Positions 1-64,000 of a stretch of DNA of 64,000 nucleotides are shown piece after piece (within the stretch, counting starts at the first letter, position 1; every line of letters starts with the position of its first letter). Source of the DNA: Arion vulgaris (Eukaryota; Mollusca; Gastropoda; Stylommatophora; Arionidae). Under the pieces are notes generated by a model. It had not been told where the DNA came from, did no database searches, and saw nothing but the letters and a program-made list of their open reading frames with translations. The stretch lies in the NCBI GenBank assembly GCA_020796225.1, contig CM036761.1, forward strand, positions 40,298,428 through 40,362,427, read 5' to 3'. Made by a program: the position numbers and the translations under genes.

Positions 1-69
1 TATGACAAGACAAAAGTAAAGATCATTTGAAGTTTCACGCAGTCTGAGAACATTGTTTAATATTGTAAC

Positions 70-225
70 ATAAAGATAATAGCAAAGCACGTAAAACAAA
101 GTACTGCAGTTTTACAAAATACAAATACAATGACAATACACAGCAACGTTTCGACCAAAAAGACCTTTATCAAGCAAGACGATACAACAAACCTGACGAA
201 TAACTCAGAACACTACATACATACT
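70..225 (-). mobile_element. Penelope-like/ribozyme-like repeat fragment (family P)
   Basis: On the minus strand this reads as a repeat seen again at 283, 24245, 29172 and 38530. It has a GTCGAAACGTTGCTGTG core followed by TTTGTATTTTGTAAAACT and a conserved CTGCAG. The core can be drawn as a small hairpin (AAGGCC-like arm, T-rich loop, GGTC arm) closed by GAAAC, which recalls the hammerhead motifs known in Penelope-like element pseudo-LTRs. The assignment is inference; the repeat itself is seen directly. Confidence 0.5.
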
Positions 226-282
226 TGGAAAATACATACTTGGAACTTTAAGAAAAGATTCCTTAAAGGCCTTTTATAATTC

Positions 283-418
283 ATATAAAGGCCTGTTTGG
301 TCGAAGCGTTGCTGTGTATTGTTATTATATTTGTATTTTGTAAAACTATAGTACGTTGTTTTATGTGCTTCGCTATTCTACATAGTTTGACTGCAGTCTC
401 CATCTATATTAACATAAA
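283..418 (+). mobile_element. Family P repeat fragment, opposite orientation to 70-225
   Basis: Second copy of the family P repeat, starting near AAAGGCCTGTTTGGTCGAAG and running to GACTGCAGTCTCC. Together with 70-225 it forms a head-to-head inverted pair. An extra AAAGGCC hairpin (267-290) sits at the join. Confidence 0.5.
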
Positions 419-438
419 GATAATCAATTTTCTTGTCC

Positions 439-580
439 ATTTTCATATATAGAAACGTGTGGGTGTTCGTGGCAGTAAAATGTATTTTCATATAAAGAAA
501 CTTGTGGATGTTCGTGGCAGTAAAATGTATTTTCATATATAGAAACTTGTGGATGTTCGTGGCAGTAAAATGTATTTACA
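439..580. repeat. 45-bp tandem repeat, about 3 copies
   Basis: Units begin TTTTCATATA and contain GTGGATGTTCGTGGCAGTAA, at about 439, 484 and 529. No coding potential. The stretch from 580 to 824 is AT-rich and I recognise nothing in it. Confidence 0.8.
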
Positions 581-824
581 AGTGGGTCCGTGGTAATGCA
601 AATTTGAGAACCGCTGCACTATAGCAACTATATTATTTATTTCATTATTCATTTAACACAGTAATCAGATGCATTGAACAATATATGAAGAAAACGTTAG
701 CTATGTACTACATCAATTCTCTTAAGTAAATATATTAAGGAAATTAAACACGAGTCTTTCTATGCGGCAATACAAGTACTAACGACATTACATATTCATT
801 ATTTCTAAATATAAAAGTTTAACA

Positions 825-1592
825 CAGCGTTTCCCAAAGTGAGCGGTACTGTCCCCCAGTGGGCGCTGAAGCGTTCTGGGGGGGGGGGGGCGATAGTGGG
901 TTCAGAAGAGTTTGGGGGTTGTTCAGGTGATTAGGGGTCGGTGGCTCCTTAAAGAAAACATTAATAACAAACATGTTAAAATAAATTATTTTCGTGTATT
1001 TGCGATTGAATAATTATTTAAAATTTGAATTCTGCATTTAAATTCATCTTATGCCCGTCTTACACGATCCATTTTTTCATCAATTTTCTATTTCATGCAT
1101 ATAATCATTTAAACATTGACCATGTCTGACAGAAATATCAATTTTGTATGTCAAAGAGAAAATAGAGCATGTATATATGTGGGGAAGTGGGGGCGTTGGC
1201 AAACTGTTATAATGTGGAAGGGGAGCGTTGCAAAGTTTATGTTGTGCAAAGTGGTGGGAGGTTGCAAATTTTGTTGTGCAAAGTGGTGGGCGTTACGTAT
1301 TGCAAGTGGGCGGTGGGGGCGTTAAAGTTTATGGTGCAAAGTGCGTGGGCGTTAAGTTTATGTTGTGCAATGGCTGGGTACAGTTTATGTTGTGCACGGT
1401 GGGTTACAAAGTTTATGTTGAGTGCGTGGCACAAAGTTTATGTTGTGCATGGAGTGGCTTACAAAGTTTATGTTGTGCAAAGTGGGCGGTGGCTTCAAGT
1501 TATGCAAAGTGGCGGTGGCTTATTCAAAGTGGTGTGGTTGCATTAGTTGTGCAAAGTGGGCGGTGGGGCGTTACAAAGTTTGGAAATCTATG
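825..1592. mobile_element. hAT-type non-autonomous DNA transposon (MITE), copy 1
   Basis: Starts CAGCGTTTCCCAAAGTG, a typical hAT terminus, and ends with a degenerate inverted match (AAGTTTGGAAATCTATG). It is flanked by an 8-bp target-site duplication with one mismatch: GTTTAACA at 817-824 and GTTTAATA at 1593-1600. A second copy at 42399-42860 shares the body, including the CATCTTATGCCC segment, and has its own 8-bp duplication. There is a ten-base G run near 887. No transposase ORF; the ORFs inside are low-complexity products of the internal array. Confidence 0.85.
1200..1575. repeat. Degenerate tandem array inside the hAT MITE
   Basis: About 15 irregular units built on AAGTTTATGTTGTGCAAAGT plus a GGGCGGTGG spacer. 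The second MITE copy has only one or two units, so the array expanded after the copies diverged. 1600-2195 holds no recognised feature. Confidence 0.8.
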
Positions 1593-2194
1593 GTTTAATA
1601 GAACTTCTTGAGTGTGTTAAACCTCCATGATCCATCGCCGAAAGCAGGTACCGGAACTGAAGAACTGTTTACATTGTGTTTGGAGACCATGACAAATGGA
1701 AAACACGACTTATGGTAAGTCAACCATGTTTTTCGAATATGTTTCTTGTTGACTAATTTCTATACACATATTTGAAGTCTGGTCCTCATCTTTCTTTACC
1801 TTTGTGGCAATTCATGAAACTAATATATTATTGACATGTGTACTGTCTTTTCTCAAATGATTGTCTGGATGGCGTTTGTAATGACTTCTGTTCAGAAATT
1901 TATATCACTGTTCATAGTTCTGTCTATCATGTCACATTATATTTCTGTTTTGTGTACAGTTATGTAATAACATCTTCTTTCTTGTCTCTCGTGGTCTATA
2001 ATATGTCTTTTTTATTTTGGCAGACAATCATTCAGTAATCTTTGAATCGCTTGAATTTCAATGTAAAAATTGATGTCTTGAACGAACAGAAAAAATAACA
2101 ACAATAACATACTTGTTATTAATTTTTAAACTGATAACAAGTTTCTACTGTGAGTAATATAACAAGGACTAAACCTTACACTTATACAACAAGC

Positions 2195-2950
2195 TAGTGA
2201 AACTTATATTTAACAAACTTATATATACGCCAACTAAACAAACTAGTGAAACTGCAATAACTTTTACTAACGTAACAAGTATTACTTCAGCTACAACTAC
2301 TAAACTTTAGAATAACAAACTAAATACTACTTCAACTACAGCAACTACTATACGTTAAACAAACAGAATAAGTGTTTTCTTAACTACAGCAACGCCACTA
2401 ACTTACACTAATATAACACGTATACTGCAACTGTAGCAACTGCAAGAACTACAACACCTTACACTAATTTAACACGTATTACTACAACTGTAGCAACTAC
2501 AAGAACTGCAATACCTTACACTAATATAACAGGTATTACTGCAACTGTAGCAACTGCAAGAACTACAACACCTTACACTAATTTAACACGTATTACTGCA
2601 ACTGTAGCAACTACAAGAACTGCAATACCTTACACTAATATAACAGGTATTACTGCAACTGTAGCAACTGCAAGAACTGCAATACCTTACACTAATATAA
2701 CACGTATTACTACAACTGTATCAACTGCAAGAACTGCAATACCTTACACTAATATAACACGTATTACTGTAACTGTAGCAATGGCACTAACTTACACTAA
2801 TATAACCAGTATTACTGCAAATATAGCAACTGCATTGTCTTGTAGTAATATAACAAGTATTACTGCAACCATAGCAACTGCAATACCGTACACTAATATA
2901 ACACATACTACTATAACTACAGCAATTACCAAACCTTAAACTTATATCAA
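2195..2950. repeat. 57-bp tandem repeat array
   Basis: Units of about 57 bp (CCTTACACTAATATAACACG then TATTACTGCAACTGTAGCAA) are clearest at 2400-2800 and degenerate outward. Non-coding. Confidence 0.85.
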
Positions 2951-3049
2951 CGATATCTTACTGTAGCTACGTTTACAATAATGCATACATCGCTATGTTT
3001 ATAGTATCATAACGTTAAAAATCAGAGAACTATTATCATATACTAAATT

Positions 3050-3272
3050 GTATTACTCATTGCTTGTTTCTTACTCCATGTCACTTTATTTTCATTGCTT
3101 GTTTCTTACTCATGTCACTTATTCTCATTGCTTGTTTCTTACTCATGTTACTTATTCTCATTGCTTGTTTCTTACTCATGTCACTTATTCTCATTGCTTG
3201 TTTCTTACTCATGTTCACTTTATTTCTCATTGCTTGTTTCTTACTCATGTCACTTATTCTCATTGCATGCCA
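3050..3272. repeat. 33-bp tandem repeat, about 7 copies
   Basis: Unit CATTGCTTGTTTCTTACTCA plus TGTCACTTATTCT. Because 33 is a multiple of 3, it yields spurious ORFs in several frames. 3273-3480 is AT-rich with no recognised feature. Confidence 0.9.
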
Positions 3273-3479
3273 TCTGTTTGTATGTGCATGTAGTAGATAG
3301 AATAATAGTATTTTGTAGTATATAGAAGTTTATCGCAAATGTATTTTTGTTGCAGTATTTATTTAAATATTATTTAATCTTATTTAAGATTATATTTGTC
3401 GATATTTTTAAATCAATGCACAAGCAAAATTTGTATGTAAAGATGAATGCAAAACTGTAGTATATGATAATGAAACGTA

Positions 3480-3725
3480 TAGCAGGAACTACTTCTAAAA
3501 CCCTTCGCCTCTAGGAAGGCATAAATCCTCAACCAAGGTTTTCCAAAATCTCCTGTTAAAAGACATCTTTTCCAGATCTCTCCACTCTCTCCACATTTTC
3601 TTGCATTCCGTTTCCAACTCCCGTCTCCTGGTGTTCCTGTGTATTCCCCTTACCTCTATTTCTCTGGGTGCTCCATCGGAAGTCCTGTCTCGTAATGCTG
3701 ATAAATGAAAATAAAAATGGTGCAC
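3480..3725 (-). mobile_element. LINE 3'-end fragment (family L1e, C-terminal tail)
   Basis: Minus-strand translation contains RNTRRRELETECKKMWREW and, at the end, RRFWKTLVEDLCLPRGEGF. This is the charged C-terminal tail typical of endonuclease/RT non-LTR retrotransposons. The same tail occurs at 39840-40320 (-), where its last 69 bp has become a tandem array (38700-39840). Only the 3' end is present. Confidence 0.7.
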
Positions 3726-3737
3726 TAAATATCAATT

Positions 3738-3965
3738 ATATAATAATAATAATTCCTCTCGAACCGTTATACGTTACATAGGGCCTTCAAGTAATTTCTT
3801 CATACCGCTCTATCATGAGCAACTCGCTTAATCTCCTCCATGGAACTGAGACCGATATTTCTTGCCTCTCTCAGCAAAGTTCGTTTCAGGGTCTCCTAGG
3901 TCGTCCTCTCTTTCTTGAACAATTTGCATCCCACTTCAATGCCTGCTTTGATATTCGTTGATCAT
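3738..3965 (-). mobile_element. LINE 3'-end fragment (family LB)
   Basis: Minus strand encodes fragments of KKRGRPRETLKRTLLREA, then SMEEIKRVAHDRAV, and an (ATT)n tail next to AACGTATAACGG. Other copies lie at 22203 (-), 22640 (+), 24622 (+) and 45830 (+). 5'-truncated and frame-disrupted. Confidence 0.7.
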
Positions 3966-4412
3966 TCATTAATTATATGTAGCATGAGAAGAAAAGACGT
4001 TACAAATGTGTCTCATATTTTGAAAGTTAGATTGATCTAGTTGGAAAGAAATAATATTAGATATAAATGTCTAATCAAATAACAATATTGGAAGACAAAT
4101 TTCACTCTCGGAGAAGAAATGGAAGGCTAAGAGATATCTTTATTCTTTTGAGGTAGTGGTTCATCAAGGCTCAGGCTTATTCTGGGAGTATTTTAACTGT
4201 TTAATCTAAAGTAGAAGACAGAGATAGATGTCCGCTGTGGACAAAGAACATGGGAGAGTTGTGACTAGAAACTTTATCATCAACCTTTGGATTGTACAAA
4301 GTAAAGTTAAGAAACATGTCGTGAATATGTGTGGTTGTTTCCCATACTGTCTTGTCTTCAGACTGCCTGACCTGAAGTCAGAATAAATGTCTTGAAGATA
4401 AGTCCTTGCCCT

Positions 4413-4637
4413 CAATGCTGTCATGTCTTCATACTGTCCAGCATGAAGTTAGAATACATGACCAGAAGATAGTTGCTTGCCCGTACGCAATGCTGTCATG
4501 TCTTCATACTGTCCAGCATGAAGTTAGAATACATGTCCAGAAGATAGTTGTATGCCCGTACGCAATGTTGTCATGTCTTCATACTGTCCAGCATCAAGTT
4601 AGAATACATTTCCTAGAGATAGGTCCTTGCCTACAAT
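4413..4637. repeat. 75-bp tandem repeat, 3 copies
   Basis: Copies start at 4413, 4488 and 4563 (CAATGCTGTCATGTCTTCAT...). 3966-4412 and 4638-5240 are AT-rich and hold nothing I recognise apart from short ACGTAAATAAA iterations near 4690-4720. Confidence 0.9.
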
Positions 4638-5309
4638 GATCTCATGTAGTTTCTATTAACAATAATCTAAATAAAATACGTAAAAAACAAAACGTAAGAA
4701 AACGTAAATAAAAACGTAAATAAATGATGTGATAACAGAAAAGATTAAGTACAAAAGTAGCAGTGAAAGACAGAAGAAATATATGTGATTACATGACAAA
4801 ATAGATGAAAAAGCAACGAAGGTTTTAAGTCATAAAATATTAACAAAACTACCAACACAACATCAAGGGTTGTTAAGAAATTGATCATCAAAAACACTTT
4901 ACATGACTCATGATGATGCTGAAAGCTATTACACGAAATATATGTGCATGTCATGTTTGATAGTTTTAAATGAAGTAAGATTAATCAGTATTTATCTAAT
5001 ATAAAGCTTTATTAGTCAGTATTTATCTAGGTTTTGATTTGATAATAATGGTTTTTTGTCAAATTAGTTATCAACTAAAAACTTATCAATATCAAATAAA
5101 CACAGTTATTTCCCTTGATTTGATTTGGACATTCGTATTCATGAAACTGCAACTGTTAGTCTTGATCTATTTATATTCTCAGTTAACTTTTTGATCTTCA
5201 TTTATAAGACTTAAACATAGATGGCTTACACATTTACAGCTCAGCAACACGTGTACTTAAGGGTCTCTATTCTTCCCCACTTCTTTCTCTTTTTGCGTTG
5301 GCCTGCTAT

Positions 5310-5445
5310 GAATTCAGGTGTAGTATTGTAGGCGCTTCTGACTGATTTTTGCGTGATCATCTGCTTTCCATTATATGAGTGTACATGCGTGCCTTCTCCG
5401 ACTTCAGAGTTTACTCTTCCCCACTGAGATTCTATGAACTGCATA
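5310..5445 (-). repeat. Interspersed repeat, also at 15690-15790
   Basis: Shares GGCGCTTCTGACTGATTTTT-like sequence, then GCTTTCC and CTCCGACTTC, with 15690-15790. Possibly a LINE internal or 3' fragment. No intact reading frame. Confidence 0.5.
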
Positions 5446-5529
5446 TTTGGTTAGATGATGCTTCTTGAAGATCTGTCTGTTACACTACCGTCCTTCACTT
5501 TCTTGTTTTCATCTCGCATATATATTGAT

Positions 5530-5766
5530 GGTTGTTGTATCAAGGTTCTTCGGGCATATAATGCGAAGAGAAGGTTTAGACATTTGGTGACTACAGGTAA
5601 AATTCAGGGAAGGAGAGATCGTGGAAGACAGAGGGAGAAGATGTTGGATGGCCTGACATCATGGTTCGACAAAATATCGACGTCAGAACTGATTACATGC
5701 ACCAAGCAAAGAGAGTTGTGGAGAGACATGATGCCTACGCCGGCAGGCATGGCACTTGATTGATTG
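5530..5766 (+). mobile_element. LINE ORF2 C-terminal fragment
   Basis: The frame reads NAKRRFRHLVTTGKIQGRRD, then RGRQREKMLDGLTSWF, and ends ELWRDMMPTPAGMALD-stop. The GKIQGRRDRGRQR-KMLDGL pattern is the standard C-terminal tail of RTE-like non-LTR retrotransposons. Strongly 5'-truncated, since no RT motifs lie upstream. It ends at a GATTGATTGATTG run, probably the simple-repeat 3' tail. Confidence 0.75.
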
Positions 5767-5887
5767 ATTGTATAGTTCTTATTAGCAAGTCTGTATTTGT
5801 TAATACTTCTTGTCATATTACTTCTGACGAAAGGTCTGTATGACTAGGTTGTTAAACTTTGCTTTACCTTTCGAATGTCGTGAATTT

Positions 5888-6005
5888 CAGCGTGTTCGTA
5901 GCGCGTTGGACAACGGTGACAGGCCCCTGTGAGTGCTGTTCAACTCCGCGGGCTGGCAGAAAAGCCACAGGTTCTCCAGATTTATGGTGTTCGTGGCATA
6001 TCGGT
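5888..6005 (+). mobile_element. tRNA-derived SINE, family SA (partial)
   Basis: Has an A-box-like GTAGCGCGTTGG and a B-box-like GTTCAACTCCGCGG, then GCTGGCAGAAAAGCCACAGG. The seven SA copies in the window allow mutual recognition. Here the 3' part, including the CTTCTGGATCGG end, is lost after GGTGTTCGTGGCA. Confidence 0.75.
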
Positions 6006-6289
6006 GTTTCCCATATCAGGCCACAATCTCTCAACTTTCTATACACAGATCTTCTTCATGTTTCTTGTTTAGACATCCAGGTCTACTTTTCTCATTAGCT
6101 GTCCATCAAAGAGCTGCTCTAGACAATGCTCATACTGGGGTATGCTGTGCATAACCAACCCACACACCAATCGTCGTCTCTTAATGATGGTCTCCAATTA
6201 AAACGAACAAGCTGTTCATCATTGAAAGTCATTGAAGTACAGATACATATTTTAGTCAGTCAAATTGCTTCAGATACTCTTCTTTCTTC

Positions 6290-6660
6290 TTCTTTGCATT
6301 TGGTTTCATATGCTCATCTAAATCATGAGATGGGTTGCCTCTATGAAGCTGCATGTCAGTTGGTGTTCTTCGAGAGTTCCCATAGCTTGCTCTGTAAGCT
6401 TGGTTCATGTCTTCTTTGCGTTTGGTTTCATATGCTCGTCTAAATCATGAGATTGCTTGACTATATGAAGCTGCATGTCAGTTGGTGTTCTTCGAGAGTT
6501 CCCATAGCTTGCTCTGTAAGCTTGGTTCATGTCTTCTTTGCGTTTGGTTTCATATGCTCGTCTAAATCATGAGGTTGGTTGACTATATGAAGCTGCATGT
6601 CAGTTGGTGTTCTTCGAGAGTTCCCCATAGAGTTCCGCCTTGCTCTGTAAGCTTCGTTCA
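6290..6660. repeat. 122-bp tandem repeat, about 3 copies
   Basis: CATGTCAGTTGGTGTTCTTC recurs at 6352, 6474 and 6596, an exact 122-bp spacing. 6005-6290 and 6660-6845 contain no recognised gene. Confidence 0.9.
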
Positions 6661-6847
6661 TGAGGCCATGTTTCGTTTCGTTGGTGTATGTATGATGGAC
6701 ATGGCTGCAGGATATGCACTGGAGTCTGTTTCTCTGTCTGACATGAACATTGTGCTATCTGAACAGGCTTTATGCTGTGTATATGATGGTTGCTCCTGCA
6801 GTGACCTGTTATTAGGCGAAAGATTGTAGCTTCAAATACAAAACCTT

Positions 6848-7917
6848 ATGTTGTCAGTCAAATTTCTGCAGAAAATGGAATTTATCTTATTAGTCAAATT
6901 GCTGCAGAAATACGACCTTATGTTGTCAGTCAAATTGCTGCAGAAAACTGGAATTTATCTTATTAGTCAAATTGCTGCAGAAACTGGAATTTATCTTATT
7001 AGTCAAATTGCTGCAGAAATACGACCTTATGGTGTCAGTCAAATTGCCGCAGAAAATGGAATTTATCTTATTAGTCAAATTGCTGCAGAAACTGGAATTT
7101 ATCTTAAGTCAAATTGCGCAGAAATACGACCTTAAGGTGTCAGTCAAATTGCTGCAGAAACTGGAATTTATCTTATTAGTCAAATTGCTGCAGAAACTGG
7201 AATTTATCTTATTAGTCAAATTGCTGCACAAATACGACCTTATGGTGTCAGTCAAATTGCCGCAGAAAATGGAATTTATCTTATTAGTCAAATTGCTGCA
7301 GAACTGGAATTTATCTTATTAGTCAAATTGTGCAGAATACGACCTTAAGGTGTCAGTCAAATTGCTGCAGAAACTGGAATTTATCTTATTAGTCAAATTG
7401 CTGCAGAAATACGACCTTATGGTGTCAGTCAAATTGCCGCAGAAACTGGAATTTATCTTATTAGTCAAATTGCTGCAGAAACTGGAATTTATCTTATTAG
7501 TCAAATTTCTGCAGAAATACAACCTTATGGTGTCAGTCAAATTGCTGCAGAAATACGACCTTATGGTGTCAGTCAAATTGCTGCAGAAATACGATCTTAT
7601 GGTGTCAGCCAAATTGCTGCAGAAATACAACCTTATGGTGTCATTCAAATTGCTACAGAAATACGACCTTATGGTGTCAGTCAAATTGCTTCAGAAATAC
7701 GACCTTATGGTGTCAGTCAAATTGCTGCAGAAATACGACCTTATGGTGTCAGTCAAATTGCTGCAGAAATACGATCTTATGGTGTCAGCCAAATTGCTGC
7801 AGAAATACAACCTTATGGTGTCATTCAAATTGCTACAGAAATACGACCTTATGGTGTCAGTCAAATTGCTTCAGAAATACGACCTTATGGTGTCAGTCAA
7901 ATTGCTGCAGAAATAAG
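6848..7917. repeat. 36-bp minisatellite with two monomer types, upstream of exon II
   Basis: About 30 units of 36 bp share TCAAATTGCTGCAGAAA. Type A continues TACGACCTTATGGTGTCAG; type B continues CTGGAATTTATCTTATTAG. The left half mixes A and B, while the right half (after about 7520) is nearly pure A and includes a duplicated block (7510-7700 versus 7730-7880). It lies about 260 bp upstream of the exon II acceptor. ORFs through it are periodicity artefacts. Confidence 0.95.
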
Positions 7918-8180
7918 AATAATTTGATGAGATTTAATTATTATTTTTGATACTTTACCAGATCAAAAATAAAAATAACTTACTATATCAAAATAGAGTC
8001 TAGAGTCTGGTAGTGTGAGATTTCATATATAGTTCATATATTCATCTTATTTAATATAAATTATTTATTTACTAACTTTTGACAACTGTTTCTTAAATAT
8101 CGTTTATATCAAATATTACACAGTTGAACACTTTTGAATATTCCTTTGGTTTTTATTCTTCTCCCCTTTTTCTATTTTAG

Positions 8181-9610
8181 AAAACAGTAGACTCAACGCT
8201 CTGGATGATGTTGATGACGTTGACGATGTCTTCAACAGAGAAAGTCGTCAATTTTATCGATTTGGTCGGAGTTTCTTACCACAAGAAAACAATGAAGACG
8301 ATTTATACCTAGTTGATTCAATGCAGTTTACTGCTTCTCCCAAAGACTATATACCATACAGTCTTGATGAAAATATTTTACTTAGACATCCTCGACAGTT
8401 TTACCGTTTCGGTAGAAATCAACCACTTTCTAAAAGATTTCTTAGGTTTGGTCGTTCAAGACCTCTTAATGTTGAGGATTATAATCTAAACTCGGGTTTG
8501 GAATCAAATCAACCGTTGTACAGAAAACGAAGATCAGTCAAAAGTGATAGGAAAGAATCAACAGAGATTTTACATCGCGATTTACGGTCTGTTGACACTA
8601 ATACTCAGACGGAAAAACAGAACAATAAAGAAACAGATTACAATATAAAAGTTACTCAAACACAAACAGAAGAGGGCAAGAATAGTTTGAGTAAATACGA
8701 AGAAAATGTAAACGAAGATAACGATATTGATAAGAGGTTTATGAGGTTTGGTAAACGTTTCATGAGGTTTGGTAGAGGAGATGATGAAGATGAACCATAC
8801 GATAAGAGGTTTATGAGGTTTGGGAAAAAATCAGATAGCGACCAAGATTTTGATAAAAGGTTTATGAGGTTTGGGAAAAAATCAGATAGCGACCAAGATT
8901 TTGATAAAAGGTTTATGAGGTTCGGTAAAAGATTTATGAGGTTTGGCAGAGGAGGCGAGGGTGAAAAAGAAAAGAGGTTTATGAGGTTTGGTAGAGGAAA
9001 TGAAGAGGATGAAAACAACGAGAAACGGTTTATGAGATTTGGAAAGAGTTTAGATAATGATGAAGAATTTGATAAAAGGTTTATGAGGTTTGGTAAGAGA
9101 TTTATGAGGTTTGGAAGATCGGGTGACGGGGAACACGAAAAGAGGTTTATGAGGTTTGGTAGAGGAAATGAAGAAGATGAAAACAACGAGAAAAGGTTTA
9201 TGAGATTTGGAAAAAGTTTAGATAACAATGAAGAATTTGATAAAAGGTTTATGAGATTTGGAAAAAGTTTAGATAACAATGAAGAATTTGATAAAAGGTT
9301 TATGAGGTTCGGTAAGAGATTTATGAGATTTGGAAAACGAAACGATGTTGAAAATGAAAAGAGGTTCATGAGATTTGGTAGAGGAAACGAAGAAAATGAA
9401 GATAACGAAAAACGATTTATGAGATTCGGTAAAAGTGTAGACAACGACGATGAAAAGAGGTTTATGAGATTTGGCAAACGTTTTATGAGGTTCGGGAAGC
9501 GGTTTATGAGGTTCGGGCGCCAAGATCAAGACAACCATGATCAACTTCTCAAGACGGGCAACAACAGTGAAGACAGTGGCGTACCTCAGCTTGACACAAA
9601 AAGTAGATGA
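8181..9610 (+). CDS. FMRFa: FMRFamide neuropeptide precursor, exon II (FMRFamide-encoding terminal exon)
   Basis: Encodes the secreted precursor of FMRFamide, a molluscan transmitter/modulator acting on GPCRs and the FMRFamide-gated sodium channel. The exon opens after TTTTCTATTTTAG; its first two bases complete a split codon, then 475 codons and TGA. In order: two QFYRFG-R peptides (exon residues 23-27 and 72-76), one FLRFG-R (86-89), a SEEPLY-like spacer (92-113) before RKRR, an acidic region, then 20 FMRFG units (186 to about 447) separated by KR, R or K cleavage sites and acidic spacers. G supplies the C-terminal amide. The signal peptide is absent, so an upstream leader exon is required. 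The ATG at 8321 is internal, because the frame is open and meaningful upstream of it. Layout matches Lymnaea exon II; the species is not determined. Confidence 0.95.
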
Positions 9611-10075
9611 TTAACATCTCTGACAGAACCAACGACAGCAACGCCGCTGCATTATATGAAAAACTTTGTTGAATGAGATCCTTGTTTTACAGTATAAGAT
9701 ATAATTTCTCTAATACAAATATCTGCTCCCAATCTTTTTTTGAATGTTTGCATAGTTAGCATTTGAACAAAGTTCCATCTTCTCGGAATACTTTTTCGCA
9801 AATTTCGCAACAAACATTTCTAAATGTATATTTAGTATACCCGAAGCACTTCAATCGCAATCATATTTTGTACACAGTTCTACTCATACTTAAGATAACT
9901 CAAGGATTTAAAGTTTAGTTGCTGTTGTCAAAATTAACATTAAATGTCCTGTTTGAAAATGAACATAAAATACCATGTTAAAATCTTGTTATTACCTGTG
10001 TTAATATCTTATTTTTGTTTGTGATAACATTAATCCTTATCCCGTCTAGAAAGAAAGTTGATTTATGTATGAACA

Positions 10076-10081
10076 AATAAA
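10076..10081 (+). promoter_or_regulatory. Candidate polyadenylation signal for the exon II transcript
   Basis: AATAAA lies about 465 bp after the exon II stop, the first canonical hexamer I noticed in the 3' flank, in AT-rich sequence. It would make exon II a terminal exon with its own 3' UTR (9611 to about 10100). Confidence 0.5.
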
Positions 10082-10159
10082 GTTGGTTAAATGAACAAAC
10101 TAATCTTTCGTTCATGAATTCAATTATTAAAATACAATCTAAGTAATCAGCAAGGACAA

Positions 10160-10420
10160 TCTTGTACTGCAGCTGACAGGTTGAAATACCAAGAAAATTT
10201 ACTGCAGCTGAAGACTGAAATACAGAAGCAAATTGTGTTGCAGCTGACAGACTGAAATACAGAAGCAAATTGTATGCGCTGACAGACTGAAATACAGAAG
10301 CAAATTGTACTGCGGCTGACAGAATGAAATACAGAAGCAAATTGTGCTATAGCTGACAGACTGAAATACAGAAGCAAATTGTTCTGCAGCTGACAGGCTG
10401 AAATACTCAAGCAAATCTCT
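10160..10420. repeat. 37-bp minisatellite downstream of exon II
   Basis: About seven units of TGAAATACAGAAGCAAATTG plus TGCTGCAGCTGACAGAC. It shares CAAATTG, CTGCAG and AAATAC blocks with the 36-bp array upstream of exon II. Confidence 0.9.
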
Positions 10421-10699
10421 AAATGTCAGCTGAGGGTGTCAATCTACACTTTTTATGTTTTAAAAAAAAACCCAAAATACAAAGCAGTTCTTACTTACTT
10501 ATTAAGAAACATTATGTGACAGTATATGTTGAATGTTCTATGAAATCGGGCCATATAAGTAATGGAAAGTGTATACCTGTTTTTGTTGATGCATTTTTGT
10601 GTGTATGTAAGTTTGTTTGATTCAAGTAGGTTCGATACAGTCGCACATAAGTTAGTACATAGTCAATATAAAGATAACTGGATGTCACGGACTAAACGT

Positions 10700-10885
10700 G
10701 TTTCTACGACAAGACTACTGACTCCTCGATGACTCACTTATGAGTACATCATACAGCAAACTTACTGACTCATTTATGAGTAGATTATGCAGCACGATTA
10801 CTGACTCATTTATGAGTTAAGATTAATGAGCAGATTATACAGTACGATTACTGACTCATTTATTAGTATATTATATAATATTATT
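10700..10885. repeat. Short degenerate tandem array
   Basis: Irregular 35-50 bp units with GACTCATTTATGAGTA and TTATACAGTACGATTACT. 10420-10700 has no recognised feature. Confidence 0.7.
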
Positions 10886-11149
10886 GATGATCCATCTCTT
10901 AGTATGTATCTCAACCTCAAGATATTTCTCATCCAGTCAAGAGTGGGAGGAGTCTTCTAGTTTTGACAAAGTCTTAGAGATACCGCCCACAAAATAAGAC
11001 AAACAGAAAAAAACATGAAAACTGACTTATTCTTGAAGATCATAATGAGAAGAATAATGAAATCAGAAGATTGTGAAACAAGCCATAGAGAGAACACGCT
11101 GTCAAATTGTTCTGAATCTGCATAACATTCCAAATTATTATGTCCATGA

Positions 11150-11800
11150 GAAAATGGCTTCAAATATGTATTTGCGTTATGTTGATGAGTCATAGTGAAG
11201 ACCAACATCTATATTTGAATACACAAAAAACAAAAATCATGCCAACTGATAAAGCAAAAGTCTCACCTAACATCCAAGTAAACAATGAAGAACTCCAATG
11301 TGTAGAGAGCTGCGAATATATGGGCTCAATAATTAACAATAACGGTGACTGTTCCAAAGAGATCTCAAGAAGATTGACAATAGCAATCAAGAAGTTAAAC
11401 ACAATGAAGAACATGTGGCAAAGCACCAGCAAAATACTATAATTAAAAATATTGAGAGCATGCATTTTCCCAGTGGCTACTTATGGTTGTGAATCATGGA
11501 CTATTACACAAAAATTAAGAACGAAAATCCAGTCCTTCGAAACTAAATGCTACAGAAAGATCCTACAAATACCATGGACAGAAAAAGAAAGAACACTGAT
11601 GTCCTGAAAGAACTAAATGTTAAAGAGAATTAGCTGATAAACAACATACTATACAGAAAAATTACATACTTTGTTCACATCAAGCGTCACGATGGCCTGG
11701 AAAGAACAATACTAGAGGGCAAGGTCCCAGGACGCAGAGGCAGACCAAGAAGAAGATGGCTACAAGATATTAAAGAAACCATGAAGCATGACCATCGACA
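11150..11800 (+). mobile_element. LINE reverse-transcriptase 3' fragment
   Basis: Frames encode NTQKTKIMPTDKAK, SCEYMGSIINNNGDCSKEIS and, after a stop, ACIFPVATYGCESWTI and FETKCYRKILQIPW. Further on comes GRRGRPRRRWLQDIKETM. These are the post-catalytic RT blocks (K-TKIM, YLG-I--DG, YG-E-W) and C-terminal tail of an RTE-like non-LTR element. Several in-frame stops make it a dead copy. It sits in the intron between exons II and III. Confidence 0.8.
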
Positions 11801-12049
11801 AGTGAAGTGGGTGAATTGCTAGAGACATGAATACAGATGTCTCAAAGGATACGTCCTGATGAAAGAGATAACAGACATCTGAGAAATGGGTTAACTTTAT
11901 AATTTTGAACATGGGTTCTAAATTTTTATCAAGTTTACACTGGTTAGTTAACTTAAATATTTTAATCAATTTACAGAAGTCTGAACTATAGCAATGACTT
12001 AAATGTAATAAATCAATTTAACCAGAACAAATCTACATACATTATAAAG

Positions 12050-12250
12050 TCCTCTTACAGATTTAATAAATTAATTACAGACATAACAAATCCCCATTAC
12101 AGACTAACAAATCCTCATTACAGACATTAACAAATCCCCATTACATACATTAACAAATCCCCATTACAGACTAACAAATCCTCATTACAGACATTAACAA
12201 ATCCCCGTTACAGACATTAACAAATCCTCATTACAGACATTAGCATGTTC
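12050..12250. repeat. About 23-bp tandem repeat (ACAGACATTAACAAATCCCC)
   Basis: Seven or so units with small length variation. 11900-12050 is AT-rich without features. Confidence 0.85.
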
Positions 12251-12269
12251 TCAACATGTAAACACAATT

Positions 12270-12710
12270 GTTCTCCTAACATTATGCTATCAGCACCAAA
12301 CTTGGACGCGGATATCAAGTGATGGAAGAAAATTAGATACGACAGAGATGAAGTGTCTACGCAGAATGCTGGGAGTAACAAGAAGAGACCAACTTAAAAA
12401 TGAAGACATCAAGAAAAAGTGGGTACAGCATCATTTCTGAACTTCCTGAACAAACAACAAATTAAATGGTTTGGCCACATAAGCAGATTACCAACAGACA
12501 GTGTCTCAAAGAGTACTGTTATTTCGATACAGTGGATACAAAGTAGAGCCGTCCACCAAAAGGTGGACTGCAGAAATAACAGATGAAGTTAAAAACACTA
12601 TTTTTGTAGTGCACACGCAAGTTTCTTATAGAAATCTCTTCTTATCCTGACGCTGTGAAGCAATAAAGAATTATAGAAAAGCAAGAAGAAAAACAAGACA
12701 CATTTTGTAT
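12270..12710 (+). mobile_element. LINE C-terminal fragment
   Basis: Encodes pieces such as CYQHQTWTRI, TTEMKCLRRMLGVTRRDQLK and IKWFGHISRL, homologous to the element at 15850-16260. Near the end comes a KFLIEISSYPDAV-like tail, also seen at 27440, 31340 and 55650. Frame shifts and stops throughout. Confidence 0.75.
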
Positions 12711-12759
12711 TGACTGACTGCCAGGTTCAGTTTCAGGTGAAAGAACTTGATTGTTAAGG

Positions 12760-13380
12760 TAAGGTAACATTAATTACATAATATGTTATATCAATAATAA
12801 TTATTGTTATCTTTATTTGAGAGTTTCCTTCATTATTGTCAAATAATCGATCAAATAGATCAAAGGAATATACAAAGATATTATGAAGAATGCTAGCAAT
12901 ATTTATGAACAACAAACATTTTGTAACACCCAAACATAACCAAATATCAAACATAATGTGGAGTCTTGTTATATTGTTACCTTATCTTACAGTACTATAG
13001 AGTCTGTGCGTTTTGTCAAATACCATATTCTATATATTTGTTAAATGCAATCTTCACACCAAATGTATGGGTGTCCAGCATTGAGTGTATATTGTCTTAA
13101 TGATGCATTCTGCTAAATGTGTTCTTTGTTGTCTCTTTATTATTCTCTTCTCAATTGTATCGTTATCTTCATCTTGTTCTCTTACTCTCAACTTTTAACA
13201 ACAATATAGTTTTCTGCTGAATGGCATATGTAAAAAAATATGTATTTGTCTTAATCTTATTTCTTGCAACCCTTTCATCTTCACTTCTAACTTTTCATAT
13301 AATAATATTGTTTGCTAAATTTCGAGTTCGTACCATGTCGAGAAGTAGGATAAATAAAAGGAACAGAAACATATAAATTC
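12760..13380. other. Intronic AT-rich stretch, no recognised feature
   Basis: I find no coding similarity, repeat copy or splice-flanked ORF here. Confidence 0.5.
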
Positions 13381-13419
13381 GCACAATTTGCTGTAATATA
13401 TATATATATATTTATATAT

Positions 13420-13588
13420 CAGGGGCGGTTCGTGATCCTTTTTGTTGGTGGGGCCAGACTCAAATATTTTTTAGAGAAATCATGGTTTTGGGTTAGGTTA
13501 TATTTTAATTTATTAACTAATAAACACACGTTACACATTAATTTTGGTGGGCCCAGCCCCACTGACCCTTAATGACGAGCCGCCACTG
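13420..13588. mobile_element. hAT-like MITE with GGCGGCTCGT termini, copy 1
   Basis: 169 bp. The left end CAGGGGCGGTTCGTGAT and right end ATGACGAGCCGCCACTG are inverted repeats. A clearer copy at 57287-57449 has a perfect 8-bp duplication; here the flanks (TTATATAT / ATACATAT) match at 6 of 8 positions within an AT microsatellite. No coding capacity. Confidence 0.85.
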
Positions 13589-13924
13589 ATACATATATAT
13601 ATATATATAACCTATTCGTCTGCATAGACGGTGATTTTGTAGTGTATAACTATGACGACTTCTGAGCTTGCTCTTGCATCTCTTGCCTTCAAGCGAATCC
13701 CTGAGTTTCTTTGCGAAAGAGTATGCACATTTGCACATAACGTTACTTTTTATCTATCTCAGTCATCAGCTCATTTTTTACCATTTGCTGAGATAGGAAT
13801 TTCTTAGTTGAGGCCTTGCAGATTTCTTTATATCTGAGTAGTGGCTTGCCTTGCAGTCTGTTTGCAAAAACTAAAGAAACTAACTAACATATGGAAGGGG
13901 AAATGACTTTAAGAACAAAAATCA

Positions 13925-14045
13925 AGTGTTTAAGAGCTTGCATTTTTTTTTACTTTGACAACATATTGTTGTGAGACATGGATCATTGACAAAACGGCGG
14001 AGACGATCATTAATGCCTTTGAATAAAAATATTACAGAAGAGTAC
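13925..14045 (+). mobile_element. LINE fragment interrupted by a SINE
   Basis: TTGTTGTGAGACATGGATCA and INAFE-like codons correspond to the YGCETWI...FE block of RT elements (compare 20700 and 11470). The sequence is cut off by the SA SINE at 14063. Confidence 0.55.
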
Positions 14046-14062
14046 TTTTTTTTTTTTTTTTT

Positions 14063-14258
14063 CCGATCCAGAAACACTTGAGCTTTCAGCTCTTCGGCTC
14101 GGTGCCATGGGCATCGTAACCCTTCGGTTCGGTGCAACGAACACCGTAAATCTGAAGAACTTGTGGCTTTTCTGCCAGCCCACGGAATTGAACCGCACTT
14201 AAAGGGGGCTTGTCGTCCGTCGTCCAACGTGCTACGAACACGCTGGGCAGGCGGGCTA
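14063..14258 (-). mobile_element. tRNA-derived SINE, family SA
   Basis: Full-length copy in reverse: on the minus strand it runs from the CAGCGTGTTCGTAGC head through the B-box-like GGTTCAATTCCGTGG to CTTCTGGATCGG and an A-rich tail (the T run at 14046-14062). Confidence 0.85.
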
Positions 14259-14367
14259 CAAAAGAGGACTTAAAATATCTTGGACAGAGAAAAGAACAAA
14301 TGCTTCTGTTCTGCAACAGCTTGATATTAAATAGATTTGGTTATTAAAGAGCATAAAATCAAGGAAA

Positions 14368-14578
14368 GCCCGTCTGCCAGCGTGTTCGTAGCGCGTTGGA
14401 CTACGGGTGACTATCCCTCTGTGGGTGCGGGCTCAATTCCGCGGATGGCAGAAAAAGCCACAGATTCCTCAGATTTACGGTGTTCGTGGCACCGAACCGA
14501 AGGGTTACGATGTCCATGGCACGAGCCGAAGAGCTGAAAAGCTCAAGTGCTTCTGGATCGGGGAAAAAAAAAATGAAG
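14368..14578 (+). mobile_element. tRNA-derived SINE, family SA
   Basis: Full-length copy: A-box-like GTAGCGCGTTGG, B-box-like GCTCAATTCCGCGG, then CCGAAGAGCTGAAAAGCTC, CTTCTGGATCGGGG and a poly-A tail. It faces the copy at 14063-14258, 110 bp away. Confidence 0.85.
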
Positions 14579-14724
14579 GAAAATTGAATATTTCAGACAC
14601 ATTAGCCCTTTTACTCCGTAATGTGTTTTACCTACCGGGGAGCACTGTTTTAACAAACAATGTATACTAAATTAGTCATTATACTGACTTAACATCATCT
14701 TCAACATTCATGGAGCAAGTATAT

Positions 14725-14965
14725 CGTCTTAGATAGGTGAAAGGGTTGAACAACATGAGTGCCTGAAGAAGATAATTCTAGTAGGAACGGTGTCTGGAAG
14801 AAGATCGAGAGCAAGACCTAGACGATGTTGGGTGCAGGATGTTATTGACGATGTTGAGAATTACTGCTGCTGACGCCGGGTATCTTGATTAGAATAGAGA
14901 GATTTTCATAGCTGCTGTGATGGGAGCCAAGTTCCAAAAGCGACAAGCTACTTGATGATGATGAT
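14725..14965 (+). mobile_element. LINE 3'-end fragment (family LC)
   Basis: Codons for GRRSRARPRRCWVQDVIDDV and, in another frame, MGAKFQKRQAT followed by a (GAT)n tail. Same tail as the minus-strand copies at 32765 and 50615 (GRPWRRWIQDVTDGLNMTAA). Frame broken by small indels. Confidence 0.7.
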
Positions 14966-15066
14966 GATAGCTGTGTAGTTATTGCAATAAACGTGTTATC
15001 GTCATCTGTTGGTGTGTATTTGACGGAACATAAATTGTATCTTTCTCTATAATGTATATTCTGCAG

Positions 15067-15511
15067 GTGTCAACTATAACAATGAATATCTAAGGTTCGG
15101 ACGAGACAACCTTAATGGTTATATGAGGTTTGGACGAAGTGATGAACCCAACTTTGCATACGACAAGGGAAACAACCCTCCAATTTCGTTTTCCAGACAG
15201 GATCTCTTTCAAAGAATCAGACGACAAGACTCGGATACATTTCCAAGAATCGGTCGACGAAATTCACATGTCTCCACCGACATTTATATTCCTGACCCAG
15301 AACCAATATTGAGAATCGGTCGTCGAGAACAGGAGCCTGTTCTAATAACGGACCATGCCACGCAATATTTGAGGTTAAGAAAGGGTGAAACACCGCTCCT
15401 GAGGTTGTGGAGGGCTAATAGCTTTCTGGGACATGACGCCCAAGACACTGTTCTACGACTTGAAGAAAGTGGCGACAGGTTTCTGGAACCTCAAACTTCA
15501 ACACTAATTGG
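15067..15511 (+). CDS. FMRFa: FMRFamide-gene exon III (extended Y(L/M)RFamide and decayed RFamide units)
   Basis: Acceptor TATATTCTGCAG at 15066, then two bases finishing a split codon exactly as in exon II, 147 codons and two bases before GTAAGA (phase 2). Peptides visible: NYNNEYLRFG-R, DNLNGYMRFG-R, a linker (SDEPNFAYDK...), QDSDTFPRIG-RR and a longer peptide ending PEPILRIG-RR. Later units no longer fit an amidated peptide: TQYLRLRKG, TPLLRLWR, DTVLRLEE. In Lymnaea the corresponding exon encodes xDPFLRFamide heptapeptides; none is present here. Reading through the donor would stop at once (GGG TAA). Expected in the alternative, type-2 mRNA that omits exon II. Confidence is high for coding, moderate for the exact ends. 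Confidence 0.9.
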
Positions 15512-15614
15512 GTAAGAACTCATTTCTAGAACACGTAATCTCTTGATAAATGAGAAGTGTATGAGAAGCATATGTAACATATATATTATGTGTGTAAAAG
15601 ATATGATGTGGATT

Positions 15615-15645
15615 TGTGTAGTATATATATATATATATATTGGTT
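15615..15645. repeat. (AT)n microsatellite
   Basis: A TATATATA run just after the exon III donor. 15520-15690 is otherwise unremarkable. Confidence 0.9.
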
Positions 15646-15689
15646 GTTTTTTTCCTCTACTCGTAAGAATGCATGGGTAGTCAGCGCCT

Positions 15690-15792
15690 AATATGGCACC
15701 TCCGTCTGATTTTTGCATGAAGGATTGCTTTCCTTATAATTAGTGTCCCTTCCCATTCGTGTGAGCCTTACTCCGATTTTTGAGGTACTTTT
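15690..15792 (-). repeat. Interspersed repeat, partner of 5310-5445
   Basis: Shares CTGATTTTTGC, a GCTTTCC block and CTCCGA with 5310-5445 in the same orientation. Confidence 0.5.
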
Positions 15793-15839
15793 AATTTACA
15801 TCCCCTAAGTTCGATAGCGAAATCAGCAATCGTTGCACA

Positions 15840-16270
15840 AAAGCTAACCAAGTACTGGGACAGTTAACACCACCGTTGTCACATAAAGAGATACCGCTAA
15901 CAACTAAAGCAAATCTCATAAGAACGATTTTCTGGCCAACACTGTGTTACCAGTGTCAAACATGGCCAATAACAGCAGCTAGTGAGCGGAAAATTATAAC
16001 GACAGAGATGAGGTGTCTTAGAAGAGCTGCAGGTGTGAAAATAAGAGACAAAATTAGAAATGAAGAAATCAGAAGGAGACTGGATGTGAAACCAGTTATG
16101 CAATTCATAAAAGAACAACAGATTAAATGGTTTGGACACCTGACCAGAATGCCCTGGTATCGCCTACCACAGAGAGCCACACAAAAAAGATAATGAGTAC
16201 AAGGCAAGAGGAAGACCACGCAAAAGATGGAGAGACGGCATCAAGAACAGCCTTACGAACATGCCTTAAA
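15840..16270 (+). mobile_element. LINE RT C-terminal fragment
   Basis: An open frame encodes TKANLIRTIFWPTLCYQCQT, TTEMRCLRRAAGVKIRDKI and QQIKWFGHLTRMPWYRLPQR. These are the conserved CYQ-QTW, CLRR and KWFGHL-RM blocks of the RT C-terminus in RTE-like elements. Related copies lie at 12270, 32200 and 54590. A frameshift near 16195 separates the R-rich tail. Confidence 0.85.
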
Positions 16271-16294
16271 AAGTGCTTACAAAGTGCCTTAAAA

Positions 16295-16560
16295 ATGGAA
16301 ACACACAAGATCATTACGTTTCACCCCCAACACTTCTATAAAGTAAATGGTGGAAGAGAAGAACAAGCACACACAAGATCACTACGTTTCACCCCCAACA
16401 CTTCTATAAAGAAGTCAATGGTGGAAGAGAAGAACAAGCACACACAAGATCACTACGTTTCACCCACAACACTTCTTAAAGTAATGGTGAAGAAGACAAG
16501 CACACAAGATCACTACGTTTCACAACACCTTAAGAGTCAATGGTGGAAGAAGAAGAAGAG
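16295..16560. repeat. 65-71 bp tandem repeat grown from a LINE tail
   Basis: Four units carrying ACACAAGATCACTACGTTTC, a CCCCCAACACTTCTATAAAG block and GGTGGAAGAGAAGAACAAGC. It continues directly from the LINE fragment at 15840-16270. Non-tandem sequence resumes at 16560. Confidence 0.85.
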
Positions 16561-16744
16561 AAGTAAAGGATCACGATCCTCTAGTCAAACCGTATACAGT
16601 GTACACACTGAGGAAGCATACTCACTACTAAACAAGTGCAAGCAAGACATGTATGTAAAGCTCTGGTCGTTATCATTAAGTGTCATGCCTGGAGCCGTAA
16701 ACTAAGCTTACCATGTTTATTAGGATTATCATTCTCGTGCTTTT

Positions 16745-17025
16745 CCACAACTAGTCAGTTTCTGGGTTGGTGAATGTTCCTGCTCTAGTCAGTTTCTGTG
16801 TTGGTGAATGTTCATTCTGTAGTCAGTTTCTGGGTTGGTGAATGTTCCTTCTCTAGTCAGTTTCTGGGTTAGTGAATGTTCATTCTCTAGTCAGTTTCTG
16901 TGTTAGTGAATGTTCATTCTCTAGTCAGTTTCTGTGTTAGTGAATGTTCATTCTCTAGTCAGTTTCTGTGTTGATGAATGTTCATTATCTAGTCTGTTTC
17001 TGTGTTAGTGAATGTTCATTCTCAT
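16745..17025. repeat. 34-bp minisatellite, 8 copies, upstream of exon IV
   Basis: Unit CTAGTCAGTTTCTGTGTTAG plus TGAATGTTCATTCT. It ends about 255 bp before the exon IV acceptor. Confidence 0.9.
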
Positions 17026-17280
17026 ATATTGACAGTCACTTTGTGTCATCATGATGTGCCGTTCTGACTATCCATGTGTGATCCAGTTTCTCAACAAACA
17101 TGTATTTTGAAAACTGACTGTCAGTATACCGATGTTTACATTTATCCGCGCCATGGAGTTCAACTCTCCTGAATGGTGTCCCTGTATCGTAATATTTGTC
17201 TACATGTATATATATGTTCTTTAAGGACAAAATATAGTCAATTCGTGCAAATATATCAACAATTTTTGTTTACTAAACAG

Positions 17281-17490
17281 TTCACAAGATTATGAGCAAA
17301 TGGCTGATATTAATACAAGAAAAAAGCGTTCAGTCAGCGCACATGCAGAAGACACCACCTTGCAGGATCTCCTGGACAAAAGTAGGTCGGAGATGCCTGA
17401 TGCTGGGCTTGGTGTCAAGGAGGAAGACAGCAGTGACCACCTATATAGACAACCTATGAGAGAAACTCGGGGCAACAATGCTTACATGAG
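17281..17490 (+). CDS. FMRFa: FMRFamide-gene exon IV
   Basis: Acceptor TTTACTAAACAG at 17280, one base completing a glycine codon from exon III, 69 codons, then AG before the donor GTTTGT at 17491 (phase 2). It encodes a short linker, RKKRSV (dibasic site), an acidic spacer (AHAEDTTLQDLLDKSRSEMP...EEDSSDHLY), and ends GNNAYMR. Splicing to exon V supplies FGKR, producing GNNAYMRFamide after cleavage at ETR. Without splicing the frame reads MRFVDFN-stop, so the split motif itself argues for the intron. The ATG at 17300 is not a start. The exon is small but phase-consistent on both sides. Confidence 0.88.
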
Positions 17491-17514
17491 GTTTGTTGAC
17501 TTTAATTAAATATG

Positions 17515-17690
17515 TTTAGTTTTAGTTTAGTTTAGTCGTCGGATCATCATCGCTGCAGTCGAACCAATTAGTCTATTAGTGCTCCGATCTTCTCTCAATA
17601 TGTCTCTCAGTTAGTTTAGTCGTCGGATCATCCTCGTGCGTCAACCAATTAGTCATTAGTGCTCCTCAATATGTATCTCAACGTGTGGCG
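17515..17690. repeat. Duplicated segment of about 100 bp
   Basis: GTTTAGTCGTCGGATCATC...CCAATTAGTC-ATTAGTGCTCC occurs twice. Related wording (CCGATC, GTGCTCC) recurs at 41140-41215. 17690-18235 has no recognised feature. Confidence 0.7.
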
Positions 17691-18234
17691 AATAGCGACA
17701 CCGGTTCTTTGTTTGTTTACTATTCTTATTTTGCTACCAGCATAGTGCTCTTGTCTAGCTACACCACATTTCACTTGGAATTCTTGCAGTATAATTTGTG
17801 TTGTAGATTCAACCCTCTTAATAAATATGTACACCCTTAGAAGAGTGATATCACTCAACATCAACAATGACATTCGGAAATGAGTTTTATTACTTAACAG
17901 GGCCAATCACAGACAAAAATGAAGGTAAATACCAATAAGCGCTTACAAACATAATTTTGGTTAAACTCGAGGTATTGCTACAAAAGTATAGGTCTCTAAG
18001 TTATGCTGTTAAGAAATGTATGCTGTTGTGAGTGGTCACGAAGAGAAAGGTGAGCAAGCTACAATAATAAGAATTTGAGGAGTCATTGAGTTTAGAAAAT
18101 TCTCATATCAGTTGTTACAAAGTACAGATATAAATGAGAAGGAATTACACCGATAATGTAAGAAGTTAAGACCAACATAGTAGAATAACTAGTTTAGAGG
18201 ACATATATTTAAGTTAAGCAGTGTCACAGCTGAA

Positions 18235-18600
18235 TAAATTGCAAACATTCATCAACTAGTATCTGTGCAGAATAAAGGGGCTGCGATGGTATGATAGGGT
18301 CGAAAATGAAGAGCTTACGGAGAGAACAAGACATATTCTAGTGAACCAAGAGGTTAGAAAAAGACGCTGGCGCTGGATAGGACACACTTTGAGAAAACCA
18401 GAAGAGAATATAACAAGAAGGTTCTTTCTTGGAACTCACAGGAACAGCGGATAACAAGGGAGGTCTAGAAATACATAGAGACGAGATTTGGAGCTGGAGA
18501 TCAACAATATAAAAAATAGCTGGAGATAGCTGCAGGAGACAGCTAGAGATAGGAAGACTTGCCATGAGTTGGTTGAGGGCCTATGCCCCAATCCGTGTTA
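18235..18600 (+). mobile_element. LINE C-terminal fragment (family LD)
   Basis: Encodes QEVRKRRWRWIGHTLRKPEE, later DLELEINNIKNSWR, and ends ARDRKTWHELVEGLCPNP. The RRWRWIGH-LRK and DR-W--LV-GLCP blocks are the C-terminal hallmark of a widespread invertebrate non-LTR group. Other LD ends lie at 51320 (+) and 54046 (-). A stop after HRNSG marks it as dead. It is followed by a (GA)n/(GT)n tract at 18612-18655. Confidence 0.8.
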
Positions 18601-18708
18601 TAAAGGCAAAAAGAGAGAGAGAGAGAGTGTGTGTGTGTATGTGTGTGTGTGTGTCACAGATAAATAGGGCCACAGACAAGAAGTTGATCACGAAGTCCCG
18701 CGTGATAC

Positions 18709-19392
18709 TATAGTTCGTTTCAAAATTCGTGATCACACTACGGCTTAATTTGTACGAAATCTATCAGATGGATACAAGTAATTTTTGCATGCAGTCTTAT
18801 ATACCTCACGACGTTACGAATCCATGTTTAACTAATTGGTAGGTAGCTTAGTTGATGCAAAAAAAACGTTTTTGTTATATAATTTTATAAGCACAACAAA
18901 TGATAATCAAGTTTAGAACTTACAGTAATACACAAAATGGTGGCGAATGATTGCAAAGGCGTATTCCTATTACATATTATAAAAGAAAGGTCACATAGTG
19001 AACAAATGATACCTTCCACTTCTATAAATGAAAGTAAATGTTGCGTACATACGCCAATGACAGTCGGTATGAAACATTGTGAACTGATTAATTCCACAGG
19101 ATTCCCGATTTTGACGTGCACTGAATTGCATTTGGAACACGGAATGCTTAGTTATAGACAAACTTGACAATCGTACTGTAAAATTTCGACAAGTATACCA
19201 GATCAACATCGCGGTAAATTTAGTAATAATATACAATAAAATTCTTACAGAACTAAAGGTTTGGGTGGGCAAAAATATTTTGGAACGTCGTCACTGTTAC
19301 CTATATAAAAATGCAAAAATCAAGAATTTCTGTCAAGTGGATGATTTTATATCGGTCGGTAAAGATGATCACGAATTTTGGAACGAACTATA
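18709..19392. mobile_element. 684-bp terminal-inverted-repeat element, TA-type flanks
   Basis: Left end TATAGTTCGTTTCAAAATTC (then GTGATCA) and right end, read in reverse complement, TATAGTTCGTTCCAAAATTC (then GTGATCA) match over about 27 bp with one difference. Flanking TA is consistent with Tc1/mariner-like insertion. No transposase is recognisable; the two facing ORFs of about 76-78 residues (18937-19167 + and 18885-19121 -) look incidental. A fragment of the terminus is seen at 43626-43662. Confidence 0.75.
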
Positions 19393-19569
19393 ATTATTAT
19401 TTCTGTTTACCTTTGTATTTAAATTACTAATTTCATTCGACATTTTCATTATCCCTATACTTTTGTATGCGTCATTTATATAAAACAAAGACCTATATAT
19501 ATCATCACTTCAAGAACTTCAGTTCAGAAGATTGTCAGGTCTACAGACCGTAGTGTTTGAATTGTGTAA

Positions 19570-20007
19570 CAGAACAGGGTCATCTTGCAGTGGATACCGT
19601 CTCACTGTGGAATACCAGGAAAGTAGGAAGAGACAGTAGACCAGCTGATCAAAGGTGTTGCATGAGAGCAACCGGGTGTACCTGTTAAATATTACCAAAA
19701 TAAACAGATTATTAGAAAGATCAGAATACCATTAATGCTAACATACAAAGACTACCAAAATATGAGCAGTTTAGAATAAGTTGTCATTCTACACTTCAGA
19801 ACAGGACACAATCGACTTCACAGTCTCGTGTATACAAAATGGAAAATGTTTAATTCAGACATGCCTACATGTAGACAAGAACATCAGATTGCAGAACACA
19901 TACCTCAAGGCTGCTATAAATATGATGTATTCAGTCACACTCACTGGTCTCGTGAAACAGCACTGGAAAGAAAACTATACGGACCTCTGAGTTATCTCAA
20001 AATATAG
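19570..20007 (+). mobile_element. LINE RNase H domain and C-terminus
   Basis: Encodes VILQWIPSHCGIPGK, a DQLIKG block, then RTGHNRLHSLVYTKW and PTCRQEHQIAEHIPQGC, ending PLSYLKI-stop. WIPSHCGIPGN/K-E-AD is the RNase H signature of Jockey/I-type LINEs, and the RTGH-RL...C-C....H....C block is their terminal region. Two in-frame stops (after PGK and VA) show a degraded copy. Located in the intron between exons IV and V. Confidence 0.85.
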
Positions 20008-20029
20008 TGAAGTTTAATCTATGTTATTG

Positions 20030-20190
20030 GTTACTAAGGTGACGCCATTTTACTCCAGGCAGACTCATATGTGCTGCTCTTCTCCGAGAGATATCGAAGA
20101 GTGTGCATACTGATGATTCCCGTTGCTCACTGGTTAAACACACTCCTTACTCTGCCCCACAGGCATCCAATTCTAATTATACAACAGAAG
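20030..20190 (+). repeat. Interspersed repeat (family RQ), partner of 27703-27870
   Basis: Both copies begin TTATTGGTTACTAA and share ACTCC-GGCAGAC-CATA, GCATACTGATG, and TTAAACACAC plus CTCTGCC-CTCAGGCATCCA-TTC. SINE-sized but without clear A/B boxes in this orientation. Confidence 0.65.
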
Positions 20191-20439
20191 TTTATGCAAG
20201 TTACAACATTGAATATATTGGCAATATTTCAAGAGAACGAAAGAAATAAAGAATTGAACGCAGGAAATAAATCACAATTATAGAGATGATATATGATCAT
20301 TGCCACAACATGGAGGCTAAATATTGTCTTGGTCAGGTTTTGGTAGGCTGACCCTGCCATCTCATTCACTGTTAATGACCAGATAATACATGACTAGCAA
20401 TCATTAAAATTAATGTTATCTGATTTATTAGGCTGTCCA

Positions 20440-20640
20440 AGCTGCGACTGTGTGTATGCCTGTTTGTTTATGTGTGTGTGTATTTTCGTGTTAGTCAGTA
20501 TTTGTGTTGTGTCTTTGAGGCATGTGTTTGAGTTAGTGCTTTTTATGTTGTGTTTTGATTGGTATTTGCGTGAGAGTGTGTGCGTTCCTGCATACGTGCG
20601 TGTGTGTACATGTGTGTGCTGTTAGTGTGTAGAACATGCT
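20440..20640. repeat. TG-rich low-complexity tract
   Basis: Imperfect GTGTGTGT/GTTTGTG runs. ORFs here are low complexity. Confidence 0.8.
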
Positions 20641-21235
20641 TCGTAACACAAACAAGTTAACATGTACATAAGTAAAAACTTTAAGAAATACAATCTTCTC
20701 ATGATAACATATAGATGGGAAACATGGATCATTGTACAAACATTCAAGGAGAAATTTCAATCTTTTGAACCAAAGTTCTACAGAAAAACTTTTATAACAC
20801 AAGGAAACAAACAAGAGGAAAAGAACGACATTCTTTAAGACTGTTATCAAGTAAAGAACAAGCAAACAGCGAAGAAATTTATACTTTCTATACAGCAGAC
20901 ATAATGAGAGATATAAATTGTTTTTGTACTTTGTAAAACTACAGTACTTTAGTTCTGCGTGTTTCGACATTGCTACATAGTTTTACTGCAGTCTACCCTT
21001 ACATTTTGAAGACCTGAGCATGGAGGATCATTGGCTCATAAATAATGTCATTTCTCAGAAACTGGTTTTTTTCACATTAAATATCACAGTAGTTTAAAGA
21101 CAGCAATAATGAAGAACAAGGTTCCTAGATGACGAAGTAGGGGATGACCAAGATGACGGTGGCAAGAGAACATTAAGGAAACATTGAACCCAACGATGCA
21201 GTAAAGAAAAAACTGGCTAGTGATGAAGACTATTA
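20640..21235 (+). mobile_element. Degraded LINE RT 3' fragments with embedded family P piece
   Basis: 20690-20890 has ITYRWETWIIVQTFKEKFQS-like codons (YG-E-W...F block). 21110-21210 has codons resembling the R-rich WQENIKETLNP tail. Between them, 20925-20995 matches family P (TTTGTAAAACTACAGTACTT ... GTTTTACTGCAGTCT). The tail is interrupted at 21244 by an SA SINE. Confidence 0.6.
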
Positions 21236-21243
21236 TATTTTTT

Positions 21244-21437
21244 CCGATCCAGAAGCACTTGAGCTTTTAGCTCTTCGGCTCAGGGGCCATGGACATCGTA
21301 ATCTTTCGGTTCGGTGCCACGAACACCATAAATCTGGAGAACCTGGGAATTTTCTACCAGCCCGCTGAATTGAACCGCACTCACAGAGAGCTTGTCACCC
21401 GTCGTCCAACGCGTTACGAACACGCTGGGCAGGCGGG
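21244..21437 (-). mobile_element. tRNA-derived SINE, family SA
   Basis: Reverse copy: CCGATCCAGAAGCACTTGAG at the left (3' end of the element) through to GTTACGAACACGCTGGGCAG (head). It sits about 150 bp upstream of the exon V acceptor cluster. Confidence 0.85.
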
Positions 21438-21560
21438 CATGAAGACTCTATAGAGAAGGTTATAGTTAGATCGAAGTTCTGCAAATGACACGATACGTCT
21501 CGTGTATGATGTGTTGTAAATTAGTGTATGTGTTGTATTTTGGTTTGTTTGTATATATGT

Positions 21561-21716
21561 TAAAATAATAATTAAATAATCAACTATGTTATCTCATTCT
21601 ACTTTGTTTCAGATTTGGAAAGAGAAATTAATCAACTATGTTCTCATATTCTACTATGTTTCAGATTTGGAAAGAGAAATTAATCAACTATGTTCTCATA
21701 TTCTACTATGTTTCAG
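21561..21716 (+). promoter_or_regulatory. Triplicated 3' splice-site region of exon V
   Basis: A 52-bp segment containing a pyrimidine-rich tract, GTTTCAG and ATTTGGAAAGAGA is present three times, with exonic starts at 21613, 21665 and 21717. All three acceptors give R-FGKR when joined to exon IV. Acceptors 1 and 2 then read Asn-stop (AAT TAA); only acceptor 3 opens the full exon V frame. Confidence 0.85.
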
Positions 21717-21870
21717 ATTTGGAAAGAGAACTGACTTGCAAGAAGAAGATAACAGCAACTATGACAATGACAAGGAATTTCAACCGTCTGTCTCAAACGA
21801 AAACGACAAAAGAAACAACCAATACATGCGTTTTGGCAGAACACCTCAACAGGATTCAGTTGAAAACTAA
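21717..21870 (+). CDS. FMRFa: FMRFamide-gene exon V (final exon of the alternative precursor)
   Basis: Acceptor ACTATGTTTCAG at 21716; the first base A joins exon IV AG to give Arg, then FGKR. 51 codons including TAA. After the FGKR that ends the exon IV peptide comes an acidic spacer (TDLQEEDNSNYDNDKEF...), a KR site, NNQYMRFG-R (yielding NNQYMRFamide) and a nine-residue tail TPQQDSVEN. The frame also extends upstream as an artificial ORF because of the triplicated acceptor. No convincing nearby poly(A) signal; AATAAA occurs at 22604-22609, beyond a LINE insertion, so the 3' end is uncertain. Confidence 0.9.
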
Positions 21871-21974
21871 AATCATAAAATGTCTGGCAGCGTTTAGAAA
21901 CTCCAGCAATGTAAGAAGCATTGATGCGGGTACATTTGTTGACAATTATATACGTCTATCTATTTCATTACGTG

Positions 21975-22195
21975 TAAACTATATAAATATGTAATATTAT
22001 ATTTACCTGCAAAAATCCAAGTGTTTATTCTGTAACAACAAGACCACACTATATAAATATGTAATATTATATTTACCTGCAAAATCAAGTGTTTATTCTC
22101 TAACAACTAGACCACACTATATAAAATATGTAATATTATATTTACCTGCAAAATCCAAGTGTTCATCCTGTAACAACAAGACCACACTATATTAA
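21975..22195. repeat. About 69-bp tandem repeat, 3 copies, in exon V 3' flank
   Basis: ACTATATAAATATGTAATAT ... CAAGTGTTTATTCTGTAACA ... GACCAC repeats at about 21978, 22048 and 22116. If transcribed it lies in the 3' UTR. Confidence 0.85.
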
Positions 22196-22202
22196 AACTG
22201 TA

Positions 22203-22560
22203 ATAATAATAATAATAATTTCTCTCGTACAGTTATGCGTTACATAGGGCATGCAAGCAATTTCTCAATACCGCTCTATCCTAAGGCAACTCGCTCAATC
22301 TCCTCTATGGAACTGACACCGATATTTCTTGCCTCTCTCAGTAAAGTTCGTTTCAGGGTTTCCGTAGGTCATCCTCTCTTTCTTGAACCCTTTGCATCCC
22401 ACTGCAATGCCTGCTTTGGTATTCGTTGATTATATCTCCTCAACGTGTGTCCAGCATATCTCCATCTTCTCTTTCTTATAACAGTTGTCACTAGTGGTTG
22501 ACCAGACATTTCTCTAATTTCATTACCTCTCCTGAATTCGTTCCATTTTATATAAAACTA
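22203..22560 (-). mobile_element. LINE 3' end, family LB
   Basis: Minus strand encodes RGNEIREMSGQPLVT-like codons, then KAGIAVGCKGFKKER and LTEARNIGVSSIEEIERVA, followed by ACGCATAACTG and an (ATT)n tail. It points away from the + strand copy that begins at 22640. Confidence 0.75.
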
Positions 22561-22639
22561 TAATGGGACAAAATATTTGATATGTATTTGAAGTATGGAG
22601 TATAATAAAATAAACTGAAACTATTATACCTTGAGGAGA

Positions 22640-22868
22640 AATGATCATAGAATATCAAAGCAGGCATTGAAGTGGGATGCAAAGGGTTCAAGAAGAGAGG
22701 TCGATCTAAGGAGACCCTGAAGCGAACTTTGCTGAGAGAGGCAGAAATATCGGTGTCAGTTCCATGGAGAGATTGAGCCAGTTGCCCAGGATAGAGCGGT
22801 ATGGAGAAATTACTTGCAGGCCCTATGTAACGTATAACGGTACGAGAGGAATTATTATTATCATTATT
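22640..22868 (+). mobile_element. LINE 3' end, family LB
   Basis: Encodes ISKQALKWDAKGSRREVDLR in one frame and GCKGFKKRGRSKETLKRTLL in another; then ATGTAACGTATAACGGTACG and an (ATT)n tail. Arranged head to head with 22203-22560, forming an inverted pair. Confidence 0.75.
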
Positions 22869-22879
22869 ATACGCTTTAA

Positions 22880-23340
22880 AAAAATAATACGGAGGTTTTG
22901 TTTTACTGATTAGCTACTGAATTGAAAAACGGGTTGTGACTGATTTAAATTTCGCTCATATTTTCTAATTGCAGGTGTATGTACAAATTCAGCTGTACTT
23001 TTCTTAATTATGAACATTATTTTATGAGTAGTATACCATTCTGTAGGTAAATGAATTTTCTTTAAGATCAATCTAAAACAAATAAAACGTTGCAATCCCC
23101 ACGGCTTATAGAAGCCAATCAGTTAAGAAACCCATGGGAAACAAAGGATCCATTGAATAGGAACAATAAATAAACAATGTACAAGTAGGGTGCAGGAACG
23201 ATTCACGTATACAAAAAAACTGTAATTATAAATTGGAGATAACTGTGACTACTCTTGTGCAGCAGATATCAATAACTGAGTTACCTCTCTTTGATAACAA
23301 TAACGTCTTGAGCTATAAATTACCATTGTTTTCAAGAATA
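22880..23340. other. AT-rich stretch, no recognised feature
   Basis: No repeat copy or coding similarity noticed. Confidence 0.45.
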
Positions 23341-23344
23341 TTGA

Positions 23345-23560
23345 AAGAGTGACAGAAAATAGAGAACCTAAAATGGCATATATACAACAAACGAAGTGGA
23401 AGATCCACGTGACAGATAAAAAAAAAGATGGAAAGGTAACAATAAAACAGATCTAGATATATTAGGAGAACAACTTGGAAGAGAAATCTAAGAAGTATGT
23501 GGTTTTAGCATGATAATAGCTGCAGTAAAGCGCCTTAAAGGTCATTAAAGCTGCAGAAGA
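23345..23560 (+). mobile_element. Possible LINE C-terminal fragment
   Basis: VTENREPKMAYIQQTKWKIH-like codons followed by a short K-rich stretch and an AAAGCTGCAGAAGAAGAA tail. Weak similarity to LINE tails only. Confidence 0.35.
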
Positions 23561-23821
23561 AGAATAACACTTACAGGGATCTTCTGTCGTACTAAATTTT
23601 CTTTTGTCATTTTACCTTGCTTCAGTTTACAATTGGCGTCACTTAATTTACTTCTGTGGTCTGTCTCGTTTTACGCACTTTTTTTTAAGCAGCAATTCAC
23701 TGTTGGTAATTTCACAGAACAATTGAAGCATAGAATCATAAATGTTAATATATTAGCAAAACGTGACACTATTAGGTAGAAATTGAAATATAAGTAAATT
23801 AACCAAGTAAAATGTGATATA

Positions 23822-24084
23822 TACAGGGTGTTCAACTTAAAAGCAGCCTAGGAATGGAGCTAATCTGGCATATATGTATGGAAATGAGAAGGTTAAGTTA
23901 TGACGTAGTATAGGTCAAGATTGTGTGATGGTGTGTAATTGTAGTGCGGGAAGGGGCGATGAACAAATGTGACGTAGGACGAGCTAGTCAGAACCGGTTT
24001 AAATAGTACATAAACACAACGCGATAGGTTATCTGGCAACTTTCGATTTGTCAATGGGGCTGCAATTATCTTGAACACCCTGTA
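23822..24084. mobile_element. Mariner-like MITE, copy 1
   Basis: 263 bp flanked by TA, with termini CAGGGTGTTCAA and TTGAACACCCTG in inverted orientation. The copy at 50338-50608 shares GACGTAGTATAGGTCAAG, GCGGGAAGGGGCGATGA and ACGAGCTAGTCAGAACCGGT. No transposase. The minus-strand ORF shared by both copies is a by-product of DNA similarity. Confidence 0.88.
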
Positions 24085-24244
24085 GTACGCGCATACCAAC
24101 CTTCTCCTTGTACCTTGCGGTCAAAGTTTCCGATCTACTTACTGGGAGATGTTGTTAGCTTGTGTATTCATCAGGACATCAGCACGCTGATGGTCACTTT
24201 TCACTCTTTCTAAAAAAAAGTCACTTTTTACCGATTTTTATTTT

Positions 24245-24450
24245 AGGACCGTTGGTATGTCTCTGTCGTAGTCTATATACATAGTGTGCTGTGAAATTCG
24301 TCACTCCTATTGTATAGTTTGCTTGATAAGGGCCTTTTGGTCGAAACGTTGCTGTGTATTGTTATTCTTTTTGTATTTTGTAAAACTACAGAACTTTGTT
24401 ATTATGTGTTTCGCCATTACTGTTTTACTGCAGTTTTCCTTTATATATCG
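24245..24450 (+). mobile_element. Family P repeat
   Basis: Begins CCGTTGGTATGTCTCTGTCG, passes GAAATTCGTCACTCC, then CTTGATAAGGGCCTTTTGG and TCGAAACGTTGCTGTG, ending at TTTTACTGCAG. One of the longer copies. Confidence 0.6.
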
Positions 24451-24621
24451 ATAAAAGAGACTAGCCAATTCAAACTCTGCTGGATGATAAAGCCAGGCAC
24501 AGAATACACATTGAAGGCTATTTCCTTGTTAGAAACAGTAGATACTCACAATTTATAAAAGGCATTATTTGGAGAGATAAATGTGTTTTAGACAGAGTAA
24601 AGTAAATAAATAATCAACAAA

Positions 24622-24838
24622 TATCAAAGCAGGCATTGAAGTGGGATGCAAAGGGTTCAAGAAGAGAGGTCGACCTAAGGAAACCCTGAAACGAACTTTG
24701 CTGAGAGAGGCAGGAAATATCGGTCTCAGTTCTATGGAGGAGATTGAGCGAGTTGCTCAGGATAGAGCGGTATGGAGAAATTACTTGCAGGCCCTATGTA
24801 ACGTATAACGGTACAAGAGGAATTATTATTAAAGTAAA
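24622..24838 (+). mobile_element. LINE 3' end, family LB
   Basis: GCATTGAAGTGGGATGCAAA through to AACGTATAACGGTACAAGAG and AATTATTATT. Codes for KRGRPKETLKRTLLREAGN then IERVAQDRAVWRNYLQALCN. This is the cleanest LB tail in the window. Confidence 0.8.
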
Positions 24839-24924
24839 TAAAATATGTTGACATCACGAGAATAGAAATAACTAAATTATATAAAGAACAATATATCCAA
24901 AATGTGACATCATTGAGTTTGTAT

Positions 24925-25200
24925 CTTCTTCTTCTTCTTTGACGAACGCTTCATATCGACCCCTTGTTAAACCACTCTTTGTGATTTGCATGTGATCTGA
25001 GCCTAAGAGCGATTGTACGTTGTACCAGTTATGTGCCTAAAAGTAGGCCAACACATCCGATTTCTGTGACGCTTTTATTTACTAAAGTAGCTTCCTAGGC
25101 CCTACTTCAGTCGCCTCTTACGACACGTCTTGTAAGCCGCAGTGTTGCAATTCTTTGCTCCCCTTGCAACCCTTGGCAACACACGAGCGAGTATATATCT
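24925..25200 (-). repeat. Interspersed repeat family R1
   Basis: Contains AAGAGCGATTGTACGTTGTA, AGTAGGCCAACACATCCGAT, CAGTCGCCTCTTACGACA and a TTCTTTGCTCCCCTTGC end. Other copies or pieces: 34080, 41450, 41935 (+), 42080, 51115 (+), 51960 and 58215. Function unknown, probably a SINE or LINE tail. Confidence 0.7.
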
Positions 25201-25640
25201 AATATCAAAATAACTAAACCAGCTACCACTTTCACAGAATAACATATGGAGTTAAGATCTCAAAGGAGACAACAGACAGAGGGATAGACAATTTGTATAG
25301 TTCAATCAACAATACAGACTAACAGCAACCAACATGTGCCACACTTGGCTCATAAACGAACTTTAAAGTTGTCGCTTCGACACAGTTATTAATGGCAAGA
25401 CAAAAAAATACATAGAAAGACGAGGTAAATAAAGTAATTAATAATTATGTTAGATTTTTTTAAAGTGTTTGCAAATTAATAATTATTTTATTTTATATAT
25501 TTCTCCAGCTGCAAGATGTGTTACTACTCAAGATTCTACTGCTTCCATATGTTTGATAGTGTCAACTTCAAAAGAACAAAATGAATGTGCGTTGTCAATA
25601 TTGATGTCGCGTACTACTGAAGTTGGTTATTGAGTGTGAT
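25200..25640. other. No recognised feature
   Basis: AT-rich; short unrelated ORFs only. Confidence 0.45.
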
Positions 25641-25654
25641 TTTACTGTTAACAT

Positions 25655-25830
25655 AAATGCTGATAAACTTATACAACATACTGCTGATCGTTATTAACTT
25701 GATAGACTATACAACATGCGTGAGTCATTACTAACTGCTGATAAATTATATAACATGCTGCTGATCGTTACTAACTGCTGATAAACGTATATAACATGCT
25801 GCTGATCATTACTAACTGCTGATGTAGCAG
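25655..25830. repeat. About 42-bp degenerate tandem repeat
   Basis: ATAACATGCTGCTGATCGTT plus ACTAACTGCTGATAAAC, about four units. Confidence 0.8.
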
Positions 25831-26094
25831 TACACATGAAAAAGGATGTAATAAAAGAAATATTGTATCTTTGAAAAGTGTTTCTATTATTTATTTATTT
25901 GTATGTTGTTTTGTCATCAATAACTAAACAAAAACTGCAGTAACTTATTTAGAGAAAAACTATTTGAAATTTGCACCACTTTCTAATCTAACAAGTCTGC
26001 CACACTTATTGAATCTACTCTTACCAAATGTACAACACTCGATCTACATTATGAAATGTGTAACAATTACTAATATGCTTTTTGAAACTCTTAC

Positions 26095-26465
26095 TTCATC
26101 CACTATTTGATAACTGTGTCCACTATTTGATAACTCTATCTACTATTTGATAACTGTGTCCACTATTTGATAACTCTATAAACTATTTGATAACTGTGTC
26201 TACTATTTGATAACTCTATCTACTATTTGATAACTCCATTCACTATTTGATAACTACATTAACTATTTGATAACTCTATCTACTATTTGATAACTCTATC
26301 CACTATTTGATAACTCTATCCACTATTTGATAACTCTATCCACTATTTGATAACTCTATCTACTATTTGATAACTATATCCACTATTTGATAACTATATC
26401 CACTATTTGATAACTGTATCCACTATTTGATAACTATATCCACTATTTGATAACTCCATTCACTA
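26095..26465. repeat. 20-bp minisatellite, about 18 copies
   Basis: Unit CACTATTTGATAACTCTATC with variation confined mainly to the last six bases. 25840-26095 has no recognised feature. Confidence 0.95.
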
Positions 26466-26621
26466 TTGTATAAGTTCAACATTTACTAAATCTACTATTT
26501 CCTCCTCATCTTGTGATGTCAACATTCATTTTAGATTGTGATTCCGGATTCTTCTGTTTTGTCTTCTGTCATTTCTCTGGATTAAAGTTTCACCGCTGGA
26601 TTTAACTTCCACTGGATCTAA

Positions 26622-26850
26622 GTAGAGCATCTGGTGGTCAAGTGGGTTAGATCTGGGCTCCCATGCGGAAGACCAGGCTCAATCCTCAGTAAGGACATTG
26701 ATAACTTTTCTGTCTGGGGTATAAAGAAAAAAATGAATATTAACAGTTTTGTGGCGATTGCACCAGCAATGCTGCCATTAACTTCTATAGGCACATGCCC
26801 CCTGTTCTACATCGCCTAAAAAGCGGTATTACAGACGGTAATGACAGTTT
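26622..26850 (+). mobile_element. SINE-like repeat, family SC
   Basis: TGGTGGTCAAGTGGGTTAGA (A-box-like), AGGCTCAATCCTCAGTAAGG (B-box-like), then TTTTCTGTCTGGGGTATAAA. Ends CTACATCGCCTAAAAAGCGG and ACGGTAATGACAG. The second copy is at 40450-40790. Confidence 0.7.
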
Positions 26851-27144
26851 GTTTTCTTTCTTAAAGTTTTCTCTTTAATTTCTCTTCAAATGTAATGGGT
26901 GTAGGAAACACATATTTTCCCACATGTCTTCCAGCAGCCAACAGTTTTGTATGACATATTCTGCTGTCATGTATACCACTTTACAATGCCAACAGAGGTT
27001 CATATCTTTAGCTTGTTTATCAAGTGGTATCTCAGTCGTTTGTAACCTGTAGGAATTCGAAAGATCTTGAGTAGCTCCTTACTATTTAGCTGACAGTAAG
27101 AATCAGTTTACTCTATTCTCTAATCCTGTTTTGTCTTTCAGCGT

Positions 27145-27440
27145 CTGTTCGAAAAATGAGACACCTGGACGAGCCTCTCTATGCACTTGTCATTCTTATC
27201 TCCAGTCCTGATGTGACACCTGGAGTGAGCCTCTCTATGCACTTTGTCATTCTTATCTCCAGTCCTGATGTGACACCTGGAGTTAGCTCTTCTCTCATGC
27301 ACCTTTGCTCATTCTTATCTCCAGTTCTGATGTGACACCTGGAGCGAGCCTCTCTATGCACTTTGTCATTCTTATCTCCAGTCCTGATGTGACACGTGGA
27401 GCGAGCCTCTCTATTCATTTTGTCATTCTTTTCTCCAGTC
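27145..27440. repeat. 57-bp array, 5 copies, derived from a LINE tail
   Basis: Read on the minus strand each unit encodes HIRTGDKNDK-HREARS. The flank at 27440-27500 encodes KRTQKSVLEISSYPEAV, the tail also seen at 12640, 31340 and 55650. The array is an expansion of a LINE C-terminus. 26850-27145 has no recognised feature. Confidence 0.85.
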
Positions 27441-27510
27441 CTGATGTGCCTCACAGCTTCAGGGTAAGAAGAGATTTCTAGAACTGACTTTTGTGTGCGT
27501 TTCATAAACA
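27440..27510 (-). mobile_element. LINE C-terminal tail (family LE) adjoining the array
   Basis: MKRTQKSVLEISSYPEAVRH on the minus strand continues into the tandem units HIRTGEKNDK. Homologous tails appear near 12630, 31330 and 55640. Confidence 0.65.
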
Positions 27511-27702
27511 GTGTCTTTTGTCGCCTCTGTTATCTCTGAGGTTCACTTTTTGCGTGGCCGGCCTTTTGCTTTCTAGTGGTCTAAATGTTCTGTTTCCCTA
27601 TTAGTTCGGGTATTTTCTCATCACCAACATCTTGGAATATAACACAATATGTTTGGGAAACATTAGACATCGTGGAACAACATCAGGGGCATAGGATGTC
27701 CA

Positions 27703-27960
27703 ATATATATTGGTTATTGGTTATTGGTTACTAAACTGACGTCATTCCACTCCGGGCAGACACATAGGTCTCCCCTAACAGATACTGAAGAGTATGCATA
27801 CTGATGGTTCCTGTGGCTGGCTGATTAAACACACCTCTCACTCTGCCTCTCAGGCATCCAGTTCGACTTGAACAACGGGTAACTCCAAAATTCTTAAATC
27901 GCTTGATCGATTCAACATCGATTTTAGTGTCCTCATCCAACAGATGATCCAAACTAATCG
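27703..27960 (+). repeat. Interspersed repeat, family RQ
   Basis: Second RQ copy: TTATTGGTTACTAAACTGAC, CATACTGATGGTTCC, GATTAAACACACCTC, GCATCCAGTTC. It extends about 90 bp beyond the shared part. Confidence 0.6.
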
Positions 27961-28039
27961 TAACATTATATCAGGAACAACAAGCAACTGTTAGAGTCAA
28001 GTATGAAACAGAGGAATGGTTTAAGACCCAACACCTACT

Positions 28040-28275
28040 ATTTGGGGGTCTTAATGTCGAAGTGGTTGAGTCGTGTGCTTGTCGTATTGAATGTTGTAGT
28101 TCTGGTCCGGAACGAGACACGTGTGAAATTTTTTCATGAGACCCCTAGGATTGTTGCTGGAGATATGAAGATCGTGTTTATGCAATGCTCTCGGCAGATG
28201 GCATGCCTTCTCTGCTGAAAGAGACCAGACCATATTGGGGAACTCGGTGAAATTAAGTTAATTCTTTGCTTTTGG
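28040..28275 (+). mobile_element. tRNA-derived SINE, family SB (diverged)
   Basis: GTCGAAGTGGTTGAGTCGTG (A-box region), a decayed B-box, then AGACCCCTAGGATTGTTGCT and GCTCTCGGCAGATGGCATGC, the conserved SB body. Ends at AAGTTAATTCTTTGCTTTTG. 27510-27700 holds nothing recognised. Confidence 0.75.
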
Positions 28276-28279
28276 ATCT

Positions 28280-28720
28280 GTTGTAGTTTAGGGGTTTCGT
28301 TGGGGTACCTCATGATAGTACGGACAGGGTACGTCTTGGTAGTGCGGGTGGTAGTACGGGTGGGGTACCTTTTGTTGAAGAGCCTAAGAGCTGAGGGTGG
28401 TGGTTAGTTCAGCAGTGACACTGGTCTTTCAATGGTATGGCGTTCTATACCGTGGATACATTAGAGCTTGGTAGTCTGGTTTCCGTAGTCTGAGGCTGAT
28501 TACATGTTGCTATCATATTGTAACTAAAGACCAGTCCATTCTGTTTGACACACAATGAATGCACTTTACAACGTTAAATGTTGACAAACTAGTCGTGAAC
28601 TAACGGATGAAGTAAGGTCTTTAATACATGAGAGTTGAATACAAGGATTACATCACCTGACCGAGAATAGCTTTTGGGTAAAAGAATCGACAGTGACATG
28701 GTTCTCACTTATGCGGCCAT
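28280..28720. other. Unassigned, GGGTACC iterations
   Basis: Loose GTAGTACGGGTGGGGTACC iterations at 28300-28380; otherwise no recognised feature. Confidence 0.4.
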
Positions 28721-28734
28721 CTTGTCTCTACTTC

Positions 28735-28885
28735 TTTAGTCTCTAACCTACGTCAATGTCTCGTTTTAGCTTTTCTATCTGCTAGTGTGCAGAATTGGTG
28801 TGCAACCACTACAGTCAACTAATTAAATATCTACAAACTATAAACTAAAGCTACCTGTCTGGTCTACCAACTACTACTTGGGGGA
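28735..28885 (+). repeat. About 150-bp repeat, partner of 56370-56520
   Basis: Both have TACGTCAATGTCTCGTTTTA, then AACACT/ACAGTC...ATAAACTA and ACTAAAGCTA-CTGTCTGGT, ending in GGGG-AG--GGCT. Could be an LTR edge or a SINE; undecided. Confidence 0.55.
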
Positions 28886-28944
28886 GCTGGCTTCTACAGA
28901 TCCTTTGGATCTACTATTTATTTAACATGTTTGCGGATCCGCAG

Positions 28945-29171
28945 AAAGATACCATACAAGAAATGAGGAAATTAGAAGAACAGTTGGAACAACACTTGCT
29001 ATTAAATTCGTTGAAAAACATAAACTCAAATGGTTTGTTCACTTGTTGAGAATGAACCCGAATATACCAGTTACAAGATCGTACAAACTGAAAATGGAAT
29101 CATCAAGATAAAGGAGCAGACAAAGAAAAAAAGACGGATTGATGGAGTTACAGACATCTTGAAACATTTTA
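28945..29171 (+). mobile_element. LINE C-terminal fragment, 5' part (interrupted)
   Basis: GATACCATACAAGAAATGAG and KWFVHLLRMNPN-like codons match the element at 54740-54950. The sequence continues at 29378 after the family P insertion. Confidence 0.75.
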
Positions 29172-29378
29172 TGCCCGTTGGAATCTCTGCGGTAGTCTAA
29201 ATGTAGTGTATTGTGAAATTCGTCACTCCTGTTGTATCGTTTGCTTGATAAAGGCCTTTTGGTCGAAACGTTGCAGTGTATTGTCATTGTTCTTGTATTT
29301 TGTAAAACTACGGTACTTTGTTATTACGTGTTTCGCCAATTTATATAGTTTTACTGCAGTCTCCCCCCTTTATCACAA
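29172..29378 (+). mobile_element. Family P repeat inserted into a LINE
   Basis: CCCGTTGGAATCTCTGCGGT, GTGAAATTCGTCACTCCTG, CTTGATAAAGGCCTTTTGG, TCGAAACGTTGCAGTG, TTTTACTGCAGTCTCC. Comparing the flanks with 54740-55070 shows the LINE is cut exactly here. Confidence 0.65.
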
Positions 29379-29480
29379 TACCCCAGCATATAAATCTACC
29401 GAGCGTTCACTATCTCTGAAAGCGATCATCAGTTAAGCCTGCTACTTCTAACGGCAACAAAAGCAGAGAAGGACAAAAGA
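29379..29480 (+). mobile_element. LINE fragment, continuation after the insertion
   Basis: CAATACCCCAGCATATAAAT, ACCGAGCGTTCACTATCT, ATCATCAGTTAAGCCTGCTA and AGAGAAGGACAAAAGAAAAG parallel 54965-55075 in the same order. Confidence 0.7.
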
Positions 29481-29699
29481 AAAGCAGATCCATACACAGA
29501 TGTATTTCCAGAACTCAGACTGTCAGATGACACAACTTTCTTGCCTAATAGTGTCAATGAATTAGAACTGTTAGTCTTATCCGTTCTTGAACCTAGTGTC
29601 CAGGATGTGTTGAGTGCACACAAGAATCTGAGAGCTTAGGTGGTGGAAGCCTTGAGCTTCAGGCAGGTTTAACCCAGATATCATTGTTCAAGCCTCATT

Positions 29700-29995
29700 G
29701 CTCAAGAATTGTGGGAAAAACTGAAGAAAACACACAATAACACCGGCGTCCAAAATAAACGCACAATGACAAAGCTGGCGGAATTAGAAACAACACAGAA
29801 CTCAGCAATACGCAAAACAACAGAGTTTAGAATAGCGACATGGAATATTTGTGGATTAGGAGATAAAGCAACAGAGATAGTAGAATATATGCACGACACT
29901 GGACAACAAACCAGTAACAGTGTAACGACAAAAGAAGAAGATGACATATCATGCAGAGAGAACACAGACCTTGGTCATTCACGTTCTATATAAGA
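29700..29995 (+). mobile_element. LINE ORF2 start: APE endonuclease N-terminus
   Basis: Frame encodes TEFRIATWNICGLGDKATEI then VEYM. The ATWN-[CVR]-GL opening is the first motif of the apurinic-type endonuclease in RTE-like LINEs. The frame stops soon after, so the catalytic domain is not preserved. This is the only endonuclease remnant I recognise in the window. Confidence 0.75.
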
Positions 29996-29999
29996 TGAG

Positions 30000-30600
30000 C
30001 TTGTGTAAAGGTTACCTTCTGAACAGCATCGGAACACGTTAGACAGAAGTTAGTTTTAGAAAAACAGAAAATCTCATAAACTCAGTAGACACCATAACTT
30101 GTAGATTCAAATGGACAACGTAAAGACACAGTTGGGCAACAGAAAACAAAAGGTATGCACTGTTTCCTTCCATGTTTTGAAATTCTAGTTTTTGACAAAT
30201 TGTTAGTATAGTTTTTTCTTCCTTTATTTGTTTTGAAATCTAATATGCTATACTCCGACTCTGTCAGACAAAAAAGAAAAGAAATTGCACTGATTTTTGT
30301 TCTAAATTGATTACAATTAGATTCGAAGAGCGCCCCTGTGGTGACGGGGCACGCAATAGAGCAGTGGTCCTATCAATCAATCAATCAATGACATTAAGAA
30401 GTTTTAACAGATATGTCTTGGAGATGTAATAACAAAGTTTTTAATAAAAATGTTCCTTAGTCTTTTCAGACCTTAGGGTATAGAATGCCTGCAACCTCAC
30501 ATTTCTAGTTCCTAGAATACAAGAAGTAGGAAGGCCAATTCCGTTTCTCATGTGCGGAACATCGAGCTTGGATTGAACTGAAACCCTCTGATGTCCAGTG
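30000..30600. other. Unassigned; (ATCA)n at about 30370
   Basis: AGCGCCCCTGTGGTGACGGG followed by TCAATCAATCAATCAATG looks like a SINE or LINE 3' end with a tetranucleotide tail; the rest is not recognised. Confidence 0.4.
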
Positions 30601-30604
30601 GAAA

Positions 30605-31165
30605 AAGAATTCTGATGTTTTATGCTAACTCGTCAATTCTGATGTTTTATGCTAACTCGTCAATTCTGATGTTTTATGCTAACTCGTTCTGATTATTACT
30701 GCAATTTGATTTTATGCTAACTCGTCAATTCTGATGTTTTATGCTAACTCGTCAATTCTGATGTTTTATGCTAACTCGTCAATTCTGATGTTTTATGCTA
30801 ACTCGTCAATTCTGATGTTTTATGCTAACTCGTCAATTCTGATGTTTTATGCTAACTCGTCAATTCTGATGTTTTATGCTAACTCGTCAATTCTGATGTT
30901 TTATGCTAACTCGTCAATTCTGATGTTTTATGCTAACTCGTCAATTCTGATGTTTTATGCTAACTCGTCAATTCTGATGTTTTATGCTAACTCGTCAATT
31001 CTGATGTTTTATACTAACTCGTCAATTCTGATGTTTTATGCTAACTCGTCAATTCTGATGTTTTATGTCTAACTCAGTCAATTCTGATGTTTTATGCTAA
31101 TAACAACTCGTCAATTCTGATGTTTTATGCTAACTTGTCAATTCTGATGTTTTATGCTAACTCGT
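30605..31165. repeat. 27-bp minisatellite, about 20 copies
   Basis: Unit TCAATTCTGATGTTTTATGC plus TAACTCG, nearly identical from 30720 to 31060 and with indels at both edges. 27 is a multiple of 3, hence the artefactual ORF of FYANSSILM units. Confidence 0.97.
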
Positions 31166-31299
31166 CCCACTGAAGATCTGACAGTGGACGGGAGATAAAA
31201 ACTAAAACAAAGTTCAGTGTTGCTGCAAAATTTGTATCTAAAAACTAATGACCAAACACATTTTTTTTAAAGTACTGTGGTTTACAAATAACAAAAACA

Positions 31300-31460
31300 A
31301 TAACAGTACACTTTTTTGTAGCGCACAGAAAAGCTCGTTCTAGAAATCTACTTACCCTGAAACTGTGAGGCAAATCAGGACAGAAGAAGAGAAAGAAAGA
31401 CAATGCGCATAGACAGGCTCGATCCATGTGTCTCCTTTTTCGACCTGACGTTGAAAGGCA
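31300..31460 (+). mobile_element. LINE C-terminal tail fragment (family LE)
   Basis: AGAAAAGCTCGTTCTAGAAA, TACCCTGAAACTGTGAGGCA and a CAGGACAGAAGAAGAGAAAG block; same ending as 27440-27500 (-) and 55640-55700 (+). Confidence 0.55.
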
Positions 31461-31599
31461 AAACAGAATTAGGCAATAGATAGATAGAGAATCAAGTCTT
31501 TAGCATGCTGACAAATATATGAAGATTCAAAGTGCGTCGTCTGAAAACGAATCTCATAATATATGAAAGTAACACACTTGAAATATTACTATATAATAG

Positions 31600-32640
31600 T
31601 GAATATCTATAGACCAAGAAATGGCATTTGATAGAGTAAACAGGAGTAAATTATAGGCGATCCTTGAAGAATATTGCGTCCAGGGACAACTATTGGGTAA
31701 TATCATGGCCTTATATCAAGGTAGCCAGAGTACAGTAAGAACAACAGAAGGAATGACCGACTGGTTCTCCATTACATCAGGTGTTAGACAAGGTTGTGTC
31801 CTCTCACCACTACTCTTTATTCCATATATGGATAAAATAATTCAAGAGTCAAATTGAGATAATGAGGAAACAAATGAACTGCTTTTTGCAGATGATCAGT
31901 GACTGATACATCAAAGTGAACAAGATCTACAACATCATATTGACACCTTGAACAAAAGTTGTATAAATCATGACATGAAAATCAACAACACTAAAACAGA
32001 AATAATGAATATGGGAAGAAAACATAATAAACTAGACATCCATGTCAATGGCACTAAAATAAACCAAGTGAAAGAATTCAAATACTTAGGAAGCATATTC
32101 ACAGAAGACGGAAGACTAGATAGAGAGATAGAGGCTAGAGTGCAAAAAACAAATGCTGTAACCTACCAGCCAGTCCCATTGTTATGGCACCCAAAAATAT
32201 CCCTGACAGCTAAGCAACAGATGATCAACAGCATTTTCATACCTACTTTGTATTACCAGAGCCAAACATGGACAATGAGCAAAACGCAGTCGAAAAAAAT
32301 AACTACATGTGAAATGCAGTGCCTGCGAAAAGTTACCAACAACAGCATAAGACAGAAAGTTGGCACAGAACCTTGCTTGAAATACATTGAGAAAAAGAGA
32401 ATAAAGTGATTTGGCCACTTAATAAGAATGCATCCAAACTCCACAGTATACAGTCTTCTACAACAGAACATCAGGAAAGAAGGAGAGAGGAAGACCACGA
32501 AAACGATGGTTAGATGACATAGCAAAATCCTGTCAAAGAGCAAAATAACAATCACCCAAGTCACCAGAACAGCGCAAGACAAAAGCAGAAATCCACGACT
32601 CCGGAACAAAACCCCTCTAACAGTGTGACGACACTGGGCA
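31600..32640 (+). mobile_element. Non-LTR retrotransposon reverse transcriptase (RTE-like), degraded
   Basis: Largest RT remnant. In order: QGSQSTVRTTEGMTDWF, SGVRQGCVLSPLLF (RT block with the GC-LSP signature), ELLFADDQ (FADD catalytic box), MKINNTKTEIMNMGRK, FKYLGSIFTEDGRLDREIEA, IFIPTLYYQSQTWTM and CEMQCLRKVTNNSIRQ. Stops lie before and after FADD (QESN-stop and DDQ-stop), and a TGA breaks KRIK-FGHLIRM. The 153-residue ORF 31948-32409 is only the C-terminal half. Inactive; no 5' half. Confidence 0.88.
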
Positions 32641-32759
32641 ATAACCCGCTAGCAGTGTGACGATAAACGAAGATGAAGTGCTGGAAAGTGATCGCAGCCA
32701 TTAATTTAAAATTAAAGATCTTTTAAAATAAATGTTTCAATAGAATTCTGTGAATATGT

Positions 32760-33000
32760 TAGTCATCATCATCAAATAGCTTGTCCTGAGCAGAACTTTC
32801 CACCCCAACAGTCCTCTCGAATTTCTCTCTCATAGGCCAGATGTCCTGCCTCTGCAGCCGTCATGTTCAAACCATCAGTTACATCCAGAATCCATCTTCT
32901 CCGTGGTCTTCCTCTTCTTTCTTTGCCGGTATGCCTCCTTCCATGATGGTCTTCTCAGCCCTTCATGTCTTTTTATATGTCCAAAATATCTCAATTTTTC
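32760..33000 (-). mobile_element. LINE 3'-end fragment, family LC
   Basis: TCATCATCATCAAATAGCTT (tail), CCACCCCAACAGTCCTC, CAGCCGTCATGTTCAAACCA and ATCCATCTTCTCCGTGGTCT match 50615-50870 in the same orientation. Confidence 0.8.
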
Positions 33001-33079
33001 TTTCTTATTATGTCGGACACAAAAAAGCACAGACCAAGAGCTCGACAAAACAAATTACACATCACTAGCAACCACTATC

Positions 33080-33580
33080 ATTTAGATGAGAACTGTTATC
33101 ATGGACCTTTGAAATATAGCGTCACTAAGTCTTGTCTTCTATAAACAAAGTCGATTATAGAAAACAGTATAATCAGATCAGATTCGATCGGAAAAGATAA
33201 TGCATGTGTTTGTGCAAACATTGTTTGATCGAATCCGATCTAATTATTATGTGTCTAACGCTGCTTATAAAAGATCGGATTCAGTGCGCGGTGAAGCTCT
33301 TTTCATGGAAAATTAGCTGGCTGTTTTCTGAAAAATGCTCGTCTGTAGGGTTAGGCAATGGATGCCGCAACAAAAAGTGGTAAAAGTTCGAATCCTGTGT
33401 TTGGTAATTTGTTTTATCTGGAATCTCCCAATATGTGTTCCCTGTCTATTTATTAGTAGTAGAGATGAGAATCGCATCGATGACACATTTTGTATCCTCA
33501 GGTCTGAAGCTAATCGAGTTGGACGGTCTTCATGCAAAACAGACATGTTTGAGATTATTAGAGTCTGATTCAAAGCATAT
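33080..33580. other. Unassigned stretch
   Basis: Contains AAGTTCGAATCCTGTG (B-box-like) near 33385, but no matching A-box or second copy. Overlapping ORFs on the two strands, neither recognised. Confidence 0.4.
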
Positions 33581-33584
33581 ATCG

Positions 33585-34025
33585 ATTTGTAATTGATGTT
33601 GTTCTACTTCTGAAATAAAACATTGAAATAAACTGATATTAGAAACTTTGTAATTGATGTTGTTCTACTTCTGAAATAAAACATTGAAATAAACTGATAT
33701 TAGAAACTTTGTAATTGATGTTGTTCTACTTCTGAAATAAAACATTGAAATAAACTGATATTAGAAACTTGATAATTGATGTTGTTCTACTTCTGAAATA
33801 AAACATTGAAATAAACTGATATTAGAAACTTGATAATTGATGTTGTTCTACTTCTGAAATAAAACATTGAAATAAACTGATATTAGAAACTTGATAATTG
33901 ATGTTGTTCTACTTCTGAAATAAAACATTGAAATAAACTGATATTAGAAACTTGATAATTGATGTTGTTCTACTTCTGAAATAAAACATTGAAATAAACT
34001 GATATTAGAAACTTGATAATTGATG
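33585..34025. repeat. 61-bp tandem repeat, 7 copies
   Basis: TTGATGTTGTTCTACTTCTG, AAATAAAACATTGAAATAAA, CTGATATTAGAAACTT... The last copies share GATAATTG in place of TGTAATTG, showing block-wise homogenisation. Confidence 0.97.
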
Positions 34026-34079
34026 CAATTTCTCTCTTCTAACATCATACGACCACTTGAATCAACACTGATTATGTAT

Positions 34080-34205
34080 ATCTAGCCTTAGAGTGATTGT
34101 ACGTTGTTCAGTTATGCCTAAAGTACAGCAATCGATTTCTGATAGAAACTTTATTACTAGAGTAATCTAGATCACATTGTGCATAGAATTTGCCTTGATG
34201 CGTGG
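34080..34205 (-). repeat. R1 fragment
   Basis: TTAGAGTGATTGTACGTTGT, AGCAATCGATTTCTGATAG. Confidence 0.5.
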
Positions 34206-34464
34206 TACTATCTTCTTCTGGCGTACACAGGCGGTCAAAAAACAGTGTTCCTCAGAAAACTACTATCAGCAATAGATTGGTCAGACTAGAACACTTTTCT
34301 GATAATTGTACTGATTCTGTAATTCACATTCAGGTAAGAATCAAATATAAAGACAGTTGGAGAAGACCAACGTTCAATAGAAACTTGATAATTGAATAAC
34401 CTGTCATCGTTCACCGCTGGATCACTTGGAATGTCAAAACATTTGAAGCCTCCACACAGGATTA

Positions 34465-34830
34465 TTTGTAGACTGTACACAGGATTACTTATGGACACTG
34501 GATTATTTGTGGACACTGGATATTGGATTATTTATAGACACTGAATTATTTATGGACACTGGACACATGATTATTTATGGACACAGGATTATTTGTGGAC
34601 ATTGGATTATATGTTGACACTGGATTATTTGTTGACACTGGATTATTTGGGGACACTGGACACATGATTATTTATGGACACTGGATTATTTATGGACACT
34701 GGATTATTTATGGACACATAATTATTTATATACACTGGATTATTTTTATAGATACTGGATTATTTATGGGCACTGGATACTGGATTATTTATGGGTACTG
34801 GATACTGGATTATTTACGGACACTGCATTA
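34465..34830. repeat. 18-bp minisatellite (GGACACTGGATTATTTAT)
   Basis: About 18 irregular units; 18 is divisible by 3, giving the spurious GHWIIY/DTGLFV ORF. 34205-34465 and 34870-35045 hold no recognised feature. Confidence 0.92.
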
Positions 34831-35047
34831 TCTCTGGGCAATGGATTATAAATCCTGCTGTAAATTAATTTCCCGAATCACGAATATGTGGAAATCATAA
34901 ATCAACTTCTGTAAGGTTTGCTCTCGTTGTTTGACACCGACAATTCCAGTATCCTATGCTCTGAAACTTGATGATAAGTCCTCTTTGTTTCTGAACGACT
35001 CTCTTCAACTCACCTTGTAGACCACTTCTCTACTCTTCACTATCTCA

Positions 35048-35283
35048 TCATATGTACTAATGTTTCCTTGTTTGATCTGCTGGAAATCGTATGTACTAAT
35101 GTTTCCTTGTTTGATCTGCTGGAAATCGTATGTACTAATGTTTCCTTGTTTGATCTGCTGGAAATCGTATGTACTAATGTTTCCTTGTTTGATCTGCTGG
35201 AAATCGTATGTACTAATGTTTCCTTGTTTGATCTGCTGGAAATCGTATGTACTAATGTTTCCTTGTTTGATCTGCTGAGGAAC
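35048..35283. repeat. 39-bp tandem repeat, six near-perfect copies
   Basis: Unit TGTACTAATGTTTCCTTGTT plus TGATCTGCTGGAAATCGTA; copies are identical. Confidence 0.97.
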
Positions 35284-37915
35284 TAACTAATGTTCTTGTT
35301 TTATCTGCTGAAATGATGTACGTTTTTGTTTGATTCTTGAAATCGTATTTATAATGTTTTCTTGTTTGATTTAAATCTAATAATGTTTGTTTTATCTTAA
35401 ATCATGTACTAATGTTTCTGTTTGATCTTGAAATCGTTGTATAATTTTTGTTTGATCTCTGAAATCTATGTACTAATGTTTCTTTTGATCATGTTTCAAA
35501 TGTAGTACTAATGTTTCCGATTTGATTTGAATGTATGTCTAATGTTCTTTATCTGCTGAAATCGTTGAATGTTTCTTGTTTGATCTCTGAATCGTTCACT
35601 ATGTTTCCTTGTTTGATCTGCTGGAAATCGTATAGTCAATGTTTCTTGTTTGATCTGCTGAATCGTATTAATAAATTTCATTGATGATTGCTGAAATGAT
35701 GTACTAATGTTTCTTGTTTGATCAGAAATATGTACTAATGTTTCCCTGTTGATCTGCTGAAATCTATTACATGTTCTTGTTTGATCTGCTGAAACGAGTA
35801 TAATTTCTGTGATCGCTGAAATCATGGACTGTGTTCTGCTGCTTGATCTTGAATCTATGTACTAATGTCCTTTTTGATCTGCTGGAAATCGTAATACTAA
35901 TGTTTCTTCATCTGCTGAAATCGTAGTACTAATGTTTGCCTGCTGATCTTGGAAATCAGTAGATAATGTTTCTTGTTTGATCTGCTAAAAATCGACATGA
36001 CTAAGTTTCGACCAAAGGCTTCTATCGCGAAATCGATTACTAATGTTCGATTGTTGATCTGCAAATCTATGTACTAATGTTTCCTTGACGCTAAATCGTT
36101 TAAATGTTTACAAGACAAACTGTGAAATCGCTATGTACTAATGATTCCTTTCTTGACTGGGAAATCGTATGTACTAAGTTCACTTGTGATCTACTAAATC
36201 TATGTAATAATATTCTTGTGATCAGTGGAATCGATTACTAAGTTTCTCTTGATCTATAATGTTGCTATGTTTCTTTTGACTGCGGAAATCAATTGCAAAT
36301 GTTTTACTTGATCTCATAATGTTACCTAACTGTTGTTTTATGATCTCGAAATGATACTAATGTTTCCCTCTGATCACTTGAAATATGTACTAATGTTCTC
36401 TTGATCTCTAAATCGTGTCCAATGTTCGTTGATCCTGAAATCGTATACTAGATGTTCCTGTTTGATCTGCTGGGAATCTATACAATGTTTCGCTGATCTG
36501 CAGGAAATCGTATATAATGTTTCGTTGATCTGCAAATCTTTACTAATGGTTCTCCTCTTAGTCTCTGAAATCGTATGTATAATGTTTCCTGACATCTGGT
36601 GAAATGTATACAATGTTTGTTGATCTGCTGAAATCTTGACTAATGTTTCTTCTGATCTGCTGAAATCGCATGACTAATGTTTCCTTGTTTGATTTGCAAA
36701 TCTATGTACTTTAATGTTTCCTTGTTGATCTGCGAAATCTGTACTAATGTTTTGCGATCTCTGAAATCGTATGTACTAATGTTCTGTTTGATTGTGGAAT
36801 CAGACAATGATATGACTGAAGTAAGTATAAGTTCTTTTGATTCAAATACGTATACGAATGTATCGATTTGATCTGCCAAATCGTATGTACTAATGTTCTG
36901 TGATCGTGGAAATCGTTGTACTAATGTTGTTGATCGCTGGAAATCTATGCTAATGTTTCCGTTCAATCTACTGGAAATCGATGTACTAATGTTTCTTCTG
37001 GATCTGCTGGAAATCGTATCCTAATGTTTCTTGTTTGATCGCTGGAAATCGTAGTACTAATGTTTCCTTAGTGATCCAAAGTATGTACTAATCTTCTTCT
37101 GTCTGCTGAAATCGTGTCTAATGTTTCGTTGTCTACTGGAAATCGTATGACAGGTTTCCTTGTTTGATCTGCTGAAATCTAGTACTAATGTCTCTTTTGA
37201 TCTGCAAATCGTTAAATGTTTCTTCTTGATCTGCTGAAATCTATGTACTAATGTTTCCCTTGATCTGCTGGAAATCCTATGTACTAATGTTTCCTTTGCC
37301 TTGATCAGCTGAAATCGTAGTTACGACGTTCCCGTTCTGTTCTCTGAAATGATGTTAATGTTTCCTAGGATCTGCTAGGAATTGTTGCTAATGTTTCTTC
37401 GTTTGACTGTGCAAATCGCAGTGCTAAGTTTCTTGTGATCTGCTGGAAATCGTATGTATAATGTTTCCTTGCTGATCTGCTGAAATCATTTGTACTAATG
37501 TTTCGTTTGATTGCTGGAAATCGTATGACTGAATGTTTCCTTGCTTCGATCTCTGAAATCTATGTAAGTTTTCTTGTGATCTCAAATCAAAGTACTAATG
37601 TTTCTTGCTTTGATCTGCTGAAATCAGTAATGCCATTATTTTACTTTAGTCCAACATATACGATTTCATTGCTGCTTGTATGACATGTTTCTTGATTGTA
37701 AATAACTAATTTTATTGTTGATCTCTGGAAATCGTTGTCTAATGTTTCCTTGCTTTGATCTGCAAATCGTATGTATAATGTTTCTTGATCTTGAATCTAT
37801 GTCTATTTTCTTGTTTGATCTGCTGGAAATCGTATGTACTAATGTTTCCTTGTTTGATCTGCTGGAAATCGTATGTAATAAAGTTTCCTTGCTTGATCTG
37901 CTGGAGGAACAAACA
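35284..37915. repeat. Heavily indel-ridden continuation of the 39-bp array
   Basis: The same words (ACTAATGTTTCCTTG, TTTGATCTGCTGGAAATCG) continue for 2.6 kb, but nearly every unit has one or more single-base deletions. The last two or three units (37810-37905) are near-perfect again. The ORFs listed within it are meaningless. Confidence 0.92.
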
Positions 37916-37919
37916 ACAG

Positions 37920-38520
37920 TGTCATTGTTCAAAATGCGTTTTATGAATTAAGCTATTTTCAACATATGTATTTTATGTTGTTTATGCATTCGTTTATTTA
38001 TATTAAATAAGTGTGTCTTTCATACAGATGAGTCATGTTTGCTATAGTCGTTTAATTTTAGTTTCATATTATTCTTACCAATTTATTATTTCTTTATATA
38101 AGCATGTTTACTCAAAATGTATAAAATTGTATGTCGACTTTAATTTTTGTATTTCTATTTTTAAACTAAATAAAATGTTGAATGATCTTTTTCTTCTTCA
38201 AGTTCATTTTGTTGTTGTGGTGGTATGTTAAATAAGCTTCAGTTGATGCTGCGGAGTTCGTGTTCTGATGGTAATAATGAATGATCATGATAATAATGAT
38301 GATGATGATAATGATGACAAGTTTTACAAGAAAATTAAACCCTGTATGAACTTAATATTAATGTATGTGTTATGTCCCTTACAAAGAGAATGGAGTCAAA
38401 CATGGCTGTGTTCTCGCTCGCTCTATCTTTGATATCTTATTCGTAGTCCTTTTAAACCATGCATTTGAGAGTCCTAATAGCAATATTTTAATCCCACTAG
38501 AGATGATAGTTCACTCTTCA
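37920..38520. other. AT-rich stretch with (GAT)n near 38290
   Basis: A GATGATGATGATAATGATGA tract; a possible LINE tail, but nothing coding recognised. Confidence 0.4.
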
Positions 38521-38529
38521 GTTTAGCTC

Positions 38530-38700
38530 GTTTAAGAAGCGAAACACGTAATAGCAAAGTACTGTAGTTTTATAAAATACAAAACAATGACAATACACAG
38601 CAACGTTTCGACCAAAGGCCTTTATCAAGCAAACGATACAACAGGAGTGACGTATTTTACAGCACACTACGACAGATATTCCAAATACATACGTCCACAA
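38530..38700 (-). mobile_element. Family P repeat
   Basis: Minus strand: TATCTGTCGTAGTGTGCTGT, ACGTCACTCCTGTTGTATCG, TTGATAAAGGCCTTTGG, TCGAAACGTTGCTGTG. Confidence 0.6.
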
Positions 38701-39838
38701 CCAAGGTCTGTCAAACCCGCCTATCCCTTCTACTTTACCCTTCGCCCCTAGGGAAACATAGGTCCACAACCAAGGTCTTCCAAACCCGCCTATCCCTTCT
38801 ACTTTCCCTTCGCCCTAGGGAAACATAGGTCCACAACCAAGGTCTTCCAAACCCGCCTATCCCTTCTCTTTACCTTCGTCCCTAGGGAAACATAGGTCCA
38901 CAACCAAGGTCTGTCAAACCCGCCTATCCCTTCTACTTTACCCTTCGTCCCTAGGGAAACATAGGTCCACAACCAAGGTCTTCCAAACCCGCCTATCCAT
39001 TCTACTTTACCCTTCGTCCCTAGGGAAACATAGGTCCACAACCAAGGTCTTCCAAACCCGCCTATCCCTTCTACTTTACCCTTCGTCCCTAGGGAAACAT
39101 AGGTCCACAACCAAGGTCTGTCAAACCCGCCTATCCCTTCTACTTTACCCTTCGTCCCTAGGGAAACATAGGTCCACAACCAAGGTCTGTCAAACCCGCC
39201 TATCCCTTCTACTTTACCCTTCGTCCCTAGGGAAACATAGGTCCACAACCAAGGTCTTCCAAACCCGCCTATCCCTTCTACTTTACCCTTCGTCCCTAGG
39301 GAAACATAGGTCCACAACCAAGGTCTTCCAAACCCGCCTATCCCTTCTACTTTACCCTTCGCCCCTAGGAAACATACGTCCACAACCAAAGTCTTCCAAA
39401 CCCGCCTATCCATTCTACTTTACCCTTCGCCCCTAGAAACATGGTATACAACCAAGGTCTGTCAAACCCGCCTATCCCTTCTACTTTACCCTTCGTCCCT
39501 AGGGAAACATAGGTTCACAACCAAGGTCTGTCAAACCCGCCTATCCATTCTACTTTACCCTTCGCCCCTAGGGAAACATAGGTATACAACCAAGGTCTTC
39601 CAAACCCGCCTATCCCTTCTACTTTACCCTTCGCCCCTAGGGAAACATACGTCCACAACCAAGGTCTGTCAAACCCGCCTATCCCTTCTACTTTACCCTT
39701 CGCCCCTAGGGAAACATAGGTCCACAACCAAGGTCTGTCAAACCCGCCTATCCCTTCTACTTTACCCTTCGTCCCTAGGGAAACATACGTCCACAACCAA
39801 GGTCTGTCAAACCCGCCTATCCTATTCCATCCTTTCCA
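38700..39838. repeat. 69-bp array, about 16 copies, expanded from a LINE 3' end
   Basis: Unit CCACAACCAAGGTCTTCCAA, ACCCGCCTATCCCTTCTACT, TTACCCTTCGTCCCTAGGGA, AACATAGGT. In the minus-strand LINE frame it encodes RRVWKTLVVDLCFPRG, homologous to RRFWKTLVEDLCLPRG at 3495-3560. The LINE body follows at 39840. Confidence 0.93.
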
Positions 39839-39839
39839 G

Positions 39840-40320
39840 ATCTCTCCACTCTCTCCCTATTTTCTTGAATTCCGTCTCCAACTCCCGTGTTAATGAGTTC
39901 CTGGGTCTTCCCCTACCTCTATTGCTCTGGGGGTTCCATCGCAGAGACTGTCTTGTGATGCTGTTATGTGGTTTTTTCAGTGTGTGTCATATCCATTGCC
40001 ACCTTATGCTCCTTATCTCTTGTTCCAACTGTCGTTGTCCTGTTGTATCCCAGAGTTCCCTGTTTGTAGTCCTGTCATACCATCGCAGATGGAGTATCCT
40101 GTGCAGGCATCTATTAATGAATGTCTGCAACTTTTTGGTGATCCACTTAGTTCTTCATGACTCCGCTTCATATATAAGGATAGCCATGACATTTGAGTTA
40201 AATATCATTATCTTAGTTTCATTCTTGATCAATCTTGAACTCCATATGTTCTTCAGAATGGCAAAAGCTGATCTTGCCTTTATTTCAAAACTATGGTGTT
40301 CTTAATTTTATCTCTTTTTT
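39840..40320 (-). mobile_element. LINE C-terminal region (family L1e) attached to the 69-bp array
   Basis: CCAGATCTCTCCACTCTCTC, TTGAATTCCGTCTCCAACTC and TGGGGGTTCCATCGCAGAG match 3570-3690 nearly word for word. Further in, the minus strand holds an FEIKARSAFAILKN-like segment typical of the RT-to-tail region. It carries stops and frameshifts. Confidence 0.8.
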
Positions 40321-40449
40321 GTGCCCATCAAGTTCAACCTTATGCTGTGTTTGTCTGTTATGTTTGGGCCAGAAATGAAAATATGAAGTAAGATATTTTA
40401 ACAAAACAGAAGAATAAGATAAATCGATATTTCAGCCAAACGACGGTAC

Positions 40450-40795
40450 GGTGGTGGAGCGTCTAGCTGAATGAATTAGATCGTGCCTCCCATGCGAGAG
40501 ACCGGGGTTCAATCCACGATAAGTCCGATGAGATTTTTTCTGTCGGGGGCGTAAAGAAAACATCCTAATCTGAACAGTTTGGCGGTAACTCTACTAGCCA
40601 TGTGACCATTATACTAGCCATGTGGTTATTATACTAGCGATGTGGCCATTATACTAGCCATGTGACCATTATACTAGCCATGTGACCATTATACTAGCCA
40701 TGTGACCATTAAGTTCCAAAGCTGATGTCCATCCTGTCCTACACCGCTCAAAAACGGTTTACAATCAGTAACGACAGGTTGTCGTTGTTTATTTG
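40450..40795 (+). mobile_element. SINE-like repeat, family SC, with internal 20-bp expansion
   Basis: GTGGTGGAGCGTCTAGCTGA, CCGGGGTTCAATCCACGATA (B-box-like), TTTTTTCTGTCGGGGGCGTA. Ends TACACCGCTCAAAAACGG and ACGACAGGTTGTC. The SC body at 26622 lacks the tandem insert. Confidence 0.7.
40590..40712. repeat. 20-bp tandem repeat inside SC SINE
   Basis: ATACTAGCCATGTGACCATT repeated about six times, expanded from the GCCATGTGACCATTA segment of the SINE body. Confidence 0.9.
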
Positions 40796-40867
40796 TATTA
40801 GCCAAACATCTTTTAACAAGCTAAATGTTCTTCTTCTTGTACGCTTGCTATAGAATAACCCCTTATA

Positions 40868-41118
40868 AGGGAATCTCTATGGCTAAGTGGTTAAGCCCTG
40901 TGCCTTGCAAGACGAAGGTCGTGGGTTCAAATCCGGACCGCACCGTTCTGTTCACGAATGCAGTTTTTTCCAGAGACCCCTAGGATTGTTGCTGGATCTT
41001 CGTAGTTTGTGCTTTGTGCAATACTCTCGGCAGGTGGCGTGTCATTTCTGATGAGAGGGACCGAGCATATGGGATAAAACCCAGTGCAATGAAGTCAATC
41101 CTTCAGCTTTAAAACCAT
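40868..41118 (+). mobile_element. tRNA-derived SINE, family SB
   Basis: TGGCTAAGTGGTTAAGCCCT (A box), GGTCGTGGGTTCAAATCCGG (B box), then AGACCCCTAGGATTGTTGCT, ACTCTCGGCAGGTGGCGTG and TGAAGTCAATCCTTCAGCTT. Other copies: 28040, 47420 (-), 51430 (-), 52228, 58555. Confidence 0.88.
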
Positions 41119-41129
41119 TGTAAGTTACT

Positions 41130-41215
41130 AGTTTCAGTTTCAGTTTCAGTTTGGAATATCTTCATTGCACTCCGGACATGTCCATAGGTGCTCCGATCTC
41201 CTTCTTGTAAGTTAC
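41130..41215. repeat. (TTTCAG)n and short repeat
   Basis: GTTTCAGTTTCAGTTTCAGT, then ACTCCGGACATGTCCATAGG and TGCTCCGATCTCC. Confidence 0.6.
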
Positions 41216-41379
41216 TAATTGTGAACAAAGTCAAAGTAGCGTAAGTGCGTTGTGCTTTGACCTACATCAGTTAAACTGCCATTATTTTACATTTCAGTCC
41301 AACATATACGATTTCAATATGCGCTTGTTGGAGCTCGCTATTCTTAGATTTAAATAAAACTCATTTTAATTGTTATATC

Positions 41380-41450
41380 TCTAGGATTGTTGTTGGGGGC
41401 TAAGACGCTCGTGCTTTATGCAACACTCACGGCATGTTGCTTGACATTTT
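41380..41450 (+). mobile_element. SB SINE body fragment
   Basis: CTCTAGGATTGTTGTTGGGG, GCTCGTGCTTTATGCAACAC, TCACGGCATGTTGC. Confidence 0.6.
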
Positions 41451-41722
41451 TGTCTTCTTCTTCTTTGCGTTCGTTCTTTACGACCAATTTTAATCACTCT
41501 TTGTGATATGTTTGATCTTTGCCAAGAACGTGCATACGTTGCACATTGGTTTTGTAGGCCCCTAAACATATAGACTTCTACATGTTTAGGACACGTGCAT
41601 CCGATTTCAGCCAAACATCATTAATCGCCTCTTACGACATGCATGGTAGGTAACAGTGGTTCTATTCTTTACATCCCAAATTTGGGCCCCGGTAACCACT
41701 CGGGCGTCCATTTTTGTCGAGA
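41450..41722 (-). repeat. R1 repeat
   Basis: CGTGCATCCGATTTCAGCC, AATCGCCTCTTACGACATGC, TTGGGCCCCGGTAACCACTC. Its 3' 80 bp is inverted at 41935. Confidence 0.65.
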
Positions 41723-41934
41723 GGAACATGATCATATAGGGAAACTCGTTGCATTGAAATGAATCGTTTGTCGTTTAGGCCTTTTCTAAACTGCTTCCAG
41801 ATTGAAATTTCAGGATTGATCAGGGGCAGTAATCACGAATTCGTGTTAGAAAAGGTATGAAATACTATTAGTAACAATTGTTTCCCTTTCATTGAAAAAA
41901 CTATAATTTCGTATATTAAATACTCCTAGATCTC

Positions 41935-42075
41935 ATCTCGCCTGAGTGGTTACCGGGGCCCAAATTGGGGATGTAAAGAATATAACCACTGTTACCTGTC
42001 ATGCATGTCGTAAGAGGCGACTAAGGAGGTTGGTCGTGGGGCTGGCTACCCCACACCGTAAAAACATCAGATAGC
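41935..42075 (+). repeat. R1 repeat, inverted relative to 41450-41722
   Basis: TCGCCTGAGTGGTTACCGGG, GATGTAAAGAATATAACCAC, CATGCATGTCGTAAGAGGCG. Reverse complement of 41640-41720. Confidence 0.7.
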
Positions 42076-42079
42076 TACA

Positions 42080-42320
42080 GAAACCACAGATCTCTTCTAC
42101 TTTGTAACTCCACATCGACCAGTTGTTAACCATTCTTTATGAATTGTATGGGATCTGAACCTAAGAGCGATTCTACGGTGTGCCAGTTATGCGCCTGCAA
42201 GTAGGCCAGCACATTCGATTTCTGCGATGCTTTTTTATACTAGGTAGCTTCCTATGCCCCTACCTCTGTCGCTTTACGACATGCTTTGTAGGTCGAGTTT
42301 TACTATCCTTAGCGTATCCA
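42080..42320 (-). repeat. R1 repeat
   Basis: CATCGACCAGTTGTTAACCA, CCTAAGAGCGATTCTACGGT, CAGCACATTCGATTTCTGCG, GTCGCTTTACGACATGC. Confidence 0.65.
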
Positions 42321-42398
42321 CAACGTAAAATAAAAACAGAAAACCACGACACTGAGATAATAGTATGACGACAAAAGAAGAAGAAGAAGAATCTGCAT

Positions 42399-42860
42399 CA
42401 GCGTTTCCCAAAGTGGGCGGTTACGCCCCCTCCTCCCCAGTGGGGCTGAAAGCGTTTAGGGGCGATAGTGGGTTCAGAAGAATTGAGTGGGGGGGCGTTC
42501 AGCGATTATGGATCGGTGGTTCCATAAAGAAGAATTAATAATAAATATTTTAAAATAAATTATTTTCGTGATTTTGTGATTGAATAATCATTTAAAATTT
42601 GAATTCTACATTTAAACTCATCTTATGCCCATCTTACACGATCCATTTTTTCATCAATTTTCTATTTATGCATATAATCATTTGAAAATTGACCATGTAT
42701 GACTGAAATATATATCAATTTTATATGTCACAGAGAAAATAGAGCATGTATATATGTATGAATGGGGGCGTTGGCAAACTGTTTTAATGTGGAGCGAGGG
42801 CGTTACAAAGTTTATGTTGTGCAAAGTGGGCGGTGGGCCGAAAACGTTTGGGAATCTATG
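42399..42860. mobile_element. hAT-type MITE, copy 2
   Basis: Starts CAGCGTTTCCCAAAGTGGGC and ends CGTTTGGGAATCTATG, with 8-bp duplication ATCTGCAT (42391-42398) / ATCTACAT (42861-42868), one mismatch. Same body as 825-1592 without the expanded internal array. Confidence 0.88.
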
Positions 42861-43059
42861 ATCTACATGAAGACATGTATGTTTGTACATGAAGATCTGG
42901 AGAAAATGTATGACAATGGATTCATTGAGATTACATTTGATCTCAGTCCCTTTTATCTGGTTGAAGGTGTCAGCGACAATGCGCATACAGCAGCTTCCTA
43001 TCTAGTTCTTTGAAGGGAATTGAGGGGACTTGAATGCGAGCTTGAAGGGGCAGGCGTTC

Positions 43060-43420
43060 AGCTGGTGGACAGAAAAAACGCTTTAAAGACACTTTTAAAG
43101 TGTCTCTGAAATGCTTCGACATAGACACCACGTGCTGGGAATCCCTTGCGCAAGATCGTCAAACGTGGCGTTGTAACAATACAAAATAAACCCGCATAGT
43201 TGAGATCATCGTGCCGTTGAGGCACAGAGAAAACGAGCTGCGCGAATGCACTCACGAACACACAACACTCACATGTCTAGCCTTGATCATGTATGCCCCA
43301 CCTGTGATAGGGAATTGTGTTCTGTGATTGAACTCTAGTCACCTCCGCACACACCTGAGAGGTGCAACAGCACACGTCTGTTGCTGTTGTCATCTTCTCT
43401 TGACATGTACGGATATTATA
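43060..43420 (+). mobile_element. LINE C-terminus with C2H2 finger (family LF), fragment
   Basis: RF-DTLK-SLKCF-ID-CWESL and AQDRQTWR-like codons, then VCPTCDRELCSVIEL-stop-SHLRTHLR, a C2H2 finger matching CPHCTRTF...HLCTH at 45570. Stops and frameshifts mark a dead copy. Confidence 0.75.
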
Positions 43421-43619
43421 ACGATAGCTTTCACATTAATACTTCGAAAATGTACTACACCGGGATTTGACCACCGTTTACTTGTGTGAAAATACAACTG
43501 ACTGCTGGCGAACTTCGCAGATTCATGAATACGTTTGAACTGACGCAAGAGAGAACCAGCTGTGAGCAGATCCTGGAAGAAAGTTTTGAAATGACAGTAA
43601 ATTATAAAACTGTTGCAAC

Positions 43620-43665
43620 ACGATATTATAGTTCGTTCCAAAATTCGAATTATAGTTCTGTTATT
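43620..43665 (+). mobile_element. Terminus fragment of the 684-bp TIR element
   Basis: TATAGTTCGTTCCAAAATTC matches the end at 18709/19392. The rest of 43420-43900 is not recognised. Confidence 0.55.
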
Positions 43666-44074
43666 TTCTGTCCCAAAACAAGCCGACCCGCTTGCGGGCA
43701 ACTTCACGCGAGCACGTGAGCGTATGACCATATTTGGAAGTATTTCGAAATACATTCACAACGGTTGTCACGAGCTGGTTTCTTGTCCCATTTCTGGCAC
43801 AGCGGAAGCTTTTTTTTTAAAATGTGTTCGTGAGTGACTGGTGCGTAAGCATGGCTGCTAAAGTGTGTGCAAGTGTGTAAGACCGATTGTCATGTGTATG
43901 CAAGCGTGTCATTCATGATGGCTACGTGTGTAGTGTAATGCGGCAATATGTGTGTTGTGTATGTGTATGTGTGATTATGTGTATGTCTGTATGTGTTTGT
44001 GTGCATGTACACATAAATGGTTGAATGCAGGCGTGTAAATTTATCAGTATGTGAATATTTATCCATTTTGTTGT

Positions 44075-44079
44075 GTATG

Positions 44080-44113
<34 letters not shown>

Positions 44114-44395
44114 TGTATGTGTGTATGTATGTATGTATGTATGTGTATGTATGTGTGTATGTATGTATGTATGTATGTGTGTATGTATGTATGTGTGTGT
44201 GTATGTATGTATGTGTGTGTATGTATGTATGTTGTGTATGTATGTTGTGTATGTATGTATGTATGTATGTATGTATGTATGTATGTATGTATGTGTATGT
44301 ATGTATGTATGTATGTATGTATGTATGTATGTATGTATGTATGTATGTGTATGTTTTGTATGATTTGTATATGTATGTATGTATGTATGTGTGTG
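44075..44395. repeat. (TATG)n microsatellite
   Basis: More than 300 bp of GTATGTATGTATGT with occasional GTGT and TTG interruptions. Reads as Met-Tyr-Val-Cys in all frames. Preceded by GT-rich sequence from 43860. Confidence 0.97.
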
Positions 44396-44399
44396 ATCA

Positions 44400-45645
44400 T
44401 TGCCAAATATTGGCTGTACTGAAAATGCATCAGGATGTGCAGCAGCTGCATGAAGGGATGCACGCCAGAGTGCAGGACCAAGGCGAGCTATCAGAGCCTT
44501 TTCCTGTCCTGAATGGAGTCAAACAAGGCTGTGTGATTGCACCAACTCTGTTTAGCATTATGTTTTCTGCCATGCTGACAGATGCATTCAGAGATGGTAA
44601 CATAGGTGTCAACATCAAGTATCGTACAGATGGAAAACTCTTCAATCCAAGGAGACTTCATGCAAAAACAAAAGTAAAGTCTGATACCATCAGAGATCTC
44701 CTATTTGCTGACGACTGCGCCCTCACTGCCAACACTGAGGCAGATCTGCAGACTAGCATGAACAGATTCTCACAAGCCTGCTCCAACTTTGGTCTTACCA
44801 TCAATACCGAGAAATCTGAAGTCATGTACCAACCAGCTCCTGGAAAAGTATATGCCCAACCAAATATTACAACAAGATGCAAGAAACTGAAAGTAGTGGA
44901 TAGATTTACTTATCTTGGAAGCACACTGTCCCAAAATGTCACCATAGATGATGAAATAAATAAGAATCTTTAAAGCTAGCAGCACCCTTTTGCAGACTAC
45001 ATAGAAATGTCTGGCACAGATGTGGTATTGGCCAAGCCACAAAACTGAAGGTAGATCGAGCTGTCGTGCTCCCAGTCCTTCTTCACGCATGCGAAACTTG
45101 GACTGTATATCAGAGACACGCAAAGAAGCTAAACCACTTTCACACAGTCTGCCTTAGGAAAATAATGAACATCAAATGGCAGGATATGATCCCAGATACA
45201 GAGGTCCTAAAAAGAGCTGCTCTACCCAGAATCTACACAATCTTGATGCAGTCCCAAACAAGATGGGCAGGACATGTGGCTCGAATGCTCAGAATGCAGA
45301 ATACCCAAACGACTTTTTATGGTGAGCTGCAAAGTGGTAAACGCTCACAGGGAGGCCAGAAAAAGCGATTCAAAGATACACTCAAGAACTCGATGAAATC
45401 TTTTGGCATAGATGTCAACAACTGGGAGAATGCTGCTCAATACAGATCAGCCTGGCGCACACTTCTTCGACACGGTTCCTCGGCCTGCGAGGCAGATAGA
45501 ACAGCACGGATGGAGCAAAGACGTCAAAACAGAAAGGCAGTAAAACTTCCCACAAGTGCAAGTATACCTTGCCCACACTGTACAAGAACATTTCAAGCCC
45601 ATATCGGGCTCACTAGTCATCTATGCACACACAGACAAACATAGA
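44400..45645 (+). mobile_element. LINE reverse transcriptase with C-terminal C2H2 finger (family LF), 5'-truncated
   Basis: Best-preserved LINE. Frame 1 (to 44973): VLNGVKQGCVIAPTLFSIMF (RT block with GC--AP-LF), IRDLLFADDCALTANTEADL (FADD catalytic box), FGLTINTEKSEVMYQP, VVDRFTYLGSTLS. After a frameshift near 44975, frame 2 (45066-45644): VLLHACETWTVYQRH, MQSQTRWAGHVARMLRMQNT, KRFKDTLKNSMKSFGIDVNN and a terminal finger PCPHCTRTFQAHIGLTSH then LCTHRQT-stop. The N-terminal endonuclease and first RT blocks are missing; the element begins at the (TATG)n tract. A single frameshift suggests a fairly recent insertion. Confidence 0.92.
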
Positions 45646-45824
45646 GCAACTACATTCCCTTGGATGAAAATTTGTGTGGTCATCATCACCCGTGATGGAC
45701 GAGCATCATGTATGTGTGAGTGTACGTATGCATGTATATAATTATGTATGTATATGTTCGTGCTTGTGTATGCGTATCTATATTTCTCTAAAAACACACA
45801 TATAAATACTAGCGTTGAACTTTA

Positions 45825-45960
45825 GTGGGAGAGGCGAGATATATCGCACTCAACTCTACAAAAGAGAATGAACGAGGTGTCCAGAATAGACCTATATGGA
45901 AATATTGCTTGCAGGCCCTATGTAAAATATAATGGAGTGAGAGGAAAATACATTTTTTTT
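45825..45960 (+). mobile_element. LINE 3' end, family LB (short)
   Basis: ATATGGAAATATTGCTTGCA, GGCCCTATGTAAAATATAAT, GGAGTGAGAGGAAAA; same terminus as at 24780-24830. Confidence 0.6.
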
Positions 45961-45964
45961 TATT

Positions 45965-46310
45965 GAAGAATAATACTATCTTTACTTCCCATGGACAGAA
46001 AAACAGACAAAATAAACAAGTTTTAGAAAAACTAGGCATGAAGAAACAATTATTAAGAGAAATAAAATTCAGACAAGTAAAGTATTTTGGGCACATAAAA
46101 GACATGACACCATGATAAAACATTTACTAGAGGGGAAAGTTGAGGGGAAAGAGCAAGAGGAAGACCGAGAGATAAGGGAGGGAAACTTTAAGAAATGGAC
46201 AGGTTACAGTCTGGCAGTGTGCAACACCAAGGGAAAGACAGAGGATGCTGGAGATTCATTGCAGCCAACCTTCGATGTGGAGACGGCACATGATGATGAT
46301 GATGATGACT
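45965..46310 (+). mobile_element. Another LINE C-terminal tail
   Basis: Codons for RNGQVTVWQCATPRERQRML and EIHCSQPSMWRRH, then a (GAT)n tail at 46290. Corresponds to a tail that normally reads W.G-S-ECS--A-DR-RWR. Degraded. Confidence 0.6.
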
Positions 46311-46394
46311 TCCCAAATTTGTTTGTTTTTTTGTTCTTTATATATAAATTCTACGTTCCATTATATTTTACAAAAATAAAAGTAATTTTTTTTT

Positions 46395-46590
46395 CCAGAT
46401 CCAGAAGCACTTAAGCTCTTCGGCTCGGTGCCATAGACATCGAAACCCTTCGGTTCAGTGCCACAAACACCGTAAAACTGGAGAACCTGTGGCTTTTCTG
46501 CCAGCCCGTGGAATTGAACCGCACTCGCAGGGAGGGGCCGTCACCCGTCTTCCAACGCGCTACGAACACGCTGGACAAAGCGGACAAACA
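46395..46590 (-). mobile_element. tRNA-derived SINE, family SA
   Basis: Poly-T at 46386-46395, then CAGATCCAGAAGCACTTAAG, through TGGAATTGAACCGCACTC (B box in reverse) to ACGCGCTACGAACACGCTGG. Confidence 0.85.
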
Positions 46591-46839
46591 AAAGTAATAC
46601 AAAATGTCATACTTGTATGACAGATAAAAAGGTAACTAAATTTCTTGTTCAAGTGAATATTCGGATGAGCAGTGCTTAGGTCTCAATCTTGGCATACATG
46701 TCAACTAAATATTGATGCAATAACGGTATGTAATGTAGCAAACTGTTCGCTTTCAATAGCCCCTTCTATCAATATGTGTAATACGACATTGTCAACATCA
46801 GTTTGTTGACTTTATTTGAGAATCATGACTAAACTTCGC

Positions 46840-46950
46840 TAGTCTTCTTCTTCAACTTTCAACTCCCAGCGGAGCACAGGTCTTCAACAAACTTCTTTCA
46901 GCTCTTCCTCTCTCTTGCCTTCGCTAGTGGCGGTGACATATCCGTCCTCG
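46840..46950 (-). repeat. Repeat shared with 51840-51960
   Basis: CTTTCAACTCCCAGCGGAGC, ACAGGTCTTCAACAAACT, CAGCTCTTCC-CTCTCTTGCC in both. Possibly a LINE fragment read in reverse. 46600-46840 has no recognised feature. Confidence 0.55.
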
Positions 46951-47009
46951 CCGTGAAAAAACATCACAGGATATTGTAAGTCATTCTACGTTTTGCTTCA
47001 GATTTCGCC

Positions 47010-47070
47010 ACACACACTCACACAAACACACACACACATACAAACACACACACACATACAAACACACATA

Positions 47071-47105
<35 letters not shown>
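47010..47105. repeat. (CA)n then (AT)n microsatellite
   Basis: ACACACAAACACACACACAC followed by ATATATAT. 47110-47420 is AT-rich and unassigned. Confidence 0.95.
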
Positions 47106-47108
<3 letters not shown>

Positions 47109-47419
47109 TATAAATATGTAAATAATTTATGTGTTTTATCTTAAATTATCTGTTCATGTCTCTGTATGTTATATATGTATGTTTATAAGTATTTATATGT
47201 AATATTTCAATCTCTGTATGTATATATATGTATGGGTTTAGTTATGTATTTATATGATAAGAATATTTACAATCTATGTATGTATCAAATCTCCTTGTCA
47301 ATTCCGATGCCCTTTTTATGCATGTTGTAAAAAATCAAAGGCTTTCAAAATCAGAAGCATTATTTCATTGCACTGAGTTTCTTTATATGGCTTAGTTCTT
47401 CCCTGCAGAGTTCTAAAAA

Positions 47420-47595
47420 CACATGCCGAGATTGTTGCGCACAGCCCAAACTCAGTAGCTCCTGCAGAAATCTTAGGGATCTACTGAAAAAAGGCACTAG
47501 TGAACAGAATGGTTAGGTATGGATTTGAACCAACGACATTCAAAACGCAAGGCAAGCTGCTCTAACCATTTTACCACAGAGGCCCAGGGTTGTAA
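47420..47595 (-). mobile_element. tRNA-derived SINE, family SB (reverse)
   Basis: GCTCCTGCAGAAATCTTAGG, GGATTTGAACCAACGACATT (B box reversed), TCTAACCATTTTACCACAGA (A box reversed). Confidence 0.8.
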
Positions 47596-47689
47596 GAAAA
47601 AGCATCTTATTTGAGGCATTTGACAACGACGAAGATTTGATCTGTGTCTAGTAATCTGATCATATCACACAGATGTCTTTAGAAATCAT

Positions 47690-49085
47690 TATATAAAATA
47701 TAGAGAAAAGGATTGAGTGAAATGATGTGATGATGGAGTGAAATAATGGTGATGATGGAGTGAAATGATGGTGATGATGGAGTGAAATGATGTGGATGAT
47801 GGAGTGAAATGATGGTGATGATGGAGTGAAATATGGTGATGATGAGTGAAATGATGGTGATGATGAGTGAAATGATGGTGATGATGGAGTGAAATGATGG
47901 GATGATGGAGTGAAATGATGGTGATGGGTAAAAGTAAAGTGATGGTGATGATGGAGTGAAATGATGGTGATGATGGAGTGAAATGATGGGATGATGGAGT
48001 GAAATGATGGTGATGATGAGTGAATTATGGTGATGTGAGAAATGATGGTGATGATGGAGTAAATGATGGGATGTGGGAAATGATGGATGATGAGGAATGA
48101 TGGTGATGATGAGGAATGATGGAGATGGTGAAATATGTGATGATAGAGTAAAGTGATAGGATGATAGAAGAATGATGGTCATGATGGAGTGAAATGATGG
48201 GGATGATGGAGTGAAATGATGGTGATGATGGAGTGAAATGATGGTGATGATAGAGTAAAGTGATGGTGGTGATAGAGTAAAGTGATGGTGGTGATACAGT
48301 GAAATGATGATGGTTTTGATAGAGTGAAATGATGATGAGTGATGATGGAGTGAAATGATGATGATGATGGAGTAAATGATGGTATTGATAGAGTGACATG
48401 ATGATGTGATGATATGAGGTGACAGATGATGGTGTTGATGGAGTGAAATGATGATGGTGTGATGAGTGAAAATGATGGTGTTGATGAGAGTGAAATTGAT
48501 GGTGTTGATAGAGTGAAATGATGGTGGTGTTGATAGAGTGAAATGATGATGGTGTTGATAGAGTGAAGTGATGATGGTGTTGATAGAGTGAAATGATGAT
48601 GGTGTTGATAGAGTGAAATGATGAGGGTGTTGATAGAGTGAAATGATGATGGTGTTGATAGAGTGAAATGATGATGGTGTTGATAGAGTGACATGATGAT
48701 GGTGTTGATAGAGGAAATGAATGAGTGTTGATAGAGTGAAATGATGATGGTGTTGATAGAGTGAAATGATGATGGTGTTGATAGAGTGAAATGATGATGG
48801 TGTTGATAGAGTGACATGATGGTGGTGTTGATAGAGTGAAATGATGATGGTGTTGATAGAGTGAAATGATGATGGTGTTGATAGAGTGACATGATGGTGG
48901 TGTTGATAGAGTGAAATGATGATGGTGTTGATAGAGTGAAATGATGAGGGTGTTGATAGAGTGAAATGATGATGGTGTTGATAGAGTGAAATGATGATGT
49001 TGTTGGGTAGAAGTGAAATGATGAGGGTGTTGATAGAGTGAAATGATGGTGGTGTTGATAGAGTGAAATGATGGTGTTGATAATA
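47690..49085. repeat. 25-bp and related GATGG minisatellite, 1.4 kb
   Basis: Right part (48480-49085) is GGTGTTGATAGAGTGAAATG plus ATGAT, 25 bp. The left part (47690-48180) is a shorter related unit, GGTGATGATGGAGTGAAATG, rich in single-base indels. The lack of stops on the minus strand produces 150-380 residue His/Ser/Ile ORFs that are artefacts. Confidence 0.95.
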
Positions 49086-49575
49086 TCACAACAACGTATA
49101 ATCTCAAAATGTTATTCAACCACAAAGTCATCGATACTTTAATTGATATTAATATGAATCTCTTTGACGTCATCATTTATCGATTTCTAGATATCACAGT
49201 GGCATACTTGAAATAGTTCAAGATCGTGTTCAGTGTTCCAGTCTTGTATTTATTCATTCATATTTTATTGTGCTCATTCATTCATGCATTCAATATTTCT
49301 AGTTTCATTCATTCAATGATTTGTTTTTTCCTTATCATCTTGTTAGATCATTATTTTGTTGTATTGTTTTTTGTCAAACTGTGGTTCGTCTCTGTTCCTT
49401 CATGACTGTGTGTTTCACATTGTCACATTGGATTTAACTCTTACAGTTTGACAAGTCACTTGCCAAACCCTTCGAATGGAATCAATTATCCTATAAGTCA
49501 TATCACGTACCAAAATGTTGTATTTTAAAAAATTGTTCCCATGACCAATTTGATCATATTTGTGTATATAATTTT
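49085..49575. other. AT-rich stretch, no recognised feature
   Basis: TTCATTCATTCAT iterations near 49255-49315 only. Confidence 0.45.
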
Positions 49576-49578
49576 TAT

Positions 49579-49768
49579 TTTTCGATCCAGAAGCACTTCA
49601 GCTTTCAGCTCTTCGGCTCGGTGCTATGGACATCGTAACCCTCCGGTTCGGTGCCACGAGCACCGTAAATCTGGAGAACCTGCGACTTTTCTGCCAGCCC
49701 GCGGTATTGAACCGCACTCACAGGGGCTTGTCACCCGTCATCCAACGTGCTACGAACACGGTGGACAG
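49579..49768 (-). mobile_element. tRNA-derived SINE, family SA
   Basis: TTTCGATCCAGAAGCACTTC, CGGTATTGAACCGCACTCAC, ACGTGCTACGAACACG. 49770-50335 is not recognised. Confidence 0.85.
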
Positions 49769-50337
49769 TTGGACGTATATAATTTTTTCAAGAGTACAAC
49801 AGATGAGTTTATTGTTATTTTTTTTTTATGTAGAGGATGTTAGTCTATTTAAGCCGAGGCACGCCACTTTCAACCTAAGGAGTAGCCTTTCACTGGTCAA
49901 ATCAGAGCGTGTAAGACAACAAACATGAAAAAAATAACTACAGTGCGTTTCAAAATGATTTTCCGCGGGGAAAATGTAATATCTCTGCAACCGCTTGACC
50001 GTAATTGATGTAACTTTGCATATGATCTAATGATCGTAATGTCCCGAGTTGATATTTTTTATTCTCAATAACAAACGTATGGTTTAAAATTTTCTTTATG
50101 TAAAGTATATAAAAGTGACCATCTCCTTAGCCAACCATATAATGTGAAGTATTACCCTTCATATTTGTGAGATGTTGCAAGTTCCACGACTTGCACGTTT
50201 TCACGTGGTTTTCCCGATTTTAATCGCTTTATCGCACTTTAAAAAATGTATAATGATCCTTCCGGTGTGTTTAGTTACAATTTACCGTTTATAACTCCTC
50301 GCTGAGAATCCCAGTATATCTTCTTTAGGTGAGTTTA

Positions 50338-50608
50338 TACAGGGTGTTCGAGATCAAAGTTGCTTGTCAATGGAGCCAATCTGGCATATACTTATGAAAA
50401 TGCGAAGGTTCAGTTATGACGTAGTATAGGTCAAGCACGCGAATCTTTTTGGGAGATGTGTAATTATGATGCGGGAAGGGGCGATGACCCAATGTGACGT
50501 AGGACGAGCTAGTCAGAACCGGTTTGAATAGTAAATAGAGACAACGCAATGCGTAACTGGCATCTTTTGATGTTTCAATCGGGCTACTTTTATCTTGAAC
50601 ACCCTGTA
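50338..50608. mobile_element. Mariner-like MITE, copy 2
   Basis: TA-flanked, 271 bp, termini CAGGGTGTTCGAGATCAAAG and TATCTTGAACACCCTG. Internal match to 23822-24084. Confidence 0.88.
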
Positions 50609-50611
50609 TAA

Positions 50612-50870
50612 TTATCATCATCAAATAGCTTCTCCTGAGCAGAACTTTGCCACCCCAACAGTCCTCCAGAATTTATCTCTCTCATGGGCCAGATGGTGTG
50701 CCTCTGCAGCCGTCATGTTCAAACCATCAGTGACATCCTGAATCCATCTTCTCCATGGTCTTCCTCTTCTTCTCTTTGCCGGTATGCCTTCTTTTATGAT
50801 GGTCTTCTCCAGCCCTTCATGTTTTTTTATGTCCAAAGTATCTCAATTTTATCTTTCGTATTTGTAGCAT
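50612..50870 (-). mobile_element. LINE 3' end, family LC
   Basis: Minus strand: KKHEGLEKTIIKEGIPAKRR, then RGRPWRRWIQDVTDGLNMTA, HERDKFWRTVGVAKF and a (GAT)n tail. The cleanest LC tail, with the frame intact for 71 residues. Confidence 0.85.
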
Positions 50871-51114
50871 CAGCCAGTTTTCTTTGATTTTGAGTTCTTT
50901 CTGGATAGATCTATTTGTTCTCTTCTCTATCCATGGCATACGTAGGACTCTTCAGTAACACTTATATTCAAAAGCTCTGTAAAATACAGCTTTCAATTAT
51001 CTAACAAAGATATATAAAATAATGTGATGGTGTTTAACACAAGAAAGATTATAATATATTTTGTTATGACCTCAAAGTTTATTCTAGAAAACTTCAGGTA
51101 GAAAAGTGGTTTTA

Positions 51115-51265
51115 GTGTGGTATCGCCCGTGCTGCCGGGGCCCGCAAGGGAGCAAAGAGTAGCAGCACTGCGACCTACAAGGCATGTCGTAAGAGGCGAC
51201 TAAGGTGGGGTTTGGCGTAGGGCTGGCTACCCTATCCAGTAGAAAATTTTAGCCACAAAATCCAA
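51115..51265 (+). repeat. R1 repeat
   Basis: CCGTGCTGCCGGGGCCCGCA, AGCAGCACTGCGACCTACAA, GGCATGTCGTAAGAGGCGAC. 50870-51115 has no recognised feature. Confidence 0.7.
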
Positions 51266-51317
51266 CCAACCATGAACAAGTCACATAAAAATAAAATAAA
51301 AACTGTGCCAACCAAGA

Positions 51318-51428
51318 GGAAAGAAGAGCTGGAGGGAGCTGCAGGAGATAGCTAGAGATAGGAAGACTTGGCATGAGTTGGTTGAGGGCCTATGCCCCAA
51401 CCCGGGGTAAAAGGCAAAGAGAGAGAGA
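51318..51428 (+). mobile_element. LINE 3' end, family LD
   Basis: GAGGGAGCTGCAGGAGATAG and codons for RDRKTWHELVEGLCPNPG, then (GA)n. Confidence 0.75.
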
Positions 51429-51429
51429 G

Positions 51430-51668
51430 ATCTACAGGGTCCAGTGGCAAAGGATTGACTTCATTGCAAGAGTTTCCCATATGATTCCGCCCCTGTGGGC
51501 AGAGATGGCACATCATCTGTCGAGAGTGTTGCACAGAGCGTGAACACCATAGCTCCGGCAATAATCCTAGTGATCTCTTGAATAAATTGCACATCGTCTA
51601 GGTCCGATTCAAACCACAACCTTAGGTACGTCAAACTTCTCAACCACTTCGCCACTGAGACTCTGTGA
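51430..51668 (-). mobile_element. tRNA-derived SINE, family SB
   Basis: GGATTGACTTCATTGCAAGA, GGCAATAATCCTAGTGATCT-like, TCCGATTCAAACCACAACCT (B box reversed), ACTTCTCAACCACTTCGCCA (A box reversed). Confidence 0.85.
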
Positions 51669-51839
51669 AGTGTTGGTATGCTAGAAGAGTTAAAATCAGA
51701 TGAAATATTTCTTATAAGTAATTATAGTTAAATGATTACACTGTCATAATCTAGCAAAACGTAATCCAAACTACCTGTCACAGAGAAATATTCGTTTTAA
51801 TTAAAGGAGGACTTCAAACCAAACAACTGGTTTCTACTT

Positions 51840-52195
51840 CACTTTTCAACTCCCAACGGAGCATAGGTCTTCAACAAACTGAATCCAGCTCTTCCACTCT
51901 CTTGCCATCCCTTCCAATTCTTTCCATGTTTGACCTATCCATGTTTGTTGACAATTTGTTCGCTCAATTTTTCTACGGTGTGAGGTAGCCAGTCCCACGA
52001 CCAACCCTCCTTAGCCGCCTCTTACGACATGCCTGGCAGGTAGACATTACTGCATATTCTTTTCTTCCCTTACTGGCCCAGGCAGCACATGTGCGGATCC
52101 CTACCTTAGTCACCTCTTACGACATGCCTTGTAGGGCGCAGTGTTACAATTCTTTACTTCCCGTGCGGGCCCCGACAACACAAGCGAAACAATCG
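51840..52195 (-). repeat. Composite of the 46840-type repeat and R1
   Basis: 51840-51960 matches 46840-46950. 51960-52195 holds two R1-like pieces (GCCGCCTCTTACGACATGCC and GTCACCTCTTACGACATGCC), so R1 is locally duplicated. 51670-51840 has no recognised feature. Confidence 0.65.
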
Positions 52196-52227
52196 GTTTG
52201 CTTTGGTTAATTCTCATTTTTATCATT

Positions 52228-52478
52228 CGGTGGTCTCTGTGGCAAGGTGGTTAAGCCTTTGTCTTGTCAGTCGAAGGTCGTGGGTTCGAATCCGGACCGC
52301 GCCGTTCTGTTCCAGAGACTCCTAGGATTGTTGCTAGAGCTACGGAGTTCGTGCTTTGTGCAGTACTCTCGGCATGCGGCATGCCATTTCTGCGGAGAAG
52401 GACCGAGCAATATGGGGTAAAACCCGGTGCGATGAAGTCAATCTTTCGTCTTTAAACCCCTTTAAACCCCTTTAATTC
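52228..52478 (+). mobile_element. tRNA-derived SINE, family SB
   Basis: GTCTCTGTGGCAAGGTGGTT (A box), GGTCGTGGGTTCGAATCCGG (B box), CTCCTAGGATTGTTGCTAGA, TGAAGTCAATCTTTCGTCTT. Ends with CCCCTTTAAACCCCTTTAA. Confidence 0.88.
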
Positions 52479-52489
52479 TCATAACCTTT

Positions 52490-52645
52490 GTCTTGATCTT
52501 ATGAATGTTTAACCCTAGTTGTTATGACCTTCGATCAAGTGTGTTTAGCTTATCCTGCATCTAATGGTATGTATGTGTCAGAAGGGCTATATCATCAGCG
52601 AAGTCTAGATCGTCTAGCTGCTCTGTCAGTCCATTGAAGTCCCTT
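52490..52645 (-). mobile_element. LINE reverse-transcriptase fragment with FADD box
   Basis: Minus strand reads TEQLDDLDFADDIALLTHTY, MQDKLNTLDRRS and LGLNIHKIKTKVMR, i.e. the catalytic FADD block and the following K-K--M block. Two stops. No other part of this element is adjacent. Confidence 0.85.
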
Positions 52646-52959
52646 TCTGATGGATTAATTTCTTCACAATTCTATCTTTGTGGTAATGTTTTATCAGTCA
52701 ATCATTTCTATTTGATTTTTTGATTTAGATTTAATATTCATGACATTCAAGTGCTTACGGAGATCTACTGTCATGGGCATGCCGGTGTTTGCGATAATGA
52801 GAGAGCATAAAGACTTACATCAACAGCATTAATTGTTGGGGGAATTGTTGATAGATAAAGCGTTTCAGGACAAAGATACCTATGTATGGTATCACATAAG
52901 TTAGAACATTTGAATCATAAAATAATAAATCTAACACAAATTATTTATTATATTTTTTA

Positions 52960-53225
52960 TAGAGAGCCGCGGTAGCGTAGTTGTTAGTGAACTAGCTTCT
53001 CAAGGCTGGTGGTCTGGGTCCAACTCCCGACCACACTTTTTCCCGACCGAGACGGCTCTCAGGTCGACCCAGCCTCAACTGGGTACCAGACATGCTCTGG
53101 GAAAGTAAAGGCGGCCGGCGTGATGCTGACCATATCACCCATCGTGTGCCGACGGTCAATGAAAAATACAGGCCTAACACTGTATTGCCCTATATACCAT
53201 GAGGTATAAAAGGGTTCCTTTACTT
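52960..53225 (+). mobile_element. tRNA-like SINE, family SD
   Basis: GCCGCGGTAGCGTAGTTGTT (A-box-like), TCTGGGTCCAACTCCCGACC (B-box-like), CTCAGGTCGACCCAGCCTCA, GGGTACCAGACATGCTCTGG. Partner copy at 57475. 52650-52960 and 53225-53685 show no recognised gene. Confidence 0.8.
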
Positions 53226-53684
53226 TTTTATTTTATTATTATTATTATTAATTTTGCTTGCTTATGTGATACCATACGTACGTGTCTTTGTCCTGAAACG
53301 CTAATTTATTACGTACCACGGCAGCCTCCCTCGGTTTTCTTCTCCAGATTTGATCTGATCCACTTTGACCAGATCAGATTTGTAGGTTGTCCGTACCTCG
53401 TATGATGGATAAGGGAAATGTTCTTTAATCTCTTCACGACTGCCCTGTTTCATGAAGATACTGAAATATATTTCAAAGCAACACAGCAATTAAGGAGTTT
53501 GGAGTTACCTGCTGTACAAGTAGAACTGGCTGCCTGAGAGACAGAGTGGGGAGTGTGTTTAGCCAGCGAGCAACAGGAACAATCAGTATGTATTGACTTC
53601 CAGATCTGTTGAGGAGGACTGAGAACCTGTGGGACTGAATATAATGACGTTGGTTCCGTAAACAAAATTCAATACATTTTCTAT

Positions 53685-54020
53685 TGGTTATTTATCAGCG
53701 TTGTTTAAATAATGATTGTTTACCACTTCTGTTTAAATAATGATTGTTTACCACTTCTGTTTAAATAGTGATTGTTTGCCAGTTCTGTTTAAATAATGAT
53801 TGTTTACCACTTCTGTTTAAATAACGATTTTTACCAGTTCTGTTTAAAAAATGATTGTTTACCAGTTCTGTTTAAATAATGATTGTTTACCAGTTCTGTT
53901 TAAATAATGATTGTTTCAGTCTGTTAAATGTGTTTCAGTTCTGTTTAAATAATGATTGTTTACCAGTTCTGTTTAAATAATAATTGTTTACCAGCTCTGT
54001 TTGAAATAGTGGTTATTTAC
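53685..54020. repeat. 28-bp minisatellite (GTTTAAATAATGATTGTTTA)
   Basis: About 12 units with CCACTTCT or CCAGTTCT endings and a deletion-bearing stretch near 53915. Confidence 0.93.
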
Positions 54021-54039
54021 CATCTGTTTCTCTCGCTCA

Positions 54040-54232
54040 TGCCTTTTAACCAGGATTGGGGCATATGCCCTCAACCAACTCATGCCAAGTCTTCCTATCT
54101 CTAGCTATCTCCTGCAGCTCCCTCCAGCTCTTCTTTATATTGTTCATCTCTGCCTCTAAATCTTGACTCCGTGTATTTCTAGACCTCTCTTTTTTCTCTG
54201 TCCCTGTTGGTTCCAGGAAAGGACCCATTTCT
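54040..54232 (-). mobile_element. LINE 3' end, family LD
   Basis: Minus strand: RSRNTRSQDLEAEMNNIKKS, WRELQEIARDRKTWHELVEG, ICPNPG. Same tail as 18500-18600 and 51318-51428. 54232-54590 unassigned. Confidence 0.8.
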
Positions 54233-54589
54233 GTGTAAAAAGTGGTTATTTACCCACTCTTTGTAAACGAGCAATTGTTTCTTACGCTGATTTCCAGAAA
54301 GAAAATAATACGACCCAACCGACGACATTTCGACATACAAGATGAATCACATTTAACCCAACAATGGCCCCCAAAGCTTTCCAAAAAATATTTCCGTTGA
54401 ATTTTTAACAAATTCCGGTATTCGTTTGTATAATTTCAGTTTGAGTGAGGACATGGGATAAGAAAAAATAGAGTTAGTATTTAACAGCGAAGTATTGGTG
54501 ATGAAATAGAAGATTAAGTTTGTACACGTGTCAATGTTGAAACAGATTAGCTGGTCACGTTCTTGCACAAACTCATTTCGATAAAGCAT

Positions 54590-55096
54590 TCAATAAATTA
54601 CAGAAGAGAATAAAGGACATATTATAAATGCAATCTTCATACCAACACAGTGCTACCAGTGCCAAACATGGACACTTACAAAAGAACAAGAAAGGAAAAT
54701 TACCACCTGTGAAATGAGATGCTTGAGGAAAGCGGTAAATAAAACAAGAAGATACCATATAAGAAATGAGGTAATTAGAAGAACAATTGGAACAACACCT
54801 GATTTTCGTTTCATTGAACAGAGACTCAAATGGTTTGGTCACTTGGTGAGAATGAACACGAATACACCAGTTGCAAGAGAATACAACATAAAAATGGAAT
54901 CATAGAGAAGGGACAGACCAAGAAAAGATGGATTGATGGAGTTACAGACATCTTAAAACTCCACAATACCACAGCATATCAAGCGACCGAGCGTGTACTA
55001 TCTTGGCAACCCAATCATCAGTTAAACCTGCTACGCCTAAGTACAAAAAAATCAGAGAAGGACAAAGGAAAGAAGAAAGAAAGATTCAATAGATTT
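54590..55096 (+). mobile_element. LINE RT C-terminal fragment
   Basis: AIFIPTQCYQCQTWTLTKEQ, CEMRCLRKAVNKTRRYHIRN, RFIEQRLKWFGHLVRMNTNT, then a frameshifted R/K-rich tail with KKSEKDKGKKKERFNRF. Homologous to 15840, 32240 and 28945. Leads directly into a 52-bp array. Confidence 0.85.
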
Positions 55097-55300
55097 AATG
55101 TTACAAATCTAAGTCAATCAATAATTGATCGATTTATCGTACCTCATTAATGTTACAAATCTAAGTCAATCAATAATTGATCGATTTATCGTACCTCATT
55201 AATGTTACAAATCTAAGTCAATCAATAATTGATCGATTTATCGTACCTCATTGATGTTACAAATCTAAGTCAATGAATAATTGATCGCTTTATCATACCT
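55097..55300. repeat. 52-bp tandem repeat, 4 copies, at a LINE end
   Basis: AATGTTACAAATCTAAGTCA, ATCAATAATTGATCGATTTA, TCGTACCTCATT at 55097, 55149, 55201 and 55253. Confidence 0.95.
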
Positions 55301-55359
55301 CACATAATAATATATCCTGCATTAATCAAAGGTAACATATAATGAGAAGAGGTATGAAT

Positions 55360-55830
55360 ATTAACCAGATTAGTATAAGAGATGAAGTCTCTACGCAAAA
55401 TGATGGTAGAATCAAGAAGAGACCAGTTTAGATATAAAGACAGCAAGAAAACAGTGGCTACAAAATCAGTACTGAATTTCATCAAAAAAATAACATATTA
55501 AAAGGTTCGTCCACATAAGCAGATTATCAACAGACTCTAAGAGTAGTCTTACTTCGATACAGTGGATACTAAGCAAAAGGCCGTTCCCGCAAAAGATGGA
55601 CCTCAACAGAAGCGACGAAAAAAACTGTTTATGAATCGCTCACAAAAGCCCGTTCCAAAAATCTCTTCTTATCTTGACGCTGTGAGGCAAAATAGGATGG
55701 AGGAAAAGAAAGATGATACAAGAATGGATTACAATCTTCAAACCTTGCACAAGGAGATGATACAAGAATGGATTAAAATCTTCAAACCTTGCACAAGTCA
55801 CAACAAACCGAGATACTATCTGTTTAACAA
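55360..55830 (+). mobile_element. LINE C-terminal fragment with family LE tail
   Basis: DEVSTQNDGRIKKRPV-like codons, RSSTXADYQQTL-like codons, then KPVPKISSYLDAVRQNRMEE and a duplicated 43-bp unit (GATGATACAAGAATGGATTA) at 55712-55800. Confidence 0.65.
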
Positions 55831-55857
55831 GTTAAAGCTATGAACTTCTGAAGAGTG

Positions 55858-55900
<43 letters not shown>

Positions 55901-55902
55901 GA
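55858..55902. repeat. (ATCT)n microsatellite
   Basis: About 11 units of ATCT. 55905-56370 is not recognised; a CTCTCTCT run lies at 56300. Confidence 0.97.
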
Positions 55903-56369
55903 AGTAGGACCCGAGGTGTTTCCTTCCTACTTTTGTAATAATGAGTGTTAGAATGATGTGACGATAAATTAATATAAGCTAAACACTGAGCTGAGATGAG
56001 TTATGGGCCGATAGCTGCAATAGTATTTATTATCATCTTTGTACTTGGTCCATCTTTACTGGATACTTTCATTCCTCCTTCAGAGTGTATATATATATAA
56101 AATGGCAGCGATCCATTTCACAATGGTATTTATTATCGTCCTGTTGTGGTTGGTATTGGTGGCGTGTGATGACATGATGGTACTGATGCCACAAACATTA
56201 CAAACAAGTAGACGCTGTACTGTAGTTCATATTTGCTTTTATTGTACGTAGTTATGGCATTAGGTGAACAAAAATACATCTGTTCATCTTCGCTGCATAT
56301 CTCTCTCTCTCTCTCTTTTTGTTTACTAACTGTTGCTAACTGACTGTCACTACACAACTACGTCGATTA

Positions 56370-56522
56370 GGTTTTACTACGTCAATGTCTCGTTTTAGTG
56401 TTACCCTTCTGCTTAGAGAGTGTAAACACTAAGTCTGCTAATAAACTATCTAAATATATATAAACTACACACTAAAGCTAACTGTCTGGTTCCTCAGCTG
56501 CCACCTGTGGGGAGAAATGGCT
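56370..56522 (+). repeat. Repeat shared with 28735-28885
   Basis: ACGTCAATGTCTCGTTTTAG and ACTAAAGCTAACTGTCTGGT. Confidence 0.55.
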
Positions 56523-56529
56523 AACTATG

Positions 56530-56532
56530 ACA

Positions 56533-56565
<33 letters not shown>

Positions 56566-56875
56566 ATTCATCTATCTAATCTATCTATCATATAATCTAT
56601 CTATCTATCTATTATCTATCTTTCTATTCATCTATCTATCTATCTATCTAATCTATCTATCTATCTATAGATATAAATGTGTTGTGTGTGTTGTGTGCGC
56701 TCGTGTGTGTATGTGTATCTGTTGTGTACGTTCGTGCGGACGTGTATTTGTGTGTATGTGTGGGCATGCGTGTATGTGTGTATGTTATGTGGGTTCGTGC
56801 ATGCGTGTATATGTGTGTCTGGCGTGCGTTAGTGTTGTGTGTATTTCGTGTGTACACACACATAAATATATGTCC
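56530..56875. repeat. (ATCT)n followed by a TG-rich tract
   Basis: TATCTATCTATC with TTTC interruptions to 56670, then GTGTGTGTTGTGTGCGCTCG-like low-complexity sequence. 56875-57285 unassigned. Confidence 0.92.
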
Positions 56876-57286
56876 GTGTTACAATAAATAAATATTGACA
56901 TAGCGTTGTAAACGACTGCGTGGGAGAGCATACTTACTGAGATAATACGTAAATATCTGCGTGGGACACTGTGACCTATTAGTTAGCTGTCATGTGCCCT
57001 GCAACAGCTGGTATACGCTCTGACGTCAAAGTTTTGCCAACATGCGACATTGTATCTACCAACACATGCATGTATATATATATATATGACCTAGTAAACA
57101 ACCGAATATAGTTTCTCACAACGGACATCTTTTGTTATGGTCTATTTGAGCATATCGATCAATCCTTGTATCCATGAAATTATTCACGGGCAGGGGAATG
57201 TGGGAGGGAGAGGTGTGGTCTAATGATATTATTTGTATATCTTATAATTATTACCTTTTTAGTTAGTTATTGTGTTATGTATTTGT

Positions 57287-57449
57287 CAGTGGCGGCTCGT
57301 AATTAGGGGCAAGTGGGGTCGGGCCCACCACAAATAATGTGTAACGTGTATTTGTTTTATGAATTAAAATATAACCTAACTCAAAATCATTATTTTTCCG
57401 CAAATTTTTGTCTGGCCCCACCATGAAAAATGAGCACGAGCCGCCACTG
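57287..57449. mobile_element. hAT-like MITE with GGCGGCTCGT termini, copy 2
   Basis: 163 bp; CAGTGGCGGCTCGT and ACGAGCCGCCACTG are perfect 14-bp inverted termini. Flanked by an exact 8-bp duplication GTATTTGT (57279-57286 and 57450-57457). Confidence 0.95.
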
Positions 57450-57474
57450 GTATTTGTTATTATTATTATTTATG

Positions 57475-57775
57475 GTAAGGGCGTTGACATAGCCCAGTAG
57501 TAGTGATCTGTCTTTGGGCATCATCCGGCAGTGTACAATTCCCGGTGAATCGATTCTCCCATCTCAAAAAGAGTACCATAATTTATTTTATCCGCCTTTT
57601 TACTGCAATCCGTTCTCAGGTCGACCCATCTTCAAATGTGTACCAGAAGGACACAGTGGAAAGTAAAGATGGCCAGTGGGATGTTGATTCCAACACACAA
57701 AGTGTGCCGTTGGTGAATGAAAATCTATGATCCCAACACTGTGTTTCCCAATATACTGCAAAAGGCATCTTTCTG
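57475..57775 (+). mobile_element. tRNA-like SINE, family SD (diverged)
   Basis: TTCTCAGGTCGACCCATCTT, GTGTACCAGAAGGACACAGT, GGAAAGTAAAGATGGCCAGT, AACACTGTGTTTCCCAATAT align with 53060-53200. Confidence 0.75.
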
Positions 57776-57777
57776 CC

Positions 57778-57968
57778 CCAGGTGTTCGTAGCGCGTTGGA
57801 CTGCCGGTGACTAGCCTCTGTGAGTGCGGTTTCAATTCCGCGGCTGGCAGAAAAGTCACAGGTTCCCCAGATTCACGGTGTTCGTGGCACTGAACTGAAG
57901 GGTTACGATGTCCAAGGCACCTAGCCGAAGAACTGAAAGCTCAAGTGCTTCTGGATCGGGAAAAAAAA
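57778..57968 (+). mobile_element. tRNA-derived SINE, family SA
   Basis: GTGTTCGTAGCGCGTTGGAC, GCGGTTTCAATTCCGCGGCT, GTGCTTCTGGATCGGG plus poly-A. Inserted immediately after the SD SINE. Confidence 0.88.
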
Positions 57969-58214
57969 TGGCAAGGGACACTGGTGATAAGAGCTGCAAG
58001 ACTTCCCGCAGAAAGCAGTCAGAGGCGCCATATTACACGCAAAATTACTACGCGTGAATTCATCATCTTCCTCCTCTTTATTTATCCAGTGGCACTTAGA
58101 CTTTTACCCTTCGGTCTAGCGCTATGTAAGTGCTATCTGTATGTGGTTGTAAGCATAGTTGCCGAACGAACAATTGATGAAACTGTTGCGTACTGCTTTA
58201 TTTATCAAACTATC

Positions 58215-58348
58215 TTCTTCTTCTTGAACGTTCTTTACAGTAATTGTGATCATTCTTATTGTGATATATAAACAACTTTTGCCAAGAACGGTGGAACGTT
58301 GCACCCCCGTTACGCCACTACGAGAGTAGGACAAGCGCATCCAGCGTT
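58215..58348 (-). repeat. R1 fragment
   Basis: CAACTTTTGCCAAGAACGGT, TACGAGAGTAGGACAAGCGC, ATCCAGCGTTTCTGCG. 57970-58215 is unassigned. Confidence 0.45.
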
Positions 58349-58554
58349 TCTGCGTTTCCGGTCTTATCAAGCTATCTGTGATTTGTTGCTACAGTTGATA
58401 TTAAGTATCAGCTTTGTTGAGCTTTTGTGTGTGTATGTGTGTGGGGGTGTGTGTGTATGTGTGTGTCAACGCACAAGTGACTCTGTTTGTTTATTAGTTT
58501 CTATGGGTTTTTTTTCAAAAGCGATCTAATTATTTGTATGTTGTATCTTAGACT

Positions 58555-58800
58555 ACATAGGCTTACAAAGTGGTTAAGCCCTTGTCTCGCGTTTCGAAGC
58601 TCGTGGGTTCGAGTTCGGACCGCGTCTTTCTGCTAACGAATGCTTTTTTCCCAGAGACTCCTAGGATTGTTGCCGGTGTTACGGAGTTCGGGCTTTGTGT
58701 AATACTCTCGACAGGTCTCGTGCCATTTCTGAAGAGATGGACTGAGCCATATGGTGTAAACCCCGGTGCAATGAAGTCAATCCTTCGGCTTTAGACCCAT
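58555..58800 (+). mobile_element. tRNA-derived SINE, family SB
   Basis: TTACAAAGTGGTTAAGCCCT (A box), AGCTCGTGGGTTCGAGTTCG (B box), GACTCCTAGGATTGTTGCCG, AATGAAGTCAATCCTTCGGC. 58800-59150 unassigned. Confidence 0.88.
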
Positions 58801-59149
58801 TCCTCTTACAATATCTGAGTTGTGTCCGTCTGCCTATACTCGTGTTCCAGTAAGTCTATTTCTACACTTTGCGGAGTATCTAACTATTTATGTTGTTTTT
58901 TAAGGATTCTGCTTCAGGGTAGCAGACATTTCATACATATGGTATTTTGACAGTCAGTCTGTCTGTCTGTCCGTACTTGTGGTATGGTATCGGTCAAAGA
59001 ACACTTGCTTATCTCAGACGTGACCTACTGCCCTACAGGACAAGGGAGATAAATATACTTCCAGACGAGAACACTAAAGATATTTTTAGAGTACAAGTGT
59101 CTGGAATAAAAATAAATAAATTTTCTTATTTCTAAAATGATAATAAGAA

Positions 59150-59375
59150 TAGTGATGTCGGTGGATGTTGGAGACAGAAGCGATGTTGTGTTGTAGAGTT
59201 GGTGTTGGAGACAGAAGCGATTTGTTTGTGTTGTAGCAAAATTTTGATCAGTTTGGAGACAGAAGTGATGTTGTGTTGTAGCAGTTGGTGTTGGAGACAG
59301 AAGCGATGTTGTGTAGCAGCAGTTGGTGTTGGAGACAAAAGGGATGTTGTGTAGCAGCAGTTGGTGTTAGTGTGT
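59150..59375. repeat. About 35-40 bp tandem repeat (GTTGGTGTTGGAGACAGAAG)
   Basis: Six irregular units with GCGATGTTGTGTTGTAGCA. Confidence 0.88.
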
Positions 59376-59619
59376 AGTTGTGAAGATGGCGTAGCTTAGT
59401 AACGTTGAGCTGAACTTGTACACCTGCGGTCGGTGTTATGTTGCCGATATTAGTTTCCAATGTTCTATAGTTCAAACATTGTAAACACTTATTTCCCTTG
59501 AATTATGTATGAAACACATTGGTAGCACCCCTCTCATTGTACAGTGAAAACATTTATAGGTCTATAAACAAGATTGCTGGAATAGCTGAAGGAGGCCATA
59601 ACCTAAGAGATGCTGACGA

Positions 59620-59765
59620 TACTGTCTCTGTAGCGTAAAGGTTAGATACTCGCCCATCGTTCCAAAGTTAAATGGTTCGCTCCCTCGCGTAGCCATTTGG
59701 GATACTTTTCCAGAGGTATCTGATCTCTATGGAGATGACATAATTCTAGTGATTACTCAGCAATG
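59620..59765 (+). mobile_element. Possible tRNA-derived SINE (single copy)
   Basis: GTCTCTGTAGCGTAAAGGTT resembles an A box and AAATGGTTCGCTCCCTC a poor B box, followed by TGATCTCTATGGAGATGACA. Only one copy, so tentative. Confidence 0.4.
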
Positions 59766-59924
59766 AAAACAAATACAATGTGATTCAATTGAAGCAAAAA
59801 CTATGATTCAAATGAAAGACAAATAAGTGACTGGAATTCTAATGAAGAAAAAGAATTATAAATAAGATCAAATAATATTTACCACTTCAAGTACAATAAG
59901 ACTTGAGTGCTAAGGAAAGAATAG

Positions 59925-62900
59925 ATGCATGATGCTGAATTTCTGGAAGAAAATCAAGATGATGATTACTAAATGGAAGAAAATAAGATCATGATACTAA
60001 ATGAGTCAAATAGTTGATCAATTACAAATAAGACAAACAGATGATGTCTAAATGAAAGACAAATAGATGATGATTACTAAAGAGAAGACAAAAAGATGAT
60101 GATACTAAATGAAGACAAATAAGTTATATTATTAAATGGAAGACAAAATAGATGACGATTACTAAATGGAAGACAAATAGGACTAATGATTACTAAATGA
60201 AAGACAAATAAGAATGATATTATAATGGAAGACAATAAGATTGATATTACAAAATGAAGACAAATAAGATGATTACTAAATGGAAGACAAATAAGATGAT
60301 TGATTACTAAATGAAGACAAATAAGATGATGATTACTAATTGGAAACAAATAAGATGATGATTACTAAATGGAAGACAAATAAGATTATGATTACTAAAT
60401 GGAAGACAAATAAGATGATGATTACTAAATGGAAGACCAATAAGATGATGATTACTAAATGGAAGACAAATAAGATGATGATTACTAAATGGAAGACAAA
60501 TAAGATGATGATTACTAAATGGAAGACAAATAAGATGATGATTACTAAATGGAAGACAAATAAGATAATGATTACTAAATGAAAGACAAATAAGATGATG
60601 ATTACTAAATTGAAGACAAATAAGATGATGATTACTAAATGGAAGACAAATAAGATGATGATTACTAAATGGAAGACAAATAAGATGATGATTACTAAAT
60701 GGAAGACAAATAAGATGATGATTACTAAATGGAAGACAAATAAGATGATGATTACTAAATGGAAGACCAATAAGATGATGATTACTAAATGGAAGACAAA
60801 TAAGATGATGATTACTAAATGGAAGACAAATAAGATGATGATTACTAAATGGAAGACAAATAAGATGATGATTACTAAATGGAAGACAAATAAGATGATG
60901 ATTACTAAATGGAAGACAAATAAGATGATGATTACTAAATGAAAGACAAATAAGATGATGATTACTAAATGGAAGACAAATAAGATGATGATTACTAAAT
61001 GGAAGACAAATAAGATGATGATTACTAAATGGAAGACAAATAAGATGATGATTACTAAATTGAAGACAAATAAGATGATGATTACTAAATGGAAGACAAA
61101 TAAGATGATGATTACTAAATGGAAGACAAATAAGATGATGATTACTAAATTGAAGACAAATAAGATGATGATTACTAAATGAAAGACAAATAAGATGATG
61201 ATTACTAAATGGAAGACAAATAAGATGATGATTACTAAATGGAAGACAAATAAGATGATGATTACTAAATGGAAGACAAATAAGATGATGATTACTAAAT
61301 TGAAGACAAATAAGATGATGATTACTAAATGGAAGACAAATAAGATGATGATTACTAAATGGAAGACAAATAAGATGATGATTACTAAATGGAAGACAAA
61401 TAAGATAATGATTACTAAATGAAAGACAAATAAGATGATGATTACTAAATGGAAGACAAATAAGATGATGATTACTAAATGGAAGACAAATAAGATGATG
61501 ATTACTAAATTGAAGACAAATAAGATGATGATTACTAAATGAAAGACAAATAAGATGATGATTACTAAATGGAAGACAAATAAGATGATGATTACTAAAT
61601 GGAAGACAAATAAGATGATGATTACTAAATGGAAGACAAATAAGATGATGATTACTAAATGGAAGACAAATAAGATATGATTACTAAATGAAGACAAATA
61701 AGATGATGATTACTAAATGGAAGACAAATAAGATGATGATTACTAAATGAAAGACAAATAAGATGATGATTACTAAATGGAAGACAAATAAGATGATGAT
61801 TACTAAATGGAAGACAAATAAGATGATGATTACTAAATGGAAGACAAATAAGATGATGATTACTAAATGGAAGACAAATAAGATGATGATTACTAAATGG
61901 AAGACAAATAAGATGATGATTACTAAATGGAAGACAAATAAGATAATGATTACTAAATGGAAGACAAATAAGATGATGATTACTAAATGGAAGACAAATA
62001 AGATGATGATTACTAAATGGAAGACAAATAAGATGATGATTACTAAATGGAAGACAAATAAGATGATGATTACTAAATGGAAGACAAATAAGATGATGAT
62101 TACTAAATGAAAACAAATAAGATGATGATTACTAAATGGAAGACAAATAAGATGATTGATTACTAAATGGAAGACAAATAAGATGATGATTACTAAATGG
62201 AAGACAAATAAGATGATGATTACTAAATGAAAGACAAATAAGATGATGATTACTAAATTGAAGACAAATAAGATGATGATTACTAAATGGAAGACAAATA
62301 AGATGATGATTACTAAATGGAAGACAAATAAGATGATGATTACTAAATGGAAGACAAATAAGATGATGATTACTAAATGAAGACAAATAAGATGATGATA
62401 CTAAATGGAAGACAAATAAGATGATGATTACTAAATGGAAGACAAATAAGATTATGATTACTAAATGGAAGACAAATAAGATGATTGATTACTAAATGAA
62501 AGACAAATAAGATGATTGATTACTAAATGGAAGACAAATAAGATGATGATTACTAAATGAAAGACAAATAAGATGATGATTACTAAATGGAAGACAAATA
62601 AGATGATTACTAAATGAAAGACAAATAAGATGATGATTACTAAATGGAAGACAAATAAGATGATGATTACTAAATGGAAGACAAATAAGATGATGATTAC
62701 TAAATTGAAGACAAATAAGATGATGATTACTAAATGAAAGACAAATAAGATGATGATTACTAAATGGAAGACAAATAAGATGATGATTACTAAATTGAAG
62801 ACAAATAAGATGATGATTACTAAATGGAAGACAAATAAGATTATGATTACTAAATGGAAGACAAATAAGATGATGATTACTAAATGGAAGACAAATAAGA

Positions 62901-64000
62901 TGATGATTACTAAATGAAAGACAAATAAGATGATGATTACTAAATGGAAGACAAATAAGATGATGATTACTAAATGGAAGACAAATAAGATGATGATTAC
63001 TAAATGGAAGACAAATAAGATGATGATTACTAAATTGAAGACAAATAAGATGATGATTACTAAATGGAAGACAAATAAGATGATGATTACTAAATGGAAG
63101 ACAAATAAGATGATGATTACTAAATTGAAGACAAATAAGATGATGATTACTAAATGGAAGACAAATAAGATGATGATTACTAAATGGAAGACAAATAAGA
63201 TGATGATTACTAAATGGAAGACAAATAAGATGATTGATTACTAAATGAAAGACAAATAAGATGATTGATTACTAAATGGAAGACAAATAAGATGATTGAT
63301 TACTAAATGGAAGACAAATAAGATGATGATTACTAAATTGAAGACAAATAAGATGATGATTACTAAATGGAAGACAAATAAGATGATGATTACTAAATGA
63401 AAGACAAATAAGATGATGATTACTAAATGGAAGACAAATAAGATGATGATTACTAAATGGAAGACAAATAAGATGATGATTACTAAATGGAAGACAAATA
63501 AGATGATAATTACTAAATGGAAGACAAATAAGATGATGATTACTAAATGAAAGACAAATAATATGATGATGATTACTAAATGGAAGACAAATAAGATGAT
63601 GATTACTAAATGGAAGACAAATAAGATGATGATTACTAAATGGAAGACAAATAAGATGATGATTACTAAATGAAAGACAAATAAGATGATGATTACTAAA
63701 TGGAAGACAAATAAGATGATGATTACTAAATGAAAGACAAATAAGATGATGATTACTAAATGGAAGACAAATAAGATAATGATTACTAAATGAAAGACAA
63801 ATAAGATGATGATTACTAAATGGAAGACAAATAAGATGATGATTACTAAATGGAAGACAAATAAGATGATGATTACTAAATTGAAGACAAATAAGATGAT
63901 GATTACTAAATGGAAGACAAATAAGATGATGATTACTAAATGGAAGACAAATAAGATTATGATTACTAAATGGAAGACAAATAAGATGATGATTACTAAA
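59925..64000. repeat. 30-bp satellite (ATGATTACTAAATGGAAGAC + AAATAAGATG), more than 4 kb
   Basis: About 135 units to the window edge, so the array continues beyond it. Variants: GGAAGAC (commonest), GAAAGAC, TGAAGAC, and GATAATG/GATTATG. The left edge (59925-60330) and 62100-62640 carry scattered indels; elsewhere the 30-bp phase is kept. 30 is a multiple of 3, so both strands give long ORFs (up to 453 residues of FHLVIIILFV units) that I regard as artefacts. Confidence 0.98.

What the first reader, a model, noticed from the sequence alone, without database searches (positions are those of the whole stretch)
21561..21870. Three tandem, equivalent 3' splice sites at FMRFamide exon V, two leading to an immediate stop
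A 52-bp unit holding the pyrimidine tract, CAG and the first 13 exonic bases (ATTTGGAAAGAGA) occurs three times. Joined to exon IV (ends AG), each acceptor restores R-FGKR, so each completes the amidation and cleavage signal of GNNAYMRFamide. Acceptors 1 and 2 then read Asn-stop; only acceptor 3 adds the acidic spacer and NNQYMRFamide. The duplication may create a neuropeptide switch: same penultimate peptide, last peptide present or absent. 52 is not a multiple of 3, so the upstream copies cannot read through.
Basis: partly seen in the sequence, partly recalled or inferred. Interest (0 to 1): 0.78.

Follow-up and report, generated by a model that had tools for sequence, protein, structure and literature searches.

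The report
Tripled splice acceptor in snail neuropeptide gene
In a snail gene for FMRFamide-like nerve peptides, a short repeat has tripled the place where the last coding segment is joined on, so the message may end with or without its last peptide; the sequence shows the possibility, but no RNA was available to show that it is used or regulated.

Summary
A 52-bp unit covering the end of intron 4 and the first bases of exon V of a gastropod FMRFamide gene stands three times at 21574-21730, giving acceptors at 21613, 21665 and 21717. All three complete GNNAYMRF-GKR. The first two then read Asn-stop; only the third adds the spacer and NNQYMRFamide.

The last YMRFamide is old: it is kept in the 10 of 10 panpulmonate type-2 precursors aligned, so acceptor 3 probably still matters.

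A designed switch is not shown. Minisatellites cover 23.1% of the first 59.9 kb, so a repeat on at least one of six splice sites is likely by chance (P about 0.79). The acceptors are not quite equivalent: the first has the better pyrimidine tract but lacks the branch-point-like motif of copies 2 and 3. The type-2 peptides of exon III are partly decayed, perhaps because this is a second gene copy, so disruption may be tolerated.

Best reading: a minisatellite-type duplication made competing acceptors and probably a mixture of full and shortened precursors, without proof of regulation. No RNA, long reads or relatives' DNA could be examined.

The parts
8181..9610 (+). Exon II, coding part (type-1 transcript): FMRFamide tetrapeptide exon, acceptor CTATTTTAG|AA, phase 1, stop TGA 9608-9610; 3' end of the transcript unknown
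   Evidence: Pfam FARP E 1.8e-19; Bradybaena P0004 E 4.5e-106
15067..15511 (+). Exon III (type-2 transcript), acceptor TTCTGCAG|GT, donor ATTGG|GTAAGA, phase 1 in, 2 out
   Evidence: Pfam FARP E 0.00027; aligns with Candidula P0001 and Arion P0002
17281..17490 (+). Exon IV (type-2), ends inside the Arg codon of GNNAYM-R|F; donor AG|GTTTGT
21574..21626 (+). Repeat copy 1 with acceptor 1 (exon start 21613); reads F-G-K-R-N-stop
21626..21678 (+). Repeat copy 2 with acceptor 2 (exon start 21665); reads F-G-K-R-N-stop
21678..21730 (+). Repeat copy 3 with acceptor 3 (exon start 21717); identical to copy 2
21717..21870 (+). Full exon V, coding part: completes GNNAYMRF-GKR, acidic spacer, KR-NNQYMRF-GR, stop
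   Evidence: last YMRFG invariant in 11 of 11 aligned rows
21742..21747 (+). GAAGAA purine-rich (enhancer-like) motif, 25 bases into exon V from acceptor 3; GGAAAGAGAA stands once in each copy (21617, 21669, 21721)
   Evidence: an enhancer role is inference

Best explanation
A 52-bp segment spanning the branch-point region, pyrimidine tract, AG and first 14 exonic bases of the last exon of a snail FMRFamide gene was tandemly duplicated to three copies, by the same minisatellite-type process that fills this window. Because each copy carries the short elements of a 3' splice site, the donor at 17490 has three competing acceptors. Shown: the sequence, the phases and the three reading frames. Inferred: splicing uses more than one of them, giving (a) a shortened type-2 precursor ending GNNAYMRF-GKR-N and (b) the full precursor with NNQYMRFamide. 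Both stops lie in the last exon, so the short mRNA should escape junction-dependent decay (general knowledge). The choice is made once: joining at acceptor 1 or 2 gives AG|ATTTGG, with no GT at the junction for re-splicing. I think the outcome is a mixture set by acceptor strength, not a dedicated regulated switch, and tolerated because the type-2 product of this gene is under relaxed constraint.
For: Three copies with intact CAG and pyrimidine tract. With a simple acceptor matrix written from recalled frequencies, acceptor 1 scores 9.85 bits (99.0th percentile of 3656 + strand AGs) and acceptors 2 and 3 score 7.04 (95.4th), level with exon III (7.06) and above exon IV (3.95). AG-free stretches of 86, 38 and 38 bases lie upstream. 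The last YMRFG is invariant in 11 of 11 rows (10 relatives and the window), and the exon V frame here is intact, so acceptor 3 is probably still used. Minisatellites cover 23.1% of bases 1-59900; P(at least 1 of 6 splice sites hit) is 0.79 under free, independent placement. Exon III shows decay: 4 RFG and 2 RIG[KR] in the window precursor against 6 to 17 RFG in the 10 aligned relatives (one of these, Cornu, also has 2 RIG[KR]).
Against: No RNA evidence at all. Two other acceptor-like AGs in intron 4 (20163 at 13.6 bits, 21284 at 10.6) score above acceptor 1 with the same matrix, so the matrix does not identify used sites. All 5 differences falling outside 13 exonic bases has P = 0.22, so selection on the duplicates is not shown. 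Relaxed constraint is judged from peptide counts only; no DNA of relatives was available for a rate test. Exon boundaries of relatives were not seen (proteins only).
Confidence: 0.52

Rival explanations
1. Only acceptor 3 is used in practice; the two upstream copies are silent, because exon V is defined by purine-rich motifs next to acceptor 3.
For: GAAGAA lies 25 bases from acceptor 3 but 77 and 129 from the others; last peptide kept in 10 of 10 aligned relatives; copy 1 lacks the TTAAT branch-point-like motif at -34 that copies 2 and 3 have.
Against: Copy 2 is identical to copy 3 over 52 bases, GGAAAGAGAA included; acceptor 1 has the best score of the three; from a branch point the first AG downstream is normally taken (rule for distant branch points, PMC1431707, passages read).
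Confidence: 0.2
2. Acceptor 1 takes nearly all splicing, so this gene has effectively lost the NNQYMRFamide peptide and exon V is becoming untranslated sequence.
For: First AG met, more pyrimidines at -20 to -5 (13 of 16 against 11 of 16) and best score; type-2 exon III peptides already decayed; a possible second gene copy could cover the function.
Against: Exon V frame, KR cleavage site and GR amidation signal are intact and match relatives; the TTAAT motif is missing in copy 1.
Confidence: 0.16
3. A regulated neuropeptide switch: neurons choose between precursors with and without the last peptide.
For: Same penultimate peptide in both forms, a stop one codon after the cleavage site, stops in the last exon; the type-1 and type-2 mRNAs of this gene are expressed mainly in different ganglia in Helix aspersa (PMC4208409, passages read).
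Against: No RNA and no comparative DNA; chance placement of a minisatellite is likely; the AAT-TAA stop is the duplicated branch-point region read in frame, so it needs no selection (sequence).
Confidence: 0.1
4. Assembly artefact: extra repeat copies added during assembly.
For: Copies 2 and 3 are identical.
Against: Copy 1 differs from copies 2 and 3 at 5 of 52 bases, so at least two copies are likely real; the whole array is only 157 bp.
Confidence: 0.05

Closest known systems
Panpulmonate FMRFamide gene, type-2 (mostly heptapeptide) transcript: Lymnaea exons E1-E3-E4-E5 and its Helix and Limax counterparts
   Same: Separate type-1 and type-2 coding exons with matching entry phase, and a C-terminal pair of YMRFamide peptides.
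   Different: No tripled last-exon acceptor is mentioned in the passages read (PMC4208409; PMC6085721); exon III here has few intact RFamide signals.
Tandem genomic duplication across an acceptor in potato RdRp (PMC4974935, abstract and results section read)
   Same: The duplicated segment crosses the intron-exon boundary and copies branch site, pyrimidine tract, AG and exonic enhancer-like bases.
   Different: There a cryptic GTAAG donor made a new intron, confirmed by reads; here the four GTs between acceptors all read TAT|GTT.., so only alternative acceptors result; three copies, not two.
Tandem (NAGNAG-type) alternative acceptors (PMC1449888, PMC2279118: search listing and start of abstract only)
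   Same: Competing nearby acceptors that change the protein.
   Different: 52-base spacing with a separate pyrimidine tract each; two choices lead to a stop rather than to a small insertion.

Membership tests
Panpulmonate FMRFamide gene | FMRFamide-related peptide repeats with amidation and dibasic signals | tested here: met
   Pfam FARP on exon II (E 1.8e-19) and exon III (E 0.00027), both above cut-off; no FARP match on the exon IV or exon V frame alone
Panpulmonate FMRFamide gene | Exons II and III enter in the same phase so either can follow exon I | tested here: met
   Both open in phase 1 with one placeholder base
Panpulmonate FMRFamide gene | Signal-peptide exon I upstream | tested here: inconclusive
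   Not found with five relatives' N-terminal pieces (best E 0.055, on the - strand); it may lie before base 1
Panpulmonate FMRFamide gene | Two C-terminal YMRFamide-type peptides | tested here: met
   MRFG (penultimate) and YMRFG (last) invariant in 11 of 11 rows
[quoted passage not shown]
   Only TAT|GTTCTC and TAT|GTTTCA between acceptors, after an in-frame TAA
Alternative tandem 3' splice sites | Two or more acceptors used with one donor in RNA | not testable with these tools
   No RNA reads available
Minisatellite array | Head-to-tail copies of a 10-100 bp unit | tested here: met
   TRF period 52, 3.0 copies, score 280

The most novel reading that the evidence does not exclude
Copy number of a minisatellite that spans an intron-exon boundary sets, per species or per individual, the ratio of a neuropeptide precursor with and without its last peptide, so that repeat mutation is a fast-evolving dial on the peptide mix of snail neurons.
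Probability: 0.12. Interest if true: 0.75.

Novelty: new member of a known kind. Interest (0 to 1): 0.42.

Why it matters
If more than one acceptor is used, this is a clean natural case in which tandem duplication of a complete 3' splice site creates alternative precursors without a new intron, with a readout (one amidated peptide present or absent) that RNA-seq and mass spectrometry can measure. It would also test how first-AG position, pyrimidine tract, branch point and exonic enhancers compete when nearly identical acceptors stand in a row. If only one is used, it is an ordinary minisatellite expansion in a repeat-rich snail genome.

Tried and rejected
Tried: exon I by translated comparison with five relatives' N-terminal pieces: 5 of 5 gave only short chance-level matches (best E 0.055, - strand). 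A signal-peptide-like frame at 13221 was considered as an alternative first exon for type 2; it has a weak phase-1 donor (GAA|GTAGGA, exon end 13344) and reads in frame into exon III, but I saw no likeness to relatives' exon I and did not follow it further. The window's own genome: six identical requests did not complete, so a second gene copy in the same genome was not looked for. The Lymnaea gene-structure paper (PMC6577258) is not held, so exon boundaries in Lymnaea were not compared.

Rejected: a new intron between copies (no fitting donor, stop in frame); chance similarity; selection on the exonic bases (P 0.22).

Results against the second-gene-copy reading: the type-1 tree does not resolve the window's place (2 of 7 inner branches starred), its highest identity there is 47% with Bulinus, a freshwater snail, and FaRP-A sits on a long branch. 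The exon IV-V tree joins window, Candidula and Bradybaena (99/96) but has 4 of 8 inner branches open and only 124 columns.

Literature: ten paper searches were answered. None of the listed papers showed, in title or start of abstract, a tripled acceptor in an FMRFamide gene; the longest result lists were capped (for example 20 of 251 papers, 12 of 94), and the library holds open-licence papers only.

Full report
What is there. The window carries most of a gastropod FMRFamide gene on the + strand. Exon II (coding 8181-9610) encodes many FMRFamide copies (Pfam FARP, E 1.8e-19). Exons III (15067-15511), IV (17281-17490) and V (coding 21717-21870) encode the type-2 precursor. Exons II and III both enter in phase 1, as needed for the known choice of two mRNAs after a shared first exon (Lymnaea, Helix and Haliotis; PMC4208409, passages read). 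Exon I was not found in the window.

The repeat. Three copies of a 52-bp unit lie at 21574-21730. Each holds a branch-point region, a pyrimidine tract, CAG and the first 14 bases of exon V. Copies 2 and 3 are identical over 52 bases; copy 1 differs at 5, all intronic. Joined to exon IV, acceptors 1 and 2 give ..GNNAYMRFGKRN-stop and acceptor 3 gives ..GNNAYMRFGKRTDLQEEDNSNYDNDKEFQPSVSNENDKRNNQYMRFGRTPQQDSVEN-stop.

Is the last peptide real? Homology searches found type-2 precursors in Candidula, Arion, Cornu (HF-4), Ambigolimax, Deroceras, Bradybaena, Onchidium, Lymnaea, Biomphalaria and Physella. I aligned these 10 named panpulmonates, out of 131 hits (120 listed) that also include other gastropods, insects and nematodes. 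The penultimate MRFG and the last YMRFG are invariant in 11 of 11 rows, the window included. Of five further gastropod or unnamed precursors fetched but not aligned (P0061, P0081, P0084, P0086, P0087), four have two or more MRFG signals in the last 130 residues and one (P0081, Elysia crispata) has one only. The terminal peptide is thus old, which argues that acceptor 3 is still used or was until recently.

Which gene copy? On exon IV-V the window groups with Candidula and Bradybaena (99/96). Cornu falls outside that group although, from general knowledge, it is closer to Candidula as an animal. Candidula P0001 and Bradybaena P0004 share a similar N-terminus (M..KI.ETVLSLT), unlike Cornu, Arion or Ambigolimax type II. 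One reading is two FMRFamide genes in land snails, as could follow from the stylommatophoran genome duplication (PMC12328838, abstract and one section read). This is inference: the rest of that tree is poorly resolved, the type-1 tree does not resolve the window at all and gives Bulinus as its highest identity (47%), and the window's genome could not be searched. In the window precursor the peptide region of exon III is eroded: 4 RFG and 2 RIG[KR] signals against 6 to 17 RFG in the 10 relatives (P0080, with 6, starts at an internal Met and is probably partial; P0077 also has 2 RIG[KR]). Relaxed constraint would make a disruptive duplication tolerable.

How strong are the acceptors? With a simple matrix written from recalled frequencies, acceptor 1 scores 9.85 bits and acceptors 2 and 3 score 7.04; exon III scores 7.06 and exon IV 3.95. 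Two unrelated AGs in intron 4 (20163, 21284) score higher than acceptor 1, so the score is only a guide. Copies 2 and 3 hold a TTAAT branch-point-like motif at -34 that copy 1 lacks; a CTCAT stands at -17 or -19 in all three. A GAAGAA motif lies nearest to acceptor 3, while GGAAAGAGAA is in every copy. From a distant branch point the first AG downstream is normally taken (PMC1431707, passages read). These facts pull in different directions, and the outcome cannot be predicted from sequence.

Is it more than accident? As a repeat it is far beyond chance: the next best place in the window has 23 of 52 mismatches. As a coincidence with a splice site it is not: outside exon II, 42 clusters of tandem repeats (period 10 or more, this one included) cover 23.1% of bases 1-59900, so at least one of six splice sites would be hit with probability 0.79 if placement were free and independent; one of six is hit. 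The in-frame TAA is the duplicated branch-point region itself and needs no selection. All five differences falling outside the exonic part has P = 0.22 and is not evidence for constraint.

Other mechanisms. The closest precedent I saw is the potato RdRp duplication across an acceptor, which made a new intron with a recruited GTAAG donor. Here the four GTs between acceptors read TAT|GTTCTC or TAT|GTTTCA and come after an in-frame TAA, so the intron-gain model does not apply. Joining at acceptor 1 or 2 leaves no GT at the junction, so re-splicing to acceptor 3 is not expected.

Verdict. A genuine triplication of a complete 3' splice site in the last intron of a neuropeptide gene. Most likely it yields a mixture of full and shortened type-2 precursors, without evidence that the ratio is regulated. 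Odds: mixture 0.52; silent upstream copies 0.20; acceptor 1 dominant with loss of the peptide 0.16; regulated switch 0.10; artefact in copy number 0.05. The last can hold together with the others, so the figures need not sum to one.

Noticed in passing
21978-22205: A second array (70 bp x 3.3) lies just after the exon V stop, in the presumed 3' UTR, with TATAAA at 21982, 22052 and 22120 and ATTAAA at 22191; its repeat number could affect the 3' end of the mRNA.
   Followed up: partly
15067-15511: Peptide signals of exon III look decayed (for example YLRLRKGE and LLRLWRA; two RIG[KR]), suggesting relaxed constraint on the type-2 product.
   Followed up: partly
13221-13344: A signal-peptide-like frame (MAYVKKYVFVLILFLATLSSS..) with a weak phase-1 donor (GAA|GTAGGA) reads in frame into exon III; a possible alternative first exon for the type-2 transcript, or chance.
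   Followed up: partly
P0004 and P0080 (Bradybaena), P0001 (Candidula), P0022 (Ambigolimax FaRP-A): Land snails may hold two FMRFamide genes; Bradybaena models BsWGS_08047 and 08048, on contigs of the same length, may be the type-1 and type-2 halves of one gene, and slug FaRP-A may belong to the second copy (FaRP-A's place is not resolved).
   Followed up: partly
21270-21456; also 14089-14256, 49608-49768, 14368-14534 (-), 46415-46577, 57777-57931 (-), 5888-5998 (-): A dispersed, SINE-like element has six further copies in the window at 84-88% identity and ends about 155 bases before the first acceptor (not classified).
   Followed up: partly
31903-32409 and 44017-44973: Reverse-transcriptase fragments of LINE-like elements (Pfam RVT_1, E 1.8e-5, below cut-off, and 1.3e-14).
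   Followed up: partly
59929-64000: A 30-bp unit array of about 4 kb runs to the end of the window with strong strand asymmetry (GC skew 0.465, AT skew 0.358 in 60001-64000).
   Followed up: no
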